Shown: piece by piece, positions 1-64,000 of the stretch | Position numbering within the stretch: the first letter of the stretch is position 1 | How the letters are laid out: the number at the start of each line of letters is the position of its first letter | Assembly: GCF_016907235.1 (NCBI RefSeq) | Contig: NZ_JAFBBO010000001.1 | Location: 1,488,001-1,552,000, forward strand | DNA: 64,000 nucleotides | Reading direction: 5' to 3' | Origin: Oerskovia jenensis | GTDB lineage: Bacteria; Actinomycetota; Actinomycetes; Actinomycetales; Cellulomonadaceae | Notes under the pieces: model-generated | The model's database searches: none | What the model was told of the DNA's origin: nothing | What the model saw: the letters and a program-made list of their open reading frames with translations, nothing else | Made by a program: the position numbers and the translations under genes

Positions 1-1295
<1,295 letters not shown>

Positions 1296-1299
<4 letters not shown>

Positions 1300-2135
1300 G
1301 GCTGCTTCCCCTTCGAGGCGTCGGGAGTGGCGCCCGTGGCATCGGCGGGCGTGGTGGGCTTGCGCTCGGCGCTGGACTGCTCCTGCCCGACGGCGGAGGC
1401 GCCCGCCGCGGCCGCCGCACCCGTGTCCGTGGCCGGCTCGTCGGCCTGCTCGGGGGCGGGACCGCCCGGCGCCGTCCAGTCGTGCTCTCGGGCCAGACGG
1501 AGCCCCGCGAGCGTGGGGCCACCGGCCCCGACGCCCTCGTCGGCGCGGCCGTCCGAGAACCCGGCGAGCACGCGGCTCATCTGCTTGAACGTGCAGACCG
1601 AGGCCGCGCCGCGCGTGGGGGCGACGTCCTCTCCTGCCCGCAGGCGGTCGGCGAGCTGCGTGGCGCCCGCGGGGGTCTGGTTGTCGAAGAACTCCCAGTT
1701 GACCATCACGACCGGCGCGTAGTCGCACGCCGCGTTGCACTCGACCCGCTCGAGGGTGATCGCCCCGTCCTCGGTCGTCTCGTCGTGCCCGACGCCCAGG
1801 TGCTCCGAGAGCTCGTCGAAGATCTCGTCGCCGCCCATGATCGCGCACAGCGTGTTGGTGCACACGCCCACGGTGTAGGTGCCGTTGGGGTGGCGCTTGT
1901 ACTGCGTGTAGAAGGTCGCGACGGCCGACACCTCGGCGGCAGTGATGCCGAGCTGCTCGGCGCAGAACGCGATGCCGTCGCGCGAGACGTAGCCGTCCTG
2001 CGACTGCACCAGGTGCAGCATGGGCAGCAGCGCCGACCTCTTCTCCGGGTACCGGGCGATGATCGCCGCGGTGTCCGTGGCGAGGCGCGCGTACGTCGCC
2101 TCGTCGTATCCGGACCTTCTGGCCTCGAGCGTCAT
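1296..2135 (-). CDS. nuoE: NADH-quinone oxidoreductase subunit E (NuoE) with Ala/Pro-rich C-terminal tail
   Basis: Thioredoxin-like 2Fe-2S subunit of the Complex I NADH-dehydrogenase module (279 aa). Cluster ligands are visible as C92, C97 (CTNTLC), C133 and C137 (CNAAC). The core ends near residue 200; a roughly 75-residue low-complexity Ala/Pro/Thr/Glu tail follows, so the protein is longer than the usual 160-240 residues. The ATG at 2135 overlaps the nuoD stop as ATGA. An upstream in-frame start near 2210 was rejected because it lies inside nuoD and adds an Arg-rich, non-conserved stretch. Function is certain; the role of the tail is unknown. Confidence 0.96.
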
Positions 2136-3481
2136 CGGTCCACCCCTCCCAGCACCGGGTCGAGCGAGGCGACCGCGACGACGACGTCGGCGACCTGGCC
2201 GCCCTCGCACATCACGGCGACCGCCTGCAGGTTGTTGAACGAAGGATCACGGAAGTGGGCCCGGTAGGGGCGCGTGCCGCCGTCGGACACCAGGTGCACG
2301 CCCAGCTCGCCGCGCGGGTGCTCGACCGACTGGAACACCTGGCCGACCGGGACCCGGAAGCCCTCGGTCACCAGCTTGAAGTGGTGGATCAGGGCCTCCA
2401 TCGAGGTGCCCATGATCTCGCGGATGTGGTCGAGCGAGTTGCCCTGGCCGTCCGCGCCGACCGCGAGCTGCGCAGGCCACGCGATCTTCTTGTCGGCGAC
2501 CATGACGGGCTGCCCCGCCGTGGCCTCGAGGCGCTCGAGGCACTGCTCGACGATCCGCAGCGACTGGTAGCACTCCTCGAGGCGCAGCACGACGCGCGAG
2601 TAGCAGTCGGCCTCGTCCGAGGTCGGGACGTCGAAGTCGTACGTCTCGTAGCCGCAGTACGGGGCGGCCTTGCGCACGTCGTACGGCAGGCCCGTCGAGC
2701 GCAGCACCGGGCCCGTGATCGCGAGCGCCATGCAGCCCGAGAGGTTGAGGTGCCCGACCCCCTGGAGCCGGGCCTTGAAGATGGGGTTGGCGAGCATGAG
2801 GTCGCCGAGCTGGCCGAGGTAGCCGCGGATCACCGGGTCGGCCTTGCGGATCTGGGCCACGACGTCCGGCGGGACGTCCTGGGCCACGCCGCCCGGGCGC
2901 ACGTACGCGTGGTTCATGCGCAGCCCCGTGACGGCCTCGAAGACCCGCAGGATCTCCTCGCGCGCCGTGAACGAGATGGTCATGACGGTCGTGGCGCCCA
3001 TCTCGTTGCCCCCCGTGCCGAGGCAGACCAGGTGCGACGCGATCCGGTTGAGCTCCATCATCAGGACGCGGATGATGCTCGCACGCTCGGGCACGTCGTC
3101 CGTGATCCCGAGGAGCTTCTCGACCGCGAGACAGTACGCGGTCTCCTGGAACAGCGGGGCGAGGTAGTCCATGCGGGTGCAGAACGTGACCCCCTGGGTC
3201 CACGTCCGGTACTCCATGTTCTTCTCGATGCCCGTGTGCAGGTAGCCGACGCCGCAGCGGGCCTCCGTGACCGTCTCGCCGTCGATCTCGAGCATGAGCC
3301 GCAGCACCCCGTGCGTGGACGGGTGCTGGGGGCCCATGTTGACGACGATGCGCTCCTCGCCGAGCTGGGTGGCCTCGGCGGCGATGTCCGCCCAGTCGCC
3401 GCCCGCAGCCTCGTAGCTGGGGATGCTCGGGTCGAAGTCCCCGTACGGCGCCTTCGTGGCGTGGGGGGTGGAAGTGCTCAC
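2132..3481 (-). CDS. nuoD: NADH-quinone oxidoreductase subunit D (NuoD)
   Basis: The 49-kDa-type subunit of Complex I (449 aa), related to the large subunit of NiFe hydrogenases. It forms part of the quinone-binding pocket at the junction of the peripheral and membrane arms. The family signature [16 protein letters not shown] lies near residue 50, followed by EKNMEYRTW and RMDYL. The C-terminus has the usual [11 protein letters not shown]. The GTG start at 3481 overlaps the nuoC stop (GTGA). The substrate quinone is presumably the menaquinone made by the men genes of this window. Confidence 0.97.
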
Positions 3482-4275
3482 GAGTACGACCTCCTCTGGT
3501 CCGGCGGGGGCACCGTGGCGCCCTTGTACTCGACCGGGATGCCGCCGAGCGGGTAGTCCTTGCGCTGCGGGTGTCCGGGCCAGTCGTCGGGCATCTCGAT
3601 GCGGGCGAGGGCCGGGTGGCCGTCGAACACGATCCCGAAGAAGTCCCACGTCTCGCGCTCGTGCCAGTCGTTGGACGGGTACACCGACGTGCTCGAGGGG
3701 ATGTGCGGGTCCGCGTCCGGGACGGAGACCTCGAGGCGCAGGCTGCGCCCGTGGGTCACCGACGTCAGGTGGTACACGGCGTGCAGCTCGCGGCCCACGT
3801 CGTGCGGGTAGTGCACGCCGCTCACGCCCATGCTCAGCTCGAAGCGCAGGTCCTGCTCGTCGCGCAGCGCGCGGGCGACCGTCACGACGTGGTCGCGGCG
3901 CACGTGCAGGGTGAGCTCGGCGTGACGCCCCGGGGGGTCGACGACGACCTGCTCGACCGCGTCCTCGAAGCGCACCCCGGCCTCGGCGAGCACCTCCGCC
4001 AGGACGTCGACGACCTCGTCGAACCACCCTCCGTACGGGCGTGCGCTCGGCCCGGGCAGGACCACGGGGCGGACCAGCCCGCCGTAGCCCGAGGTGTCCC
4101 CCGACCCGTGGGCACCGAACATGCCCGTGCGGACCTCGACGACCTCGAGCGGCTCGCGGCCGCCGGCCTCGGGCCCCGCCACGAGCTCCTCGCCGGGCAC
4201 GTCGCCCTTGGCGACCTTCTCGCGTGCGACGTCGTCGGCCGGGCGTCCGCCCGGTCCGTCGTGGGTGCTCGTCAC
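3478..4275 (-). CDS. nuoC: NADH-quinone oxidoreductase subunit C (NuoC)
   Basis: The 30-kDa-type subunit of the Complex I connecting module (265 aa). The first ~70 residues are variable and acidic, as in other actinobacterial NuoC proteins. The conserved core includes [16 protein letters not shown] and the family signature [16 protein letters not shown], ending with [18 protein letters not shown]. NuoC and NuoD are separate genes here, not a CD fusion. The GTG at 4275 overlaps the nuoB stop by four bases (GTGA). A start further upstream would lie inside nuoB and was rejected. Confidence 0.96.
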
Positions 4276-4823
4276 CGCAGCAGTCCCTTCATCTGGAACG
4301 TCGGGGTCGCTTCGAGCGCCGCGGCCTCGGCGGCCTTTGCCGCCTCGCGCCGGTTCACGCCGAGCGGCTCGTTCTGGATCTGCTCGTGCAGCGCGAGGAT
4401 CGCGTTGATGAGCATCTCCGGGCGCGGCGGGCAGCCGGGCAGGTAGATGTCGACCGGCACGATGTGGTCGACGCCCTGGACGATCGCGTAGTTGTTGAAC
4501 ATGCCGCCGCTCGACGCGCACACGCCCATCGACAGCACCCACTTGGGCTCGGACATCTGGTCGTAGACCTGGCGCACCACGGGCGCCATCTTCTGGCTCA
4601 CGCGACCCGCGACGATCATCAGGTCGGCCTGGCGCGGCGAGGCACGGAAGACCTCCATGCCGAAGCGCGACAGGTCGTAGCGCGACGCGCCGGCCGCCAT
4701 CATCTCGATGGCGCAGCACGCCAGGCCGAACGTCACCGGCCACAGCGACGCCTTGCGGAAGTACCCCGCGAGGTTCTCCACGCTCGTGAGCAAGAAGCCC
4801 GAGGGAGCCTCTTCGATCCCCAT
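4272..4823 (-). CDS. nuoB: NADH-quinone oxidoreductase subunit B (NuoB)
   Basis: Carries the terminal N2 4Fe-4S cluster of Complex I, which reduces quinone (183 aa). Cluster ligands are visible: adjacent C36-C37 ([10 protein letters not shown]), C102 (GVCASSGG) and C131 (PGCPPRPE). The ATG at 4823 ([10 protein letters not shown]) was preferred over an upstream start at 4871 because AGGGAG lies about 10 bases before it and the extra residues are not typical. It starts 25 bases after nuoA ends. Confidence 0.97.
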
Positions 4824-4848
4824 CTGCGTTCTCCCTAACTGGTTCCGG

Positions 4849-5211
4849 CTAGTCCCACTCGAACCCGCCACGGCGCCATTCGTAGACGAACGGCACGGTG
4901 ATCAGGGCGAGGAAGCTCAGCATGGCGACGAGCCCGAAGGTGGCCAGGACCGTGAAGTCCACCGCCCACGGGTAGAGGAAGACCACCTCGATGTCGAAGA
5001 TGATGAAGGTCATCGCGACGAGGTAGTACTTGATCGGGAAGCGCCCGCCCCCGATCGCGTGCGGGGTGGGCTCGATGCCGCACTCGTACGCGTCGAGCTT
5101 GGCGCGGTTGTACCTCTTGGGGCCGATCACGGCGCTCGCGGCGACTCCGCCGAGAGCGAGGACGGCACCGATGCCCATCAGGACGAGGACGGGCACGTAC
5201 GGGTTGGTCAT
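4849..5211 (-). CDS. nuoA: NADH-quinone oxidoreductase subunit A (NuoA)
   Basis: Small membrane subunit of Complex I (120 aa) with three transmembrane helices, around residues 7-29, 62-82 and 90-110. Between the first two lies the conserved loop [13 protein letters not shown] with the diagnostic Cys, then [21 protein letters not shown]. It is the first nuo gene. GGAGAG precedes the ATG by about 9 bases. The 151-base gap from menJ shows no strong terminator, so it is probably cotranscribed with menJ. Confidence 0.97.
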
Positions 5212-5362
5212 CGGTCTGCTCTCCGGGGGGTGCGCTGGGGCGTGTCGGGAGTGCTGCCGCCGGGGGTCCGCGCGAAGCTGCGGGTACCCGGGACTGACGC
5301 AGGTGGGGGTGGTGACTGCAGGTACAGCGAGGACGGCTTCCTTGCCGTCGCACCATGGTCGA

Positions 5363-6664
5363 TCATGCCGATGGCACCACCCTCGTCAGGCCTGCGATGA
5401 CCCGGTCGACGACGTCGCCACCACGGGGTTCGTAACAGTCGGACAGCAGCTTGAGGACGAAGCGCATGACGAGCGGTCGAGGCAGCCCGTACTTCGTGCA
5501 CAGCCGCATGATCTCGGGGTGCTCGATGAGCCGCACGAAGTACCGGCCGAGCGTGTAGTACCCGCCCAGGTCGCGGCGCATGATCTCGGGGTACGTCGCG
5601 AGCGTGCGCTCGCGGGCTGCGTCGGTGCTGCGGGCCCGGGACTGGGCGACGACGTCGGCCGCGACGCGCGCGGCCTGCATGGCGTACGCGATGCCCTCGC
5701 CGTTGAAAGGGCTGACCATGCCGCCCGAGTCCCCCACGAGGACGACGCCGCGCGAGTAGAGGGGCTTGCGGTTGAAGCCCATGGGCAGTGCTGCGCCGCG
5801 CACGGGGCCCACCTGGTTCTCCGGGGTGAACTCCCACTCCTGCGGAGCGTTGGCCATCCACCTGGCGAACAGGTCCTTGTAGTCGACGTTCGCGGCGGAC
5901 TGCCGGGCCGGGGTCGAGTTGACCGAGCCGAGGCCCACGTTCGCGGTGCCGTCGCCGAGGGCGAAGATCCAGCCGTAGCCGGGCAGCAGGTTCGACCTGC
6001 CGGCGGGCCCGTCCCACAGCTCGAGGTGCGACTCCATCCAGGCGTCGTCGTGGCGTGGGGTCTTGAAGTAGGTGCGGACCGCGACCCCCATGGGGCGGTC
6101 CTGGCGCTTCTCGAGGCCGAGCGCGAGCGCGAAGCGCGCCGAGACGCCGTCGGCGGCGATGACGACCGGGGCGCGCAGCTCGTACTCGTCGCCTGCGCGG
6201 CGACCGTTCTCGTCGAGCGGGCGAGCCGTGACGCCCACGACCCGGCCGGTGCGCTCGTCGAGGAGCGGCCCGGTCACGTTGGTGCGTTCGAGGAGCTTGG
6301 CCCCGGTGCGCTGGGCGTGCTCGGCGAGCGTCTGGTCGAGGTTCATGCGGGAGCGGGCGAGCCCGTAGGAGGGGTACGCCTTGAGCTCGGGCCAGGGCAG
6401 CTCCCACTGGCGGCCGCTCGCCACGACGCGCAGACCCTTGTTGCGGATCCAGCCGTCCTCGGCCCGGGTGGACACGCCCATGCGGACGAGCTCGCCCACG
6501 GCGCGGGGGGTGAGGCCGTCGCCACAGATCTTGTCCCGGGGGAACGAGGCCTTCTCGAGGAGGAGGACGTTCAGTCCGGCGGCGGCGCAGTAGTGGGCCG
6601 CGGTGGCCCCGGCAGGGCCCGCGCCCACGACGATGACGTCCGCGTCGTCGGTCCGCTCACGCAC
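5363..6664 (-). CDS. menJ: Geranylgeranyl reductase family flavoprotein, probable menaquinone reductase MenJ
   Basis: FAD-dependent reductase (433 aa). The family includes geranylgeranyl reductases and actinobacterial MenJ, which saturates one isoprene unit of menaquinone. The N-terminal dinucleotide fold VVGAGPAGATAA starts near residue 11; LEKASFPRDKICGDGLTPRA is the family FAD/substrate motif. GDSGGMVSPFNGEGIAYAMQ is the second FAD contact, and the C-terminal RYFVRLIEHPEIM region is typical. The GTG at 6664 has GAGGTGA about 6 bases upstream. It lies directly upstream of nuoABCDEF on the same strand. The assignment as MenJ rather than a lipid-modifying reductase is inferred from this position. 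Confidence 0.88.
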   Translation of the reverse strand: MRERTDDADVIVVGAGPAGATAAHYCAAAGLNVLLLEKASFPRDKICGDGLTPRAVGELVRMGVSTRAEDGWIRNKGLRVVASGRQWELPWPELKAYPSYGLARSRMNLDQTLAEHAQRTGAKLLERTNVTGPLLDERTGRVVGVTARPLDENGRRAGDEYELRAPVVIAADGVSARFALALGLEKRQDRPMGVAVRTYFKTPRHDDAWMESHLELWDGPAGRSNLLPGYGWIFALGDGTANVGLGSVNSTPARQSAANVDYKDLFARWMANAPQEWEFTPENQVGPVRGAALPMGFNRKPLYSRGVVLVGDSGGMVSPFNGEGIAYAMQAARVAADVVAQSRARSTDAARERTLATYPEIMRRDLGGYYTLGRYFVRLIEHPEIMRLCTKYGLPRPLVMRFVLKLLSDCYEPRGGDVVDRVIAGLTRVVPSA

Positions 6665-6707
6665 GTTCTCACCTCGCTCGGCCTGGGGGCATGCCTCGGG
6701 AACACCC

Positions 6708-6725
6708 TTGTGAAGTCGCTCACAA
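6708..6725. promoter_or_regulatory. Rex-type operator (TTGTGA-N6-TCACAA)
   Basis: A perfect 6+6 inverted repeat, TTGTGA at 6708-6713 and TCACAA at 6720-6725 with a 6-base spacer, lies 44-61 bases before the menJ GTG. It matches the known actinobacterial Rex operator pattern (TGTGA-N8-TCACA core). It lies about 12 bases downstream of a TAGAGT -10-like hexamer on the minus strand, where bound Rex would block transcription. Rex itself is encoded at 29772-30482. Confidence 0.75.
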
Positions 6726-6736
6726 TGGACATCGTC

Positions 6737-6742
6737 ACTCTA
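6737..6742 (-). promoter_or_regulatory. Probable -10 element of the menJ-nuo promoter
   Basis: TAGAGT on the minus strand fits the actinobacterial TANNNT -10 pattern. It sits between the Rex-type operator and an upstream palindrome, in the most AT-rich part of the gap. No clear TTGACA-like -35 was found at the usual distance. Confidence 0.45.
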
Positions 6743-6745
6743 GCC

Positions 6746-6765
6746 ACACATGCTCGCGAATGTGT
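6746..6765. promoter_or_regulatory. Inverted repeat ACACAT-N8-ATGTGT upstream of menJ -10
   Basis: Perfect 6-base arms at 6746-6751 and 6760-6765, placed just upstream of the TAGAGT hexamer where an activator or second repressor could bind. The cognate regulator is unknown. Confidence 0.4.
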
Positions 6766-6866
6766 AGCAAGGCAACCCTTCCTTGCTGGGACGAACAGCC
6801 TGGTCGCAGCACGTCCGCGCAACCCCGGGACGGGCCCGCCCGGCGGCGCCGGGCACACCGAGGACT

Positions 6867-6891
6867 CCGCCGGGCGCGTCGCGCCCGGCGG
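6867..6891. terminator. GC hairpin after menG
   Basis: Arms 6867-6878 and 6880-6891 are perfectly complementary (CCGCCGGGCGCG and its complement), giving about a 10-bp stem with a tight loop. It lies 17 bases past the menG stop. There is no U-tract, which is common for actinobacterial intrinsic terminators. Confidence 0.6.
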
Positions 6892-6908
6892 GTCGGCGGG
6901 AGGTGGCG

Positions 6909-7604
6909 TCAGGCCGGTCGGACCGCGCGGTGCAGCGCGACGAGGCCGCCCGAGAGGTTCCGGTAGGCGGCCCCCTCCCACCCGGCGTCGAGCATGAGGT
7001 GCGCGAGCTCGGGCTGCGTGGGCCACGTCTTGATGGACTCGACGAGGTACTCGTACGAGCCCTTCTCCTTGGTCACGGCCCCGGCCACGACGGGCAGGAG
7101 CTTCATGAAGACGTCGGTGTAGAGCACGCGGAACGGCTTCCACGTCGGCTCGGAGAACTCGCAGATCACGATGCGCCCGCCCGGGCGTGTCACGCGCAGC
7201 ATCTCGCGCAGCGCGGCGCTCGTGTCCACGACGTTGCGCAGCCCGAACGAGATGGTCACCGCGTCGAACGACGCGTCGGCGAAGGGCAGCGCGGTGGCGT
7301 CCCCCGCGACGAAGGGCATGTCGGGGCGGCGGCGCTTGCCGACCTGGAGCATGCCCACCGAGAAGTCACAGGGCACGACCTCGACGCCCTCGTCCGCGAA
7401 CGGCTCGCTCGACGTCCCCGTGCCGGCCGCGAGGTCCAGGACGCGCTCGCCCGGGAGGGCCGCGACGGCGTCGACCGTGTGCTTGCGCCACCTGCGGTCC
7501 TGCCCCAGGGAGATGAGGTCGTTCGTGAGGTCGTAACGACGGGCGATCCCGTCGAACATGGAGGCGACCTCGGTGGGCTTCTTGTCCAGGCTGGCTCGCG
7601 ACAT
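6909..7604 (-). CDS. menG: Demethylmenaquinone methyltransferase (MenG/UbiE)
   Basis: SAM-dependent C-methyltransferase that converts demethylmenaquinone to menaquinone, the last ring step of the pathway (231 aa). The SAM-binding motif DLAAGTGTS is at residues 57-65, the family signature [13 protein letters not shown] follows, and [16 protein letters not shown] is the second UbiE signature. The N-terminal [14 protein letters not shown] is characteristic. The start at 7604 ([10 protein letters not shown]) fits the family best; ATGs at 7613 and 7655 are possible. It is divergent from menF. Confidence 0.95.
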
Positions 7605-7624
7605 GCCGCCCATCGTTTCACGCC

Positions 7625-7630
7625 TACGCT
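7625..7630 (+). promoter_or_regulatory. -10 hexamer for menF (leaderless arrangement)
   Basis: TACGCT ends 7 bases before the menF ATG, so transcription would begin at or next to the start codon. GGAG also precedes the ATG at short distance. Confidence 0.45.
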
Positions 7631-7637
7631 GGAGACG

Positions 7638-9050
7638 ATGACTGAGCACTCCCACCTCCCGGCGGGCCCCGACGACCTCGGCGCTCCCCCGGCAGGGTCC
7701 CCCCGCACCGCCTCGACCGGTTCCCCCGCCGTCCCCCGCCTCGTCGTGCGCACGACCTGGTTGCCCGACGGGCTGCCGGACGACCTCACGGCCCTGACCG
7801 ACCTCCTGCCCGACGCCCGGCCGCTCGCCTGGGTGCGCCGCGGTGACGGCATCGTCGGGTGGGGCGAGGCCCTACGCCTCGAGGCGTGGGGTCCGGGCCG
7901 CTTCGCGGACGCCGAGGCGGCGTGGCGGGAGGTCCTGGGCGCGGCCGTCGTGCACGACGACGTGTCGCTGCCCGGCAGCGGGCTCGTCGCGTTCGGGTCG
8001 TTCGCGTTCGACGACACGTCCGGGACCACGGGAGACGCCCGACCGGGCGGGACGATCGTGGTGCCGCGCGTCGTCGTCGGGCGTCGGGGTGGCCCCCACG
8101 GCACCGCGTGGGTCACCAGCATCGCGGAGGGCGACACCCTGCCCGACGACGTCGCGTCGGCCCTCGACCCGGCGCACCGCACCCCCGTGGCCGGGCCGGG
8201 CCGGGTGACCACGGTCGACGGCTCGCTCAGCGCCGACGACTGGACCGCGGTCGTGGCCGAGGGCGTGGAGCGGATCCGACGCGGCGACCTCGAGAAGGTC
8301 GTGCTCGCGCGCGACGTGGTCGCGACGGCAGAGCGCCCCGTGGACCCCCGGTGGATGCTCGGACGCCTCGCGGTGGCCTACGACGCGTGCTGGACGTTCT
8401 CGGTCGACGGCATGGTCGGCGCCACCCCCGAGCTGCTCGTGCGCAGCGAGAAGGGGCTCGTGACCTCGCGCGTGCTGGCCGGGACGATCCGCCGGTCGGG
8501 CGGCGCCGAGGCCGACGACGACTCGCTGCTGCGCGCCGCGCACCTGGCCCGCTCGTCGAAGGACCTCGAGGAGCACGAGTACGCGGTCGCGTCGGTCGCC
8601 GACGCGCTCGCCCCCTTCTGCTCGTCCATGAACGTCCCCGACGCACCGTTCGTGCTGCACCTGCCCAACGTGCTGCACCTGGCCTCCGACGTCACCGGTG
8701 TGCTCGCCACGGGCACACCCGACGCCCCGGCCCCCACGAGCCTGGCCCTCGCGGCCGCGCTGCACCCCTCGGCCGCGGTGTGCGGGACGCCGACGCTCGC
8801 GGCCCGCGACCTGATCCGGGAGATCGAGGGCATGGACCGGGCCCGCTACGCCGCGCCCGTGGGGTGGTTCGGCGCGGACGGCGACGGCGAGTGGGGCATC
8901 GCGCTGCGCTCGGCCGAGCTGTCCTCCCGGGACCCGCACCACGTGCGCCTCTTCGCGGGCTGCGGCATCGTGGCGGCCTCGGACCCGACGGCCGAGCTCG
9001 CGGAGTCCGAGGCCAAGCTCGAACCCATGCGGTTCGCGCTCGGGGAGTGA
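7638..9050 (+). CDS. menF: Isochorismate synthase (MenF type)
   Basis: Converts chorismate to isochorismate, the committed step to menaquinone (470 aa). The chorismate-binding domain occupies about residues 200-465, with [10 protein letters not shown] (catalytic Lys region), [25 protein letters not shown] and [15 protein letters not shown], all typical of the MenF/EntC/DhbC group. The ~40-residue N-terminus is low complexity. No siderophore genes are nearby, whereas menG, menD, menC, menB, menE and menA are, so a menaquinone role is favoured. Confidence 0.92.
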
Positions 9051-9186
9051 GACGGGCGTCCGCAGGGTGGACGCGTGACCACCCTGGGAATGGCGCCAGG
9101 ACGCCGGACTCCACCGGTGGTTTCGTGAAGTACGCGACGAATGGACCGTTCGACGGACACCTCCAGGAAGTGTTCGGTTCCGCCTG

Positions 9187-9192
9187 TTAAGT
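9187..9192 (+). promoter_or_regulatory. -10 hexamer for the GNAT gene (leaderless arrangement)
   Basis: TTAAGT ends 7 bases before the GTG at 9200. No Shine-Dalgarno is visible, consistent with a leaderless transcript. Confidence 0.4.
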
Positions 9193-9199
9193 TCACCCG

Positions 9200-9760
9200 G
9201 TGACCGATGCGACGACGATGACTCTGGCCCCCACGCAAAGCGACGTCACCGTACGTCGCGCCACGACCGCAGACCGCGAGGACCTCTGGCTCCTCGTCGT
9301 CCGCCTCCAGCCGGACGCACCGGACCGGGCCACCCACGACCGCGTCGTCGGGCCGCTCCTGCGGGCCCTCGACACCCTGCTCCTGGTCGCCGAGGACGGC
9401 TCCGGGGTCGTCGGCTACCTCCTGGCCAGCCAGCGCCTGACCTTCACGGCCAACGGAGCGGTCGTCGAGATCGACGAGATCGCGGTGGACCCCGCTGCGG
9501 ACCCCGAGACCGTCGCGACCCACCTCGTCGCGGCCGTCGAGGCCTGGGGCCAGGAGTTCCGCGCGACGCGGGTCACGCTCGCCGACGTCCTGCCCCGCGA
9601 GGTCGCCGACGGCCTCGGGTACACGACGACCGAGGTCCGCTCGACCAAGACCCTGGCGCTGCTCGACACCGACCCCGTCCTCACCTCGCCGTGGGACGGG
9701 CCGGCCGTGCCCGCCCAGCCGACGCCCGACGACGAGGCGCTCCCGGTCCGCGACCAGTAG
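9200..9760 (+). CDS. GNAT-family N-acetyltransferase-like protein
   Basis: A 186-residue protein with the GNAT pattern: N-terminal VRRATTADREDLWLLVVRL, the central strand VVEIDEIAVDP, then an acetyl-CoA region around residues 95-125. The usual Q/RxxGxG/A loop is replaced by PETVATHLVAAVEAW, so the fold is recognisable but acyl-CoA binding is uncertain. The last ~25 residues are a flexible Pro/Asp tail. The substrate is unknown. It stands alone between menF and a strong terminator. Confidence 0.65.
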   Translation: MTDATTMTLAPTQSDVTVRRATTADREDLWLLVVRLQPDAPDRATHDRVVGPLLRALDTLLLVAEDGSGVVGYLLASQRLTFTANGAVVEIDEIAVDPAADPETVATHLVAAVEAWGQEFRATRVTLADVLPREVADGLGYTTTEVRSTKTLALLDTDPVLTSPWDGPAVPAQPTPDDEALPVRDQ

Positions 9761-9779
9761 GCCCGGCCCCACGCACGAC

Positions 9780-9821
9780 GATGCCCCGGCCCGTACGGCG
9801 AACCGTACGGACCGGGGCATC
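9780..9821. terminator. Bidirectional terminator between convergent genes
   Basis: Arms 9780-9798 and 9803-9821 pair over about 18 bp (GATGCCCCGG, one C/A mismatch, then CCGTACGG) around a CGAA tetraloop. It lies 19 bases after the GNAT stop and about 175 bases beyond the end of the converging protease gene. The rest of 9822-9997 shows nothing recognisable. Confidence 0.85.
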
Positions 9822-9997
9822 CGTGCCGAGGGGCACCTGCAGGGGAACAGGGCCTCACCTCGGTGGTCCCGCCGGTCGACAAGGGGGAACGCGGACCTGC
9901 GGGACGGACAAGGACCGCAGTGGCGTCGGCCGACGGCGGGCACAGGGGGAGGTCCCCACCGTCACCGCCGACGCCACCGGGTCCGGCTCGTGCTGCC

Positions 9998-11617
9998 TCA
10001 GCCCTGACCGTTGAACCAGTCGAAGGGGTTGGGCAGGTTGTTGGGGTTCGTCTGGTCGGGCTGGCCCTGACCGGAGCCGTCCTGGCCGCTGCCCGGCGCC
10101 TGCTGGCCGGACCCACCCTGGTCGGAGCCCGAGCCCTGCTGGCCCGAGCCGCTCTGGCCGTCCGTGCTCGTGTCGGTCGGCTTGGCGGCGAGCGTCACGT
10201 CGACCTCGACCGTCTTGCCGTCGCGGACCACCGTGACCTTGGCGACGTCACCGGTCGCACGCTCGCGCACGAACCCGGTCAGCGACTCGGCACCGCTCAC
10301 GGGGTTGCCGTCGATCGCGACGATCACGTCACCGGTCTTGATGCCCGCCTCGGCGGCCGGGGAGCCGTCCTGGACGCTCTTGACCTCGGCACCGCGACGC
10401 GTGACGCCGTCGGCCGTGGCCGTCGCGTCCGTCATGCTCACGCCCAGGAAGGCGTGCTCGGCCGTGCCGTTCTCGATGAGCTGCCCGCTGATGTTCTTGG
10501 CGAGGTTCACCGGGATGGCGAAGCCCAGGCCGATCGAGCCGGACTGGTTCGACGTGGTCGCGATCGACGAGGTGATGCCGATGACCTCGCCCTGCGCGTT
10601 GAACAGCGGACCGCCCGAGTTGCCCGGGTTGATCGCGGCGTCGATCTGGATCGCGTTCGTGACCACGGTGCTGCCGCCGTCGGAGCCCGACGCCGCGACC
10701 GGGCGGTCGAGCGCGGACACGATGCCGGTCGTGGCCGTGTTGGCCAGCCCGAGCGGGTTGCCCACCGCCAGGACGGACTCGCCGACCGTGACGTCGTCGG
10801 AGTCGCCGAACGTCGCGGGCGTGAGGTTGCTCGGCGGGTCGACCAGCTCGACGACCGCGAGGTCCGTCGTCGGGTCCAGCCCGACGATCTTCGCCTGGTA
10901 CAGGCGCCCGTCGCTCAGGGTGACCTGGACGGTGTCGTCCTGGGCGCCCTCGACGACGTGGTTGTTCGTCAGGACGTGCCCCTCGGTGTCGATCACGACG
11001 CCCGACCCCTCGGCTCCACCCTCGGCCGTGGTGACCTGGATCGAGACGACCGACGGCGCGACCGCGCTCGTCACGGCCTGCCAGTCCGGGTTCTCGGACG
11101 TCGAGTCGGCGACGGGGACCGTCGAGTTCTCCGTGGTCTCACCGACCGACGCCAGCGAGCTGGGCGTCGAGCCGTTGCCGTCGAGGAGCCCGAGGACCCC
11201 TGCGGTGCCGGCGCTCGCGAGGATCGCGGCCGCGGCGGCCGCGCCGACCACGGGGATCCAGGTCTTGCTGCGCGTGGTCGCGACCGGAGCCTGCTCGGGG
11301 CCGTGCGGTGCGGGCGGCATGCCGGCCGCGGAGTACGGGGTGCTCGTCGGGGCGCCGTGCTGCCCCTGCGCGGCGTACGGGGCGTGCGCGGCGTACGGCG
11401 GCTGCGCGGCGTAGGGCGCGTGCTGCGCCGGCGGCGCGGGCACGGGGGCCGCGTGCGGGGCCGCGAAGTGCTGCTGCGCGGGGGCCTGCGGGGCCGCCGG
11501 GGTGGTCGGGCCCGTCGGGGTGACGGGGAGCTGCTGCGTGGGCTGCGCCTCGATGCGCTGGGTGTCGCCGTCGCGGGGAGCCTGGTGCTCGGGGACCTGC
11601 GGGGTGTTCTCGGTCAT
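9998..11617 (-). CDS. HtrA/DegP-like membrane-anchored serine protease with PDZ domain
   Basis: Trypsin-fold protease of the DegP/HtrA type for protein quality control outside the membrane (539 aa). Order: cytoplasmic Ala/Pro/Gln/Tyr-rich region with repeated PYAA units (residues 1-115), one transmembrane helix (about 120-146), protease domain with catalytic triad H220 (TNNHVV), D252 (TDLAVV) and S334 (PGNSGGP), PDZ domain about 365-460, then a Gly/Ser/Gln-rich tail. GAGGAGGGAA precedes the ATG. The physiological substrate cannot be told; the architecture matches mycobacterial PepD/HtrA proteins. It ends at a bidirectional terminator. Confidence 0.92.
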   Translation of the reverse strand: MTENTPQVPEHQAPRDGDTQRIEAQPTQQLPVTPTGPTTPAAPQAPAQQHFAAPHAAPVPAPPAQHAPYAAQPPYAAHAPYAAQGQHGAPTSTPYSAAGMPPAPHGPEQAPVATTRSKTWIPVVGAAAAAAILASAGTAGVLGLLDGNGSTPSSLASVGETTENSTVPVADSTSENPDWQAVTSAVAPSVVSIQVTTAEGGAEGSGVVIDTEGHVLTNNHVVEGAQDDTVQVTLSDGRLYQAKIVGLDPTTDLAVVELVDPPSNLTPATFGDSDDVTVGESVLAVGNPLGLANTATTGIVSALDRPVAASGSDGGSTVVTNAIQIDAAINPGNSGGPLFNAQGEVIGITSSIATTSNQSGSIGLGFAIPVNLAKNISGQLIENGTAEHAFLGVSMTDATATADGVTRRGAEVKSVQDGSPAAEAGIKTGDVIVAIDGNPVSGAESLTGFVRERATGDVAKVTVVRDGKTVEVDVTLAAKPTDTSTDGQSGSGQQGSGSDQGGSGQQAPGSGQDGSGQGQPDQTNPNNLPNPFDWFNGQG

Positions 11618-11730
11618 GGGGTGTTCCCTCCTCGTTCGTTCTGAGGACTACTTCACACCCCGGCGCTGGAACGTCGCTTGAACGATCCTGTGAGTTCGCT
11701 GCGAGTTCGACAGGACTCCTGGGAGACCTC

Positions 11731-13563
11731 TCAGGCGCCGTGCCCCGCGCCCCCGGGACCGTCGAGGTCGTCGAGGTCGCGCGGCAGAGCACGCCGGATC
11801 GCCTCCGAGACGTCGGCCGCGAGCGCCGCGCCGTCTGCCCTGCGTCCCGCCCGCGCGACGCGCACCTCGACGACCTCGACCCCGTGGGGCGGGCGCGCGA
11901 GCACGGACCTCAGGGCCGGGACGTCCGCGACGACCCGGTGCCGCACGCCGTACCCCGCGCAGAGGGCGGCGAGGTCGGCGCCGTGCGGGGTCGAGAACAC
12001 GCGCTCGAATGCGCTCGCGGTCGCGGGGGCCTCCTCGGCGAGCGCCCCGTACTCGAGCGTCGCGAAGATCGACCCGCCGTCGTCGTTGACCACGACGACC
12101 TGGAGGTCGGCCGCCGGCTCGTGCGGGCCGCGCAGGAGCCCGCCCACGTCGTGCAGGAACGTGAGGTCGCCGACCAGGGCGCGGGTGCGCCGACCGGCGC
12201 GCGCCGCCGCGAGCGCGACGCCCGTCGCGGTCGAGAGCATCCCGTCGATGCCCGCGAGGCCGCGGTTGGCGAGCACGAGCGGGGAGACGGCCCAGTCGAC
12301 CACGAGGTCGAGGTCCCGCACCGGGTTGCTCGACCCGACCACGAGCACGTCCTCGGGTCCCGACGCCTCGGCGACCGCCGCAGCGACGGCGAGGGGCGTC
12401 GTCGGGCCGGGAGCGGACACGCGCTCGGCGACGACCTTGCGGGCCGCCTCCCCCGCTCCGCGCCAGGCGTCGAGCCATGCCCGGTCGCCCGTGGGTCCCG
12501 ACCACCAACCGGCCGGGACGCCCGGCAGGATCGCGTGCGCCGAGCGGGCCGCGTCGGGCCAGGGCCCTCCCCCGGGCGCGACGACGAGCACCTCGACGTC
12601 GTCGCGGGCGAGGAGCTGCTGGACCGGGCGCGAGAGCGTGGGCCGGCCCATGACCACGACGCGCTCGACCCGGTGACCGAGAGCACCCAGCACGAGCCGG
12701 TGCGCGGCGACCGCGTGGCTGCCCGCGGCGGCCCCGGACGAGGCCTCGGCGAGCAGGGGCCAGCCCCGGCTCTCGGCGAGCCGTCGCGCGTCCGGACCCG
12801 CGCCGTCACCCGCGACGAGCACGGTCGCGCGGGTCGAGTCGAGCGGCCACGGCCCGACCTCGTCGCGCACGCCGGCCACGAGGGTCCGGTCGGGCGACGC
12901 CGGGGGCTCGTGGGCATCGGCCGGCAGCGCTCCCAGCGACGCGGGGGGCACGAGAGGTTCGCGGAACGCCACGTTGAGGTGCACCGGCCCGGGGTGCCGG
13001 GAACGGGTCCCGCGGGCGCCGGCGAGCGCCCGCACCAGCACCGCACGCAGGTCGCGCAGCTCACCCGGTCGTCCGTCCGGCGCCGGGACGTCCGCCGCCT
13101 GGCGGACCGCGGACCCGTACAGCCCGACCTGGTCGGTCGTCTGGTTCGCTCCCGTGCCGCGCAGCTCGTGCGGCCGGTCGGCCGTGAGCAGCACGAGCGG
13201 GACCCCGGCGTGGTGCGCCTCGAGCACCGCGGGGTGCAGGTTGGCGGCTGCGGTGCCCGACGTCGTGACCACGGCGACGGGGCGCGGGCCGCCCGCACCG
13301 TCGACGGTCTGCGAGCCACGCGAGAGCCCCAGGGCCAGGAACGCCGCGGCTCGTTCGTCGATGCGCACGTGCAGCACGAGCAGCCCGGCCTCGTCGGCCG
13401 CGGCCAGGGCGTAGGCGAGGGCCGCGCTGCGCGAGCCGGGAGAGAGCACCACGTCGGTGACGCCGTCCGCGACGAGGCCCGCGACGATCTCCTGCGCGGC
13501 CGCGACGGCCGGAGGCAGCACCAGGGAACCGGCCTGCGCGGCGGCGCTCATGCCGCCGCTCAT
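11731..13563 (-). CDS. menD: 2-succinyl-5-enolpyruvyl-6-hydroxy-3-cyclohexene-1-carboxylate synthase (MenD)
   Basis: Thiamine-diphosphate enzyme joining isochorismate and 2-oxoglutarate (610 aa). Typical blocks are LSPGSRSAALAYAL near residue 40, VRIDERAAAFLALGLS with the cofactor-activating Glu, TTSGTAAANLHPAVLEA, LTADRPHELRGTGANQT, and the C-terminal ThDP/Mg region GDLTFLHDVGGL with VVVNDDGGSIF. The ATG at 13563 overlaps the menC stop as ATGA; a second in-frame ATG lies at 13551. It is the last gene of the tetR-menC-menD run. Confidence 0.96.
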   Translation of the reverse strand: MSGGMSAAAQAGSLVLPPAVAAAQEIVAGLVADGVTDVVLSPGSRSAALAYALAAADEAGLLVLHVRIDERAAAFLALGLSRGSQTVDGAGGPRPVAVVTTSGTAAANLHPAVLEAHHAGVPLVLLTADRPHELRGTGANQTTDQVGLYGSAVRQAADVPAPDGRPGELRDLRAVLVRALAGARGTRSRHPGPVHLNVAFREPLVPPASLGALPADAHEPPASPDRTLVAGVRDEVGPWPLDSTRATVLVAGDGAGPDARRLAESRGWPLLAEASSGAAAGSHAVAAHRLVLGALGHRVERVVVMGRPTLSRPVQQLLARDDVEVLVVAPGGGPWPDAARSAHAILPGVPAGWWSGPTGDRAWLDAWRGAGEAARKVVAERVSAPGPTTPLAVAAAVAEASGPEDVLVVGSSNPVRDLDLVVDWAVSPLVLANRGLAGIDGMLSTATGVALAAARAGRRTRALVGDLTFLHDVGGLLRGPHEPAADLQVVVVNDDGGSIFATLEYGALAEEAPATASAFERVFSTPHGADLAALCAGYGVRHRVVADVPALRSVLARPPHGVEVVEVRVARAGRRADGAALAADVSEAIRRALPRDLDDLDGPGGAGHGA

Positions 13564-14570
13564 GCCGCCGCTCCGTCGAGACGTGCGCCGACGCGCTGGT
13601 ACCGCTCGGCCCACCGCTCCGCCGTGCCCGGGTCGGTCGACGCTCGCCCCAGGGCCGCGGCCGACGGCTCGGGACGACGCACCGCGATCTCGCCGCCCAC
13701 GGGCAGCAACGGCTCGTCGACCACGTCGTGCTCCAGGAGCTGGGCCGTCGCAAGACCGCACGCGAAGGGCAGCTCCGGCAGAGCGGCCGCGAGCGCGAGC
13801 CCCGCCGCGAGCCCCACCGAGGACTCGAGGGCCGACGAGACGACCACGGGGAGACCGATGCGCTCGGCCAGGTCGAGGCACGCCCTCACCCCGCCGAGTG
13901 GCTGGACCTTGAGCACCACGACGTCCGCGGCCTCGGCCCGCACCACCGCGAACGGGTCCTCGGCGCGCCGGATCGACTCGTCCGCGGCCACCAGGACCGA
14001 GGTCGCACGTCGCACCGCGGCGAGGTCCGCCACGCTCGCGCACGGCTGCTCGACGTACTCGAGGCCCCCGGCCGCGCGGTCGAGCAGCGGCAGTCTCCGC
14101 AGGGCCTCGTCGAGCTCCCAGCCGCCGTTGGCGTCGACCCGGATGCGCCCACCGTGGCCCAGGGCGTCCCGGACGGCCTCGAGGCGCGCGATCTCCTGGT
14201 CGACGGTCTCCAGGACACCGTCGGCGCCGCGCTGGGCGACCTTGACCTTGGCGGTCCGGCACCCGTCGGACGACGTCACGATGCCGTGCGCGCGCTGCGG
14301 GTCCGTCGCGGGGACCGTGACGTTGACCGGCACGCTCGACCGGACCGGCGCCGGCCAGCCGTGGTCCGCCGCTTCCCGCGCCGCACGCAACCACGCGCCC
14401 GACTCCGCGTCGTCGTACTCCCAGAACGGCGAGAACTCGGCCCAGCCGGCCTCACCCCGCACGAGCAGACCGTCGCGGACGTCGAGACCGCGGAAGCGGG
14501 TGCGCAGGGGCGTGGACCAGGCGACGAGGGGAGGGATCGGGGTCGAGGACGGCGTGGGGGGCACGGTCAC
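13560..14570 (-). CDS. menC: o-Succinylbenzoate synthase (MenC)
   Basis: Enolase-superfamily enzyme that dehydrates SHCHC to o-succinylbenzoate (336 aa). The catalytic Lys pair is in TAKVKVAQ; metal ligands are in RVDANGGW, LEYVEQPC and VAADESIRR; the second catalytic Lys is in VVLKVQPLGG. The GTG at 14570 lies 43 bases after the TetR gene. The downstream menD overlaps by four bases. Length and motifs match the short actinobacterial MenC type. Confidence 0.94.
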   Translation of the reverse strand: MTVPPTPSSTPIPPLVAWSTPLRTRFRGLDVRDGLLVRGEAGWAEFSPFWEYDDAESGAWLRAAREAADHGWPAPVRSSVPVNVTVPATDPQRAHGIVTSSDGCRTAKVKVAQRGADGVLETVDQEIARLEAVRDALGHGGRIRVDANGGWELDEALRRLPLLDRAAGGLEYVEQPCASVADLAAVRRATSVLVAADESIRRAEDPFAVVRAEAADVVVLKVQPLGGVRACLDLAERIGLPVVVSSALESSVGLAAGLALAAALPELPFACGLATAQLLEHDVVDEPLLPVGGEIAVRRPEPSAAALGRASTDPGTAERWAERYQRVGARLDGAAA

Positions 14571-14613
14571 AGGCTATCTCCGCCACCACCGCGCAGCGGT
14601 GCGAACCCCCGCG

Positions 14614-15219
14614 TCAGGCGCCGAGCAGCTCGGTGACGCAGTCGACCGCGAGGTCACGGACGTTGCGCCCCTCGCACAGGGCCGTGACCGCGGCCCCGTC
14701 CACGACCGCGATCAGCAGGACCGCGGAGAACCGCAGACCGAGCTGGGCGAGCAGGGCGTCGACCACGACGTCGAGCTCGCCCCTGCCCTGCGCGAACGCC
14801 GACGCGAGCACCGGGCTGCGCCCCGCGCTGACCACGTGCTCGTAGAAGCCCAGGAGCTCACCGTGGTCCCCGGGCGGGAGCACGGCGTCCACGAGCAGGA
14901 GCGCGCGCGAGCGGGTGCTGAGCGCGTCGACCCCGCCGTCCGCGACGGCGTCCGCGACCGCGTGGCCGATCGCCTGCGCGCGCTCCGCCCAGTCCCGGAC
15001 GATGCGCTGCCCCGCCGCGGCGAGCAGGTCGTCGAGTCCCGAGAAGTAGTAGGTCGTCGCGGCGAGCGGGACGTCGGCCTGCGCGGCCACGGACCGGTGC
15101 GTCACGCTCGACGGACCGTCGCGCAGGATGAGCTCGGCGGCGGCCGACACGATGAGGTCGCGACGCTGCGTGCCTCGTGCCTGCCTGCGGGGAACGTGCT
15201 TCTCGGACTCTGGAGCCAT
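14614..15219 (-). CDS. TetR/AcrR-family transcriptional regulator
   Basis: A 201-residue one-domain repressor type. The N-terminal helix-turn-helix spans about residues 15-60 (RRDLIVSAAAELILRDG then VTHRSVAAQADVPLAATTYYF, the usual TetR recognition helix). The ligand-binding C-terminal domain is divergent. The ATG at 15219 has GGAGGAAG 8 bases upstream and was chosen over an upstream start at 15306. Only 43 bases separate it from menC on the same strand, so it may be cotranscribed with menC-menD and control them or itself. The ligand is unknown. Confidence 0.88.
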   Translation of the reverse strand: MAPESEKHVPRRQARGTQRRDLIVSAAAELILRDGPSSVTHRSVAAQADVPLAATTYYFSGLDDLLAAAGQRIVRDWAERAQAIGHAVADAVADGGVDALSTRSRALLLVDAVLPPGDHGELLGFYEHVVSAGRSPVLASAFAQGRGELDVVVDALLAQLGLRFSAVLLIAVVDGAAVTALCEGRNVRDLAVDCVTELLGA

Positions 15220-15435
15220 CAGTGACTTCCTCCGGGACGGTATGAGGCCGACGATCCACCACGACGAGGACCAGCGACATGATCTTGAGCACAGATGAGG
15301 CTTCACCGAATTACACGACTGCAGGCATCACCGTCAAGACCTCCAAGGTCCTGCTCCCCCACACCGTAGGGCACGAGGACGGGCCTCGCCGTGCGCGCCC
15401 AGCCCGTGACCCCGCGGGCGGCTAGGGTGGCGGTC
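15220..15435. promoter_or_regulatory. Divergent promoter region between tetR and menB
   Basis: A 216-base gap serving the tetR-menC-menD run leftward and menB rightward. It is slightly AT-richer around 15270-15345. The only short symmetric element seen is GACCT-CCA-AGGTC near 15339-15351, too weak to call a TetR operator. Confidence 0.35.
15423..15428 (+). promoter_or_regulatory. -10 hexamer for menB (leaderless arrangement)
   Basis: TAGGGT ends 7 bases before the GTG chosen as menB start, which supports that start over an earlier in-frame GTG at 15391. Confidence 0.5.
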
Positions 15436-16401
<966 letters not shown>

Positions 16402-16405
16402 CGGG

Positions 16406-16657
16406 TCAGGAACCGGTCGCGAAGCCGCTGAGCATCTCGACGATGCCGCGGCCCGCGAAGGCCACCGCGACGGCCAGGCCGAACAGCAGGACGATCGAGA
16501 CGACGACGGGGCCGACCGACGCGGCCGGACGTGCCCCGGTCTCGTCGTCCGGGTCCTCGGCGCGCAGCGCGGGACGGGTGGGGGCGATCGAGGGCGGGTA
16601 CGGGGTCACCGTGGACGTGGGCTCGAACGGGCTCTGGGTGGGGTTCATCGTTGCCAT
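16406..16657 (-). CDS. Small single-pass membrane protein of unknown function
   Basis: An 83-residue protein: a Pro/Thr-rich cytoplasmic or extracytoplasmic N-terminus (about 1-45) and one hydrophobic helix VGPVVVSIVLLFGLAVAVAF (about 47-66), then a short tail ending LSGFATGS. The start at 16657 (MATMNPTQ) is one option; 16648 is another. It ends 4 bases from the converging menB stop. No family is recognised. Codon bias supports it as a real gene. Confidence 0.6.
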   Translation of the reverse strand: MATMNPTQSPFEPTSTVTPYPPSIAPTRPALRAEDPDDETGARPAASVGPVVVSIVLLFGLAVAVAFAGRGIVEMLSGFATGS

Positions 16658-16830
16658 GCCTCTACGTTCCCGCAGAGCCGACGGTCGCCACATCGGCCCA
16701 GCGGCTCGACCTCGCGCCCTCGTGGTCAGCCTCAGGGGTGAGCGCACCGTCCCCCGGGAGGATGAGAGGCATCCACGCGGATCGGGGAGCACCCCGACAC
16801 GTGGGCCCGCACGGGTCTCGCGGCAGGCGA

Positions 16831-16836
16831 TACCGT
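16831..16836 (+). promoter_or_regulatory. -10 hexamer for the alpha/beta hydrolase gene
   Basis: TACCGT ends 7 bases before the ATG at 16844, a leaderless arrangement. The rest of the 16658-16830 gap shows no clear element. Confidence 0.45.
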
Positions 16837-16843
16837 ACCGGGC

Positions 16844-17494
16844 ATGACCGCCCTCGACGACGCCGCGGCGACCGGCCGCACCGCCTCCCTCCCCCTCGAT
16901 GCGCACCCGCCCGTGACCCGGATCGTGGTCGTGCACGGTCTGGGCGCCACGGCCGCCAGCCACTGGTTCGGGGCCGTCCGCGACCGCTACGCACCCCGCG
17001 GCGTCGAGGTCGTGGTCCCCGACCTGCCGGACTCCCAGGCCCCCGACCTCGACACCTGGCTCTCGACCCTCGCGGTCGCCGTCGGGGCCGTCGACCAGGG
17101 CACCGTGCTCGTGGGGCACAGCTTGGGATGCGTCAGCATCCTCCAGCACCTCGCGGCCCGCCAGGACGACTGGCGGCTCGGCGGCCTCGCCCTGGTCGCA
17201 GGCTTCTGCGAGGAGGTCCCCGGCATCCCCGAGGTCGACCACTTCGTCGCGCGGCCCCTCGACCCGGACGCCGTCGCGGCCCGCACCCTGCGGCGTCACG
17301 TCGTCGTCGCCGACGACGACCCGGTCGTCCCCCGGTCCCTCACCGAGACGCTCGCCCGCCTCCTCGACGCCGACCTGACGGTCGTCGCGGGCGCCGGGCA
17401 CTTCGTCGCACGAGGGGGGTTCGACCGGTTGCCTGCCCTCGAGGACGTCCTGGACAGCTGGACCGTCGAGCGTCCCGGAACGCGGCTCAGCTGA
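16844..17494 (+). CDS. RBBP9/YdeN-family serine hydrolase
   Basis: Small alpha/beta hydrolase (216 aa). Oxyanion segment VVVHGLGATAASHW, nucleophile elbow LVGHSLGCVS, acid in VVADDDPVVP and catalytic His in GAGHFVARGG, all in the order and size of the RBBP9/YdeN group (DUF1234-like). The substrate is unknown. It sits between menB and menE; no canonical MenH was seen in the window, so a menaquinone role is conceivable but not supported by family membership. Its last 8 bases overlap the converging DUF3048 gene. Confidence 0.8.
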   Translation: MTALDDAAATGRTASLPLDAHPPVTRIVVVHGLGATAASHWFGAVRDRYAPRGVEVVVPDLPDSQAPDLDTWLSTLAVAVGAVDQGTVLVGHSLGCVSILQHLAARQDDWRLGGLALVAGFCEEVPGIPEVDHFVARPLDPDAVAARTLRRHVVVADDDPVVPRSLTETLARLLDADLTVVAGAGHFVARGGFDRLPALEDVLDSWTVERPGTRLS

Positions 17495-18551
17495 CCGCGT
17501 AGCTCCCGGACCCGCGCGGGACGAGCTCGACCCAGGTCACGCCCTGCTCCAGCAGGACGGGCGCGCCGTCGGGCCCGGTGAGGACGAGCGGAGCGGTCAC
17601 CGACTCCTTGGACCACGTCACCGCGACCTGCTTGCCACCGCTCGCCACGAGCCCCTCCCCCGTGCCGACGAGCTTGGTCTCGGGGACCGGGGTGCCCGCC
17701 GGGTCCACGAACTTCGTGTTGACCATCTCGACGCTCAGCACGACCACGTTCGCCGCGGCGAGGCGCGCGCCCTCGGGCGTGACCGCCGGGGTCGTGCCCT
17801 CGCTGCGGAGGAAGGCGTTCTCCGCGGTCCCCCACTGCCACTGGGCCCGGCTCGAGTGCGTCAGCTTGACGTCGAGCAGCGCGAACGGCGCCCCCGCCAC
17901 CGTCGCGGTGCCCTGCCCCGGGTTCCGGGTGTGCGCGAACTGCACGGGCGGGGCCTCGCGGTCCTCCTCCACCTGCGACAAGAAGTCGTCCATGGTGCCG
18001 TACAGGTTGTGCGGCGCGCGCTTGCCCTTCTTGAGGAAGAACCCGTCGTCGCCCTCGTCGTGGACGATCGACTGGAGGCCCGCGTCGCCGACCGCCGCGA
18101 CGAAGGGCGGCTGACCACCGCTGTAGACCAGGACGCCCACTGTCGGACCGAAGATCGACGGGTCCATGGGGCGCACGGACCGGATGGGCCCGACGGTCTC
18201 CGGCACCTGCGAGTGGAACACCGCCACGAACCGGGTGATCCCGCCCTCGACCACCTCCTCCCAGACCATGTCGGCCTGGTCCAGACCGGTCTGGGGGCGG
18301 GCCGCAGGGAGGTTCTCGATCTTGACCGCCACGGCCGGTCGAGCGTCCACGGCCTCGGCGGGGACCCCGGTGAGCGGCCATGCGAGGGGCACGACGGGCG
18401 CGGGCGGGGATCCCTTGGCCGCGTCGACGGCGGCTGCGACGGTCTTCGTCGGGGCACCCGTCGGCGCGCCGCTGCCGCAGCCCGCGACCACCAGCAGCCC
18501 TGCCACCACGGTCGCGGCCCACCCCGCCCGCGACATCCTCACCCTGTTCAT
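17487..18551 (-). CDS. DUF3048-domain lipoprotein
   Basis: Predicted exported lipoprotein (354 aa). Signal peptide with lipobox VVAGCGS puts the lipidated Cys near residue 25. The mature part matches the DUF3048 (YerB-like) family: VAVKIENLPAARPQTGLDQAD, EGGITRFVAVFHSQ, GPIRSVRPMD and QFAHTRNPGQG. Function of the family is not established. The start at 18551 has GAGGG close upstream; 18563 (GTG) and 18536 are alternatives. It converges on the hydrolase gene with an 8-base overlap. Confidence 0.85.
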   Translation of the reverse strand: MNRVRMSRAGWAATVVAGLLVVAGCGSGAPTGAPTKTVAAAVDAAKGSPPAPVVPLAWPLTGVPAEAVDARPAVAVKIENLPAARPQTGLDQADMVWEEVVEGGITRFVAVFHSQVPETVGPIRSVRPMDPSIFGPTVGVLVYSGGQPPFVAAVGDAGLQSIVHDEGDDGFFLKKGKRAPHNLYGTMDDFLSQVEEDREAPPVQFAHTRNPGQGTATVAGAPFALLDVKLTHSSRAQWQWGTAENAFLRSEGTTPAVTPEGARLAAANVVVLSVEMVNTKFVDPAGTPVPETKLVGTGEGLVASGGKQVAVTWSKESVTAPLVLTGPDGAPVLLEQGVTWVELVPRGSGSYAVS

Positions 18552-18606
18552 CCCTGCCCTCACGCTCGTCGATCCTGCTGGTTCCTCGTCACACTACGGC
18601 TCGATC

Positions 18607-18612
18607 TACGCT
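18607..18612 (+). promoter_or_regulatory. -10 hexamer for menE
   Basis: TACGCT ends 6 bases before the menE ATG. GGAGGG also lies directly before the start, so translation could be either leaderless or SD-assisted. The divergent lipoprotein gene shares this 67-base gap. Confidence 0.45.
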
Positions 18613-18618
18613 GGAGGG

Positions 18619-19842
18619 ATGCCACGCGCCGACGGACCCGCACCTGCTGACGTCACGGACCTGAGGGCCGCGGTCTCCGACGCCCTCACCGGGCGCGGAC
18701 CGGCGTTCGCACCCTCGCCGCTCGCGTTCTCGGGGCCGCTCCCCGAGGGGACGGCCCTCGTGCTGCGGACCTCGGGCTCGACGGGGCTGCCCCGCGAGGT
18801 CGCCCTGAGCGCGACGGCCCTCGTCGCGTCGGCGCGCGCGACGCACGAGCGCCTCGGCGGGGACGCTCAGTGGCTCCTGACCCTGCCCCCCACGCACGTG
18901 GCCGGCCTCCAGGTGGTCCTGCGGTCGGTCGTCGCCGGGACCGAGCTCGTCACCGCGGACCTCGACGTCCCGTTCACCGCGAGCGGCTTCGCCGCTGCCG
19001 CCGCCCGCATGGACGGGGACCGCCGGTACGTCTCGCTCGTCCCGACCCAGCTCCACCGGCTGCTCCACCCCGACGCCGGCCCGGGCGCCGAGGCCGCGCT
19101 CGACGCGCTGCGCTCGTTCGACGCGATCCTCCTCGGCGGCGCAGCGGCGTCGCCCGTGCTCCTCGCCGGAGCGCACGAGGCCGGTGCCCGGGTCGTGACG
19201 ACCTACGGCATGACCGAGACGAGCGGCGGCTGCGTGTACGACGGCGTCGCGCTCGCGGGCGTCCGGGTGCGGGTCGTCGACGGGTCGTCCGGGCGGTCGC
19301 TGCCCGCCGGGGCCGTCGGGGTCGTGGAGATCTCGGGTCCCGTGCTGGCCACGGGGTACCTCGGCGACGAGGCGCTCACGGCCGAGACCTTCCGCACCGG
19401 CCCCGACGGGTCGACGTGGTTCCGGACGAGCGACCTGGGCTCGCTCGACCCGGACGGCGTCCTGACGGTGATCGGACGCGCGGACGACGTCATCGTGACC
19501 GGCGGGGTCAACGTGGCGCCGGCAGCGGTCGAGGCCGTGCTCGCCGCGGCGCTCACGGGCAGCGACCGGCTCGGTGAGGTCTGCGTCGTCGGGGTGCCGG
19601 ACCCGGAGTGGGGGCAACGGATCGTCGCGGTCGTCGAGGTCGCGGGCGACGTCCACGACGCCCCGGCGAGGGACGGGGCGCTGCTGGCCAGGGCCCGCGA
19701 CGCGGTCACGACTACGCTGGGACCGCCCGCCGCACCCCGCGACGTGCTCGTCGTCGCGGCCCTGCCTCGCCGTGGGCCGGGCAAGATCGACCGGGCGGCC
19801 GTGACCGACCTCGCCACCCGCACCGCACCACGCACCCACTGA
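18619..19842 (+). CDS. menE: o-Succinylbenzoate-CoA ligase (MenE)
   Basis: Acyl-adenylate-forming enzyme that makes o-succinylbenzoyl-CoA, the MenB substrate (407 aa). ATP-binding loop VLRTSGSTGLPREVALS near residue 52, TYGMTETSGGCVYDG (A5), WFRTSDLGSLD (A7), IGRADDVIVTGGVNV (A8) and the C-terminal catalytic Lys in RRGPGKIDRAAV. It is somewhat shorter than the ~450-residue E. coli enzyme, mainly at the N-terminus, as usual in actinobacteria. menA follows after 10 bases. Confidence 0.94.
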   Translation: MPRADGPAPADVTDLRAAVSDALTGRGPAFAPSPLAFSGPLPEGTALVLRTSGSTGLPREVALSATALVASARATHERLGGDAQWLLTLPPTHVAGLQVVLRSVVAGTELVTADLDVPFTASGFAAAAARMDGDRRYVSLVPTQLHRLLHPDAGPGAEAALDALRSFDAILLGGAAASPVLLAGAHEAGARVVTTYGMTETSGGCVYDGVALAGVRVRVVDGSSGRSLPAGAVGVVEISGPVLATGYLGDEALTAETFRTGPDGSTWFRTSDLGSLDPDGVLTVIGRADDVIVTGGVNVAPAAVEAVLAAALTGSDRLGEVCVVGVPDPEWGQRIVAVVEVAGDVHDAPARDGALLARARDAVTTTLGPPAAPRDVLVVAALPRRGPGKIDRAAVTDLATRTAPRTH

Positions 19843-19852
19843 ACGGAGCACC

Positions 19853-20722
19853 ATGGCCACCTCAGCCGAATGGGTCGCAGGCGCACGCCTGCGCACCCTC
19901 CCCGCGGCTGCCGCACCCGTCCTCGTCGGCTCGGGCGCTGCCGCCCAGGTCGACTCCTTCGCGTTCTGGCCCGCCCTCCTGGCGCTCGGCGTCGCGCTCG
20001 CGCTCCAGGTCGGGGTGAACTACGCGAACGACTACTCGGACGGGGTGCGCGGGACGGACGTCGACCGCGTCGGGCCCATGCGGCTCACCGCGTCGGGAGC
20101 GGCGCTCGCGTCCCAGGTGCGCAACGCGGCCTTCGCGTGCTTCGGCGTCGCGGCGGTGCTGGGTCTGGGCCTCGTGGCTCTCACGGGGCACTGGTGGCTC
20201 CTGGCCGTCGGGGCGCTCGCGATCGTCGCGGCCTGGTTCTACACGGGCGGCAAGAACCCCTACGGGTACCGGGGGCTCGGGGAGGTCGGGGTGTTCGTGT
20301 TCTTCGGGCTCGTCGCGGTCCTGGGCACCACCTACACGCAGGCCGGCCGCGTGACGTGGGTCGCGGGGGTCGGGGCCGTGGCCGTGGGCCTGCTCGCGTG
20401 CGCGCTCCTGATGATCAACAACGTCCGGGACATCCCCACGGACGTGCTCGCGGGAAAGCGCACCGTCGCCGTGCGCCTCGGCGACTTCCGTGCCCGGCGC
20501 GCGTACGTCGCCATGATCTGGGTCCCGCTCCTGCTGGGCTTGGTGTGCGCGTTCGCGGCGCCGTGGTCGCTGCTCGTGCTGCTCCTGCTGCTGCCCGCGG
20601 TGCTGCTGACCCTGCCCGTGATCGCCGGGGCCCGTGGCCCGCTCCTCGTCCCGGTCCTCGCGGGGACCGGGATGTTCGAGCTCGGGTACGGGGTGCTGCT
20701 GGGCCTGGGGCTCGCGCTCTAG
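19853..20722 (+). CDS. menA: 1,4-Dihydroxy-2-naphthoate polyprenyltransferase (MenA)
   Basis: UbiA-family membrane enzyme attaching the polyprenyl chain to DHNA to give demethylmenaquinone (289 aa). First Asp-rich motif NYANDYSDGVRGTD near residue 60, DRVGPMRLTASG, and the second motif NNVRDIPTDVLAGKRT. About eight to nine transmembrane helices. GGAG lies 6 bases before the ATG; the gene follows menE by 10 bases, so they form an operon. Its TAG stop overlaps the converging DUF4229 stop. Confidence 0.95.
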   Translation: MATSAEWVAGARLRTLPAAAAPVLVGSGAAAQVDSFAFWPALLALGVALALQVGVNYANDYSDGVRGTDVDRVGPMRLTASGAALASQVRNAAFACFGVAAVLGLGLVALTGHWWLLAVGALAIVAAWFYTGGKNPYGYRGLGEVGVFVFFGLVAVLGTTYTQAGRVTWVAGVGAVAVGLLACALLMINNVRDIPTDVLAGKRTVAVRLGDFRARRAYVAMIWVPLLLGLVCAFAAPWSLLVLLLLLPAVLLTLPVIAGARGPLLVPVLAGTGMFELGYGVLLGLGLAL

Positions 20723-21042
20723 GCGTTCGGGGCCTGGGTGCGCCCCGGACGGTCGGCGCGCTCCGCGGCCGTGTCCGCGGCCTCGACGGCAGCGTCCTCG
20801 AACGCCGCGTCGTCCTCGATCTCGCGCGAGAACTGCTCGCCCGTGGCCTTGCGCCGCGCGGAGCGGTCGGCGAGGTACTGGGCGGCCCGCTCGCGCGGAC
20901 CGCGCAGCGCGAGGTAGGAGACCAGGAACGCCAGGACGGCCGCGATGACCGCGCACACGACCCAGTGACCCAGGTTCAGGGCGTACAGGACGACGAAGAG
21001 GACCGCGAAGATCGCCAGGCGCAGCGCGGAGTAGATGACCAT
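20719..21042 (-). CDS. DUF4229 small membrane protein
   Basis: A 107-residue protein with two adjacent hydrophobic helices (about residues 4-22 and 25-46) and the family-typical start MVIYSALRLAIF, then LALRGPRERAAQYLADRSARRK and an acidic Ala/Glu/Asp-rich tail. DUF4229 proteins are common in actinobacteria and often lie near menaquinone genes; their function is not known. The stop codon overlaps the menA stop (CTAG shared). Confidence 0.8.
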   Translation of the reverse strand: MVIYSALRLAIFAVLFVVLYALNLGHWVVCAVIAAVLAFLVSYLALRGPRERAAQYLADRSARRKATGEQFSREIEDDAAFEDAAVEAADTAAERADRPGRTQAPNA

Positions 21043-21120
21043 AGGCACCCGTCCAGGGTAGGCGCCCGACCTGGGTGCACCGAACCGGCCCCTCTCGTGC
21101 CGCCCGGTTGCCAGGACGCA

Positions 21121-21126
21121 TAGGCT
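21121..21126 (+). promoter_or_regulatory. -10 hexamer for the PLDc_N gene
   Basis: TAGGCT ends 6 bases before the ATG at 21133; no Shine-Dalgarno is visible. Confidence 0.45.
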
Positions 21127-21132
21127 GGGGTC

Positions 21133-21612
21133 ATGTCCCGCGTCCTGCTGACCCTGCTCGCCGTAGGCCTCGCGGTCTACGCCCTCTCCGACTGCGCCAC
21201 GAGCGACGAGAACGACCGGAGCGGGATCCCCAAGGGTCTGTGGATCGTGATGATCATCTTCCTGCCCTTCGTGGGGCCGCTCGCCTGGATCCTCGTCTCC
21301 CGCACGCAACGCGCGCGGCACGCGACCGCGGCCGGCTCCCCCGCCCCGGGTCGGGTTCGTCCCGGCGCCCGTCGGCGGCCCGCGGCACCGCTGGCCCCCG
21401 ACGACGACCCGGACTTCCTGTGGAAGCTCGAGCAGCAGCGACGCCGTGAGGCGCGCGGTGAGGACACCGGCCCGACGGCGGGTCCCGCCGCCGAGGGCAC
21501 GCCGGGCCCCGGACCCGGCTCCTCGGAGGACGACACCACCCGCAAGTCCTCGCCCGGGGAGACCGACGGGGCACCCGGCACGCCGTCGGCGGGCAGCGGC
21601 GAACCCTCCTAG
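21133..21612 (+). CDS. PLDc_N-domain membrane protein
   Basis: A 159-residue protein whose first ~65 residues form the phospholipase D-nuclease N-terminal domain (two helices, LLTLLAVGLAVYALSDCA and LWIVMIIFLPFVGPLAWILV). This domain normally precedes cardiolipin synthase catalytic domains but often occurs alone, as here. The rest is a Pro/Gly/Arg-rich cytoplasmic tail with a short DPDFLWKLEQQRR segment. No HKD motif is present, so no phospholipase activity is expected. Confidence 0.78.
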   Translation: MSRVLLTLLAVGLAVYALSDCATSDENDRSGIPKGLWIVMIIFLPFVGPLAWILVSRTQRARHATAAGSPAPGRVRPGARRRPAAPLAPDDDPDFLWKLEQQRRREARGEDTGPTAGPAAEGTPGPGPGSSEDDTTRKSSPGETDGAPGTPSAGSGEPS

Positions 21613-21704
21613 CGGCGAGCACAACTGGCGGCGGGCCCTCCTGGTGGCGTCCCCTCCTGGCCGCGTCCAGGCATCCCCTCGGACCGCCTGCCGTCAGGCG
21701 TCAG

Positions 21705-21732
21705 GCGGCACGCGGCACGCGGCACGCGGCAC
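21705..21732. repeat. Four tandem copies of GCGGCAC
   Basis: Perfect heptamer repeated four times plus a partial fifth, in the gap between the PLDc_N gene and the 3' end of the LCP gene. Preceded by a short GGCGTCA duplication. Probably slippage-prone DNA without a coding role. Confidence 0.8.
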
Positions 21733-21785
21733 GCGGCCGACTCCTGGACCGCAGGCGCGCGCCGGTCGCGCTCCCGGTCAGCCGG

Positions 21786-23096
21786 TCAGCACGCCGCCTT
21801 GGCGTCCGCCGAGGTGATCGCCTTGCCGGGCTTGCGGTCCGCGAGTGGGTCGACCGGCGTCCCCTGCTCGGGGTTCGTCGGCGTCGCCGGGACCGCCGGG
21901 TCGGCAGCGGGGGCGCTCGGCGACTGGGGCGTCGTGGGCTCGGCCGGCGCGTCGGGCGCGGTCGCCTCGGGGACGACGGGCTGGTCCGCGAGGACTCGTG
22001 CCCACACGTCGGCCGCGTCGGCGCTCAGGACGACCCGGTTGGGGTTGGACGGCAGCGGGCCCGACGGGATCGTCAGGAACGTCACGGCGTCCGGACGCAC
22101 CGATCGCAGCGAGAACGCGAGCCCCTTGAGGTCCACTCCCCCGCTGATCGAGAGCGAGCTCGTCGCGGCGTCCAGGAACTGGAGCAGGTTGGGCAGGTCC
22201 GTGAGGATGTTCTGGGACAGGACCGACTTCGTCATCGCCGCGAGCAGCGCCTGCTGGCGACCCATGCGGTAGGTGTCGGACCCGTCGCTCAACCCGTGGC
22301 GGGCGCGGGCGAGCGCCAGGGCCTGTGCGCCCGTGAGGGTCTGCGTGCCCGCGGCCAGGTGCAGGTTCGAGTCCTTGTCGTCCATGTCCTCGGGGATGCA
22401 CATCGGCACCCCGTCGAGCGCGTCGACCATGGTCTGGAAGCCCGCGAAGTCGACGGCCATGAACCCGTCCGTCCGTACCCCGGACATCTTCTCGACCGTC
22501 ATCTGCGTGCACGTCGCGGCCGACGCGAGGTCCTTGCCCCCGACCCATCCCCGCGAGAACGCCTCGTTGAACGTCGCCTGGGACGATGCTTGCGTCGTCC
22601 CGCCGCCCGTGACCGTGCACGACGGGATGGCGATCCTCAGGTCGCGCGGGATCGAGATCAGCTCGACCCTCGACCGGTCGGCCGAGACGTGCAGGAGCAT
22701 GGTCGTGTCCGAGCGCATGCCGTCCTCGGCACCACCGATCGCCTCGTTCGCACCGGACCGGTCGTCCGAGCCGATCAGCACCAGGTTCACGGGCAGCCCG
22801 GCGAGCGGGTCCTCGGGGTCGGGCACCGGGGCCGGGGGACGCTCCGCCTCGGGGGCGACGAGCTCCTTGTTGTCGACCTGCTCGACGTTCCCGAGCGTCT
22901 TGACGAGGACCGCGGCCGCACCGGAGATCCCGAACGCGAGCACCGCCGTCGTGACGAGCCCGACGACCCGGAGAACACGGTGCTCACGCCGTGACCGGAC
23001 GTGACGCACCGCGTCGGAGCCCGGTGCCGACCTGTCGTCCTCGCTCGTACCGCCGTCGGTGCCGACCTCTCTGCGTCCCCCTCGTGCTTCTCTCAC
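21786..23096 (-). CDS. LytR-CpsA-Psr (LCP) family protein
   Basis: LCP proteins transfer polyprenyl-linked glycopolymers to peptidoglycan outside the membrane. This one (436 aa) has a basic cytoplasmic N-terminus, one transmembrane helix (VVGLVTTAVLAFGISGAAAV, about residues 44-64), then the LCP domain with NLVLIGSDDR, RSDTTMLLH, ISIPRDLRI and GAQALALARARHGL carrying the conserved Asp/Arg residues. The C-terminus is Pro/Ala-rich with a final Cys. The GTG at 23096 is supported by a -10 hexamer 8 bases upstream. Confidence 0.9.
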   Translation of the reverse strand: MREARGGRREVGTDGGTSEDDRSAPGSDAVRHVRSRREHRVLRVVGLVTTAVLAFGISGAAAVLVKTLGNVEQVDNKELVAPEAERPPAPVPDPEDPLAGLPVNLVLIGSDDRSGANEAIGGAEDGMRSDTTMLLHVSADRSRVELISIPRDLRIAIPSCTVTGGGTTQASSQATFNEAFSRGWVGGKDLASAATCTQMTVEKMSGVRTDGFMAVDFAGFQTMVDALDGVPMCIPEDMDDKDSNLHLAAGTQTLTGAQALALARARHGLSDGSDTYRMGRQQALLAAMTKSVLSQNILTDLPNLLQFLDAATSSLSISGGVDLKGLAFSLRSVRPDAVTFLTIPSGPLPSNPNRVVLSADAADVWARVLADQPVVPEATAPDAPAEPTTPQSPSAPAADPAVPATPTNPEQGTPVDPLADRKPGKAITSADAKAAC

Positions 23097-23104
23097 GAGG
23101 GGCC

Positions 23105-23110
23105 ACGCTA
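23105..23110 (-). promoter_or_regulatory. -10 hexamer for the LCP gene
   Basis: TAGCGT on the minus strand ends 8 bases before the GTG at 23096. Confidence 0.4.
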
Positions 23111-23202
23111 GCGGGGCCACGGTCTCGTCCGGGGGACGTCGCACCGCGAACTTGTCGAAGTGCTGTGAAGGTCGCGCGCTGACCGCTGCCGGTCCACGAC
23201 GC

Positions 23203-24162
23203 TCACTCCTGCGTCGTGATGCCCGAGTACGAGTGCTTGCCGTTGAAGATCAGGTTGACGCCCGTGAAGTTGAACAGCACGCACGCATAGCCCACGAGCA
23301 CGAAGTACGCCGCGCGCCGCCCGGACCAGCCACGCGTGGTGCGGGCGTGCAGGTAGGCCGCGTACACGACCCACACGACGAAGCTCCAGACCTCCTTGGG
23401 GTCCCAGCCCCAGTAGCGCCCCCAGGCGTGCTCGGCCCAGATCGCGCCACCGATGATCGTGAAGGTCCACAGCACGAACGCGACCGCGTTGAGCCGGAAG
23501 CTCAGCGCCTCGAGCTGCGCGGGCCGCGGCGTCGTGTCGAGCCAGCGCCAGGCCGGGTGGCCCAGGAACCCGTTGCCGTTCTCGCGGGAGTCGCGCAGGA
23601 GCTGGATCGAGGACATCACGAACGCGACCGTGAAGATGCCCGTGGCGATGATCGCGACGCCGACGTGGATGACGAGCCAGTACGACTGCAGGGCCGGGCT
23701 GACACCGGTCGCCGCGAGGAAGAAGGAGTTCTGCGCGACGACGAGGAAGAGCACCGCGAGCCCGGTGACGAACGCGCCGAGGAACCGGACGTCTCGGCGC
23801 AGGCTCACGCCGAGGAAGACGGCCATCGCGACGAACGCGCCGACGAGCGTGAACTCGTACATGTTGGCCCACGGTGCGCGGCCCGCCGCGATGCCACGGG
23901 TCACGATCGCGGCGAGCAGCAGGACGGTCCCGAGCCAGCCCGTCGAGATGCCGATGCCCGCGGCCTTGCGCGAGGCCGGCTTGGGGGACGTGGCCACGGC
24001 CACGGCGACAGGTGCGTCACCGTCGGCGGTCGCGTCGGACGACGCCGGGACCGGTTCCTTGGCCCCCAGCCGGGACAGGTCGATCGCGAACGCGACGAAC
24101 GCGACCGTGAGGGCGGTCGCTGCCGCCCACACCAGGTCGGAGCTCAGGTCGGCAACGGTCAT
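23203..24162 (-). CDS. ccsB: Cytochrome c biogenesis protein CcsB/CcsA (ResC)
   Basis: Heme-handling membrane subunit of System II cytochrome c maturation (319 aa). About eight transmembrane helices. The heme-binding WWD-type motif is visible as WAEHAWGRYWGWDPKEVWSF near residue 245, with conserved His residues in YWLVIHV and in LHARTTRGW. Its ATG overlaps the resB stop as ATGA, so it is the last gene of the operon. In the complex with ResB it delivers heme to apocytochromes outside the membrane. Confidence 0.94.
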   Translation of the reverse strand: MTVADLSSDLVWAAATALTVAFVAFAIDLSRLGAKEPVPASSDATADGDAPVAVAVATSPKPASRKAAGIGISTGWLGTVLLLAAIVTRGIAAGRAPWANMYEFTLVGAFVAMAVFLGVSLRRDVRFLGAFVTGLAVLFLVVAQNSFFLAATGVSPALQSYWLVIHVGVAIIATGIFTVAFVMSSIQLLRDSRENGNGFLGHPAWRWLDTTPRPAQLEALSFRLNAVAFVLWTFTIIGGAIWAEHAWGRYWGWDPKEVWSFVVWVVYAAYLHARTTRGWSGRRAAYFVLVGYACVLFNFTGVNLIFNGKHSYSGITTQE

Positions 24163-26042
24163 CGGTCAGCCTTTCGTGGTCGGTCGGCGCGAGCCCGACC
24201 GGTGGAGCGGGGGGAGGACGTGGTGCGCGGAGCGGCGGGGCGCTCCGCGGGTGGGTCGGTCGTGGGCGGTGTGCCGGGCAGTGACTCGACCAGACGGTCG
24301 ACCTCGCCCTGGAGCCCGGCGTCGTCGCCGCGGGCGAGTCCCGCGACGCTCACGACGGTACGCCGCTCGGGCGCGGCGCCGTCGGACGCCTCCTCGCTCC
24401 ACACGCGCATCCAGATGCGGCGACGCGGTGTGAACAGCGAGACGGCGAGCCCGCCGAGCGCGCCGAGCGCGAAGACGAGGATCCAGACGAGCGCCGGGTC
24501 GTGACGCAGGTCGAGCGCGACGTAGCGCGGGACCTCGCCCCCGGCGAGCGTGATGGTGCCCAGGCCGTCGGGCAGGTCGACGGTCTCGCCCGGGGCGACG
24601 AGCACCCGGACCCGCTCTCCCTCGGCGTCGACCGAGGGCGTGAGCGTGTCCGTGTCGAGGCGGTACACGTTCTGCGGGAGGCCCTCGTCGAGCCCCAGGT
24701 CCCCCCGGTAGACCTCGAGGACGAGCAGGGGGTTGATGGGCTGGGGGAAGACGGAGCGCGCCCCCACCTCGTCGACCTCGGCCGTGGGCAGGAAGTACCC
24801 GACCAGCCCGATCTGGTCGAGCCCGGGCGACGTGTCCGGGACCTTCACGACGCCACGCGAGGTGTACATGGTGTCCTCGGGCAGGAACGGCACCCGGCCG
24901 GCGAACGCGACCTGGCCCTCGGCGTCGTGGATCGTGATCTCGGGCGCGTAGCCGTTGCCCTGGAGGTAGATCTTGGCGCCGCCCGCGACGATGGGGTGGT
25001 TGACCTTGATCTGCTCCTGCTCGGAGGTGCCGTCGGGGTTGCGCACCGTGACGCTGGCCGTGAAGTCGCGCGACTGGGCGTAGGCCACGTCGTCCATGGC
25101 GAACTGCGCGTCGAACGAGTCGAGGGTCATGGAGAACGGGACGAGCGAGGAGGGGCTGAACAGCGAGCCGTTCTCGAACGTGTCGTAGTCGACGACCGCG
25201 TTCGCGAACCCGCGCCCCTCGGTGATGATCGCCTGGCCGCGGAAGTGCAGGAGCTGGCCCGTGGCGACGGCCACGAGGAGCCCGAGCAGGGACAGGTGGA
25301 ACACGAGGTTCCCGGTCTCGCGCAGGTAGCCGCGCTCGGCTGCGACCGTGCGCCGCTCGGGCAGGCCGCGGGCCGGGTCGGCGGGCTCGACCCCCACGTC
25401 GACGCGGAACGTCGGCAGCCAGCGCAGTCGTCCGCGCAGGTGCTTCGTCGCCGCGTCCACGACCTCGTCGGGCGTCGCGGTGCTCGTGGACCCGGCCTTG
25501 GCCGGGAAGCGGTCGAACCGGCGCGGGGTGCGCGGCGGGCGGTTGCGCACGGCCCGCAGGTGCGCCGCGGTGCGGGGCAGGATGCAGCCCACGAGCGAGA
25601 TGAACAGCAGGATGTAGATCGCCGAGAACCACACCGAGGCGTAGACGTCGAAGAAGCCCAGCCGGTCGAGCCACTCCCCCGTGCCGGGGTTGTCCTGCAG
25701 GTACGTCAGGACCGCGGCGGGGTCCTGGGGCCGCTGGGGCAGCACCGAGCCGGGGACGGCCGCGACGGCGAGCAGCATGAGCAGCATGAGCGCGACGCGC
25801 ATGCTCGTCACCTGGCGCCAGGTCCAGCGCAGGCTGCCGCGCAGGCCGAGCGCGGGGAGCTGCGGGGCCGGGGTGGCCGCGGCGAGGGTGTCGGTGTCCG
25901 GGGAGGTGGCCCCCCGCGTGCGGCCCGACGGCGTCGCGCCGCTCCCGGGAGCGGTGTCTCCCTCGGGGGTGCCCGCCTCGGGCTCGGGGTGGCTGTAGGC
26001 GTCGTCGATGCCCTCGGGGCGGTACAGGTCCTTGTCGCTCAT
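24159..26042 (-). CDS. resB: Cytochrome c biogenesis protein ResB
   Basis: Partner of CcsB in System II (627 aa). An acidic Pro/Thr cytoplasmic N-terminus (about 1-65) is followed by SLRWTWRQVTSMRVALMLL, three helices, a large external domain and a final helix (ILVFALGALGGLAVSLF) before a basic cytoplasmic tail. LPQRPQDPAAV, FFDVYASVWFSAIYILLF and RGYLRETGNLVFHLSLLG are family-typical. The ATG overlaps the ccdA stop. The tail after the last helix is about 100 residues, Pro/Arg/Thr-rich. Confidence 0.94.
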   Translation of the reverse strand: MSDKDLYRPEGIDDAYSHPEPEAGTPEGDTAPGSGATPSGRTRGATSPDTDTLAAATPAPQLPALGLRGSLRWTWRQVTSMRVALMLLMLLAVAAVPGSVLPQRPQDPAAVLTYLQDNPGTGEWLDRLGFFDVYASVWFSAIYILLFISLVGCILPRTAAHLRAVRNRPPRTPRRFDRFPAKAGSTSTATPDEVVDAATKHLRGRLRWLPTFRVDVGVEPADPARGLPERRTVAAERGYLRETGNLVFHLSLLGLLVAVATGQLLHFRGQAIITEGRGFANAVVDYDTFENGSLFSPSSLVPFSMTLDSFDAQFAMDDVAYAQSRDFTASVTVRNPDGTSEQEQIKVNHPIVAGGAKIYLQGNGYAPEITIHDAEGQVAFAGRVPFLPEDTMYTSRGVVKVPDTSPGLDQIGLVGYFLPTAEVDEVGARSVFPQPINPLLVLEVYRGDLGLDEGLPQNVYRLDTDTLTPSVDAEGERVRVLVAPGETVDLPDGLGTITLAGGEVPRYVALDLRHDPALVWILVFALGALGGLAVSLFTPRRRIWMRVWSEEASDGAAPERRTVVSVAGLARGDDAGLQGEVDRLVESLPGTPPTTDPPAERPAAPRTTSSPRSTGRARADRPRKADR

Positions 26043-26866
26043 CAGATCACCGTCTCGAAGCCGGTGATGAGCCCGCTGAGGCGCGCGGTCCAGGTGCCCC
26101 AGACGCCCGTCACGAGGGCCAGGCCGATGAGGATGAGCATGCCGCCGCCGATGCGCATGATCGCGACGCGGTGGCGCCGGAGGAAGGCCACGGCCTTCTT
26201 GGAGCGCTCGAGCCCGATCCCGATGAGCAGGAACGGGATGCCCAGGCCCAGGCTGTAGGCGATCCCGAGGATCGCTCCACGTCCCACGGTGGCCTCGTCG
26301 AGCGAGAGGGCCATGACGGCCGTGAGGGTCGGGCCGATGCAGGGCGCCCAGCCGAGGCCGAACACGATGCCGAGCAGCGGGGCGCCCCAGAGTCCGGCGG
26401 TGGGGCTCAGGTGCAGGCGGCGGTCGCGCTGGAGGAACGGCACGGCCCCCATGAACGCGAAGCCCATGAGGATCACGACGACCCCGAGGACGCGCGTGAT
26501 GACGTCCTCCCACTCCTTGACGTGGACCCCGATGGCGCCCGCGGCGACCATGAGCAGCACGAACACGAGCGTGAAGCCCGCGACGAACAGGCCCACCCCG
26601 GTCACGACGCGCCAGCGCCCGGTGGTCCGGGCCGTCTTCAGGGCGGTGCCTCCGCCACCCGCACGGGTGCCGACCGTCCCTGCGTTGGTCGCCGCGAGCC
26701 CGCTCACGTAGCCGACGTAGCCTGGCACGAGGGGCAGGACGCAGGGCGAGGCGAACGACACGAGTCCCGCGAGGATCGCGACCGGCACGGCGAGCAGCAT
26801 CGAGCCGGAGAACGCGGTCGTGGCGAACGTGCTGCCGACGTCCGCGGCGAACGAGAGGGGGCCCAT
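26042..26866 (-). CDS. ccdA: Cytochrome c biogenesis protein CcdA
   Basis: Six-helix thiol-disulfide transporter that brings reducing power across the membrane to the ResA-like thioredoxin (274 aa). The two redox Cys are seen in SFASPCVLPLVPGYVGY (near residue 42) and GLGWAPCIGPTLTA. The loop between helices 1 and 2 has a Gly/Thr-rich insertion. It lies 3 bases after the resA-like gene and overlaps resB. Confidence 0.94.
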   Translation of the reverse strand: MGPLSFAADVGSTFATTAFSGSMLLAVPVAILAGLVSFASPCVLPLVPGYVGYVSGLAATNAGTVGTRAGGGGTALKTARTTGRWRVVTGVGLFVAGFTLVFVLLMVAAGAIGVHVKEWEDVITRVLGVVVILMGFAFMGAVPFLQRDRRLHLSPTAGLWGAPLLGIVFGLGWAPCIGPTLTAVMALSLDEATVGRGAILGIAYSLGLGIPFLLIGIGLERSKKAVAFLRRHRVAIMRIGGGMLILIGLALVTGVWGTWTARLSGLITGFETVI

Positions 26867-26869
26867 GTC

Positions 26870-27487
26870 TCAGGCGCTCTCTGCGAGCAGGTCGTCGACG
26901 AGAGCGCCGAGCGTCGAGCCCTCGGCGCGCCCGATGACGCGCGCGGCGACCCGGCCCTCACGGTCGAGCACGACGGTCGTCGGCACCGCCTGGAGCGGGA
27001 CGGAGCCCTCGAGCGCCGCGATGGCCTCGCCGCGCGTGTCCTCGATCGAGGGGTAGGGCACCTCGAACGTGCGCTCGAACGCGAGCGCGGCCCCGGCGTC
27101 GTCGGTGCTGTTGATGCCGAGCAGGTGCACGCCCTCGGGTCCGCGGTCGTTCGCGAGCGCGACCAGGTCCGGCGCCTCGGCCCGGCACGGGGCGCACGCC
27201 GCGTACCAGGTGTTGATGACGACGACGTCGCCCAGCCACTGCGAGGTGTCGACCGCGCCGCCCTCGAAGTCCGTGCCGGTCAGGACCACGGGCTCGTCCC
27301 GGTCGGAGACGTCCCACGTCTTGACCGAGCCGTCGCCCGAGACGTAGCCCTGGCCCACGACGTCGTCGGGGCTCGTGGCCCCCGACTCCTGGGAGCAGGC
27401 GGACAGGACCAGGCCGATCGAGACGAGGGCGACGATCCCGGAGGTCGCGCGGGCGCGACCATGCCGGGCACGGGAGGGGCGGATCAT
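26870..27487 (-). CDS. TlpA/ResA-like thioredoxin lipoprotein
   Basis: Membrane-anchored thiol-disulfide oxidoreductase that keeps the CxxCH heme sites of apocytochrome c reduced (205 aa). Signal peptide with lipobox LSAC near residue 30, then a thioredoxin fold with active site WYAACAPCRAEAPDL (CAPC). The downstream cis-Pro motif is VPTTVVLDREGRV. The ATG at 27487 was chosen; an earlier start at 27517 only adds a charged stretch before the signal peptide. Fed by CcdA, encoded next. Confidence 0.9.
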   Translation of the reverse strand: MIRPSRARHGRARATSGIVALVSIGLVLSACSQESGATSPDDVVGQGYVSGDGSVKTWDVSDRDEPVVLTGTDFEGGAVDTSQWLGDVVVINTWYAACAPCRAEAPDLVALANDRGPEGVHLLGINSTDDAGAALAFERTFEVPYPSIEDTRGEAIAALEGSVPLQAVPTTVVLDREGRVAARVIGRAEGSTLGALVDDLLAESA

Positions 27488-27539
27488 GGCAGCACTGTCT
27501 CCCACCTGCCTGTGCACAACCTGAGAAGCGGCTGGTGTC

Positions 27540-28229
27540 TCACGCGCCCGAGACCTTCGCGGCCCCGGGCAGCAGGTCGGCGACCGGCTCGGTGTAGTGG
27601 ATGCCCACGAGGCGGTCGCCGTCGAAGCGCAGCGACGTGAGCGACGCGAGCGAGCACTGCCGGTTGCGCGGGTCGTGCCACAGGCGCTTGCCCTCGAAGG
27701 CCAGACGGGAGATCCAGATGGGGAGCTGGTGGCTCACCAGCACGACCTCGCGCCCCTCGGCCTGGGCCCGGGCGTCGTGGATCGCGGCGTGCATGCGCGC
27801 GACCTGCTGCTTGTAGGGCTCGCCCCACGAGGGGCGCATGGGGTTCCAGAGGTAGGGCCAGTGGCCCGGGTGGCGCAGCGAGCCGTCGCCCACGCCGAAC
27901 TTCATCCCCTCGAAGTGGTTGCCCGCCTCGATGAGACGCTCGTCCGTCCCGAGCGGCAGCCCGAAGGCCTCGGCAACGGGGGTCGCGGTCTCCTGCGCCC
28001 GCTGGAGCGGGGAGGCGATGACCAGGGCGACGTCGAAGGGCTCGGGAGCGACGTCGTCGGGCAGCGCAGGCGCCCCCTCGGCGGGCTTGCCCGCCAGGTG
28101 CCCCGCGACGCGACGCGCCATGGTGTGCCCGAGCTCCGAGAGGTGGTAGCCGGGGATTCGACCGTAGAGGATGCCGTCCGGGTTGAAGACTTCACCGTGA
28201 CGCATGAGGTGGACCGTGGTTGCGACCAT
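27540..28229 (-). CDS. Histidine phosphatase (phosphoglycerate mutase-like)
   Basis: A 229-residue branch-1 histidine phosphatase. The phosphohistidine motif VHLMRHGEVFNP is at the N-terminus, LVIASPLQRAQETATP carries the second Arg, and VVLVSHQLPIW the second His. Substrate unknown. Same strand as the cytochrome c maturation genes, 52 bases upstream of the resA-like gene, an arrangement often seen in actinobacteria. Confidence 0.88.
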   Translation of the reverse strand: MVATTVHLMRHGEVFNPDGILYGRIPGYHLSELGHTMARRVAGHLAGKPAEGAPALPDDVAPEPFDVALVIASPLQRAQETATPVAEAFGLPLGTDERLIEAGNHFEGMKFGVGDGSLRHPGHWPYLWNPMRPSWGEPYKQQVARMHAAIHDARAQAEGREVVLVSHQLPIWISRLAFEGKRLWHDPRNRQCSLASLTSLRFDGDRLVGIHYTEPVADLLPGAAKVSGA

Positions 28230-28320
28230 GGGGTCCAGTGTCCCAAAGTTCTGCCCGCGCGGTGCACGCGGACGGCGTGCTCCCGGACACAGCGTGTCCG
28301 CCCCGGGCCCTCGGGAGCCA

Positions 28321-28842
28321 CTACTGCGGTGACGCCTCGTCCGCGAGGCGGCAGGCCTCGGCGATCGCGGCCATGGCCTCGCCGAGGTTGCGGAACTGCT
28401 CGGGGGTCAGGACGTCGACCATGAAGCGGCGCACCGCCCGCACGTGCGCGGGGGCGGAGGCGACGAGCTCGGCGTAGCCCGCGTCGGTCATGACGCAGTT
28501 CACACCGCGACGGTCGGTCTCGCTCGCGGAGCGCCGGACGAGGCCCCGCGCCTCCATGCGATGGACGGTGTGCGTCACGCGGGACCGGGACCGCGCGAGC
28601 CCGTCGGCGAGGGCCGACATGCGCATGGTGTGGTCGTCGGCCTCGGAGAGCCGCACGAGCAGCTCGTACTCGCCGAGCGTGAGCGCCGAGTGCTCCTCGT
28701 GGTCCCTGCTCAGGGACTCGACGAACCGGGCCGTTCCGTCGAGGTACTGGCGCCACGAGTGCTGCTGCGCCTCGTCGAGCCAGGGTGCGTCCTGCGGCGC
28801 GACCGTGCGCCTGTCCTGCTGAACCGTCATCTCCGCCTTCAT
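28321..28842 (-). CDS. MarR-family transcriptional regulator
   Basis: Winged-helix regulator of 173 residues. The DNA-binding core is about residues 55-115: LTLGEYELLVRLSEADD, SALADGLARSRSRVTHTVHRM (recognition helix) and RRSASETDRRGVNCVMTDAG (wing). Start at 28842 or 28830. Divergent from yceI, with a perfect palindrome in between, so yceI is the likely target along with its own gene. Such MarR/YceI pairs are common in actinobacteria. The signal is unknown. Confidence 0.88.
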   Translation of the reverse strand: MKAEMTVQQDRRTVAPQDAPWLDEAQQHSWRQYLDGTARFVESLSRDHEEHSALTLGEYELLVRLSEADDHTMRMSALADGLARSRSRVTHTVHRMEARGLVRRSASETDRRGVNCVMTDAGYAELVASAPAHVRAVRRFMVDVLTPEQFRNLGEAMAAIAEACRLADEASPQ

Positions 28843-28948
28843 CGCTCACGCCCCCACCGTCCGAACAACGCCTCAGTCTCCCATCCGGGAACACGTCCGC
28901 TCGACAGGGAATAGAGGGACGGGGGCTTGCGTTGATGCGTTCGTATGA

Positions 28949-28964
28949 AGTTGAATCTTCAACT
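28949..28964. promoter_or_regulatory. Probable MarR operator (AGTTGAA-TC-TTCAACT)
   Basis: Perfect 7-base arms with a 2-base spacer, 58 bases before the yceI ATG, in an unusually AT-rich patch. Size and symmetry fit MarR dimer sites. It lies in the only shared gap between the marR and yceI genes. Confidence 0.6.
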
Positions 28965-29021
28965 AATGGCACGTCGACGGCGCGCCTGACGCAACGCAAC
29001 TCGACCCTTCAGGAGACATCC

Positions 29022-29573
29022 ATGGCCACGAACCTCCCCGCCGGACTGACCGCAGGCACCTACGCGATCGACCCCTCGCACTCGCAGGCGACCTTCACGG
29101 TCCGCCACGCAGGCATCTCCAAGGTCCGCGGCTCGCTCGCGATCGCCGAGGGCACGCTGAACATCGGTGACGACGTCGAGTCGTCCAACGTCGTCGCCGC
29201 GATCGACGCCAAGTCCGTCAACACCGGCGACGCGGGGCGCGACGGCCACCTCCAGTCGGCCGACTTCTGGGACGCCGAGAAGAACCCCACCTGGAACTTC
29301 GTCTCGACCGCGGTCGAGGCCGACGACGACGACTTCGTCATCGCGGGCGACCTGACCATCAACGGCGTGACCAAGCCCGTCAAGCTCGAGACCGAGTTCA
29401 CGGGCACGGCCGTCGACGCCTACGGCAACTCGCGCGCCGGGTTCGAGGCCGAGACCGAGATCTCCCGCAAGGAGTTCGGCCTGACCTGGAACGTGGCCCT
29501 CGAGGCCGGTGGCGTGCTCGTCGGCGACAAGATCAAGATCGCGCTCGACCTCTCGGCCATCAAGCAGGCCTGA
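29022..29573 (+). CDS. yceI: YceI-family lipocalin-like protein
   Basis: A 183-residue YceI protein: PAGLTAGTYAIDPSHSQATF opens the barrel, then VRHAGISKVRG, DVESSNVVAAIDAKSVNT, RDGHLQSADFWDAEKNP and GDLTINGVTKPVKLE, all diagnostic. YceI barrels bind isoprenoid-like lipids such as octaprenyl compounds; the ligand here is unknown, though polyprenyl quinone intermediates are plausible in view of the men genes. No signal peptide, so it is probably cytoplasmic. AGGAG lies 7 bases before the ATG. Confidence 0.93.
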   Translation: MATNLPAGLTAGTYAIDPSHSQATFTVRHAGISKVRGSLAIAEGTLNIGDDVESSNVVAAIDAKSVNTGDAGRDGHLQSADFWDAEKNPTWNFVSTAVEADDDDFVIAGDLTINGVTKPVKLETEFTGTAVDAYGNSRAGFEAETEISRKEFGLTWNVALEAGGVLVGDKIKIALDLSAIKQA

Positions 29574-29594
29574 GCCTCTCGCCCCCGACCGGCC

Positions 29595-29656
29595 CCGCGT
29601 CCTGACGCGGCCGGTACGCCAGGAGCCGGCGACCCGTGACGGGTCGCCGGCTCCTG
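29595..29656. terminator. Tandem terminator hairpins after yceI
   Basis: The first is small (CCGCGT 29595-29600 with ACGCGG 29605-29610). The second is strong: arms 29620-29635 and 29641-29656 form a perfect 16-bp stem with a 5-base loop. They lie 22-83 bases after yceI and face the converging rex 3' end at 29772, so the second may serve both genes. Confidence 0.85.
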
Positions 29657-29771
29657 TGCCGTCCAGACGTCCGCAGCGCTCCCGGACTCCGCTCGGGCCT
29701 GCTCGCGCGCGTCCTGCCGGCCCGACGGCGCCCCGCACCGAGGCCGTGCGGTCACGGCCCGTGCAGCCGCC

Positions 29772-30482
29772 CTAGGCGCCGGTGCCCTCGACGCCGGGGT
29801 CGTGCCCCGCCCCGTCGGCGCCCCGGTTCGCGAGCGCCCTGGCCTGCGCGTGGAACGCCAGGATCTGCAGCTCGCTCCCGACGTCGACCGACCGCACGAT
29901 CACGTCCTCGGGAAGCTGGAGCGCACGCGGCGCGAAGTTCAGGATCTCCCGCACCCCCGCGGCCACGACCCGCTCCGCGACGTCCTGCGCGACGTGCGCC
30001 GGGGTCGCCAGGACGACGATCGTGACGTTCTCGCGCGCGAACACCTCTTCGAGCGCGTCGACGTGCTCGATCACGAGTCCCGCGGCCTCGGTGCCCACGA
30101 CGTGCGGCGAGGCGTCCAGCAGCGCCGCGACCTCGAACCCGCGCGTGCCGTAGCCCGAGTAGTTCGCGAGAGCGTGCCCCAGGGAACCGATGCCGACGAT
30201 CGCGATCCGGTGCTCGTCCTCGACGCCCAGCGCGGACGTGATGTAGGTCGCGAGCGAGTCGACGACGTATCCCACCCCTCGCGTGCCGTAGGAGCCCAGG
30301 AAGGACAGGTCCTTGCGCAGCTGCGCGGACCCTACGCCCGCGAGCTCCGCGAGCTCGGTCGACGACGTCGTCTCGACGCCCCGCCCCTCGAGGTCGCGCA
30401 GCGCACGCAGGTACGCGGGGAGCCGCGCCACGGTCGCGCCAGGAATGCCGGTATCACCCAGGGTCTCTGCCACCCGAACCAC
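29772..30482 (-). CDS. rex: Redox-sensing transcriptional repressor Rex
   Basis: Dimeric repressor that leaves DNA when the NADH/NAD+ ratio rises (236 aa). N-terminal winged helix: VARLPAYLRALRDLEGRGV, SSTELAELAGVGSAQLRKDLSFLGSYGTRGVGY. The Rossmann domain has VGIGSLGHALANYSGY near residue 100, ATPAHVAQDVAERVVAAGV and ILNFAPRALQLP. The GTG at 30482 was taken as start. It follows a glutaredoxin-like gene by 88 bases on the same strand. A matching operator lies before menJ-nuo at 6708-6725. Unlike in Streptomyces, no hemACD genes follow. Confidence 0.95.
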   Translation of the reverse strand: MVRVAETLGDTGIPGATVARLPAYLRALRDLEGRGVETTSSTELAELAGVGSAQLRKDLSFLGSYGTRGVGYVVDSLATYITSALGVEDEHRIAIVGIGSLGHALANYSGYGTRGFEVAALLDASPHVVGTEAAGLVIEHVDALEEVFARENVTIVVLATPAHVAQDVAERVVAAGVREILNFAPRALQLPEDVIVRSVDVGSELQILAFHAQARALANRGADGAGHDPGVEGTGA

Positions 30483-30570
30483 CCATGCTTCGTCATGTCG
30501 TCGTCATCGTTGACGATCTCGCTGTCCTGCTGTCTCGGATCATCCCAGGCTCGGCGCCCGCGGCGGAACG

Positions 30571-30906
30571 TCAGCCAGTGGCGCGCCCCCGCGAGAGCGC
30601 CCGGGCCAGCCTCGCTCCGTCGACCTGCCAGAACCCTTGCTGGACGCCGTCCACGGTCACGACCGGGACGTAGTCACCGTACTGTGCCGCGAGCGCGCCG
30701 GACGGGTCGGAGTCGACGTCGACCTCGGTCCAGCGCACACCCTGGTCGGCGCACACGGCGCCCACGACCTCGCGAGCCGCCTCGCACAGGTGGCACCCGA
30801 CGCGACCGTAGAGCACGACACGCGCGGGCGCACTCGTGGCCTGGTCTGCGTCACGTCCGACGGCGGGCTCAGGAACCTGTCCTGCGGAGGGATCTGCGGG
30901 GCTCAC
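30571..30906 (-). CDS. Glutaredoxin-like protein
   Basis: A 111-residue glutaredoxin-like (DUF836-type) protein. After a flexible N-terminus, VVLYGRVGCHLCEAAREVV holds the redox pair CHLC, WTEVDVDSDP follows, and VPVVTVDGVQQGFWQVD is the cis-Pro region. Likely a cytoplasmic thiol oxidoreductase; partners unknown. In actinobacteria it commonly precedes rex, with which it is probably cotranscribed. Confidence 0.85.
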   Translation of the reverse strand: MSPADPSAGQVPEPAVGRDADQATSAPARVVLYGRVGCHLCEAAREVVGAVCADQGVRWTEVDVDSDPSGALAAQYGDYVPVVTVDGVQQGFWQVDGARLARALSRGRATG

Positions 30907-30912
30907 GACCCC

Positions 30913-30918
30913 AGCCTA
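30913..30918 (-). promoter_or_regulatory. -10 hexamer for the glutaredoxin-rex unit
   Basis: TAGGCT on the minus strand ends 6 bases before the GTG at 30906, giving a leaderless start. No Rex-type palindrome was found here. Confidence 0.45.
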
Positions 30919-30999
30919 CGCATCTCGGACACCCCCTCCCGCCGACCGTCCGGCAGCGGCACCTGGCGAGCGCCGTCGGCGGGCGGCTGCGGGCGCCGA

Positions 31000-31005
31000 T
31001 AGAGT
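31000..31005 (+). promoter_or_regulatory. -10 hexamer for the HAD gene
   Basis: TAGAGT ends 7 bases before the ATG at 31013; leaderless arrangement. Confidence 0.45.
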
Positions 31006-31012
31006 GGACGTC

Positions 31013-31822
31013 ATGCCGACGTCTGCTCCTGGGTCCACCCATCCCACGGCAGCCTTCTTCGACGTCGACAACACCATCATCCGCGGCGCCAGCTCGTTCC
31101 ATCTGGCCCGTGCGCTGTACCAGCGGGGGTTCTTCTCCACGCCGGACCTCGTGACGTTCGCCCTCCACCAGGCCCGCTACCTCCTCCTCGGGGAGAACAA
31201 GCGGCAGATCGACCAGGTGCGCAGCCGGGCCCTGGACCTCGTCGCGGGCCGCTCGGTCGCCGAGGTCGTCGCGATCGGCGAGGAGGTCTACGACCAGGTC
31301 CTGTCGCTGCGGATCTTCCCCGGCACCCAGAAGCTCCTCGACGAGCACATCGCCGCAGGCCACCAGGTGTGGCTCGTGTCCGCGACCCCCCTCGAGATCG
31401 GGCAGCTCATCGCCCGCCGCCTCGGGGCGACCGGCGCGCTCGGCACGGTCGCCGAGCACGAGGAGGGTCTCTACACCGGACGGCTCGTGGGCGACATGAT
31501 GCACGGGCGGGCCAAGGCAGCGGGGGTGCGCGAGCTCGCCGAGCTCCACGGGATCGACCTGTCGGCCTCCTACGCGTACGGCGACTCGCTCAACGACGTG
31601 ACCATGATGCAGGCCGTGGGTCACCCGTGCGCGATCAACCCCGACACGCGGCTGCGTCGGCACGCCAAGGACGTGGGCTGGCCCATCCGCGAGTTCCGCG
31701 GCAGGCGCCGCCGCGTCGCCGGCCGAGGGCTCAAGACCGCGAGCTGGGCCGGTGCCGCGTGGGTCCTGGGGCTCGTGCTGCGTTCGATCCGCCGCTCGAT
31801 CAAGGGCCGCGCGGGCCTCTGA
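31013..31822 (+). CDS. HAD-superfamily phosphatase (subfamily IB, SerB-like)
   Basis: A 269-residue phosphatase. Motif I AAFFDVDNTIIRGASSF (nucleophilic Asp), motif II LVSATPLEIG, motif III region MMHGRAKAAGV, motif IV YAYGDSLNDVTMMQ. The class-I cap occupies the residues between motifs I and II. The C-terminus is an Arg-rich segment with a weakly hydrophobic helix (WAGAAWVLGLVLRSI). Substrate not predictable from sequence. Divergent from the glutaredoxin-rex unit. Confidence 0.88.
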   Translation: MPTSAPGSTHPTAAFFDVDNTIIRGASSFHLARALYQRGFFSTPDLVTFALHQARYLLLGENKRQIDQVRSRALDLVAGRSVAEVVAIGEEVYDQVLSLRIFPGTQKLLDEHIAAGHQVWLVSATPLEIGQLIARRLGATGALGTVAEHEEGLYTGRLVGDMMHGRAKAAGVRELAELHGIDLSASYAYGDSLNDVTMMQAVGHPCAINPDTRLRRHAKDVGWPIREFRGRRRRVAGRGLKTASWAGAAWVLGLVLRSIRRSIKGRAGL

Positions 31823-31958
31823 CGCCACCCGCCGTGAGCCGCGGCCACCTGGCGGCGGCCCACCCCCGGCGGGCGTGCGCCGCGGGCCGTCCCGCGACGC
31901 CGGCCCGGGCGTCGGCTCGGCGAGCACGCCGCCCGACGAGGGTGGTGCGAGCATGCGA

Positions 31959-31990
31959 AGAGCCCGGCACCCCTGGGGGTACCGGGCTCT
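31959..31990. terminator. Bidirectional terminator between HAD gene and bS22
   Basis: Arms 31959-31973 and 31976-31990 pair over 14 bp with a single mismatch (AGAGCCCGG then ACCCC). It lies 34 bases downstream of the bS22 stop and 136 bases after the HAD stop, serving both. Confidence 0.8.
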
Positions 31991-32023
31991 CGCGACAGCC
32001 TGCGCGGTGACCGCGCAGCGCTG

Positions 32024-32122
32024 CTACTTCTTGTTGCGACGCTGGTGGCGCGTCTTGCGAAGCAGCTTGCGGTGCTTCTTCTTGGCCATACGCTTGCGGC
32101 GCTTCTTGATGACGGAGCCCAT
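32024..32122 (-). CDS. bS22-type 30S ribosomal protein (AURKAIP1/COX24 domain), 32 aa
   Basis: A very short gene: [18 protein letters not shown] then [14 protein letters not shown], 32 residues, over half Lys/Arg. This matches the small basic protein with the AURKAIP1/COX24 domain found throughout actinobacteria and seen as bS22 in mycobacterial 30S subunits. GAGGA lies 4 bases before the ATG. A strong terminator follows. The upstream 230 bases (32123-32352) hold its promoter region and several GATCGG repeats but no other gene. It is easily missed because of its length. Confidence 0.92.
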
Positions 32123-32352
32123 GGGTCCTCACAATGCTGGATCGGTGTGCGATCGGGATCGCCCCGATCAATGGTGGTCCACGGCTGATCGGGAACCGAC
32201 CAACACGAGAAAAAGTCCGTCTCCTAGACTACCTGCTCCCGGCGGGTGGCCCGAAATCGACGCCGGGTGACGTCGTCGGGCCGCGGGAATCCCCGTCCCC
32301 TGACCGACGTGCCGTCTCGCCCGACCCCACGTCCGGCGCGGCGCGGCGCGGG

Positions 32353-33549
32353 TCAGTCGAAGTGCGCGTCCAGTCCCAGCAGCGGGAAGACGGCCTTGCG
32401 GGTCGCGACCACGGCGCGGTCCACCTCGTCCTCCGGGTCGTAGCCCTTGCCCCACGGCGTGAAGGCGACGTCGCCGTCTCCCATGAGCGTGGGCGTCTCG
32501 CGGTGCGCGACCGCGCTGATGTGGTCCCGCCACGCCCCCGGGACGGGGGTCGAGGGCGCGACCGGCGCGTGCACGACCTCCGCCACGACGTTCGACCAGG
32601 CGTACGGGACGACCGACGTGACCGAGTAGCCCCCGCCACCCAGGGCGACCCATCGGCCGCCGGCGAGCTCGTGCGCGAGCTCGTGGATCCAGTGCACGGC
32701 CGCGCGCTGCGCGTCGACGCTCACGTCGAGGTCGCTCAGCGGGTCGTGGCCGTGCGCGTCGCACCCGTGCTGGGACACCAGGACCTGCGGACGGAAGGCC
32801 CGCAGCACGGGCGGCACGACGGCGTCGACGGCCCGCAGCCAGCGCGAGCCGTCGGTGCGGCGCGGCAGGGCGACGTTCACGGCCGTACCGCCCGCCCCCG
32901 CGCCGCCCGTGTCCGTGGCGTGCCCCGTGCCGGGGAACAGGGTCGCACCGCTCTGGTGCACCGAGACGGTCAGCACCCGCGGGTCGTCCCAGAACATCGA
33001 CTCGACGCCGTCGCCGTGGTGCGCGTCGAGGTCGACGTACGCGACGCGCTCGGCGCCGTCGTCGAGCAGGCGCCGGACCGCGGCCGCGGCGTCGTTGTAG
33101 ATGCAGAAGCCCGACGCCGCCCCGCGCTGGGCGTGGTGCATGCCCCCCGCGATGTTGACGGCGTGCAGCGCGCGCCCCGACCACACGGCCCCCGCGGCCT
33201 CGTACGACCCGGACAGGATGCGGGCCGCGGCCTCGTGCATGCCTGCGAAGACCGGGTCGTCCTCGGTGCCCAGCCCCAGGGCCGGGTCCTCGACGCCGTG
33301 CTCCGAGGCCGCGTGGACCGCGGCGACGTAGGCGGGGTCGTGGACCAGGCCGAGCACGGCGTCCGACGCGGGCGAGGTCCCGACGACCTCGACACCGGGC
33401 GCGTCGAGCAGGCCCAGGGCGCGCACGAGGCGCATGGTCAGGTCGAGCCGTGTGGGGGACATGGGGTGCCCGTGCCCGAAGTCGTACCCCAGCAGGTCCG
33501 GGCTCCACACCACCTGGGCGGCGAACGGCACGGTGTCTGGCTCGGTCAC
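32353..33549 (-). CDS. AcuC-like histone-deacetylase-family protein
   Basis: Zn-dependent deacetylase of the arginase/deacetylase fold (398 aa). Catalytic features: GGMHHAQRGAASGFCIYND, VAYVDLDAHHGDGVESMFW (Asp and His Zn ligands), SQHGCDAHGHDPLSDL (Asp ligand) and ALGGGGYSV. AcuC proteins deacetylate acetyl-CoA synthetase in Bacillus; the substrate here is not known. The GTG at 33549 has GAGGAG 5 bases upstream. Divergent from trkH across a 284-base gap. Confidence 0.88.
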   Translation of the reverse strand: MTEPDTVPFAAQVVWSPDLLGYDFGHGHPMSPTRLDLTMRLVRALGLLDAPGVEVVGTSPASDAVLGLVHDPAYVAAVHAASEHGVEDPALGLGTEDDPVFAGMHEAAARILSGSYEAAGAVWSGRALHAVNIAGGMHHAQRGAASGFCIYNDAAAAVRRLLDDGAERVAYVDLDAHHGDGVESMFWDDPRVLTVSVHQSGATLFPGTGHATDTGGAGAGGTAVNVALPRRTDGSRWLRAVDAVVPPVLRAFRPQVLVSQHGCDAHGHDPLSDLDVSVDAQRAAVHWIHELAHELAGGRWVALGGGGYSVTSVVPYAWSNVVAEVVHAPVAPSTPVPGAWRDHISAVAHRETPTLMGDGDVAFTPWGKGYDPEDEVDRAVVATRKAVFPLLGLDAHFD

Positions 33550-33833
33550 GTGCGCTCCTCGGTCCGGTGGTCGCCCAGCTCGTCGGTCCGTGCGGTCGGT
33601 GCCCGACGCACGGTCCCGCACCGCGGCGCGTGGCGGCGACGCTGGCGGGCAGGAGACACGGTATCCCCCGCACGGCCCGACGGCGCCCCGCGGTTCAGCC
33701 GGTGAGCAGCGGCCGTCCTGTGGCAGAGTTGGGCGACACATCGGCACGCACGGCGACCGGTTCGGTCCCGCAGGGGCCCCGGCGCCACCCGTCCACCCGG
33801 ACGAGGACGCACGGACAGGGAGACGGAGGACCG
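33550..33833. other. Gap between acuC-like gene and trkH
   Basis: About 284 GC-rich bases that must hold the divergent promoters. No clear promoter consensus, palindrome or small gene with good codon bias was seen. GGAGG precedes the trkH ATG. Confidence 0.4.
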
Positions 33834-35210
33834 ATGGCCCAGGGCGTCTCCGGGCGTTTCTTCGCCGGTCGCGAGCTGATCGACCGCCTCGCCCGCCACT
33901 CCCCCGCGCGCCTCGCGGTGACGGTCTTCGCGGCCGTGATCTCGCTGTTCACGCTGCTCCTCATGGCGCCCTGGGCCACGACGTCCGGGAAGTCGGCGCC
34001 GTTCGTCGACGCGCTCTTCACGGCGACGTCGGCCGTGTGCGTGACGGGCCTCGTGGTCGTCCCGACGGGGACGTACTGGTCCACGTACGGGCAGGTCGTG
34101 ATCCTCGTGGGCATCAAGGTCGGCGGCCTGGGCGTCATGACGCTCGCCTCGATCCTCGGCATGGCCGTCTCGCGACGCATCGGGCTGACGCAGAAGCTGC
34201 TCACCGCGTCGGAGACCAAGACGACGCGGCTCGGCGAGGTCGGCTCGCTCGTCCGGGTCGTCATCATCACCTCGACGACCATCGAGCTGACCATCGCCCT
34301 CCTGCTGCTGCCCCGCTTCATCGTGCTCGAGGAGTCGTTCGGCGAGGCGGCCTGGCACGGGCTGTTCTACGGGATCTCGGCGTTCAACAACGCGGGCTTC
34401 ATCCCCACGGCCGAAGGGCTCACCCCCTACGTGGGCGACTGGATGCTGCTCATGCCGATCATCATCGGGGTGTTCATCGGCTCGCTCGGCTTCCCCGTGA
34501 TCCTCAACGTCATGCGCAACCGCCGGCGCGCCTCGAAGTGGAGCCTGCACACCAAGCTGACCCTCTCGACGAGCGCGATCCTCGTGGTCGTCGCGGTCGT
34601 CCTGTTCGCGGCGTTCGAGTGGACCAACGCGAAGACGCTGGGCCCGCTGAGCCTCAACGAGAAGGTCCTGGCGTCGCTGTTCGCCGGGGTCATGCCACGG
34701 TCGGCGGGCTTCTCGACGATCGACATCAACGGCATGCACGAGTCGAGCTGGCTCATCACCGACGCGCTCATGTTCGTCGGAGGTGGCAGCGCCTCGACCG
34801 CGGGCGGCATCAAGGTCACGACGCTCGCCGTCATGCTGCTCGCGATCGTCTCGGAGGCCCGCGGCGACCGCGACCTCGAGGCGTTCGGGCGCCGCGTCCC
34901 GCGCGAGACCCTGCGCCTCGCGGTCGCCGTGTCGTTCATCGGGGCCACGACCGTGCTCGTCTCGAGCCTGCTCCTGCTGGAGATCACCGGGTGGACGCTC
35001 GACGTGATCCTCTTCGAGACCATCTCGGCGTTCGCGACCGTGGGCCTGTCGACCGGCGTGACCGCCGACCTGCCGACGGCGGGCAAGTACGTGCTCGTCG
35101 TGTTGATGTTCATCGGTCGTACCGGGACCATGACCCTGGCGGCCGCGCTCGCGCTGCGTGACCGGCGACGCGTCATCCGTTATCCCGAGGAACGCCCGAT
35201 CATCGGCTGA
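33834..35210 (+). CDS. TrkH/KtrB-type potassium uptake protein
   Basis: Membrane subunit of a Trk/Ktr K+ transporter (458 aa). The four pore loops are recognisable: FTATSAVCVTGL, GISAFNNAGFIP, MPRSAGFSTIDI and ISAFATVGLSTG, each with the filter Gly. About ten transmembrane helices plus the M1-P-M2 repeats, shorter than E. coli TrkH, nearer KtrB. The regulatory partner follows at 35291. The ATG at 33834 has GGAGG 5 bases upstream. Confidence 0.93.
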   Translation: MAQGVSGRFFAGRELIDRLARHSPARLAVTVFAAVISLFTLLLMAPWATTSGKSAPFVDALFTATSAVCVTGLVVVPTGTYWSTYGQVVILVGIKVGGLGVMTLASILGMAVSRRIGLTQKLLTASETKTTRLGEVGSLVRVVIITSTTIELTIALLLLPRFIVLEESFGEAAWHGLFYGISAFNNAGFIPTAEGLTPYVGDWMLLMPIIIGVFIGSLGFPVILNVMRNRRRASKWSLHTKLTLSTSAILVVVAVVLFAAFEWTNAKTLGPLSLNEKVLASLFAGVMPRSAGFSTIDINGMHESSWLITDALMFVGGGSASTAGGIKVTTLAVMLLAIVSEARGDRDLEAFGRRVPRETLRLAVAVSFIGATTVLVSSLLLLEITGWTLDVILFETISAFATVGLSTGVTADLPTAGKYVLVVLMFIGRTGTMTLAAALALRDRRRVIRYPEERPIIG

Positions 35211-35290
35211 CCGGGCCGACCAGACCACCCGCTGCGGCCCACGGCCCTGCACGGGCTCCCCCAGAATCCTCCCGACGAAAGGCCCCCAAG

Positions 35291-35962
35291 GTGCCCGACA
35301 AGAAGGCCCCCGAGAAGAACGCGGGCGTGCTCGTGATCGGCCTCGGCCGGTTCGGGTCCGCGATCGCGGCGACGCTCGACCGGCTCGGTCAGGACGTGCT
35401 CGCGGTCGAGCGCTCCCCCGAGCTCATCGCGCAGTGGTCGGGCCAGATCCCCCTCGTGGAGGCCGACGCCTCGAACCCGACCGCCCTCGAGCAGCTCGGC
35501 GCTCGCGACTTCCCCGTGGCCGTGGTCGGGGTGGGCACGTCGCTCGAGGCGAGCGTGCTCATCACGGGCAACCTGGTGGACCTGGGCACGCCGCAGATCT
35601 GGGCCAAGGCCATCTCGGCCGAGCACGGGCGCATCCTGCAGCGCATCGGCGCGCACCACGTGGTGTTCCCGGAGGCCGACGCCGGCAGCCGCGTCGCGCA
35701 CCTGGTCTCGGGCAAGCTGCTCGACTACATCGAGGTCGAGGACGGCTTCACGATCGTCAAGATGCGCCCCCCGAAGGAGACGCAGGGCTTCACGATCGCG
35801 CAGACGAAGGTCCGCGAGCGCTACGGCGTGACGATCATCGGCGTGAAGTCCCCGGGCCAGGACTTCGTGTACGCCGAGCCGAGCACGCGCATCTCGGCGA
35901 ACGACCTGCTCATCGTCTCGGGGCACGCGGAGCTGCTGGAGCGGTTCGCGGCGCGCCCCTGA
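35291..35962 (+). CDS. TrkA/KtrA-type potassium uptake regulator (RCK domain)
   Basis: Cytoplasmic gating subunit (223 aa). RCK_N Rossmann domain with VLVIGLGRFGSAIAATL near residue 13, a conserved Asp in VEADASNP, then an RCK_C domain from about residue 140 (GFTIAQTKVRERYGVTIIG). RCK_C domains of KtrA/KtrC proteins bind c-di-AMP, and a c-di-AMP synthase (disA) lies 7 kb away; regulation by it is an inference. GTG start 80 bases after trkH, same operon. Confidence 0.92.
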   Translation: MPDKKAPEKNAGVLVIGLGRFGSAIAATLDRLGQDVLAVERSPELIAQWSGQIPLVEADASNPTALEQLGARDFPVAVVGVGTSLEASVLITGNLVDLGTPQIWAKAISAEHGRILQRIGAHHVVFPEADAGSRVAHLVSGKLLDYIEVEDGFTIVKMRPPKETQGFTIAQTKVRERYGVTIIGVKSPGQDFVYAEPSTRISANDLLIVSGHAELLERFAARP

Positions 35963-36019
35963 GGGCTTCGCTCGCCGGGCGTCCGCGTCGCCGGGCGTTC
36001 CGCGGCCCGACGGCGCCGC

Positions 36020-36751
36020 TCAGGTCGTGCGCGCGCGTCGCCGTCGTCGGGCCGCGCCCGTGGCCACCACCGCACCCGTGACGACGAGCGCTCCCGCGGC
36101 AGCGACCGTGCCGACGAGGGTCGCGCCGGTGAACGCGAGCCCGCCCTCGGCCTCCACGCCTGCCCCCGTGGCAGGTCGCTGCGGGAGAGGACCCGTGGCC
36201 GCGAGGTCGCGCTCGCCCGAGCCGCTCCCGGCCCCCGTTCCCGGGATCACGCCCGGGGTGGGATCCGTCCCGCCCGGGCCGCCGCCGGGCTCCGGAGCGG
36301 CACGCACCTCGAACGCCGCGGTGTCGAGGTAGACCCCGGTCACGGGGTCGGTCACGCGCACGACGTGCGTCCCGGGCTGGACCGTGTCGGGCATGAGCGT
36401 CGAGAGCCCGAACGTGCCGTCGGCGAGGGAGATGGCGGTGGCGAGCCGGACGGGGGGCGCGTAGGCGGAGTGCAGGTGGACGTCGTAGGGCGTGAGGGGC
36501 ACGAGCCCCGACCCACGGACGCCGAGCGCCCCGCCGGGGACCGCGTTCCCGGCGTCGACGTCGACCTGCGACTGGCTGGTGACCCCGGAGACGTCCACCT
36601 GGAGGCCGATGCCCTGCGGATCACCGCCGGACGGGTCTGCGGGGTTCGCCGTGGCGGGAGCCGCGCCGACGAGCAGCGCCACCACCAGCAGGGACACCCC
36701 GGCCGTACCGACGAGCGGGCGCGCTGCTGCCCGTGGGTCCACGAATCGCAC
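36020..36751 (-). CDS. Secreted cell-surface protein with LAXTG-like sorting signal
   Basis: A 243-residue exported protein. Signal peptide (about residues 1-32, ending PATA), then a beta-rich domain with GVRGSGLVPLTPYDVHLHS and DTVQPGTHVVRVTDPVTG, a Pro/Gly linker, and a C-terminal signal: LAFTGATL, hydrophobic helix, final RRRRRAR. LAXTG is the motif of class E sortases in high-GC Gram-positives; LAATGP upstream is a second, less likely site. No sortase gene is in the window. The GTG at 36751 has AAGGGAG 9 bases upstream. Function unknown. Confidence 0.8.
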   Translation of the reverse strand: MRFVDPRAAARPLVGTAGVSLLVVALLVGAAPATANPADPSGGDPQGIGLQVDVSGVTSQSQVDVDAGNAVPGGALGVRGSGLVPLTPYDVHLHSAYAPPVRLATAISLADGTFGLSTLMPDTVQPGTHVVRVTDPVTGVYLDTAAFEVRAAPEPGGGPGGTDPTPGVIPGTGAGSGSGERDLAATGPLPQRPATGAGVEAEGGLAFTGATLVGTVAAAGALVVTGAVVATGAARRRRRARTT

Positions 36752-36880
36752 GTACGCACTCCCTTGTCGCTTCCACCCCTGGGCGCGCTGATCTTCCCAC
36801 GGGGGCACGGACGGTCGGAAGCGGGCAGCGGGTGAGAAATCGGGCAAGGGCGACGTCCGGGCCGCCAGGCCGCCAGGCCG

Positions 36881-37714
36881 CTAGGCCGTGCGGCGCCGCA
36901 GCGTCAGCGTGCCCAGCACGATCGCACCGACGATGAACGCCACGATGACGGCGACCGCCCCGCTCACGTCCGCGAAGGTCCCGCCCGCGGCGACGTCCTG
37001 CAGCGCCGAGACGCCGTACGTCAGGGGCAGCACGCGGCTGATCGCCTCGAGCACCGCGGGCATCTCGTCGCGGGGCATGAGCAGCCCGCACGTGATGAGC
37101 TGCGGGAAGAGGATCACGGGCATGAGCTGGACCGCCTGGAACTCCGAGCGGGCCAGCGCAGAGGCCGCCAGGCCCAGGCACGACCCGAGGATCGCGTCCA
37201 GCACGGCCACGAGCACCACGAGGCCCACCGGACCCGCGACCTCCATCCCGCACACCCACACCGCGAACGCCACGACGACGAGCGCCTGCACGGTCGCGAG
37301 CAGCGCGAACGCCAGGGCGTACCCGCCCACGAAGTCGCCCTTGCCCAGCGGCAGGGTCATGAGCCGTTCGAGCGTCCCGGACTGGCGCTCGCGCAAGGTG
37401 GTGACGCTCGTGACGAGGAACATGATGACGAGGGGGAACAGGCCCACGAGGATCGGCCCGAACTGGTCGAGCACGGGCGTGCCGTCGAACATCCACGCGA
37501 TGAGGCCCAGCAGCACGCACGGCAGCACGACGAGCAGCGCGATGGTTCGCGGGTCGTGGCGGATCTGGCGCAGGACCCGGCCCGCGGTCGCGAGGGTCAG
37601 GCGCAGGCTGACCGCGCGCGGCGTGCGCGGGGCGGCGCGCTCCTCGCCCGTCCCCTGCGGGCCCCCTGTGCGCGTCGCGAGCGTGTCCGCCCCGCCGGTG
37701 TCGTGCGTGCTCAT
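36881..37714 (-). CDS. ABC-2 type transporter permease
   Basis: Six-helix exporter permease (277 aa). A charged N-terminus (about 1-55) precedes RTIALLVVLPCVLLGLIAWM; then FLVTSVTTLRERQSGTLERL, a typical ABC-2 coupling helix, and four further helices. It overlaps the upstream ATPase gene by four bases (ATGA). Substrate unknown; drug or lipid export is usual for the family. Confidence 0.9.
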   Translation of the reverse strand: MSTHDTGGADTLATRTGGPQGTGEERAAPRTPRAVSLRLTLATAGRVLRQIRHDPRTIALLVVLPCVLLGLIAWMFDGTPVLDQFGPILVGLFPLVIMFLVTSVTTLRERQSGTLERLMTLPLGKGDFVGGYALAFALLATVQALVVVAFAVWVCGMEVAGPVGLVVLVAVLDAILGSCLGLAASALARSEFQAVQLMPVILFPQLITCGLLMPRDEMPAVLEAISRVLPLTYGVSALQDVAAGGTFADVSGAVAVIVAFIVGAIVLGTLTLRRRTA

Positions 37715-38496
37715 GACTCCTCCCCTCCGAGGTCACGCGGACTCCTGACGGGTGCGGCGCCGTCGGGCACGGACGCGTCCTCGACGAGGCGCAGGAACGC
37801 GTGCTCGACGTCGTGGGCTCCCGTGCGCTCGAGCAGGCCGGGCAGGGTGTCGTCCGCGAGCAGGCGACCGTCCCGCAGGAGCAGCAGGCGGTCGCAGCGC
37901 GTCGCCTCGTCCATGACGTGCGAGGACACGAGCAGCGACGTGCCGGCGTCGCGCAGCCGGGCGAACAGGTCCCACAGGTCGCGGCGCAGGACGGGGTCGA
38001 GCCCGACGGTCGGCTCGTCGAGCACGAGCAGCCGCGGGTCTCCCAGGAGCGCGGCCGCGAGCGAGACGCGTGAGCGCTCGCCCCCCGACAACGTGCCGAC
38101 CCGGCGACGCGCGTGCCGCGCGAGGTCCACGGCGTCGATCACGCGCGAGACGTCGCGGGGTCCCACCCCGAGGATCGCCGCGAAGTAGCGCAGGTTCTCG
38201 GTCACGCTGAGGTCGGGGTAGACGCTGGGCGACTGGGTCACGTACCCGACCTGACGCCGCAGCGCCGGGTCCCCTGCGGGCCGCCCGAGCACGTGCACGG
38301 TCCCGGCCGTGACCACCTGCACCCCGACGAGCGTGCGCAGGAGCGTGGTCTTGCCGCTGCCGCTCGGTCCGAGGAGCCCGACGATCTGCCGCTCGGGCAC
38401 GGTGAGGTCGAGCGCGTGCAGGACCGTGGTCCCGCCGCGGTCGACGCGCAGGCCCTCGACGCTGACGGCGGGCTCGCTGTTGCCCATAGGACGCAT
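37711..38496 (-). CDS. ABC transporter ATP-binding protein
   Basis: ATPase of an ABC-2 exporter (261 aa). Walker A GLLGPSGSGKTTLLRTL near residue 40, Q-loop YVTQSPSVYPDLSV, signature TLSGGERSRVSLAAALLG, Walker B LLVLDEPTVGLDP, H-loop LLVSSHVMDEA. The ATG at 38496 has GGGGGAG 4 bases upstream; 38487 is an alternative. Forms a two-gene unit with the permease. Confidence 0.93.
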   Translation of the reverse strand: MRPMGNSEPAVSVEGLRVDRGGTTVLHALDLTVPERQIVGLLGPSGSGKTTLLRTLVGVQVVTAGTVHVLGRPAGDPALRRQVGYVTQSPSVYPDLSVTENLRYFAAILGVGPRDVSRVIDAVDLARHARRRVGTLSGGERSRVSLAAALLGDPRLLVLDEPTVGLDPVLRRDLWDLFARLRDAGTSLLVSSHVMDEATRCDRLLLLRDGRLLADDTLPGLLERTGAHDVEHAFLRLVEDASVPDGAAPVRSPRDLGGEES

Positions 38497-38555
38497 TCTG
38501 CTCCCCCTCGGGGGACGTGTCGCGCCCGTCCTGCGCGTCGGGTGCCGAGCCTCGC

Positions 38556-39419
38556 TCAGCCCTGCGCCTCCAGGGCGGCAGCCAGCTCCTGCGACCTGTC
38601 GCGGGCGGCCTCGAGCGCGGACAGGAACGCGGCCCGGACGCCGCCCTCGTCGAGCGCGCGCAGGGCCGCGACCGTGGTCCCGCCGGGAGACGAGACCTTC
38701 TCGCGCAGGATCACGGGGTGCTCGCCCGTCTCGTCGAGCATCCGGGCGGAGCCGAGCACGGTCGCCGTCGCGAGCTCGAGCGCCACGGCCCGCGTCAGGC
38801 CGAGCAGCACGCCGGCCTCGGCGAGCGCGTCGACGACGTAGAAGACGTAGGCGGGGCCCGAGCCCGACAGCGCGCCGACCGCGTCCTGGTCCTTCTCCGC
38901 GACCCGCACCACGAGGCCCGTCTCGCCCAGGAGCCGCTCGACGAGGCTCACGTCGTCCTCGCTCGCGGCGGTGCCGCCGCTGACCGCGCTGACCCCCGCG
39001 CCGATCACCGACGGCGTGTTGGGCATGACGCGCACGACCGACGTCCCGGCCGGGAGCCTGTCCTCGTAGAAGCGCGCCCGGAGCCCGACGACGACGCTCA
39101 CCACGACCGCTCCCTGCGCCAGGTGCTCCGAGACCTGGGCGAGCAGCCCCGCCACGTCCTTGGGCTTGACCGCGACCACGACGAGGCCCGCGCCGCGCAC
39201 GGCCTCGACGTTGTCGGTCGTCGTGTCCACGCCGTGGCGCTCACGCAGCTCCTGGCCACGCTCGGCGCGCCGCACGGTCGCGACGACCTCGGCCGGGGAC
39301 CAGCCGGCGCGCAACGCGCCGGCGAGGACCGTCTCCCCCATCACCCCGGTCCCGAGGACCGCGAGGCGCGGGGTGGGGCCGGGTCGCTCGGCCTGCTGGT
39401 TCGTGGTCGACGTGGACAT
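38556..39419 (-). CDS. proC: Pyrroline-5-carboxylate reductase (ProC)
   Basis: Last step of proline synthesis, NAD(P)H-dependent reduction of pyrroline-5-carboxylate (287 aa). Dinucleotide motif LAVLGTGVMGETVLAGAL near residue 20, VVAVKPKDV, VVRVMPNTPSVIGAG, and the C-terminal signature GSGPAYVFYVVDALAEAGV with SPGGTTVAAL. The ATG at 39419 has AGGAG 7 bases upstream; the in-frame start at 39473 was rejected. Confidence 0.95.
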   Translation of the reverse strand: MSTSTTNQQAERPGPTPRLAVLGTGVMGETVLAGALRAGWSPAEVVATVRRAERGQELRERHGVDTTTDNVEAVRGAGLVVVAVKPKDVAGLLAQVSEHLAQGAVVVSVVVGLRARFYEDRLPAGTSVVRVMPNTPSVIGAGVSAVSGGTAASEDDVSLVERLLGETGLVVRVAEKDQDAVGALSGSGPAYVFYVVDALAEAGVLLGLTRAVALELATATVLGSARMLDETGEHPVILREKVSSPGGTTVAALRALDEGGVRAAFLSALEAARDRSQELAAALEAQG

Positions 39420-39500
39420 GGTCGTCTCCTGCTTCCTCGCGTCTCCTCCGCCGAGACCGGCGGACCGGGGCACCGGCCGTCCGGTGCCCCTCGTCGCAGA

Positions 39501-40199
39501 CTAGAGGGGGAACGCGGTGTAGAACGCCTCGATCTCGTCAGCGGGCCCTGTCGCCTGCAGCACGACCGTGCCGTTGCGCCAGGTCGCGGTCGACGACGTC
39601 GCCGCCCCTTCGGCCGGGGCGACCGGGGTGATGGCGAAGGTGCCCACGACCTCGCCGTCGACCTCGACGTCGCCCGTGGACGTGGGCTCGCCACCCGCCT
39701 CGACGGCCGCGGCGAGCAGCTCGTCGTACGCGACCCCCGCCTCGTCGTCGGTGCCCCACTGACCGGCTCGGACCGTGACGACGATCCCCCCGTCCCCCTC
39801 CGAGTCCGCGTAGGTCAGCTCGTGCCCCTCGACCGCGCCCGCGTCCGCGAAGGCCTCGGTCGTCGCCTCCGCACGGAGCGCGAACTGCAGGACGCTCGCG
39901 GGCAGCGCCTTGGCCAGCTCGGTCCCGGCCGTGCGCTCGACCGGGGCGATCGTCGGCGTCGGGGGCGCAGAGGTGACGGTGACCTCGGCGGGTTCCTTCG
40001 TCTCGCCCCCCGCGGCGAACCCGGGCCAGACGAAGGCGCCGAACGCGACGACGACGCCCACCAGGGCGAGCAGGAGGACCAGGGCGACGAGGCGCCGTCG
40101 GGCGTAGACGGCCGACGAGGGAGCCCGGTGGTGACGGCTGTCCCGCAACCCCGGACGGTCCGGGGACGACTGACGCGGGCGTCCCGTCTGCTGGCTCAT
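39501..40199 (-). CDS. Membrane-anchored protein of unknown function
   Basis: A 232-residue protein: basic cytoplasmic N-terminus (about 1-36), one transmembrane helix (LVALVLLLALVGVVVAFGAF), then an acidic external domain of about 160 residues with GTELAKALPASVLQFALR and ATWRNGTVVLQATGPADEIEAFY. No family recognised. GAGGAGAG precedes the ATG. Lies upstream of proC on the same strand, 81 bases away. Confidence 0.72.
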   Translation of the reverse strand: MSQQTGRPRQSSPDRPGLRDSRHHRAPSSAVYARRRLVALVLLLALVGVVVAFGAFVWPGFAAGGETKEPAEVTVTSAPPTPTIAPVERTAGTELAKALPASVLQFALRAEATTEAFADAGAVEGHELTYADSEGDGGIVVTVRAGQWGTDDEAGVAYDELLAAAVEAGGEPTSTGDVEVDGEVVGTFAITPVAPAEGAATSSTATWRNGTVVLQATGPADEIEAFYTAFPL

Positions 40200-40286
40200 G
40201 GCACTCTCCTCGTGGCGACGCTGTGACCGCGCCAGAATAGTGCGCACGTCCCCTCGGGCAGCGCAGGCCGCGCAGGGTCGAACGGG

Positions 40287-40817
40287 TCAATTCCCGTCGG
40301 GGCGGTGCGGGTGCTTCATCTCCGCGCGCTCCTTCAGCCGCTGCGTCGCGACCGCGACCAGGACACCGATCACCGCCAGGTCGAACAGGATCTGGACCAT
40401 CGTGATGACACGCGCCGCCTGACCCACGGGGTGGACGTCGCCGAACCCGACCGTCCCGAGCGTCACGACCGTGAAGTACAGCGCGTCGGTCCGGGTCTCG
40501 ATCCCCACGAACTCGGTGTCGCTGTTGATGGCCAGGAGGTAGTAGGCGATCGAGAAGAAGACGATGATCGGAGAGAGCAGCCCGACGACGGACTGGACCC
40601 GCACGCTCGGCTCCCGCCCCGCGCGAAGCTGTCGACGCACCTGGAACCTGATGAGGTAGCAGAGCCCCACGAAGCCGACCGCGAACAGCAGGATCTGCAC
40701 CCACTCCCGCTCGCCGTCGCCGAGCGGGACCCCGTAGTACAGGAGCAGGCACGCCGCGAGCGAGCCGAGCGTGGTGACGACCGTCCACCACGGGCTGTCC
40801 TTCCGGAGCCTGCGCAT
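40287..40817 (-). CDS. Potassium channel family protein (two-pore-helix ion channel domain)
   Basis: A 176-residue membrane protein with four hydrophobic segments. The last pair frames the pore: ALYFTVVTLGTVGFGDVHPVG carries the selectivity filter TVGFGD, followed by ITMVQILFDLAVIGVLVAV. The two N-terminal helices are an extra pair. No RCK domain is attached. Start at 40817 or 40853. Ends 87 bases upstream of the next same-strand gene. Confidence 0.88.
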   Translation of the reverse strand: MRRLRKDSPWWTVVTTLGSLAACLLLYYGVPLGDGEREWVQILLFAVGFVGLCYLIRFQVRRQLRAGREPSVRVQSVVGLLSPIIVFFSIAYYLLAINSDTEFVGIETRTDALYFTVVTLGTVGFGDVHPVGQAARVITMVQILFDLAVIGVLVAVATQRLKERAEMKHPHRPDGN

Positions 40818-40944
40818 GGGTTCATGATGGGCACGCGTCCGGCCGCGCGCCATCGGGACCCGGCCCGGGAGCCCGCCCGGGAGCCGACGCAGCGGCCGTC
40901 GCGGCCCTCGCGGTCGCGCACGGTCACGTGTGGGTGCCGGCGGC

Positions 40945-40950
40945 TAGCGT
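40945..40950 (+). promoter_or_regulatory. -10 hexamer for radA
   Basis: TAGCGT ends 6 bases before the radA GTG. Confidence 0.45.
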
Positions 40951-40956
40951 GACCGC

Positions 40957-42441
40957 GTGACCACATCGACCTCCGCCTCGCGCGCCACGAGCAAGCGTCC
41001 GGCCAAGCCCGCCTACCGGTGCAGCGAGTGCGGCTGGACCACCGCCAAGTGGGTCGGCCGCTGCGGCGAGTGCCAGGAGTGGGGCACCGTCACGGAGGAG
41101 GCCGCGGCGAGCGCGGGCCCCCGCACCGCAGCTGTGGCCCCGACGCGCAACCCCGCGCGTCCCATCGGGGAGATCGACGTCGAGACCGCGCGCGCCACCC
41201 CCACGGGCGTCGCCGAGTTCGACCGCGTGCTGGGAGGCGGTCTCGTCCCCGGGGCCGTCGTGCTGCTCGCGGGCGAGCCGGGGGTCGGCAAGTCCACGCT
41301 GCTGCTCAAGGTCGCGAGCAACGTCGCGGCCGGCGTGAGCGACAAGGCCACCGCCCCCGACGAGGCTCCGCTCCCGGCGCCGAGACCCCGCACCGTCCTG
41401 TACGTCACGGGCGAGGAGTCGGCCGGGCAGGTCAGGCTGCGCGCCGAGCGCGTCGGGGCCCTGGCGCCGGGCCTGCTGCTCGCGGCCGAGACGGACCTCG
41501 CGACCGTGCTGGGGCACATCGAGGCCACCGACCCCGCGCTGCTCGTGGTCGACTCGGTGCAGACCATCGCCTCGGCACAGGTCGACGGCTCCCCCGGGGG
41601 CGTGAGCCAGGTCCGCGAGGTCGCCGCAGCCCTGATCGCCGCGGCCAAGGAGCGGGACCTGCCCGTGATCCTCGTGGGGCACGTGACCAAGGACGGGTCC
41701 GTCGCGGGACCGCGCACGCTCGAGCACCTCGTGGACGTCGTGTGCCAGTTCGAGGGGGACCGGCACTCGCGGCTGCGCCTCGTGCGCGCCATCAAGAACC
41801 GCTACGGGCCCACCGACGAGGTCGGCTGCTTCGACCTGTCGGAGACCGGGATCGTGGGCCTGACGGACCCCAGCGGCCTGTTCATGTCGCACGCCGGGGC
41901 CGGCGCCCCGGGCACGTTCATCACCGTGACCCTCGAGGGGCGTCGCCCGCTCGCGCTCGAGATCCAGTCGCTCGTGGTCCCCAGTCCGCTGACCAACCCG
42001 CGGCGCACCACGAGCGGTGTCGACTCGAGCAGGCTCGCGATGATCCTCGCCGTGATGCACCGGCACGCCGGCGTGCGCCTCGTCGACCAGGACGTGTACG
42101 TCTCGACGATCGGAGGCGCCCGCGTGACCGAGCCCGCCGCGGACCTCGCGATCGCGCTCGCGACGTTCTCGGCCCGCGAGGACCAGGTCATGCCTCCCGG
42201 GACCATCGCGATCGGGGAGGTCGGGCTCGCAGGCGACATCCGTCCCGTGTCGGGGCTGGACCGCAGGCTCGGCGAGGCCGCACGGCTGGGCTTCACGCGG
42301 GCCGTGGTGCCCCGCGGCTCCTCGCCCAAGCCTCCTGCGGGCATGACCGTGCTGCCCGCGCAGCACCTCGGCGAGGCCGTCGAGCTCGCCCGTGGGGGCC
42401 ACCTCCCCCCGCAGCAGGAGCGCACGCGCTTCGACGAATGA
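40957..42441 (+). CDS. radA: DNA repair protein RadA
   Basis: RecA-like ATPase aiding branch migration of recombination intermediates (494 aa). N-terminal zinc finger CSECGWTTAKWVGRCGECQEW, Walker A LLAGEPGVGKSTLLLKV near residue 105, the RadA motif IKNRYGPTDEVG, and a C-terminal Lon-like domain (about 330-460) with TIGGARVTEPAADLAIALA. The ATP-binding region has an extra Pro/Ala loop. Followed by disA after 86 bases, a conserved pairing. Confidence 0.96.
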   Translation: MTTSTSASRATSKRPAKPAYRCSECGWTTAKWVGRCGECQEWGTVTEEAAASAGPRTAAVAPTRNPARPIGEIDVETARATPTGVAEFDRVLGGGLVPGAVVLLAGEPGVGKSTLLLKVASNVAAGVSDKATAPDEAPLPAPRPRTVLYVTGEESAGQVRLRAERVGALAPGLLLAAETDLATVLGHIEATDPALLVVDSVQTIASAQVDGSPGGVSQVREVAAALIAAAKERDLPVILVGHVTKDGSVAGPRTLEHLVDVVCQFEGDRHSRLRLVRAIKNRYGPTDEVGCFDLSETGIVGLTDPSGLFMSHAGAGAPGTFITVTLEGRRPLALEIQSLVVPSPLTNPRRTTSGVDSSRLAMILAVMHRHAGVRLVDQDVYVSTIGGARVTEPAADLAIALATFSAREDQVMPPGTIAIGEVGLAGDIRPVSGLDRRLGEAARLGFTRAVVPRGSSPKPPAGMTVLPAQHLGEAVELARGGHLPPQQERTRFDE

Positions 42442-42515
42442 GGACCGTTGTGCCATCGTGACCTCCGGTTGTCCCAGGAGCGGTGTTTTCTCGCCCCTGG
42501 GACGGCCCGGCAGCG

Positions 42516-42521
42516 TAGGAT
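42516..42521 (+). promoter_or_regulatory. -10 hexamer for disA
   Basis: TAGGAT ends 6 bases before the disA GTG, so disA has its own probable leaderless promoter despite lying 86 bases after radA. Confidence 0.45.
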
Positions 42522-42527
42522 GCCCAC

Positions 42528-43613
42528 GTGGCCAACTCCCCCGTGCACCCTGACGACATGCTCCGGGAGACCCTCGCAGCAGTGGCTCCGGGCACCGAGC
42601 TCCGCGACGGCCTCGAGCGCATCCTGCGCGGCCGGACGGGCGCACTGATCGTCCTCGGCCTGGACAAGGTCGTCGAGACCATGTGCTCGGGCGGTTTCGT
42701 CCTGGACGTCGGCTTCTCCGCGACCCGCCTGCGCGAGCTCTCCAAGATGGACGGCGCCGTGGTCCTCGACCGGGACGCCAACCGCATCCTGCGCGCCGCG
42801 GTCCAGCTCCTGCCGGACGCGACGATCGAGACCACCGAGTCCGGCACGCGCCACCGTACGGCCGAGCGCGTCGCCAAGCAGTGCGGGTTCCCCGTCATCT
42901 CGGTGAGCCAGTCCATGCGGATCGTCGCGCTCTACGTGGGCGGGCAGCGCTACGTGCTCGAGGACTCGGACACCATCCTCTCGCGCGCGAACCAGGCTCT
43001 CGCGACGCTCGAGCGTTACCGTGCCCGCCTCGACGAGGTCAGCGGCACGCTGTCGGCCCTCGAGATCGAGGACCTCGTCACGGTCCGCGACGTCTGCGCC
43101 GTGGTGCAGCGCCTCGAGATGGTGGGCCGCATCTCCGAGGAGATCGCGGGCTACGTCGTCGAGCTCGGCACCGACGGCCGACTGCTCGCGCTCCAGCTCG
43201 ACGAGCTCATCGGGGGGATCGGCTCGGACCGCGAGTCCGTCATCCGCGACTACGTCGAGCTCGGCCGCAAGGACCGCTCGCTCGCCGACGTCAAGAACGC
43301 GCTCGGCGCGCTCGACTCGACCCAGCTCCTCGACCTCACGCTCATCGGCCGGGTCCTCGACCTGCCGGGTGGCGGCGAGGCTCTCGACGCCGCGGTCGCT
43401 CCGCACGGGTACCGGCTCCTGTCGAAGGTCCCCCGCCTCCCGGGCGCCATCATCGACCGCCTGGTCTCCCACTTCGGCGGCCTGCAGAAGCTCCTGGCCG
43501 CGAGCATCGACGACCTCATGGCCGTGGACGGCGTGGGCGAGCAGCGGGCACGCGCGGTCCGTGAGGGCCTGTCGCGTCTCGCCGAGTCGAGCATCCTCGA
43601 GCGGTACGTCTAG
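42528..43613 (+). CDS. disA: DNA integrity scanning diadenylate cyclase DisA
   Basis: Makes c-di-AMP from two ATP and scans DNA for lesions (361 aa). N-terminal DAC domain with KMDGAVVLD (DGA motif, near residue 75) and [13 protein letters not shown] (RHR motif); a central helical linker; C-terminal helix-hairpin-helix domain ending in [19 protein letters not shown]. All catalytic motifs are intact. Its product may control the Trk/Ktr system of this window. Confidence 0.96.
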
Positions 43614-43708
43614 CCCTTCCGAGGAGCTCCGCCGGGCTGAGTCCGGTAGGCGGTCCGGTCGCCTGTCCGGCCGACTTCCGTCGACCGCAGGGCGACCGCC
43701 GCCGATCG

Positions 43709-44542
43709 TCAGCCCTCGGCGGGCGCGTCGCCCTCGGGCGTGGCGGCCCCGTCCTCGGGCGCGGTGGCCCCGTCCGCGGGCGGCTCCGCGCCCTCCGCGG
43801 GAACCTCGGCGGTCCCGTCCGCGGGCTCGCCCTGCGTGGTGGCCTCGGTCGCGGGTGGCGCCTCGGGCGGGGGCGCGGGGGCCGTGAGCGTGAAGACCAC
43901 CGCAGGGCTCGTCAGACCGTCGGCCTCGTTCGACGCCGCGACCGCGCTGTAGGTCCCGGCCAGCGTCGCGGGCAGCCCGGTCGCGCACCCGGGGGCCGAG
44001 CGGTCCCTGTTCCACGTGGTGACCTCGGTCCACACGTCGCCCGGTGCCATGAGCAGGTCCTTCGGTTCCGCCGGGCAGTCCGCGGACGACCAGATGCGGT
44101 CGGTGCCCGACGTGATCGTGATCTCCTGGACCGCCGTCGAGGCGTCGATCAGGCACGGCCTGGCGCCCACGTGCGTGAGCGTCACGGTGAACGAGGGCTT
44201 CTCGCCGTCCGCGTACCCGGTCTTGGAGGCAGCGAGCCAGAGCGTCACGTCCTTGGGCTGGCAGGCCCGGTACCCGGTCGCGGCGGCCTCCTGAGGCGCG
44301 GGGGGCGCGACCTTTCCCTGGGGCTCGTCGGCGAGCAGCCCTGCTCCGAAGGCGATCGCAGCCCTGACCAGCATCACGACACCGACCACGATCACCGCGA
44401 GCAGGACGAGCGCCAGGACCCGACGGACCCGCAGGGTCCGGGACGTGGGCCTGCCCGACGACGTGGCGCCCGGCCCGTCCGAGGGTCGCCCCTGGGCCGG
44501 GGTCGTCCCGGTGGGTGGCCGGGTGCCCTGCGGCGTGCTCAC
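43709..44542 (-). CDS. Membrane-anchored protein of unknown function with Ala/Pro/Glu-rich tail
   Basis: A 277-residue protein: Pro/Gly/Thr-rich cytoplasmic N-terminus, transmembrane helix VLALVLLAVIVVGVVMLVRA (about residues 42-61), a single external domain (about 90-215) with YRACQPKDVTLWLAAS and four Cys that could pair, and a Glu/Ala/Pro-rich acidic tail of about 60 residues. No family recognised with certainty. The GTG at 44542 has GGAGCAG upstream. Shares a 158-base divergent gap with mutY. Confidence 0.72.
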   Translation of the reverse strand: MSTPQGTRPPTGTTPAQGRPSDGPGATSSGRPTSRTLRVRRVLALVLLAVIVVGVVMLVRAAIAFGAGLLADEPQGKVAPPAPQEAAATGYRACQPKDVTLWLAASKTGYADGEKPSFTVTLTHVGARPCLIDASTAVQEITITSGTDRIWSSADCPAEPKDLLMAPGDVWTEVTTWNRDRSAPGCATGLPATLAGTYSAVAASNEADGLTSPAVVFTLTAPAPPPEAPPATEATTQGEPADGTAEVPAEGAEPPADGATAPEDGAATPEGDAPAEG

Positions 44543-44700
44543 GTGCTGCTCCGTTCGACGGTCGGCGCGGGTGCCTCCTGCGCTGGGGCAACGGTACGTC
44601 CCCGCGGCGACGGTTCCGGCACTGCCACACCGCGCAGGCGTCCATCGCCGCGGCAGCGGTGCCGACCAGGGCCGCGCACGTCGGCGAGAATGGTCGGACC

Positions 44701-45657
44701 ATGTCGCTCTCCCCCGCCGCCCTCGCCGCCGGTCCTCGCACGACCAGCCCCCACGCACCTCTGACGAGCCTCGCAGGCCCGGACCCCCACGCGGACCTGC
44801 GCGACGCCGTCGGGCGGTGGTTCACCGCGAACGCACGCGACCTGCCGTGGCGTCGCGACGACTGCTCACCCTGGGGCGTCCTGGTCAGCGAGATCATGCT
44901 GCAGCAGACGCCCGTGGTGCGGGTCGAGCCCGCGTGGCGCGCCTGGACGGAGCGCTGGCCCGAGCCCGCGGACCTCGCGGCGGCGTCGACGGCCGACGTC
45001 CTGCGCGCCTGGGGAAGCCTGGGGTACCCGCGGCGCGCGCTGCGTCTGCAGGACTGCGCGCGGGCGGTCGTCGAGCGCCACGCGGGGCGCGTCCCGGAGG
45101 ACGCCGACGCGCTCCTCGCGCTGCCGGGGGTCGGGGAGTACACGGCCGCGGCGGTCCTGGCCTTCGCGCACCGGCGTCGCGCGGTCGTCGTCGACACCAA
45201 CGTGCGGCGGGTCCTGGCACGCGCGGTGTCGGGCACCGCGCTGCCCGCGCCGTCGTACACGGCGGCCGAGCGACGGCTCGCGACGTCGCTCACCCCTCCC
45301 GGCGACGACGACGCGACACTGTGGGCCGCGGCCTCGATGGAGCTGGGTGCGCTCGTGTGCACGGCGCGCTCGCCGCGCTGCGAGGTGTGCCCGGTCGCGG
45401 ACCTGTGCGCGTGGCGCGCCGCGGGCAGCCCGCCGGACGAGCACGGTGCCCGACGCCGGACCCAGTCCTGGGAGGGCACGGACCGGCAGGCGCGGGGCCG
45501 GGTCATGGCCGCGCTGCGCGGGGCGGACGGGCCTGTGCACCGCGACGTGGTCGGCGGGCTGTGGCCCGACGCGGCGCAGCTCGGGCGGTGCGTCGCGAGC
45601 CTGGTCGAGGACGGGCTGGTCGAGCAGGACGGCGAGGTCTACCGGCTCCCGGCGTGA
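44701..45657 (+). CDS. mutY: A/G-specific adenine glycosylase (MutY)
   Basis: Removes A mispaired with 8-oxoG (318 aa). VSEIMLQQTPVVRV holds the catalytic Glu, LPGVGEYTAAAVLAF is the helix-hairpin-helix, VVDTNVRRVLARAV the catalytic Asp, and CTARSPRCEVCPVADLC the 4Fe-4S loop. The C-terminal 8-oxoG-recognition domain is short and divergent compared with E. coli MutY, as in many actinobacteria. The ATG at 44701 was chosen as first plausible start before the conserved core. Confidence 0.92.
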   Translation: MSLSPAALAAGPRTTSPHAPLTSLAGPDPHADLRDAVGRWFTANARDLPWRRDDCSPWGVLVSEIMLQQTPVVRVEPAWRAWTERWPEPADLAAASTADVLRAWGSLGYPRRALRLQDCARAVVERHAGRVPEDADALLALPGVGEYTAAAVLAFAHRRRAVVVDTNVRRVLARAVSGTALPAPSYTAAERRLATSLTPPGDDDATLWAAASMELGALVCTARSPRCEVCPVADLCAWRAAGSPPDEHGARRRTQSWEGTDRQARGRVMAALRGADGPVHRDVVGGLWPDAAQLGRCVASLVEDGLVEQDGEVYRLPA

Positions 45658-45696
45658 CGCCGTCCGCCGGGGAGCCGTGGACGCGGTGCGGGCGCC

Positions 45697-46224
45697 TCAG
45701 AGCGTGATGAGCATGCGGGTGTTGCCCAGGGTGTTGGGCTTGACGCGCGCGAGGTCGAGGAACTCGGCCACGCCGTCGTCGTGCGAGCGCAGGAGCTCGG
45801 CGTAGACGTCGGGCGACACGGGGGTGCCCTCGATCGCCTCGAACCCGTGCGCCCGGAAGAAGTCGACCTCGAAGGTGAGGCAGAAGACCCGTTCGAGACC
45901 CAGGGCGCGGGCTCGCTCCAGGAGCTCGACGACGAGGCGGTGCCCCACCCCGGTGCCGAGCCGGGCGCGGTCCACCGCGAGCGTGCGGATCTCGGCGAGG
46001 TCGTCCCACATGACGTGCAGCGCGCCGCAGCCCACGACGTCGGGGGTGCCCGGCTCGCCGGCGTCGGCGACCACGAACTCCTGCACGGCCTCGTAGTAGC
46101 CGACCATCTCCTTGGCCAGCAGGATGCGTTCCTCGGCGTAGGGCTCGACGAGGGACCGGATCGCGCGCACGTCGGCCGGCAGGGCGGGGCGGAGCGTCAG
46201 GGTGGGCGTGGGGCTGCTCGTCAC
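45697..46224 (-). CDS. argA: Amino-acid N-acetyltransferase, short N-acetylglutamate synthase type
   Basis: GNAT-fold acetyltransferase of 175 residues closely resembling the mycobacterial stand-alone N-acetylglutamate synthase (Rv2747 type). The shared features are YYEAVQEFVVAD, GCGALHVMWDDLAEIRTLAV, the acetyl-CoA loop RLGTGVGHRLV, FFRAHGFEAIEGTPVSPDVY and the C-terminal RVKPNTLGNTRML. It would start arginine synthesis by acetylating Glu. No amino-acid kinase domain. The GTG start is supported by a -10 hexamer 6 bases upstream. No other arg gene is near. Confidence 0.85.
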   Translation of the reverse strand: MTSSPTPTLTLRPALPADVRAIRSLVEPYAEERILLAKEMVGYYEAVQEFVVADAGEPGTPDVVGCGALHVMWDDLAEIRTLAVDRARLGTGVGHRLVVELLERARALGLERVFCLTFEVDFFRAHGFEAIEGTPVSPDVYAELLRSHDDGVAEFLDLARVKPNTLGNTRMLITL

Positions 46225-46230
46225 GCGGAC

Positions 46231-46236
46231 AATCTA
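46231..46236 (-). promoter_or_regulatory. -10 hexamer for argA
   Basis: TAGATT on the minus strand ends 6 bases before the GTG at 46224, a leaderless arrangement. Confidence 0.45.
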
Positions 46237-46261
46237 CGCCTCTTCGAGCGGCGATGGGTAC

Positions 46262-47266
46262 TCATGCACCTGACTGCATACTTTCGAGTCGCGTCCGGGC
46301 GACCGCGATACGCCCCGTCTCCTGCTCGATCAGGTGCGAGGCCGTGATCTCGTCGACGACCAGGTGCGTGACGACCCCCGCTCGCAGCGCCGCCCGCAGC
46401 GGTGCGACCTTGTTGTCCCCCGCGACCGCGCAGATGCGCTGCGGGATGCGCTTGAGCTCGTCGGGCCCGGGACCCGTCGCCCGCTCGTTGAGCGCGATGT
46501 CCCGATAGGTGCCGTCGGCACGCAGGAACACCGTGCACACGTCGCCGACCACCCCCTCGGCGTCCAGCACCGCGATGTCCTCGGGCTCCAGGTAGCCCGC
46601 CGAGTACACGTGGCTCGGCACCCCGCCCGAGACGGCACCCACCGAGAACAGTGCGACGTCGGCCCTGCGCTGGACGTCGAGCACCCGCCGGACCGACCGC
46701 TCGCGCCACATCGCCTGCTTCGTCTCGGCGTAGTCGAAGAACGCGGGCACTGGGAAATGGTGCACGTGCGCGTCGAACGCCGCACCGAACCCGGCGATCA
46801 GGTCACCCGCGTAGTGCACCCCGGACGTTCGCGTGTTGGCCGCCCCGTTGAGCTGCACGACGGCCGAGCCCCGTGTGGGCTTGCGGCTCAGGTGTCGCGA
46901 GATCGCCGCGAGCGTGGTGCCCCACGCGATGCCGAGGATCATGTCCGAGTCGAACCACGACCCGAGCAGACGCGCGGTCGTGAGAGCCACCTGGTCGAGC
47001 CGGTCGACCTGCTGCGTCGAGTCGGGGACCGGCACCACGTAGGCGTCGATGCCGTAGGTGGCGGAGATGTGCGCCCCGAGACCGGGCGCCCTGCTCTGCG
47101 TGGGCCGGAGCGTGATCTCCACCAGACCCGTCTCACGTGCTCTCTTGACCAAGCGCGACACGGTCGAGCGCGAGGTGCGCAGGTGCTTGGCGATCGCCTC
47201 CATCTTCATGTCCTGGAGGTAGTACATCGAGGCCGCCCGGAGGACGTCCTGCTCCCGATCCGCCAT
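46262..47266 (-). CDS. SorC-family sugar-binding transcriptional regulator of the glp genes
   Basis: A 334-residue regulator. N-terminal helix-turn-helix about residues 5-50 (QDVLRAASMYYLQDMKMEAI, then HLRTSRSTVSRLVKRARETG). The rest is the SorC phosphosugar-binding domain with ILGIAWGTTLAAISRHL, VVQLNGAAN and VALFSVGAVSGG. The ligand is likely glycerol 3-phosphate or a related triose phosphate, inferred from its divergent position to glpD-glpF-glpK. The ATG at 47266 has AGGAG 9 bases upstream. Confidence 0.88.
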   Translation of the reverse strand: MADREQDVLRAASMYYLQDMKMEAIAKHLRTSRSTVSRLVKRARETGLVEITLRPTQSRAPGLGAHISATYGIDAYVVPVPDSTQQVDRLDQVALTTARLLGSWFDSDMILGIAWGTTLAAISRHLSRKPTRGSAVVQLNGAANTRTSGVHYAGDLIAGFGAAFDAHVHHFPVPAFFDYAETKQAMWRERSVRRVLDVQRRADVALFSVGAVSGGVPSHVYSAGYLEPEDIAVLDAEGVVGDVCTVFLRADGTYRDIALNERATGPGPDELKRIPQRICAVAGDNKVAPLRAALRAGVVTHLVVDEITASHLIEQETGRIAVARTRLESMQSGA

Positions 47267-47295
47267 CTGCTGGTCTCCTGCCACTGGTCCTGCCG

Positions 47296-47314
47296 TACGT
47301 GCACGTTTGTGCAC
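47296..47314. promoter_or_regulatory. Candidate operator: TACGTGCAC-GTTT-GTGCAC, with second copy at 47352
   Basis: Two GTGCAC hexamers, each itself palindromic, at 47299-47304 and 47309-47314 with a 4-base spacer. TACGTGCA at 47296-47303 recurs at 47352-47359. They lie in the 252-base gap between the SorC gene and glpD, the expected place for the regulator to bind. A TTGACG hexamer at 47342-47347 may be a glpD -35 element, but no good -10 was found. Confidence 0.5.
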
Positions 47315-47518
47315 TGCGCTTGCGCGTACGTTCCTGACATGTTGACGTTAATACGTGCAGCGCCGTTCCGACAGCGCTGTACCGCGGCACGGCGCCCTCC
47401 TGGGTCCCGCCACGTACCGCTAGCGCGGGACGCGGAGCCGTGGGAACGTCACAGGAGGGAGACCTCCATCGCCCCTGGGCGGTGACGCACCAGATCGACG
47501 ACGAGAGAAGGCCATCGG

Positions 47519-49267
47519 ATGACTTCCAGCAGACTCACCGCAGAGTCTCGCCAGCGGGCGCTCGACGCGCTCGAGGCGAGCACGAGCGCGGACCAGGAGC
47601 TCGACGTCCTCGTGATCGGTGGCGGCGTGACCGGGGCCGGCATCGCCCTCGACGCCGTGACCCGCGGACTCTCGACGGCGATCGTCGAGGGTCAGGACTG
47701 GGCCTCGGGCACGTCGAGCCGCTCGAGCAAGCTGGTCCACGGCGGTCTGCGCTACCTCCAGATGCTCGACTTCCACCTGGTCCACGAGGCGCTGACCGAG
47801 CGTGACCTCCTCATCAAGGACCTCGCGCCGCACCTCGTGCGCCCCGTCCCCTTCCTGTACCCCCTCGAGCACCGCGTGTGGGAGCGTGCCTACGTCGGCG
47901 CCGGCATCGCGCTGTACGACACGCTCGCGAGCATGGCCCCGGGAAAGCGGGCACTCCCGCTGCACCGTCACCTCTCGCGCAAGCAGATGGAGCGCAAGTT
48001 CCCCGACCTCGCGCACGACGCGGCGATCGGCGCCGTCCAGTACTGGGACGCGTCGGTCGACGACGCACGCCTGGTCTCGACGCTCATCCGCACCGCGACC
48101 TCCTACGGCGCGCACGCCGCCTCCCGCACCCAGGTCGTCGAGCTGACCAAGGGATCGACCGGCGCGGTCAACGGCGCGATCCTCGAGGACCTCGAGACGG
48201 GCCGGCGCATCACGGTCCGCGCCCGCGCCGTCATCAACGCGACGGGCGTGTGGACCGAGGACACCGAGGCGCTCGCCGGGACCGACGGCGGGCTGCGCGT
48301 CCTGGCCTCCAAGGGCGTCCACATCGTCGTCCCCCGCGAACGCATCAAGGGCCAGGTCGGCCTGATCCTGCAGACCGAGAAGTCCGTGCTGTTCATCATC
48401 CCGTGGTCCCGCTACTGGGTCATCGGCACGACCGACACGCCCTGGGAGCAGGAGCTCACGCACCCCGTCGCGACCTCCGCGGACATCGAGTACATCCTCG
48501 AGCACGCCAACGCCGTCCTCGCCCAGCCCCTGACGCGCGACGACATCATCGGCACCTACGCCGGACTGCGCCCGCTGCTCCAGCCCGGGACCAAGGAGGG
48601 CACGAGCTCGGCGAAGGTCTCGCGCGAGCACACCACGGCCTCCCCGACCCCCGGTCTCACGGTCATCGCGGGCGGCAAGCTCACGACGTACCGGGTCATG
48701 GCCAAGGACGCGGTCGACTTCGCGATCGGCCAGCGCTCCGCGGCCCTGCCCTCGATCACGGACAAGATCCCGCTGGTCGGCGCCGTCGGCCTCGACGCGG
48801 TCCGCCGCCAGGCCCGCCCGTGGGCCTCGAAGTACCGCTGGACCCCGCAGATGGTCGACCACCTCCTGCACCGCTACGGCTCCAACCTGCGCGACATCGT
48901 CGCGCTCTGCGAGGCCGACCCCACGCTGGCCACGCCGCTCGAGCACGCCCCCGCCTACCTGCGGGCCGAGATCAGCTACGGCGTGACCCACGAAGGGGCC
49001 CTGCACCTCGAGGACCTGCTGCTGCACCGCACACGCCTGAACTACGAGGTGCTCGACCGCGGGCTCGGCGCCCTCCCCGAGATCGCCGACATCGCGGCCC
49101 CGCTCCTCGGCTGGGACGACGAGCGCAAGGCCGCGGAGATCGCGTCCTACACCGAGCGTGCCGCCGCGGAGGAGGCCGCGGAGCAGGAGCCCGACGACGC
49201 CACGGCCGAACGCACGCGCCTCGCCGCCGACGACGTCGCCCCGCTCAAGCCCCTCTCCGGGTCCTGA
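47519..49267 (+). CDS. glpD: Aerobic glycerol-3-phosphate dehydrogenase (GlpD)
   Basis: Membrane-associated flavoenzyme oxidising glycerol 3-phosphate to dihydroxyacetone phosphate and reducing quinone (582 aa). FAD-binding motif VLVIGGGVTGAGIALDAVTR near residue 30, SSRSSKLVHGGLRYL, IIPWSRYWVIGTTDTPW, and IAGGKLTTYRVMAKDAVDF. The C-terminal ~50 residues are acidic and variable. AAGG lies 9 bases before the ATG. First gene of the glp operon; its electrons enter the menaquinone pool. Confidence 0.96.
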   Translation: MTSSRLTAESRQRALDALEASTSADQELDVLVIGGGVTGAGIALDAVTRGLSTAIVEGQDWASGTSSRSSKLVHGGLRYLQMLDFHLVHEALTERDLLIKDLAPHLVRPVPFLYPLEHRVWERAYVGAGIALYDTLASMAPGKRALPLHRHLSRKQMERKFPDLAHDAAIGAVQYWDASVDDARLVSTLIRTATSYGAHAASRTQVVELTKGSTGAVNGAILEDLETGRRITVRARAVINATGVWTEDTEALAGTDGGLRVLASKGVHIVVPRERIKGQVGLILQTEKSVLFIIPWSRYWVIGTTDTPWEQELTHPVATSADIEYILEHANAVLAQPLTRDDIIGTYAGLRPLLQPGTKEGTSSAKVSREHTTASPTPGLTVIAGGKLTTYRVMAKDAVDFAIGQRSAALPSITDKIPLVGAVGLDAVRRQARPWASKYRWTPQMVDHLLHRYGSNLRDIVALCEADPTLATPLEHAPAYLRAEISYGVTHEGALHLEDLLLHRTRLNYEVLDRGLGALPEIADIAAPLLGWDDERKAAEIASYTERAAAEEAAEQEPDDATAERTRLAADDVAPLKPLSGS

Positions 49268-49355
49268 CGAACCCGACCGGCCCCACCTGACCTCCCCGGC
49301 CCACCGGGAGCCACGCACGCTCCCCCGAGAACAACTTCATAGACCGGCCCCCGGC

Positions 49356-49378
49356 CCGCCTCGACTCGCGCGAGGCGG
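49356..49378. terminator. Hairpin between glpD and glpF
   Basis: CCGCCTCG (49356-49363) pairs with CGAGGCGG (49371-49378) across 7 bases. It sits in the middle of a 234-base gap within the operon, so it may attenuate rather than stop transcription or protect mRNA ends. Nothing else is recognisable in the gap. Confidence 0.5.
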
Positions 49379-49501
49379 AGCCGGGGTCCGGACCCCCCTC
49401 AACCTCACGGAGGCGTGCATCGCGACGCACTCCGGGGCCCCGCCGCACGGATGCGTCGGGGTGGTTGCGACAACGAAGTCCACCAAGAAAGAGAGAATCT
49501 G

Positions 49502-50263
49502 ATGGACACACTCATCCTCAACGCCTTCTGGTCCGAGATACTCGGCACCGCGACCCTGATCCTGCTGGGTGCCGGCGTCGTAGCCAACGTGATCCTCCCC
49601 AAGACCAAGGGCTTCAACGGCGGCTGGCTCCTCATCAACTTCGGATGGGGCCTCGCCGTCTTCACCGGCGTCTACGTCGCGTACAAGTCCGGGGCGCACC
49701 TCAACCCGGCCGTGACCATCGGCCTGTTCACCGCGGACCGCCCCTTCTACTCGGTCACCGGGCCCGAGGGGATGATCACCGCCACGATCGAACCGACCGT
49801 GAGCAACATGTTCATCTACTTCGGTGCCCAGATGATCGGTGCGATCATCGGTGCCGTGCTCGCGTTCCTCGCGTACAAGAAGCACTTCGACGAGGAGGCA
49901 CCCGCCGCCACCAAGCTCGCGGTCTTCTCGACCGGCCCCGAGCTGCGCTCGTACGGCTGGAACTTCCTCACCGAGGTCATCGCGACGTTCGTGCTCGTGT
50001 TCTTCGTCGTCGCGTCGGGCAACACCCCGTCGGGGCTCGGCCCGCTCGCGGTCGCGCTCGTCGTGGTCGGTATCGGTGCGTCCCTCGGTGGGCCCACCGG
50101 GTACGCCATCAACCCTGCTCGTGACCTCGGTCCGCGCATCGCCCACGCCCTGCTCCCCATCAGGGGCAAGGGCTCGAGCGACTGGGGCTACTCCTGGGTC
50201 CCGGTCGCGGGCCCCCTGGTCGGCGGCGTGCTCGCCGGACTCCTCGGGGCAGCCTGGGGCTGA
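49502..50263 (+). CDS. glpF: Glycerol uptake facilitator (aquaglyceroporin GlpF)
   Basis: MIP-family channel for glycerol entry (253 aa). Six transmembrane helices and the two pore boxes HLNPAVTIG (near residue 67) and AINPARDLGPR (near residue 205). The Asp after the second NPA is the mark of glycerol facilitators rather than water channels. The insert between helices 3 and 4 is longer than in E. coli GlpF. Between glpD and glpK. Confidence 0.95.
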   Translation: MDTLILNAFWSEILGTATLILLGAGVVANVILPKTKGFNGGWLLINFGWGLAVFTGVYVAYKSGAHLNPAVTIGLFTADRPFYSVTGPEGMITATIEPTVSNMFIYFGAQMIGAIIGAVLAFLAYKKHFDEEAPAATKLAVFSTGPELRSYGWNFLTEVIATFVLVFFVVASGNTPSGLGPLAVALVVVGIGASLGGPTGYAINPARDLGPRIAHALLPIRGKGSSDWGYSWVPVAGPLVGGVLAGLLGAAWG

Positions 50264-50277
50264 CCCTGCTCCTCCCC

Positions 50278-50313
50278 GCGTGACCGGGGCGGGGCCACCC
50301 GCCCCGGTCACGC
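50278..50313. terminator. Strong hairpin between glpF and glpK
   Basis: Perfect 16-bp stem (50278-50293 with 50298-50313) closed by a GCCA loop, 15 bases after the glpF stop and 107 bases before glpK. Strong enough to act as a terminator inside the operon, so glpK may have partial read-through or its own promoter. Confidence 0.75.
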
Positions 50314-50419
50314 GGACCACCCGCCGTCGAGCTCGGACTCCCCGGCACGACGCCCGCAGCACCCGTCGCGCACCGCGCGACACCCGCTCAAGCACACCGA
50401 CGTGAAGGACTGACACACC

Positions 50420-51937
50420 ATGGCCGACTACGTTCTCGCCATCGACCAGGGAACCACCAGCTCCCGGGCCATCGTCTTCAACCACTCCGGGGAGATCGTC
50501 TCCTCCGGCCAGCTCGAGCACGACCAGATCTTCCCCCGGGCCGGCTGGGTCGAGCACAACCCCGAGCAGATCTGGAACAACGTCCGCGAGGCCGTCGGCC
50601 TGGCCCTGACCCGCGCCAACGTCACGTACACCGACATCGCCGCGGTCGGCATCACCAACCAGCGCGAGACCGCGGTCGTGTGGAACCGCAGGACGGGCAA
50701 GCCCGTCTACAACGCGATCGTCTGGCAGGACACCCGCACGCAGAAGATCGTCGACGACCTCGGCGGCGACGCAGGCCCCGAGAAGTACAAGGCGATCGTG
50801 GGCCTGCCGCTCGCGACCTACTTCTCCGGCCCCAAGGTCAAGTGGATCCTCGACAACGTCGAGGGTGCCCGCGAGGCGGCCGACGCCGGCGACCTCGTCT
50901 TCGGCAACACCGACACCTGGGTCCTGTGGAACATGACGGGCGGCGTCGACGGCGGCGTGCACGTGACCGACGTGACCAACGCGTCGCGCACCATGCTCAT
51001 GGACCTCGACACGCTGTCCTGGCGCGAGGACATCGCGGCCGACATGGGCATCCCGCTCTCGATGCTCCCGGAGATCAAGTCGTCCTCCGAGGTCTACGGG
51101 AACGGGCGCCCCGGCGGACTCCTCCCCGGCGTCCCGATCGCGGGCATCCTGGGCGACCAGCAGGCGGCCACGTTCGGGCAGGCGTGCTTCGAGGTCGGCC
51201 AGGCCAAGAACACGTACGGCACGGGCAACTTCATGCTGCTCAACACGGGCACCGAGAAGGTCATGAGCGAGAACGGCCTGCTGACCACGGTCTGCTACAA
51301 GATCGGCGACCAGCCTGCCCGCTACGCGCTCGAGGGCTCGATCGCCGTCACGGGCTCGCTCATCCAGTGGCTGCGTGACAACCTGGGCATGTTCTCGGAC
51401 GCGCCCGACGTCGAGTGGCTCGCCCGCAAGGTCGACGACAACGGTGGCGCGTACTTCGTGCCCGCGTTCTCTGGCCTGTTCGCACCGCACTGGCGCTCCG
51501 ACGCCCGTGGCGCCCTCGTGGGCCTCACGCGCTACGTCAACAAGAACCACATCGCGCGCGCCGCGCTCGAGGCCGTCGCGTTCCAGACCCGCGAGGTCCT
51601 GGACGCCATGAACGCGGACTCGGGCGTGGACCTCACCGAGCTGCGCGTCGACGGCGGCATGGTCCAGAACGAGCTGCTCATGCAGTTCCAGGCGGACCAG
51701 CTCGGCGTGGACGTCGTGCGGCCCAAGGTCGCGGAGACCACGGCGCTCGGCGCCGCGTACGCCGCGGGCATCGCGGTCGGGTTCTGGCAGGGCGAGCAGG
51801 ACGTCATCGCCAACTGGGCCGAGGACAAGCGCTGGACCCCGTCCATGGACGAGGGCGAGCGCGAGCGCCTCTACCGCAACTGGAAGAAGGCCGTGAGCAA
51901 GACCCTCGACTGGGTCGACGAGGACGTCGAGAAGTAG
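50420..51937 (+). CDS. glpK: Glycerol kinase (GlpK)
   Basis: Phosphorylates imported glycerol to glycerol 3-phosphate for GlpD (505 aa). FGGY-family: phosphate-binding [15 protein letters not shown] at residues 7-21, [14 protein letters not shown], the signature [29 protein letters not shown] and the adenosine motif [12 protein letters not shown]. Full length. AAGGA lies about 12 bases before the ATG. Ends at a 42-base palindromic terminator. Confidence 0.97.
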
Positions 51938-51957
51938 CTCCTCTCGCCTCCACCGCC

Positions 51958-51999
51958 TGTCAGAACCAGCGTGACCTCGAGGTCACGCTGGTTCTGACA
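51958..51999. terminator. Perfect 42-base palindromic terminator after glpK
   Basis: Positions 51958-51999 are an uninterrupted perfect palindrome with 21-base arms (starting TGTCAGAACCAGCG and closing with its complement). In RNA it folds to a stem of about 19 bp with a 4-base loop. It starts 20 bases after the glpK stop and ends 20 bases before the next promoter. Confidence 0.9.
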
Positions 52000-52019
52000 T
52001 GTCCGGGGTCTCCAGTGGC

Positions 52020-52025
52020 TAGGCT
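52020..52025 (+). promoter_or_regulatory. -10 hexamer for the alpha/beta hydrolase gene
   Basis: TAGGCT ends 7 bases before the ATG at 52033, directly after the glpK terminator. Confidence 0.45.
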
Positions 52026-52032
52026 CGTCGCC

Positions 52033-53331
52033 ATGACCTCCGTGAGCTACACCGTCCCCGGGATGCACGTGACCGACCACGAGGTCGAGGTGCCCCTCGA
52101 CTGGTTCGACGAGCGGGACACGCGCCGGATCACGATCTTCGCGCGCGAGCTCGTCGACCCGGTCCGCCGGCGCGAGGACCTGCCGCTGCTCGTGTTCCTC
52201 CAGGGTGGCCCGGGAGGCAAGGGACCGCGCCCCACGGGCCCCGAGGGCTGGGTCGGCACCATGCTCGCGACCCACCGGGTGATCCTGCTCGACCAGCGCG
52301 GCACGGGCCGCAGCTCGGCCGTGCGGGGCCGTGCGCTCGCCGCGCTCGGCGACGCGCCCGCGCAGGCCGAGCACCTCTCGCACTTCCGGGCCGACTCGAT
52401 CGTCGCCGACGCCGAGCACCTGCGCCGCACCCTGTTCGGTGGTCGCCGCTGGGCCTCGCTCGGCCAGAGCTACGGCGGGTTCCTCACGCTCACCTACCTC
52501 TCGCGGGCACCGGAGGGTCTCACGGCCTGCTACGTCACGGGCGGTCTCGCGGGCCTGGACGCCGACGCGACCGAGGTCTACCGACGCACGTACCCGCGCA
52601 CCGCGGCCAAGAACGCCCGCTTCGCGGCGCGCTTCCCCGACGACGTCGCACGCCTCGCGCGCATCGCGGACCGGATCGCGGTGGGTGACGTCGTCCTGCC
52701 CGACGGCGACATGCTCTCCGTGCGCCGCCTCCAGACGCTCGGGACGGACTTCGGCATGAAGCCGGGCTTCGAGCGCGTCCACTGGCTGCTGGACGAGGCG
52801 TTCGACCACGGCGACGACGATCTGAGCGACACGTTCCTCAGCGAGGTCAGGGACCTGACGTCGTACCTGACGAACCCGCTGTACGCGGTGCTGCACGAGT
52901 CGATCTACGCGTCGGGCCACGGGGCCACGCGCTGGGCCGCCGAGCGCGTGCGCGCCGAGCACCCGGAGTTCGACCCGAGCGCCCGGCCGCTGCTCTTCAC
53001 GGGCGAGATGATCTACCCCTGGATGTTCGAGGAGATCGCGGGACTGCGGGACTTCCGCGGCGCGGCCGAGGAGCTGGCGCGCCGCGAGGACTGGACCGAG
53101 CTCTACGACCTCGACGTGCTCGCGGCGAACGAGGTCCCGGTCGCGGCCGCGGTCTACTACGACGACATGTTCGTCGACGCGCACCTCTCGCTCGACACGG
53201 CCTCCCGGGTGGGGAACGTGCAGGCGCTCGTCACGAACGAGTTCGAGCACGACGGGCTCCGCACGGGCGACGTCCTGGAGCGGCTGCTCCCCGCGGTCGA
53301 CCGATGGGGTGGCCCTCGGCAGGAGGTCTGA
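52033..53331 (+). CDS. Alpha/beta hydrolase, proline iminopeptidase-like (S33)
   Basis: Peptidase family S33-like hydrolase (432 aa). LPLLVFLQGGPGGKGPRPTG is the oxyanion region, VILLDQRGTGRSS the family strand, SLGQSYGGFLTLTYLS the nucleophile elbow (Ser near residue 147), DDMFVDAHLS has the acid, and NEFEHDGLRTGDVL the catalytic His. It resembles actinobacterial prolyl aminopeptidase/tripeptidyl hydrolases without a signal peptide, so it is probably cytoplasmic. Substrate unproved. Confidence 0.85.
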   Translation: MTSVSYTVPGMHVTDHEVEVPLDWFDERDTRRITIFARELVDPVRRREDLPLLVFLQGGPGGKGPRPTGPEGWVGTMLATHRVILLDQRGTGRSSAVRGRALAALGDAPAQAEHLSHFRADSIVADAEHLRRTLFGGRRWASLGQSYGGFLTLTYLSRAPEGLTACYVTGGLAGLDADATEVYRRTYPRTAAKNARFAARFPDDVARLARIADRIAVGDVVLPDGDMLSVRRLQTLGTDFGMKPGFERVHWLLDEAFDHGDDDLSDTFLSEVRDLTSYLTNPLYAVLHESIYASGHGATRWAAERVRAEHPEFDPSARPLLFTGEMIYPWMFEEIAGLRDFRGAAEELARREDWTELYDLDVLAANEVPVAAAVYYDDMFVDAHLSLDTASRVGNVQALVTNEFEHDGLRTGDVLERLLPAVDRWGGPRQEV

Positions 53332-53734
53332 GCAGGTCCCAGGGCACCCGGTCCACGCAGCGTGCCGGCGGCCCCGGGTCGTGGCGCCCGGACCGCGGGC
53401 GTCCCGGCTCGCGGCACCGGCGCTCTCCCTCGCCCGCCTGCGCGCCACGGGCGCACGACCTCCGAACCGTCCGTCCGCGGACGGGGCCGCGAGGCCGCAG
53501 CCCCAGGCGGTGGACCACCCCGCAGGGGACGGACCTCCCGGGCAGGACGTCCACGCGACACCCGAGGTCGGGTGGACCCGCACCGGGTGTCGCGGACCAC
53601 GTAGCCCGCGAAATCACTCCCGGTCACCTAAAGTGGCGTATCGGAGAGCGGCGCGGTGCCGGCTCCAGTGCCAGAGGCGACGCAGCCGACGGCAGGCTGT
53701 CCGGGCACCTCAGCGGAAGAGGGCAGGAGGCAGC
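53332..53734. other. 403-base gap before the LuxR gene, with a nested inverted repeat
   Basis: No coding sequence with convincing bias. An 11-base perfect inverted repeat (53554-53564 with 53584-53594, CGCGACACCCG and complement) encloses a smaller CGGGT-GG-ACCCG hairpin near 53569-53580. It may terminate the hydrolase transcript or serve as an operator. A CACCTAAAGTGG stretch near 53627-53638 is the only AT-rich promoter-like spot. AGGAGG precedes the LuxR start. Confidence 0.5.
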
Positions 53735-56374
53735 ATGGGGGCAGTGAGCGCGACGCCAGTCCGTCTGCACGGCGCACCTCGCCCGCCTCACCTCGAGCTC
53801 GTGCGGGAGCGACTCGTGGACCGGCTCGACGCCGACGCGGCCCTGCGAGTCGTCCGTGGCCCCTCGGGCGGCGGGAAGACCTCGCTCCTGGCCGAGTGGG
53901 CCCGACGGCGGGGAGCGGAAGGGGTCTGGATCGCGACGGCACCCGGCACGACCCGGACCGAGCTCTGGCGCACCGTCGCTCGTCGGGCCACCCAGTCCGG
54001 GCTGTTGCGCTCGGAGACGACGATCGGCCTCGACGAGCTGACGACCGCCGCCCTGACCGTTCGGCTCGCCGAGGCGTTCCTCACGGTCCGCGGCGAGGTG
54101 CTCGTCGTCGTCGACGACTACCAGAACGTGCGGGACGACGAGGTGCACGAGGACGTCCTCACCCTGCTGCGCGCCTGCCCGAACCTGTCGGTCGCGCTCG
54201 CGACGACCACGAGCTCGATGCTCGAGGCCCCCGTCGTGGGCCTCGAGCTGAGCCGCACCGTGATCACCGCCGACCAGCTCCCGCTCACGCTCGACGAGAC
54301 CGCGCGGATGCTGCGCCAGGTCGGCGCGGACCTCGACCCGACGACGACGCACGTGAGCACGGGCGGACAACCCCTGTACCTGAGGGTCGCGATGCTCGCC
54401 GCCGAGCTCGCCGGCTCGCACGGCACCCCGGCCCACGTGCAGGTCGCCGACGAGCTGCTCCGGGCTGCGGTCGACAAGCAGCTCCAGGGCCCTGCACGAC
54501 ACCGGCTCGAGGCGTTCCTCACGCGGTGCGTCGTCCCCGAGATCCTGACCGGGGACCTCGCGGTGGCCCTGACGCTCGACCCGGACGCTCCCGAGCTCCT
54601 GTCGGACCTCGAGGCACGCGGCCTCGGCACGTGGGAACGGCGACCCACGGGACTCGTCTTCGTGCTCTTCCCCGTCGTGCGGTCCCTCCTCCTGGAGACG
54701 TTCCGGGTCGAGGACCCGGAGGCGTCCCGCGTGGTCGAAGCGGCGACCGCTCGGTGGTACCTCCAGCACGGCTACCCGGTCGAGGCCGTCCGGCACGCGG
54801 TGACGGCAGGCGACCTCTCGATCGCCTCGGCCGCGGTGTCCCGCTACTGGACCCAGGTCTTCGAGGAACGCACGATCGCGCAGCTCGACGTCCTGCGGGC
54901 GGTCCCGGTCGCCGAGCTGCGCCCCTGGCCCCTGCTCGCCGGCGCGCTCGCCCGTCACTACGACGCCATCCCCGGCGGGCGGGACGAGGCGATCGAGCTC
55001 TACCACGCGGCGCTCGCAGGGCTGCGGGTCGCACCGCGCCCCGCGACCCCGGGCGAGCGCGTGGCGCTCGAGGTCCTCGAGAGCCTCACGCTGCGGTCGA
55101 CGGGCTCGGCCGAGCGCGCGCTCTACCCGGCCCGTCGCGCGAACCGCATGCTGAACGAGCTCCGGGTCACCGAACGTCGCACCATGGCGCGCGACCTGCC
55201 GCGGCTGCGCGCCGAGATCGCGCGCTCGATGCTCCGCGGCGGGGCCGTGAGCGAGTCCCTCCTGGTCCTGGACGACCTCGCCGACTCCTCGGGGGACGCC
55301 CAGGGTGACCCGTCCATGCTGCACGGCCTCACGCTGCGCGCTGTCGCGCACGCCGTCCACGGCAACATCCCCGAGGCCCGGCGGGACCTCGCCGTCGTCG
55401 ACGCGTCGCGGTACGAGGAGAGCGCCCCACGGCGCAGCCAGGACCTCTACCACCTGGCACACGCGCTCGTCCGCATCGAACGGTTCGACGCGCGGGGCGC
55501 GCAGGTCCACCTGGACGCGATGCGCCCCTCCCTCTCGACCCTCGAGTCTCGTCCGCAGTTCGCACTGGCCCAGGCGTCGGTCGACCTCCTGACGTTCGAG
55601 CCGGCGCTCGGCGCCGAGCGGCTGCGACGGTACATCGAGTCGGAGCGTGGCCGGCAGCGGATCTCCGTCCGGGACAGCGACCAGCTCGGCTATGCCGCGG
55701 GTCTGCTCGACCTCGCCCGGGGACGCCTGGGGGCGGTCCACTCGACCCTCCGGGGCGCTTCGCCGTCGTCCGAGAGCGCCCCGCTCCTGCGCGCCCACCT
55801 CGCGCTGCTCACCGAGTCCTGGCAGGTCGCGCGAGACGTCCTGGTCGAGCACACCCCGCCGGTCGACGCGTCCCCGCGCCTGCGGGTCGCGCACTCGCTG
55901 CTCCTCGCGGCCGCGCTCGTGAACGGCACGGACGAGTCCCATGCGTGCGACGCGCTCGGGAAGTTCGCGGCCGTCGCCGACGACCGCCAGCTGCTCTTCG
56001 CCCTCGTCCTCCCACCGCGCCGGGAGCTCGGGGCCCTCGTCGACCTGGCCGCGCGCAGCAAGGACAGGACGGCCCAGCGGGTCCTCGCGGCCGCGGGCCC
56101 CGTCCCGGAGAGGTTCGCCGCGATGGTGGGCTTCCCGCAGGCACTGACGGATCGCGAGATCGTGGTGCTCGACAGCCTGCGGCGGCACGCGACCGCGGCC
56201 GAGATCTCGCTGAGCCTGACCGTCTCGATCAACACCGTCAAGAGCCAGCTCCGGTCGGTCTACCGCAAGCTGGGGGTGCGTCGCCGGGAGGACGCGCTCG
56301 CGAAGGGGATCGATCTCGGGCTCATCGTGGCCGACCACGTCGACCCGGCCTCGGCTCGCAGCGACCGGTGGTGA
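53735..56374 (+). CDS. Large ATP-binding LuxR-family regulator (MalT/LAL type)
   Basis: An 879-residue STAND-type regulator. Walker A VVRGPSGGGKTSLLAEW at residues 40-56, Walker B EVLVVVDDYQNV near 121-132, a winged-helix-like part, then about 450 residues of helical repeats (TPR-like, Ala/Leu/Arg-rich) and a C-terminal LuxR DNA-binding domain: LTDREIVVLDSLRRHATAAE then LSLTVSINTVKSQLRSVYRK LGV. It is likely to work as an ATP-switched oligomer. Its target is unknown; flagellar and sigma-like genes lie downstream. AGGAGG is 6 bases before the ATG. Confidence 0.9.
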   Translation: MGAVSATPVRLHGAPRPPHLELVRERLVDRLDADAALRVVRGPSGGGKTSLLAEWARRRGAEGVWIATAPGTTRTELWRTVARRATQSGLLRSETTIGLDELTTAALTVRLAEAFLTVRGEVLVVVDDYQNVRDDEVHEDVLTLLRACPNLSVALATTTSSMLEAPVVGLELSRTVITADQLPLTLDETARMLRQVGADLDPTTTHVSTGGQPLYLRVAMLAAELAGSHGTPAHVQVADELLRAAVDKQLQGPARHRLEAFLTRCVVPEILTGDLAVALTLDPDAPELLSDLEARGLGTWERRPTGLVFVLFPVVRSLLLETFRVEDPEASRVVEAATARWYLQHGYPVEAVRHAVTAGDLSIASAAVSRYWTQVFEERTIAQLDVLRAVPVAELRPWPLLAGALARHYDAIPGGRDEAIELYHAALAGLRVAPRPATPGERVALEVLESLTLRSTGSAERALYPARRANRMLNELRVTERRTMARDLPRLRAEIARSMLRGGAVSESLLVLDDLADSSGDAQGDPSMLHGLTLRAVAHAVHGNIPEARRDLAVVDASRYEESAPRRSQDLYHLAHALVRIERFDARGAQVHLDAMRPSLSTLESRPQFALAQASVDLLTFEPALGAERLRRYIESERGRQRISVRDSDQLGYAAGLLDLARGRLGAVHSTLRGASPSSESAPLLRAHLALLTESWQVARDVLVEHTPPVDASPRLRVAHSLLLAAALVNGTDESHACDALGKFAAVADDRQLLFALVLPPRRELGALVDLAARSKDRTAQRVLAAAGPVPERFAAMVGFPQALTDREIVVLDSLRRHATAAEISLSLTVSINTVKSQLRSVYRKLGVRRREDALAKGIDLGLIVADHVDPASARSDRW

Positions 56375-56501
56375 CACCCGCCGGCCGTGAGGGTTCGCGG
56401 CTGCGCTGACCACGGAGGCGTCCGCCGCACGGGCGGCACGCGGGTGCGGGGCATGGGGGCGTGGGCCCCGCAGAGGGCCACCGACCCGCGCGCCGGACGG
56501 G

Positions 56502-57101
56502 TCAGACGAGGTCGTCGACGATCCTGGCCGCAGCCCTCGTCCGTTCGTGCGACTCGCCGTCGTCGATCTGCAGGCCGGCCGCCACGAGCGCCGCCCTGCG
56601 GAGCCAGGAGAAGACGACCAGGACCGGGTACGTGTCCTCGCCGACGTAGACGCGGCGCCGCCAGGACGCCCAGGCGACCACGCGGGCCAGCACGGGGACC
56701 GGGTCGTCGAGCTCGTTGGCCCGGTGCGCGACGTTCTCCCAGCCGTGCTCGGCGTCGCTCATGAGCTGTGCCCCCTCGCGCCCCAGCGGGCGGGCGAGCG
56801 CCGCGAGACCGATGTCCTCCCGGATCTCGGTGGCCTCGGTCGGGACGAGGTCCAGACCGTCGCGGTAGGTCCCGAACGTCGTGGGGTCGACGTGCCGCCA
56901 GGGGTCGCTGTCCGGGAGCGAGTCGAGGAGGTCCGTGAGCGCCCCCGCGAGGAGCGACAGCGCACGCAGCCGATGCTCGAGAGCCTGGGCCCGCATCGCC
57001 TCGAGGTCGGCGACACGGTCGTACGGATCGATCAAGGGTTCGACCAGCCCGACGGCCCACGCCGCCCAGGTGGTGTCGTCCCACGGGGCCGAGGTCGTCA
57101 T
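56502..57101 (-). CDS. Protein of unknown function
   Basis: A 199-residue soluble protein, rich in Ala, Leu, Asp and Trp, apparently all-helical. Segments: WAAWAVGLVEPLIDPYDRV, RLRALSLLAGALTDLLDSLP and VARVVAWASWRRRVYVGEDT. No signal peptide or membrane helix and no family recognised. Codon bias supports it strongly. Its ATG overlaps the stop of a possible small upstream ORF. It ends converging on the LuxR gene 127 bases away. Confidence 0.65.
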   Translation of the reverse strand: MTTSAPWDDTTWAAWAVGLVEPLIDPYDRVADLEAMRAQALEHRLRALSLLAGALTDLLDSLPDSDPWRHVDPTTFGTYRDGLDLVPTEATEIREDIGLAALARPLGREGAQLMSDAEHGWENVAHRANELDDPVPVLARVVAWASWRRRVYVGEDTYPVLVVFSWLRRAALVAAGLQIDDGESHERTRAAARIVDDLV

Positions 57102-57242
57102 CGCGGGCTCGCCTCGGTGCGTCGTCGACCGTCGTCAACCGGGGGGCGCGGACGGTCCGACGAGCACGAGCCCTTCGGGCGTCCGTCCGAGGCACGACCC
57201 GTCGTCGAGGACGGTGCGCAGGTCCAGCCGCCCATGCTCCAC
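57098..57242 (-). other. Possible small ORF(s) upstream of the 56502-57101 gene
   Basis: Two overlapping readings: an ATG at 57235 after AGGAGGTGG gives 45 codons whose TGA overlaps the next ATG (ATGA), and a GTG at 57242 gives 35 codons (GRLDLRTVLDDGSCLGRTPE in its middle) ending at 57135. Both have high GC at third positions. I cannot decide whether either is translated. Confidence 0.3.
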
Positions 57243-57487
57243 CTCCTGCTCGTCTGCGTGTCCGCGCCCAGGTCGGCGAGCGATCGCCGACGCGGAAGTG
57301 TATCCATCACCGGCACCGGCACAGAAGGGGCGGACGACACGAATCGCCGCCCGCACGGGTGAATTATGGACCCCGTGCCGCGGCAAGTCCCAGCATGGCA
57401 CCACCTATAGCACCAGCGAGGGTGAACTCCGGTGTGAAAACCGTGTTCAGACGTGAAAGTAGTGCGAAGCGGCCGCATGCTGAGGGC
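57102..57487. other. 386-base divergent gap before the sigma-like gene
   Basis: Apart from the possible small ORFs, it holds an AT-rich patch (57355-57475) that must contain the sigma-like promoter. TATAG occurs at 57406-57410 and GTGTGAAAACCG near 57431-57442, with GTGAA repeated. No flagellar sigma-28 consensus (TAAA-N15-GCCGATAA) was found. GAGGG precedes the ATG at 57488. Confidence 0.45.
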
Positions 57488-58444
57488 ATGAACGTGCGGC
57501 CCCCATCCGGCACGTGCCCGGACCGGGCACGTCAAGCGCGCTCCCTGCGTGCCGCGGAGGAGCCGCCCCTCGACGACGACCACGAAGCGCCTTCCGACGC
57601 GATGCGCTCGGACGTCGCGCGCATCGTGGGGCTCGACGACGACGCCCGCTACGACGCGGAGGTCTCCACCTTCATCGCCGGCCACCGCGACCACTGGCGA
57701 CGTATCGCCGCCAGGCTGTGCCGCACGAACTCGGTGCCGGTCGCCCAGCACCTCGAGGACGTCGAGGCGATCGTCACGGAGACCGTCTGGGAGATGCTCG
57801 AGCGGTCGAGGCAGGACCCGACCTACCTCGCCACCATGCGCTCGTTCCTGGCCATCGTCGTCTACACCGCGCGCCCCAAGGTCCGGTCGTTCGTGGATCA
57901 CACGACCGCGCCCGCGTCGGGCATGGTCTCGGCCCAGCGGCGTCGCCGCGAGCTGGCCCGCACCCGCGCCGAGCTCGCAGCCCTGCGTGGCACGGTCCCG
58001 ACGGTGCAGGAGGCCGTGCAGGCGACCAACGACCGGCTCGGCGCTCAACGTTCCGACGTCGTGCGTCAGGGGATGGTCGTCACCGAGGCCGACGAGCTCG
58101 CCCTGTCCGGCGCGCTCTCGTTCGACGAGGACCTCGACTCCCACCGTCTCGTCCAGGACGACCTCGACTGCGTGCTGCACCCGGTCGAGGCCCCCACCCT
58201 GGTGCGCTCGGTGGTCGACGCGGCCCAGGCCGAGAACCCGACACGGGGCAGGGTCGCCGCCCTGTGGATGGCCGAGGCGTACGGCAGCGGCCCGCTTCCG
58301 GGGCAGGACACGGTCGTGTGGATCTCGCGGACCCTGGGCCTGCCTCGCCGGAGCACCGCGGCGCACATCGACCGGGTCCGCGAGCTGGCCGCCACCCGCC
58401 TGCGCGCGATGGGCATCGGTACCGACCTCCTGGAGACGGCGTGA
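57488..58444 (+). CDS. Divergent sigma-70-family-like regulator
   Basis: A 318-residue cytoplasmic protein not assigned to a named family. Residues 60-140 resemble sigma region 2 (HLEDVEAIVTETVWEMLERS, then FLAIVVYTARPKVRSFVDHT). Residues 150-215 look like region 3 (RRRRELARTRAELAALRG, TVPTVQEAVQATNDRLG, then SFDEDLD). Residues 250-310 look like region 4 with a helix-turn-helix (VWISRTLGLPRRSTAAHIDR). Key region 2 residues are poorly kept, so it may be a degenerate or specialised sigma factor. It is followed after 153 bases by a membrane protein that could be its regulator. Confidence 0.5.
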   Translation: MNVRPPSGTCPDRARQARSLRAAEEPPLDDDHEAPSDAMRSDVARIVGLDDDARYDAEVSTFIAGHRDHWRRIAARLCRTNSVPVAQHLEDVEAIVTETVWEMLERSRQDPTYLATMRSFLAIVVYTARPKVRSFVDHTTAPASGMVSAQRRRRELARTRAELAALRGTVPTVQEAVQATNDRLGAQRSDVVRQGMVVTEADELALSGALSFDEDLDSHRLVQDDLDCVLHPVEAPTLVRSVVDAAQAENPTRGRVAALWMAEAYGSGPLPGQDTVVWISRTLGLPRRSTAAHIDRVRELAATRLRAMGIGTDLLETA

Positions 58445-58597
58445 ACACGGTCCCCCGCCCGTGCCCCGCTGCTTCGAGCGCGGGCACGGCGCCCCACGGT
58501 GCGAGCACGTCGCGCCGAGGTGTGCCCGCACCGCCGCACCACCGCCGTGTCCACGGCCGTACCAGCCTGCACGCCCGTGGGCAGGAGAGAACGCTGT

Positions 58598-59872
58598 ATG
58601 TCTGACGCCCGTCCTGCGCGCCGCCCCATCGAGGTCGACGCACTTTCCGGTCTCGCCGCCCTGCCCGCACACGCCCGTGAGCTCGCGATCGCCGAGTTCG
58701 TGGCCTCGCGCGCCGTCGAGCTCGCCCGCGAGGCACGACGCGTCGTGCGGACCCATCGGGTGGCCCCCGCCGATCGCCCGGCAGCGCACGACGCCGTGAC
58801 GACCGCCCAGCAGGCCCTGCTGCGGGACGTCGCAGCGGGGCGACGGAGCGTCGATCCTCGGAGCTGGACGCCCACCGTGCGTGCGGAGTCGATGCGAGCG
58901 GTCCACCGGTCGGCCGCCCAGGGCGTCTTCGCCGTGGCCCCCTACCGGCAGCGCCTCGCGGCGCAGCGCGCGACCCTGCTCGCGGTGCGCGAGAACGCGA
59001 CCGCCGGCGTCCCGGTCGCTCCCGGACCGACCGCGGCCACCGTCCGCCCGCTCGGGGCTCCGTCGACCGTCGCACCGCTCGCCGTCGCCCCGGAGGACGT
59101 CGCCCCGGTGCGGGTCGTGAGGGCGCCGGCCGGGCTCGTGGCCACCACGCACGCCGGACCGTCGGGGCCCCCTCGACACGCCCGCCGACCGGTCACGGTC
59201 CTCGGCCGCGCCGAGATCCCTCGACGTTCCCTGCGGTGGAGCACCGCCGCCCTGCTGTCGACCGTGACCATCGTGGTCGGAGCGGCGGTCGCCCCGGCGG
59301 AGGAGCGCCCCGCGGACGGGACGAGCACGTCGAACGTCTCGTTCGTCGACCGCCTCACGATGCCCATCGCCGGTCTGTGGGACAACCTCGTCGGAGGTGG
59401 CAAGGTCAAGGACCCCGAAGCGGTCGTCCCCGTCCCCGTCGTCTCCCCCACGCCCACCGCACCCCCGGTGCAGCAGCCCCCGGCTCCCACCGCGAAGGAG
59501 ACGCCCGTCGCCCCCGCCGTGCCCGTGGCTCCCCCTGCGCCCGCCGCGCCCGTTGTCCCGGGCGCCGGGACGAACCGGTCGCCGGCCCCGCCCGAGGGCG
59601 GTCGCCACGGCAACGGCAGCGGCTGGCACGACCACGACGACATGGGCCGCGGCGAGTGGCACGAGCGCGACGACGAGGACGACGACCGGGACGACGACGA
59701 CGATCGGCGCGGCGACGGGCACGGACGGGACGAGCAACGAGGGCAGGGGCGGGACGACGACCGAGGCGACCGGCACCGCTCGCGTGACGGGTCGGACAGG
59801 TCGCGGGGTCGGGTCAGGAAGGTCGGCGAACGCCGTCACAGCCGCCAGGGCGCGGGGGTCCCGCGCGCCTAG
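58598..59872 (+). CDS. Single-pass membrane protein with Asp/His/Arg-rich external tail
   Basis: A 424-residue protein. Residues 1-130 are a helical cytoplasmic domain (ARELAIAEFVASRAVELARE, PYRQRLAAQRATLLAVREN); 131-213 is a Pro/Ala linker; a transmembrane helix spans about 214-234; 277-333 is Pro/Val/Ala-rich; 336-416 is almost only Asp, His, Arg, Gly and Glu (WHDHDDMGRGEWHERDDEDD). The layout (N-in, C-out) resembles an anti-sigma factor or RsgI-type sensor; the tail could bind metal ions. GCAGGAG lies 8 bases before the ATG. Function unknown. Confidence 0.6.
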   Translation: MSDARPARRPIEVDALSGLAALPAHARELAIAEFVASRAVELAREARRVVRTHRVAPADRPAAHDAVTTAQQALLRDVAAGRRSVDPRSWTPTVRAESMRAVHRSAAQGVFAVAPYRQRLAAQRATLLAVRENATAGVPVAPGPTAATVRPLGAPSTVAPLAVAPEDVAPVRVVRAPAGLVATTHAGPSGPPRHARRPVTVLGRAEIPRRSLRWSTAALLSTVTIVVGAAVAPAEERPADGTSTSNVSFVDRLTMPIAGLWDNLVGGGKVKDPEAVVPVPVVSPTPTAPPVQQPPAPTAKETPVAPAVPVAPPAPAAPVVPGAGTNRSPAPPEGGRHGNGSGWHDHDDMGRGEWHERDDEDDDRDDDDDRRGDGHGRDEQRGQGRDDDRGDRHRSRDGSDRSRGRVRKVGERRHSRQGAGVPRA

Positions 59873-59988
59873 CCGACGCGAACGACCGGTCGGGACGAGC
59901 GCCGACGCCTCACGCACGGCTGCCGAGAGCTCCTGAGGCTCGGCGGGTGCTGCGGCGCGTCGTCGAGGACCCTGGAGGCGTCGAGGGC

Positions 59989-60225
59989 TCAGGAGGCCGG
60001 GCGCAGCGCGAGCAGGGCGCGCACCTCGTCGGCGCTCCCGTCGCCCGCGACCGCGGCACGGTTGCCCTCGGCCACCTGGTCGACGATCTCCGCGCGGTGG
60101 ATGCGCACGTCCCGGGGAGCCTCGATCCCGATCCGCACACCGTCACGTCCTGCGGAGACCACCGTCAGGACGATGTCCTCGCCGACGAGTATCCGCTCGC
60201 CCACCTTGCGCCCCAGCACCAGCAT
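59989..60225 (-). CDS. csrA: Carbon storage regulator CsrA
   Basis: Small RNA-binding translational regulator (78 aa). MLVLGRKVGERILVGEDI, GVRIGIEAPRDVRIHRAEI are the conserved CsrA strands. In Gram-positives with flagella it usually controls flagellin translation with FliW. The last ~25 residues are an extension beyond the ~60-residue core. AGGAGG lies 6 bases before the ATG at 60225. It follows the FlhF-like gene on the same strand. Confidence 0.94.
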   Translation of the reverse strand: MLVLGRKVGERILVGEDIVLTVVSAGRDGVRIGIEAPRDVRIHRAEIVDQVAEGNRAAVAGDGSADEVRALLALRPAS

Positions 60226-60294
60226 CGACGTCCTCCTGACGTTCACGCATGTCGTCCTGACCTTCCGCGACCACCTATGCGGGCCGTCCGCCCC

Positions 60295-61134
60295 TCAGCC
60301 CGCGTCCCACCCCTCGAGCAGCCCGAGGAGCTGGACGGTCTCCGGGGTCCGGGTCGCCGATCGCCCGACCACGACCATGGCGTGCACGTGCACGACCCCG
60401 CGCAGGGCATCGACCCAGGCCGCGGTGTCGGCGTGCTTGCGCGAGGCGTCGACGACGACCCACACCTGTTCGGGCGCGATCTCGTCGAGCACCCTGAGCC
60501 CGTCGACGAGGTCGGTCGCGACGCCGACGGCGACCGCGGTCGCGGTGCCGGCGTGCACACCGCGCGCCCGTGCCTCGGTCGCGCCGCGCCGGTCGACGAC
60601 CCGGGGGGACTCGCCGTCGAGCGCGAGCCCTGCCGTGCCCGTCAGGAGACCGAGGCGCCCGCGCATCGCTCGCGCCACGGCGACGGCGTCCCCACCCAGC
60701 CCGACGAGCGCGACGAGGTCCCCGGGGGCCCTCGACGGACCGGTCTCCCTCGGACCGCGGGCGGGTTCGGGGAGTGCGGTCTCGGCGATCAGCTCGTCGA
60801 GCATCGCGGCGAACCCGTCGCCCCCGGTCGACACCTCGAGGTCCTGCGGACGGGACGGCTCGAGCCGGTCGGCGTCGTCGGCGTCGTCGAGCAGCGCGGC
60901 GATGCCCGCCCGGCGGGCGGCCGGGAACTGGACCGCGTGCTCGGTCGCGCGGGGCGGGACCGGGGACGCGACCTCGACCACGGCCTCGTAGTGCTGCCGG
61001 CCGAAGAGCCCCTTGATGCCACCGGTGATGATCCGCTCTGCGGACACGATGCGCACGTCGGGGCCGTGCTCCCGCCGCGCCTGGTCGAGGATCGCCTCGA
61101 GGGTGTCACCCGCGAGCCGCAATCGCCGGGGCAT
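60295..61134 (-). CDS. FlhF-like flagellar protein lacking the GTPase P-loop
   Basis: A 279-residue protein placed between flhA and csrA where flhF normally lies. Residues 8-55 match the FlhF N-terminal domain (LEAILDQARREHGPDVRIVS, IKGLFGRQHYEAVVEV). The SRP-type GTPase region is reduced: at the P-loop position it reads LVALVGLGGDAVAVARAM (residues 140-157) with no GKT, and later G motifs are weak (VWVVVDASRKH). It thus probably cannot hydrolyse GTP. Its ATG lies 29 bases inside the flhA 3' end. Confidence 0.65.
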   Translation of the reverse strand: MPRRLRLAGDTLEAILDQARREHGPDVRIVSAERIITGGIKGLFGRQHYEAVVEVASPVPPRATEHAVQFPAARRAGIAALLDDADDADRLEPSRPQDLEVSTGGDGFAAMLDELIAETALPEPARGPRETGPSRAPGDLVALVGLGGDAVAVARAMRGRLGLLTGTAGLALDGESPRVVDRRGATEARARGVHAGTATAVAVGVATDLVDGLRVLDEIAPEQVWVVVDASRKHADTAAWVDALRGVVHVHAMVVVGRSATRTPETVQLLGLLEGWDAG

Positions 61135-63175
61135 CGTTCACCACCCCGACCGTCTCGATGAGGGCGTTGCCCGAGGTGACCTCGGTGTACGAGAGCACCG
61201 CCACGTCGGCCACCTGGGTCGCCACCAGGCGACGAACGGCCGGACGCAAGGACGGTGCGCACACCAGGACCACGTCGTGGCCCGCGCCGCGGGCGGCCTC
61301 GACGACGTCCGCGACCGAGGTGCGGAACGCGTCGAGCCTGGCCGGGTCCACGACGATCACGGTGCCGTGCTCGCCACCCGGCTGCCGGCCCGCGAGCATG
61401 GCCTGCTCGAGCACGGGGGCGATCGTCAGGACCCGGATCGTGCCGTCGACCGTGTAGCGCGCGGGGATCGCGGGGCCCAGCGCGGCGCGTGCCGACTCGA
61501 CGAGGTGCTCGGCGTCGGTGGAACGCCTGGCCGCGAGCGCGAGCGCCTCGTAGATGCGCGGCAGGTCGTTGATCGCGACGCGCTCCTCGAGCAGTCCCTG
61601 GAGCACCCGCTGGACCTCGGCGAGGGACAGCAGGGTCGGTGTGAGCTCGTCGACCGCCGAAGGGTTGGTGCGCTTGACCTCGTCGGTGAGCACGCGCACG
61701 TCCTCGCGCGAGAGCAGCCGCGCTGCGTTGGCGGAGATGATCGCGGACAGGTGGGTCACGAGCACCGAGACGCGGTCCACGACCGTGGCGCCCGCCATCT
61801 CGGCGCTGTGACGCATCTCGACGGGCACCCACTTGCCCTCCATGCCGAACACCGGGTCGACGGTGGCCTGCCCGGGCAGCGACGCGAGGTTGTCGCCCAG
61901 CGCGAGGACCTTGCCCGCGGGCGCCTGCCCGCGGCCCGCCTCGACCCCCGCGATGCGTACGGCGTAGGTCGACGCGACGAGCTCGATCGAGTCGCGCGTG
62001 CGCACGGGCGGCACGACGACCCCCAGGTCCATCGCGATCTTGCGCCGCAGGGCGCGCACGCGCCCCAGGAGGTCGTCGTGCGCTCCCGTGACGAGGTCGA
62101 CCAGGTCGGGTGCCAGCAGGATCTCCAGGGCGTGCACGCGCATCTGCTCGATGAGGTTCTCGGTGCCGTCCGACGACGCTGCCGCGCCCTTCTCGAGCTG
62201 TTCGGCTGCGGCCCGCGCGACCTCGACCCGCTCCTGACGCGCCTTGATCTGCTGTGCCGCGACGAGGAGCCCGATCCCGAGCACGATGAACGGCAGCTTG
62301 GGCATGCCCTCGATGAACGCCATCGCGAACGACGCGACGCCTGCGATCGCCACGGCCTGGCGCGACTGGACGAGCTGGCTCGACGCCTGCGACCCGACGT
62401 CGCCCTCGCCCGAGTTCGAGCGGGTCACGATCATGCCCGTGGCCACGGCCATGAGCAGCGCCGGGACCTGGGTCACGAGGCCGTCGCCGATCGTCAGGAT
62501 CGAGTACGTGTCGACCGACTCGCCGATCGGCATGCCGTGCATGGCGACGCCGATGATGATCCCGCCGACCAGGTTGATGATCGTGATGACCACCCCCGCG
62601 ATCGCGTCGCCCTTGACGAACTTCGAGGCGCCGTCCATCGCGCCGTAGAAGTCGGCCTCGGCCGAGACCTCGGCACGCCGCGCGCGGGCGTCCGTCTCGG
62701 AGATGAGGCCCGCGTTGAGGTCGGCGTCGATCGCCATCTGCTTGCCGGGCATCGCGTCGAGCGTGAATCGCGCCCCGACCTCCGCGACGCGCTCGGCACC
62801 CTTGGTGATCACGAGGAACTGGATGACCACCAGGATGAGGAACACGACCATCCCGATGACCAGGTTGCCGTTGACCACGACGTGGCCGAACGCGCTGATG
62901 ACCTCGCCCGCGTACCCGTTGCCCAGCACGAGGCGGGTCGAGGCGACGTTGAGGCCCAGGCGGAACAGCGTCGCGACCAGCAGCAGCGACGGGAAGACCG
63001 AGAAGTCGAGCGGCTTGGTGACGAACATCGACGTCAGCAGGATCACGAGCGAGAGCAGGATGTTGACGATGATCAGCACGTCGAGCATCCCTGCCGGGAT
63101 GGGCACGACGAGCAGCAGCACGATGCCGACGACGCCGAGAGGTACGGCGATCGCGGCGAGGGAGCGGTTCTTCAC
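61106..63175 (-). CDS. flhA: Flagellar biosynthesis protein FlhA
   Basis: Main export-gate subunit of the flagellar type III secretion system (689 aa). Eight transmembrane helices in residues 1-320 with the family signature RLGLNVASTRLVLGNGYAGE and VKGDAIAGVVITIINLVGG. The cytoplasmic C-terminal domain (about 350-680) includes IPARYTVDGTIRVLTIAP and GHDVVLVCAPSLRPAVRRL. GTG start at 63175, 137 bases after flhB. Confidence 0.96.
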   Translation of the reverse strand: MKNRSLAAIAVPLGVVGIVLLLVVPIPAGMLDVLIIVNILLSLVILLTSMFVTKPLDFSVFPSLLLVATLFRLGLNVASTRLVLGNGYAGEVISAFGHVVVNGNLVIGMVVFLILVVIQFLVITKGAERVAEVGARFTLDAMPGKQMAIDADLNAGLISETDARARRAEVSAEADFYGAMDGASKFVKGDAIAGVVITIINLVGGIIIGVAMHGMPIGESVDTYSILTIGDGLVTQVPALLMAVATGMIVTRSNSGEGDVGSQASSQLVQSRQAVAIAGVASFAMAFIEGMPKLPFIVLGIGLLVAAQQIKARQERVEVARAAAEQLEKGAAASSDGTENLIEQMRVHALEILLAPDLVDLVTGAHDDLLGRVRALRRKIAMDLGVVVPPVRTRDSIELVASTYAVRIAGVEAGRGQAPAGKVLALGDNLASLPGQATVDPVFGMEGKWVPVEMRHSAEMAGATVVDRVSVLVTHLSAIISANAARLLSREDVRVLTDEVKRTNPSAVDELTPTLLSLAEVQRVLQGLLEERVAINDLPRIYEALALAARRSTDAEHLVESARAALGPAIPARYTVDGTIRVLTIAPVLEQAMLAGRQPGGEHGTVIVVDPARLDAFRTSVADVVEAARGAGHDVVLVCAPSLRPAVRRLVATQVADVAVLSYTEVTSGNALIETVGVVNDAPAIAARG

Positions 63176-63312
63176 GCGGAACCCTGGTCCTTCCCGGTCC
63201 GGAGCGGTGGCAGGTGCTGCCGCGAGGCCCTATGCACGTCGCGGCGACGGCAGCACGGGCCGCCGGTGGCGCAGGTCGGGCGAGGGCGCGGCGCACCTCG
63301 TCCTCGGACGCG

Positions 63313-64000
63313 TCACGCCGTACGCCCGGGCCCGACGTCGTCGCGCGCGCCGGGGGGCGGTCCACCGGCCGCGCTCCTCGCACCGGCCGCGCCGTCCGGC
63401 CGTGCGGTCGCCGGAGGGTCGCCCGCGTGCGCGGGGTCGTCGTCGGGCGGCCACTCCCCCGGCGCGATCGCCGGACGACCCAGCCGGTGCGGCACCGAGG
63501 AGACCGCGGCACCGCGGCGGGTCAGGGCCATGACGAACGCGAGCACGCGCGCGACGGCCATGTACAGCTCGACCGGCACCTCCTGCCCGACGTCGCACAC
63601 CTTGTGGAGCGCGCGGGCGAGCTGGACGTCGCGGACCATGGGCACGCGCGCCTCCTCGGCCTTCTCGCGGATGCGCGCCGCCAGGTGGTCCGCACCCTTG
63701 GCGACGACACGGGGCGCGGACTTGCCCGCCTCGTAGCGGATCGCGACCGCGACGTGCGTGGGGTTGACGATGACGACGTCGGCGTCCGCCACGGCGGCGA
63801 GCATCCGGTTGCGCGACAGCGAGCGGGCCATCGACCGGCGCTGCGACTTCACCATGGGGTCGCCGTCGCTGTTCTTGTGCTCGTCCTTGAGCTCCTTCTT
63901 CGTCATGCGGGTCTTCTTGCGGTTGCGCTTGGCGACGACGAGCACGTCGAGCAGCGCGAGCGAGATCCCCGCCGCGGTCGCCCACAGCAGCAGCGCCCGC
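63313..64000 (-). CDS. flhB: Flagellar biosynthesis protein FlhB, 5' part outside window
   Basis: Export-switch protein of the flagellar secretion system. The window holds the end of the last membrane helix and the cytoplasmic part: KKTRMTKKELKDEHKNSDGD, the self-cleavage site VIVNPTHVAVAIRYE (NPTH at 63754-63765), GADHLAARIREKAEEARVP and VPVELYMAVARVLAFV. The N-terminal membrane part lies beyond the right edge. The Pro/Ala/Asp-rich C-terminal extension of about 60 residues is long for FlhB. Confidence 0.94.
   Translation of the reverse strand, partial: RALLLWATAAGISLALLDVLVVAKRNRKKTRMTKKELKDEHKNSDGDPMVKSQRRSMARSLSRNRMLAAVADADVVIVNPTHVAVAIRYEAGKSAPRVVAKGADHLAARIREKAEEARVPMVRDVQLARALHKVCDVGQEVPVELYMAVARVLAFVMALTRRGAAVSSVPHRLGRPAIAPGEWPPDDDPAHAGDPPATARPDGAAGARSAAGGPPPGARDDVGPGRTA

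Follow-up and report, generated by a model that had tools for sequence, protein, structure and literature searches.

A divergent sigma-70-like protein and a membrane-tethered relative of its region-2-like domain as possible regulators of flagellar operons in Oerskovia jenensis

Beside the flagellar genes of Oerskovia jenensis are 2 neighboring genes whose products, here called P0001 and P0002, are conserved together. Sequence profiles and a structure model give good support to the view that P0001 is a divergent sigma-70 relative in which region 2 is the least kept. P0002 is a one-pass membrane protein and, because of profile matches and a shared order of predicted helices, its N-terminal ~137 residues are taken as a membrane-tethered, degenerate relative of the P0001 region-2-like domain. 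The reading we prefer, with a probability of roughly 0.4, is that P0001 serves as a sigma-70-type factor for flagellar operons preceded by the sequence GCATAGG, with P0002 as its membrane partner, a LuxR-family regulator acting upstream, and FliA acting later.

The window, meaning the whole stretch of 64,000 nucleotides that was analyzed, is 1488001-1552000 of a 4.45-Mb genome in a single contig. The initial annotation had placed the 2 frames 153 bases apart, and both were found there; related genomes carry orthologs of both, so neither is a chance frame. To their right, on the opposite strand, are csrA, a gene that we take to be FlhF-like, flhA, and flhB. Past the window end, Pfam identifies fliM, a rod-protein gene treated here as flgB, a FliA-type gene (genome positions 1575421-1576371, outside the window), and flagellins. 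In window coordinates, the protein features are as follows, where carriers are the genomes with a close P0001 ortholog:

53735-56374, forward strand: LuxR-family regulator with an ATPase domain, 879 amino acids (Pfam AAA_22 and GerE)
56502-57101, reverse strand: conserved neighbor protein, 199 amino acids, present across carrier clusters
57488-58444, forward strand: P0001, divergent sigma-70-like protein, 318 amino acids
58598-59872, forward strand: P0002, one-pass membrane protein, 424 amino acids
58598-59008, forward strand: P0002 residues 1-137, related to the P0001 region-2-like part (profiles, hmmsearch, and predicted helices)
59243-59299, forward strand: P0002 residues 216-234, membrane-spanning stretch (hydropathy; kept in the ortholog alignment)
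59630-59869, forward strand: P0002 charged tail rich in Asp, Arg, and Gly (varies among orthologs)

Searched as a single sequence against Pfam and NCBIfam, P0001 has no significant sigma match. A family alignment was made of 19 members, including relatives from mobile elements and plasmids. With Pfam matches counted at E up to 10, the most frequent Pfam family among these relatives is Sigma70_r3, found in 7 of the 19 with a best E = 1.2e-4, and Sigma70_r4_2 matches 2 of the 19. When the family profile is compared with 41 local profiles, only itself, FliA, and P0002 stand out. The FliA match (score 48.8, probability 87.5, E = 3.6e-6) covers P0001 residues 147-291, FliA being the best match among local genes for regions 3-4. 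The match to P0002 scores 38.2, and none of the remaining 38 local profiles exceeds 18.6, although those 38 include antisense frames and repeats (three flagellins, flhA twice), so that the decoy set is effectively smaller than 38. Profiles recognize regions 3-4; region 2, which is the least well kept, is apparent only in the predicted fold, and by eye it is without the conserved aromatic residues. The AlphaFold model has 13 helices with a mean pLDDT of 71.7 and a pTM of only 0.38. Foldseek with this model gave no match at E <= 0.001, and its top rows were sigma chains, for which the probability was near 1.00 and E began at 1.3e-3. A profile search of the PDB with 13 family members found sigma factors at E = 0.17-0.63, and with 19 members it found EncB only, at E = 0.07-0.18. 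The segments like sigma regions 2, 3, and 4, with a poor region 2, that the initial annotation had described thus appear to be borne out for the P0001 family, and profile searching leaves the protein with the sigma factors rather than in an unrelated family. It is not the FliA ortholog; the cluster has a separate FliA with Sigma70_r2 and r4. A Pfam match of P0001 to Aldolase_II lay under the cut-off and was set aside.

P0002 has a single strongly hydrophobic stretch by hydropathy, in 19-residue windows starting at 214-218, in agreement with the one-pass topology first proposed for it. A cytoplasmic domain of 130 residues had also been proposed, and a domain is indeed predicted to fold at ~1-137, but the whole segment preceding the membrane has about 212 residues. 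That domain aligns collinearly with the region-2-like part of the P0001 family over 127 columns with a score of 33.1, as compared to 10.8 for the reversed profile and a maximum of 17.3 in 150 column shuffles. A second program, hmmsearch, finds a P0001 relative (in locus L031) with the P0002 profile at E = 1.3e-5, and matches a P0002 frame with the P0001 profile at E = 5e-4. The link is clear only when the wider P0001 family is used: with the nine close orthologs alone it is weak (E = 0.03), the P0002 profile scores 19.5 against the local P0001 alignment and 18.1 against the best unrelated alignment, and BLAST of P0001 versus P0002 gives no match. No link was found between the P0002 profile and FliA, the score being 13.1. 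In separate structure predictions the order of the helices is alike, at residues 35-47, 52-65, 67-80, 85-109, 120-139, and 144-167 in P0001 and at 11-20, 24-37, 39-52, 57-79, 87-107, and 116-136 in P0002. Foldseek with the P0002 model returned nothing significant (best E = 4.0), and the rows ranking highest by query TM-score (0.43-0.48) were sigma chains, namely RpoS region 2, SigI6, sigma-28, and a sigma-B model. Against Pfam and NCBIfam, P0002 matched no family at E <= 10, including any of an anti-sigma kind. On these comparisons P0002 looks less like any known anti-sigma domain than like a tethered mimic of a sigma factor, and where the initial annotation had pictured its inner domain as a holder of the sigma-like protein, what appears instead of a generic holder is a diverged relative of the P0001 region-2-like part. 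Across the order, P0002-like domains were found in 12 of 248 genomes at E <= 0.01, the window genome included; the best outside the window genome is at 4e-4, and the matches are partial.

It could be supposed that the 2 proteins make up one split sigma factor, as in SigO-RsoA, with P0002 giving the region-2-like part, given that this is the only sigma-like domain that P0002 has and that its gene is directly after that of P0001. We regard that as very improbable, as P0001 possesses a region-2-like part of its own, the profile alignment places Asp residue 91, invariant across the P0001 family, opposite an Ala of P0002, and a sigma part fixed in the membrane would be unusual. As for the outer end of P0002, the tail was first said to be mainly Asp, His, Arg, and Gly, and its final 80 residues do hold 21 Asp, 20 Arg, and 13 Gly, but only 5 His. 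The ortholog tails are low-complexity and vary by species, with Pro-rich, Lys/Ser-rich, and Glu/Arg/Trp-rich forms. With a tail that is unconserved and has so few His, there is no support for a metal sensor, and the early suggestion of metal-ion or charge sensing by it has been dropped.

Among 200 genomes of the family, close P0001 orthologs (68-93%) are found in the window genome and 8 others, belonging to Oerskovia, Cellulosimicrobium, and Isoptericola and flagellated in 9/9 cases, and four more of the 200 have only distant relatives (27-37%). P0002 orthologs adjoin P0001 in 7 other genomes, and the pairing that was first proposed is kept in 8 of the 9 carriers, the contig of the ninth (G137) ending shortly after the P0002 start. 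The flhA gene is present in 100 of the 200 genomes including all nine carriers, and the other 91 flhA genomes are without a close P0001. In genera g1 (Oerskovia, 4 of 7 genomes), g8 (four), and g22 (one), the set of genomes with flhA is the same nine genomes as the set with a close P0001. Orthologs of the LuxR/ATPase protein (62-93%) are in the same nine genomes, with the next matches at about 35%. The 199-aa neighbor (56502-57101), for which a Pfam search matched no family, is in 8/8 carrier clusters versus 0/10 non-carrier clusters. Because physical linkage would explain joint loss, co-occurrence alone is no proof of function. The link to motility, which the initial annotation had drawn from location, is nevertheless strengthened by this co-occurrence with flhA together with GCATAGG being common to four flagellar operons, and that annotation's interpretation as a whole is partly supported.

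A comparison of upstream regions finds that GCATAGG precedes csrA, flhA, fliM, and flgB in carriers. At flhA and again at csrA it is present in 8/8 carriers versus 0/10 flagellated non-carriers, at fliM in 4/4 versus 0/9, and at flgB in 4/4 versus 0/5 non-carriers with the gene properly placed; these counts exclude rows without a located gene, and the flgB row of G015 was dropped for a misplaced anchor. A GCT located 15-16 bases ahead of GCATAGG is usual, not universal. Both of the sites within the window have it:

60274-60299, reverse strand: csrA promoter-like site GCT-N16-GCATAGG (8/8 carriers, 0/10 others)
63229-63254, reverse strand: flhA promoter-like site GCT-N16-GCATAGG (8/8 carriers, 0/10 others)

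As a check on a choice made by eye, all 7-mers that four genomes share upstream of a given gene were collected for ten genes, with one gene lacking in two genomes left out. Of 213 conserved 7-mers, 10 occur at at least 2 genes, and GCATAGG alone occurs at at least 3 of the ten. Against shuffles, GCATAGG counts are mildly above expectation in carriers (2-6 versus means of 0.6-3.1) and are 0 or 1 in non-carriers. Genome-wide totals of GCT-GCATAGG are no higher than those of a reversed-pattern control, so it is position alone that is telling. In the nine carriers, 34 of 59 matches to the two-part pattern fall within the flagellar cluster or on a contig that carries flhA, FliA, or P0001, and 11 flagellated non-carriers have 23 matches, one of which (G015) is about 4 kb from flhA. 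A TANNNT within 25 bp of the csrA start is found in 7/7 of the non-carriers counted and in none of the carriers, which suggests that the promoter type of csrA changed in carriers; csrA is the only one of the genes where the groups differ in this, flhA and fliM showing no such difference.

The main rival to our reading, which we consider unlikely, is that the diverged FliA of the carrier lineage reads GCATAGG, with P0001 only modulating FliA or serving other genes. Carrier FliA, altered in its region-2 and region-4 helices, is only 40-46% identical to non-carrier FliA, and both promoter kinds may, by eye, have a CTSA-like upstream box. All nine carriers belong to one lineage, and FliA, LuxR, and P0001 are all different there, so distribution alone cannot assign the sites to P0001; hence, the link of P0001 to GCATAGG and the role of P0002 are what we infer. 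Carrier flagellins, however, have upstream GCCGACAG, GCCGAGAG, or GTCGAGAG, with a GCCGA or GTCGA box that resembles the known FliA box, and with such a box retained, FliA seems to keep its specificity. The FliA-type pattern in its usual form was found in none of four clusters.

Ahead of P0001 itself are 2 elements:

57419-57439, forward strand: AGGGTGAA-N5-GTGTGAAA, invariant, 48 bp before P0001, a probable activator site (9/9 loci)
57476-57481, forward strand: CATGCT, -12 to -7 of the P0001 start (nine aligned upstream regions)

The first is kept in 9/9 loci, 48-49 bp ahead of the start codon. Each of the nine carrier genomes has one perfect match, three of the nine show one extra match with 2 mismatches, and four congeners or relatives without flhA have no match. 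The second is possibly the -10 box of a leaderless transcript. If P0001 is the sigma factor for the GCATAGG operons, then the LuxR/ATPase protein probably activates it through AGGGTGAA-N5-GTGTGAAA, and P0001 would direct RNA polymerase to the GCT-N15/16-GCATAGG promoters of the csrA, flhA, fliM, and flgB operons. P0002 at the membrane would bind and restrain P0001, either holding it or competing with it for a common partner, until an envelope or flagellar-assembly signal released P0001 from this control. FliA would act later, at flagellin, giving a chain from LuxR to P0001, then to the GCATAGG operons, FliA, and flagellin.

Several known systems resemble parts of this scheme. PhyR, a response regulator that has sigma-2 and sigma-4 parts, is an example of sigma-factor mimicry (PMC8103513, PMC4598750). 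The likeness to PhyR-NepR-EcfG is that a sigma pathway is regulated by a second protein through a degenerate sigma-like domain, and the difference is that P0002 has the region-2-like part alone with a membrane anchor and without any receiver domain match in Pfam. In SigO-RsoA of Bacillus subtilis, sigma domains are split between 2 proteins (PMC8103513, PMC10141391), which is similar in that sigma-like domains are distributed over neighboring genes, but P0001 has regions 2-4 by structure while P0002 repeats region 2 and is membrane-bound, a distinction drawn from published descriptions. In logic, PhyR and SigO-RsoA come closest, and neither, as those papers describe it, has a membrane-fixed sigma-like domain. 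FliA-FlgM shares the control of flagellar genes and the local closeness of FliA to P0001 regions 3-4, but FliA is encoded separately in all 9 carriers, and an FlgM model matched 0/20 flagellated genomes of the family, although FliA is present. In RsgI-SigI and ECF/anti-ECF pairs, a sigma-like gene is followed by that for a one-pass membrane protein, as is the case here, but P0002 is without an anti-sigma match in Pfam or NCBIfam. No prior description of the P0001-P0002 pair was noticed in those parts of the open-access literature that the survey covered.

Plasmids from Arthrobacter, Pseudarthrobacter, Paenarthrobacter, and Curtobacterium carry distant P0001 relatives (8 records, about 375-608 kb), and some relatives are at other loci. 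In the class, relatives were found in 2 of 384 genomes, the window genome included, and phages queried with one distant relative gave no match. A profile search for P0002 beside distant relatives found none at 13 loci, ten of them short. Three plasmid relatives that were inspected (L064, L065, L066) are near AAA or ParA-like ATPases. Such company, together with the poorly kept region 2 motifs, would fit a P0001 that is no longer a sigma factor and acts like its plasmid cousins as a DNA- or partner-binding relative, along with SigA or LuxR. We consider this quite unlikely, as regions 3-4 are still recognizable and a special promoter class accompanies the gene. The chromosomal pair may have come from a plasmid regulator that was domesticated. 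A fuller account, offered tentatively and at less than even odds, is that a plasmid-type sigma-like protein was acquired by the chromosome, that its region-2-like domain was duplicated and membrane-tethered, and that the pair took over the early flagellar operons with the new promoter class GCT-N15/16-GCATAGG, which would have replaced, e.g., a SigA-like promoter ahead of csrA. Around L064, L065, and L066 there are also large unknown proteins near the P0001 relatives, forming a recurring plasmid neighborhood, and in L031 (8749-10185, reversed strand) there is another protein that by eye is sigma-like near a distant P0001 relative.

To our knowledge, little is known of flagellar gene activation in many motile actinobacteria; the flagellar cluster of Actinoplanes has reportedly been the subject of a published study. 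If true, the proposals made here would give a regulatory cascade that can be tested at defined sites, along with a sigma-like family common to the chromosome and large plasmids, a sigma domain that was copied and then fixed in the membrane as a regulator, and a flagellar promoter class rewired inside one bacterial family.

There are 2 minor observations on sites elsewhere. In Cellulosimicrobium and Isoptericola, an extra GCATAGG site is ahead of a gene, positioned to the left of the LuxR gene, whose product is a protein of the surface or a secreted one (L028 near 5907, L027, and L029 near 6222). Upstream of flagellin, between the promoter box and the ribosome site, there is a short inverted repeat with a central GGA, e.g., GCCCATGGATGGGC, in L057 (outside the window), L103-L105, L107, and L113; we take it to resemble a CsrA-binding hairpin, and csrA is in the cluster.
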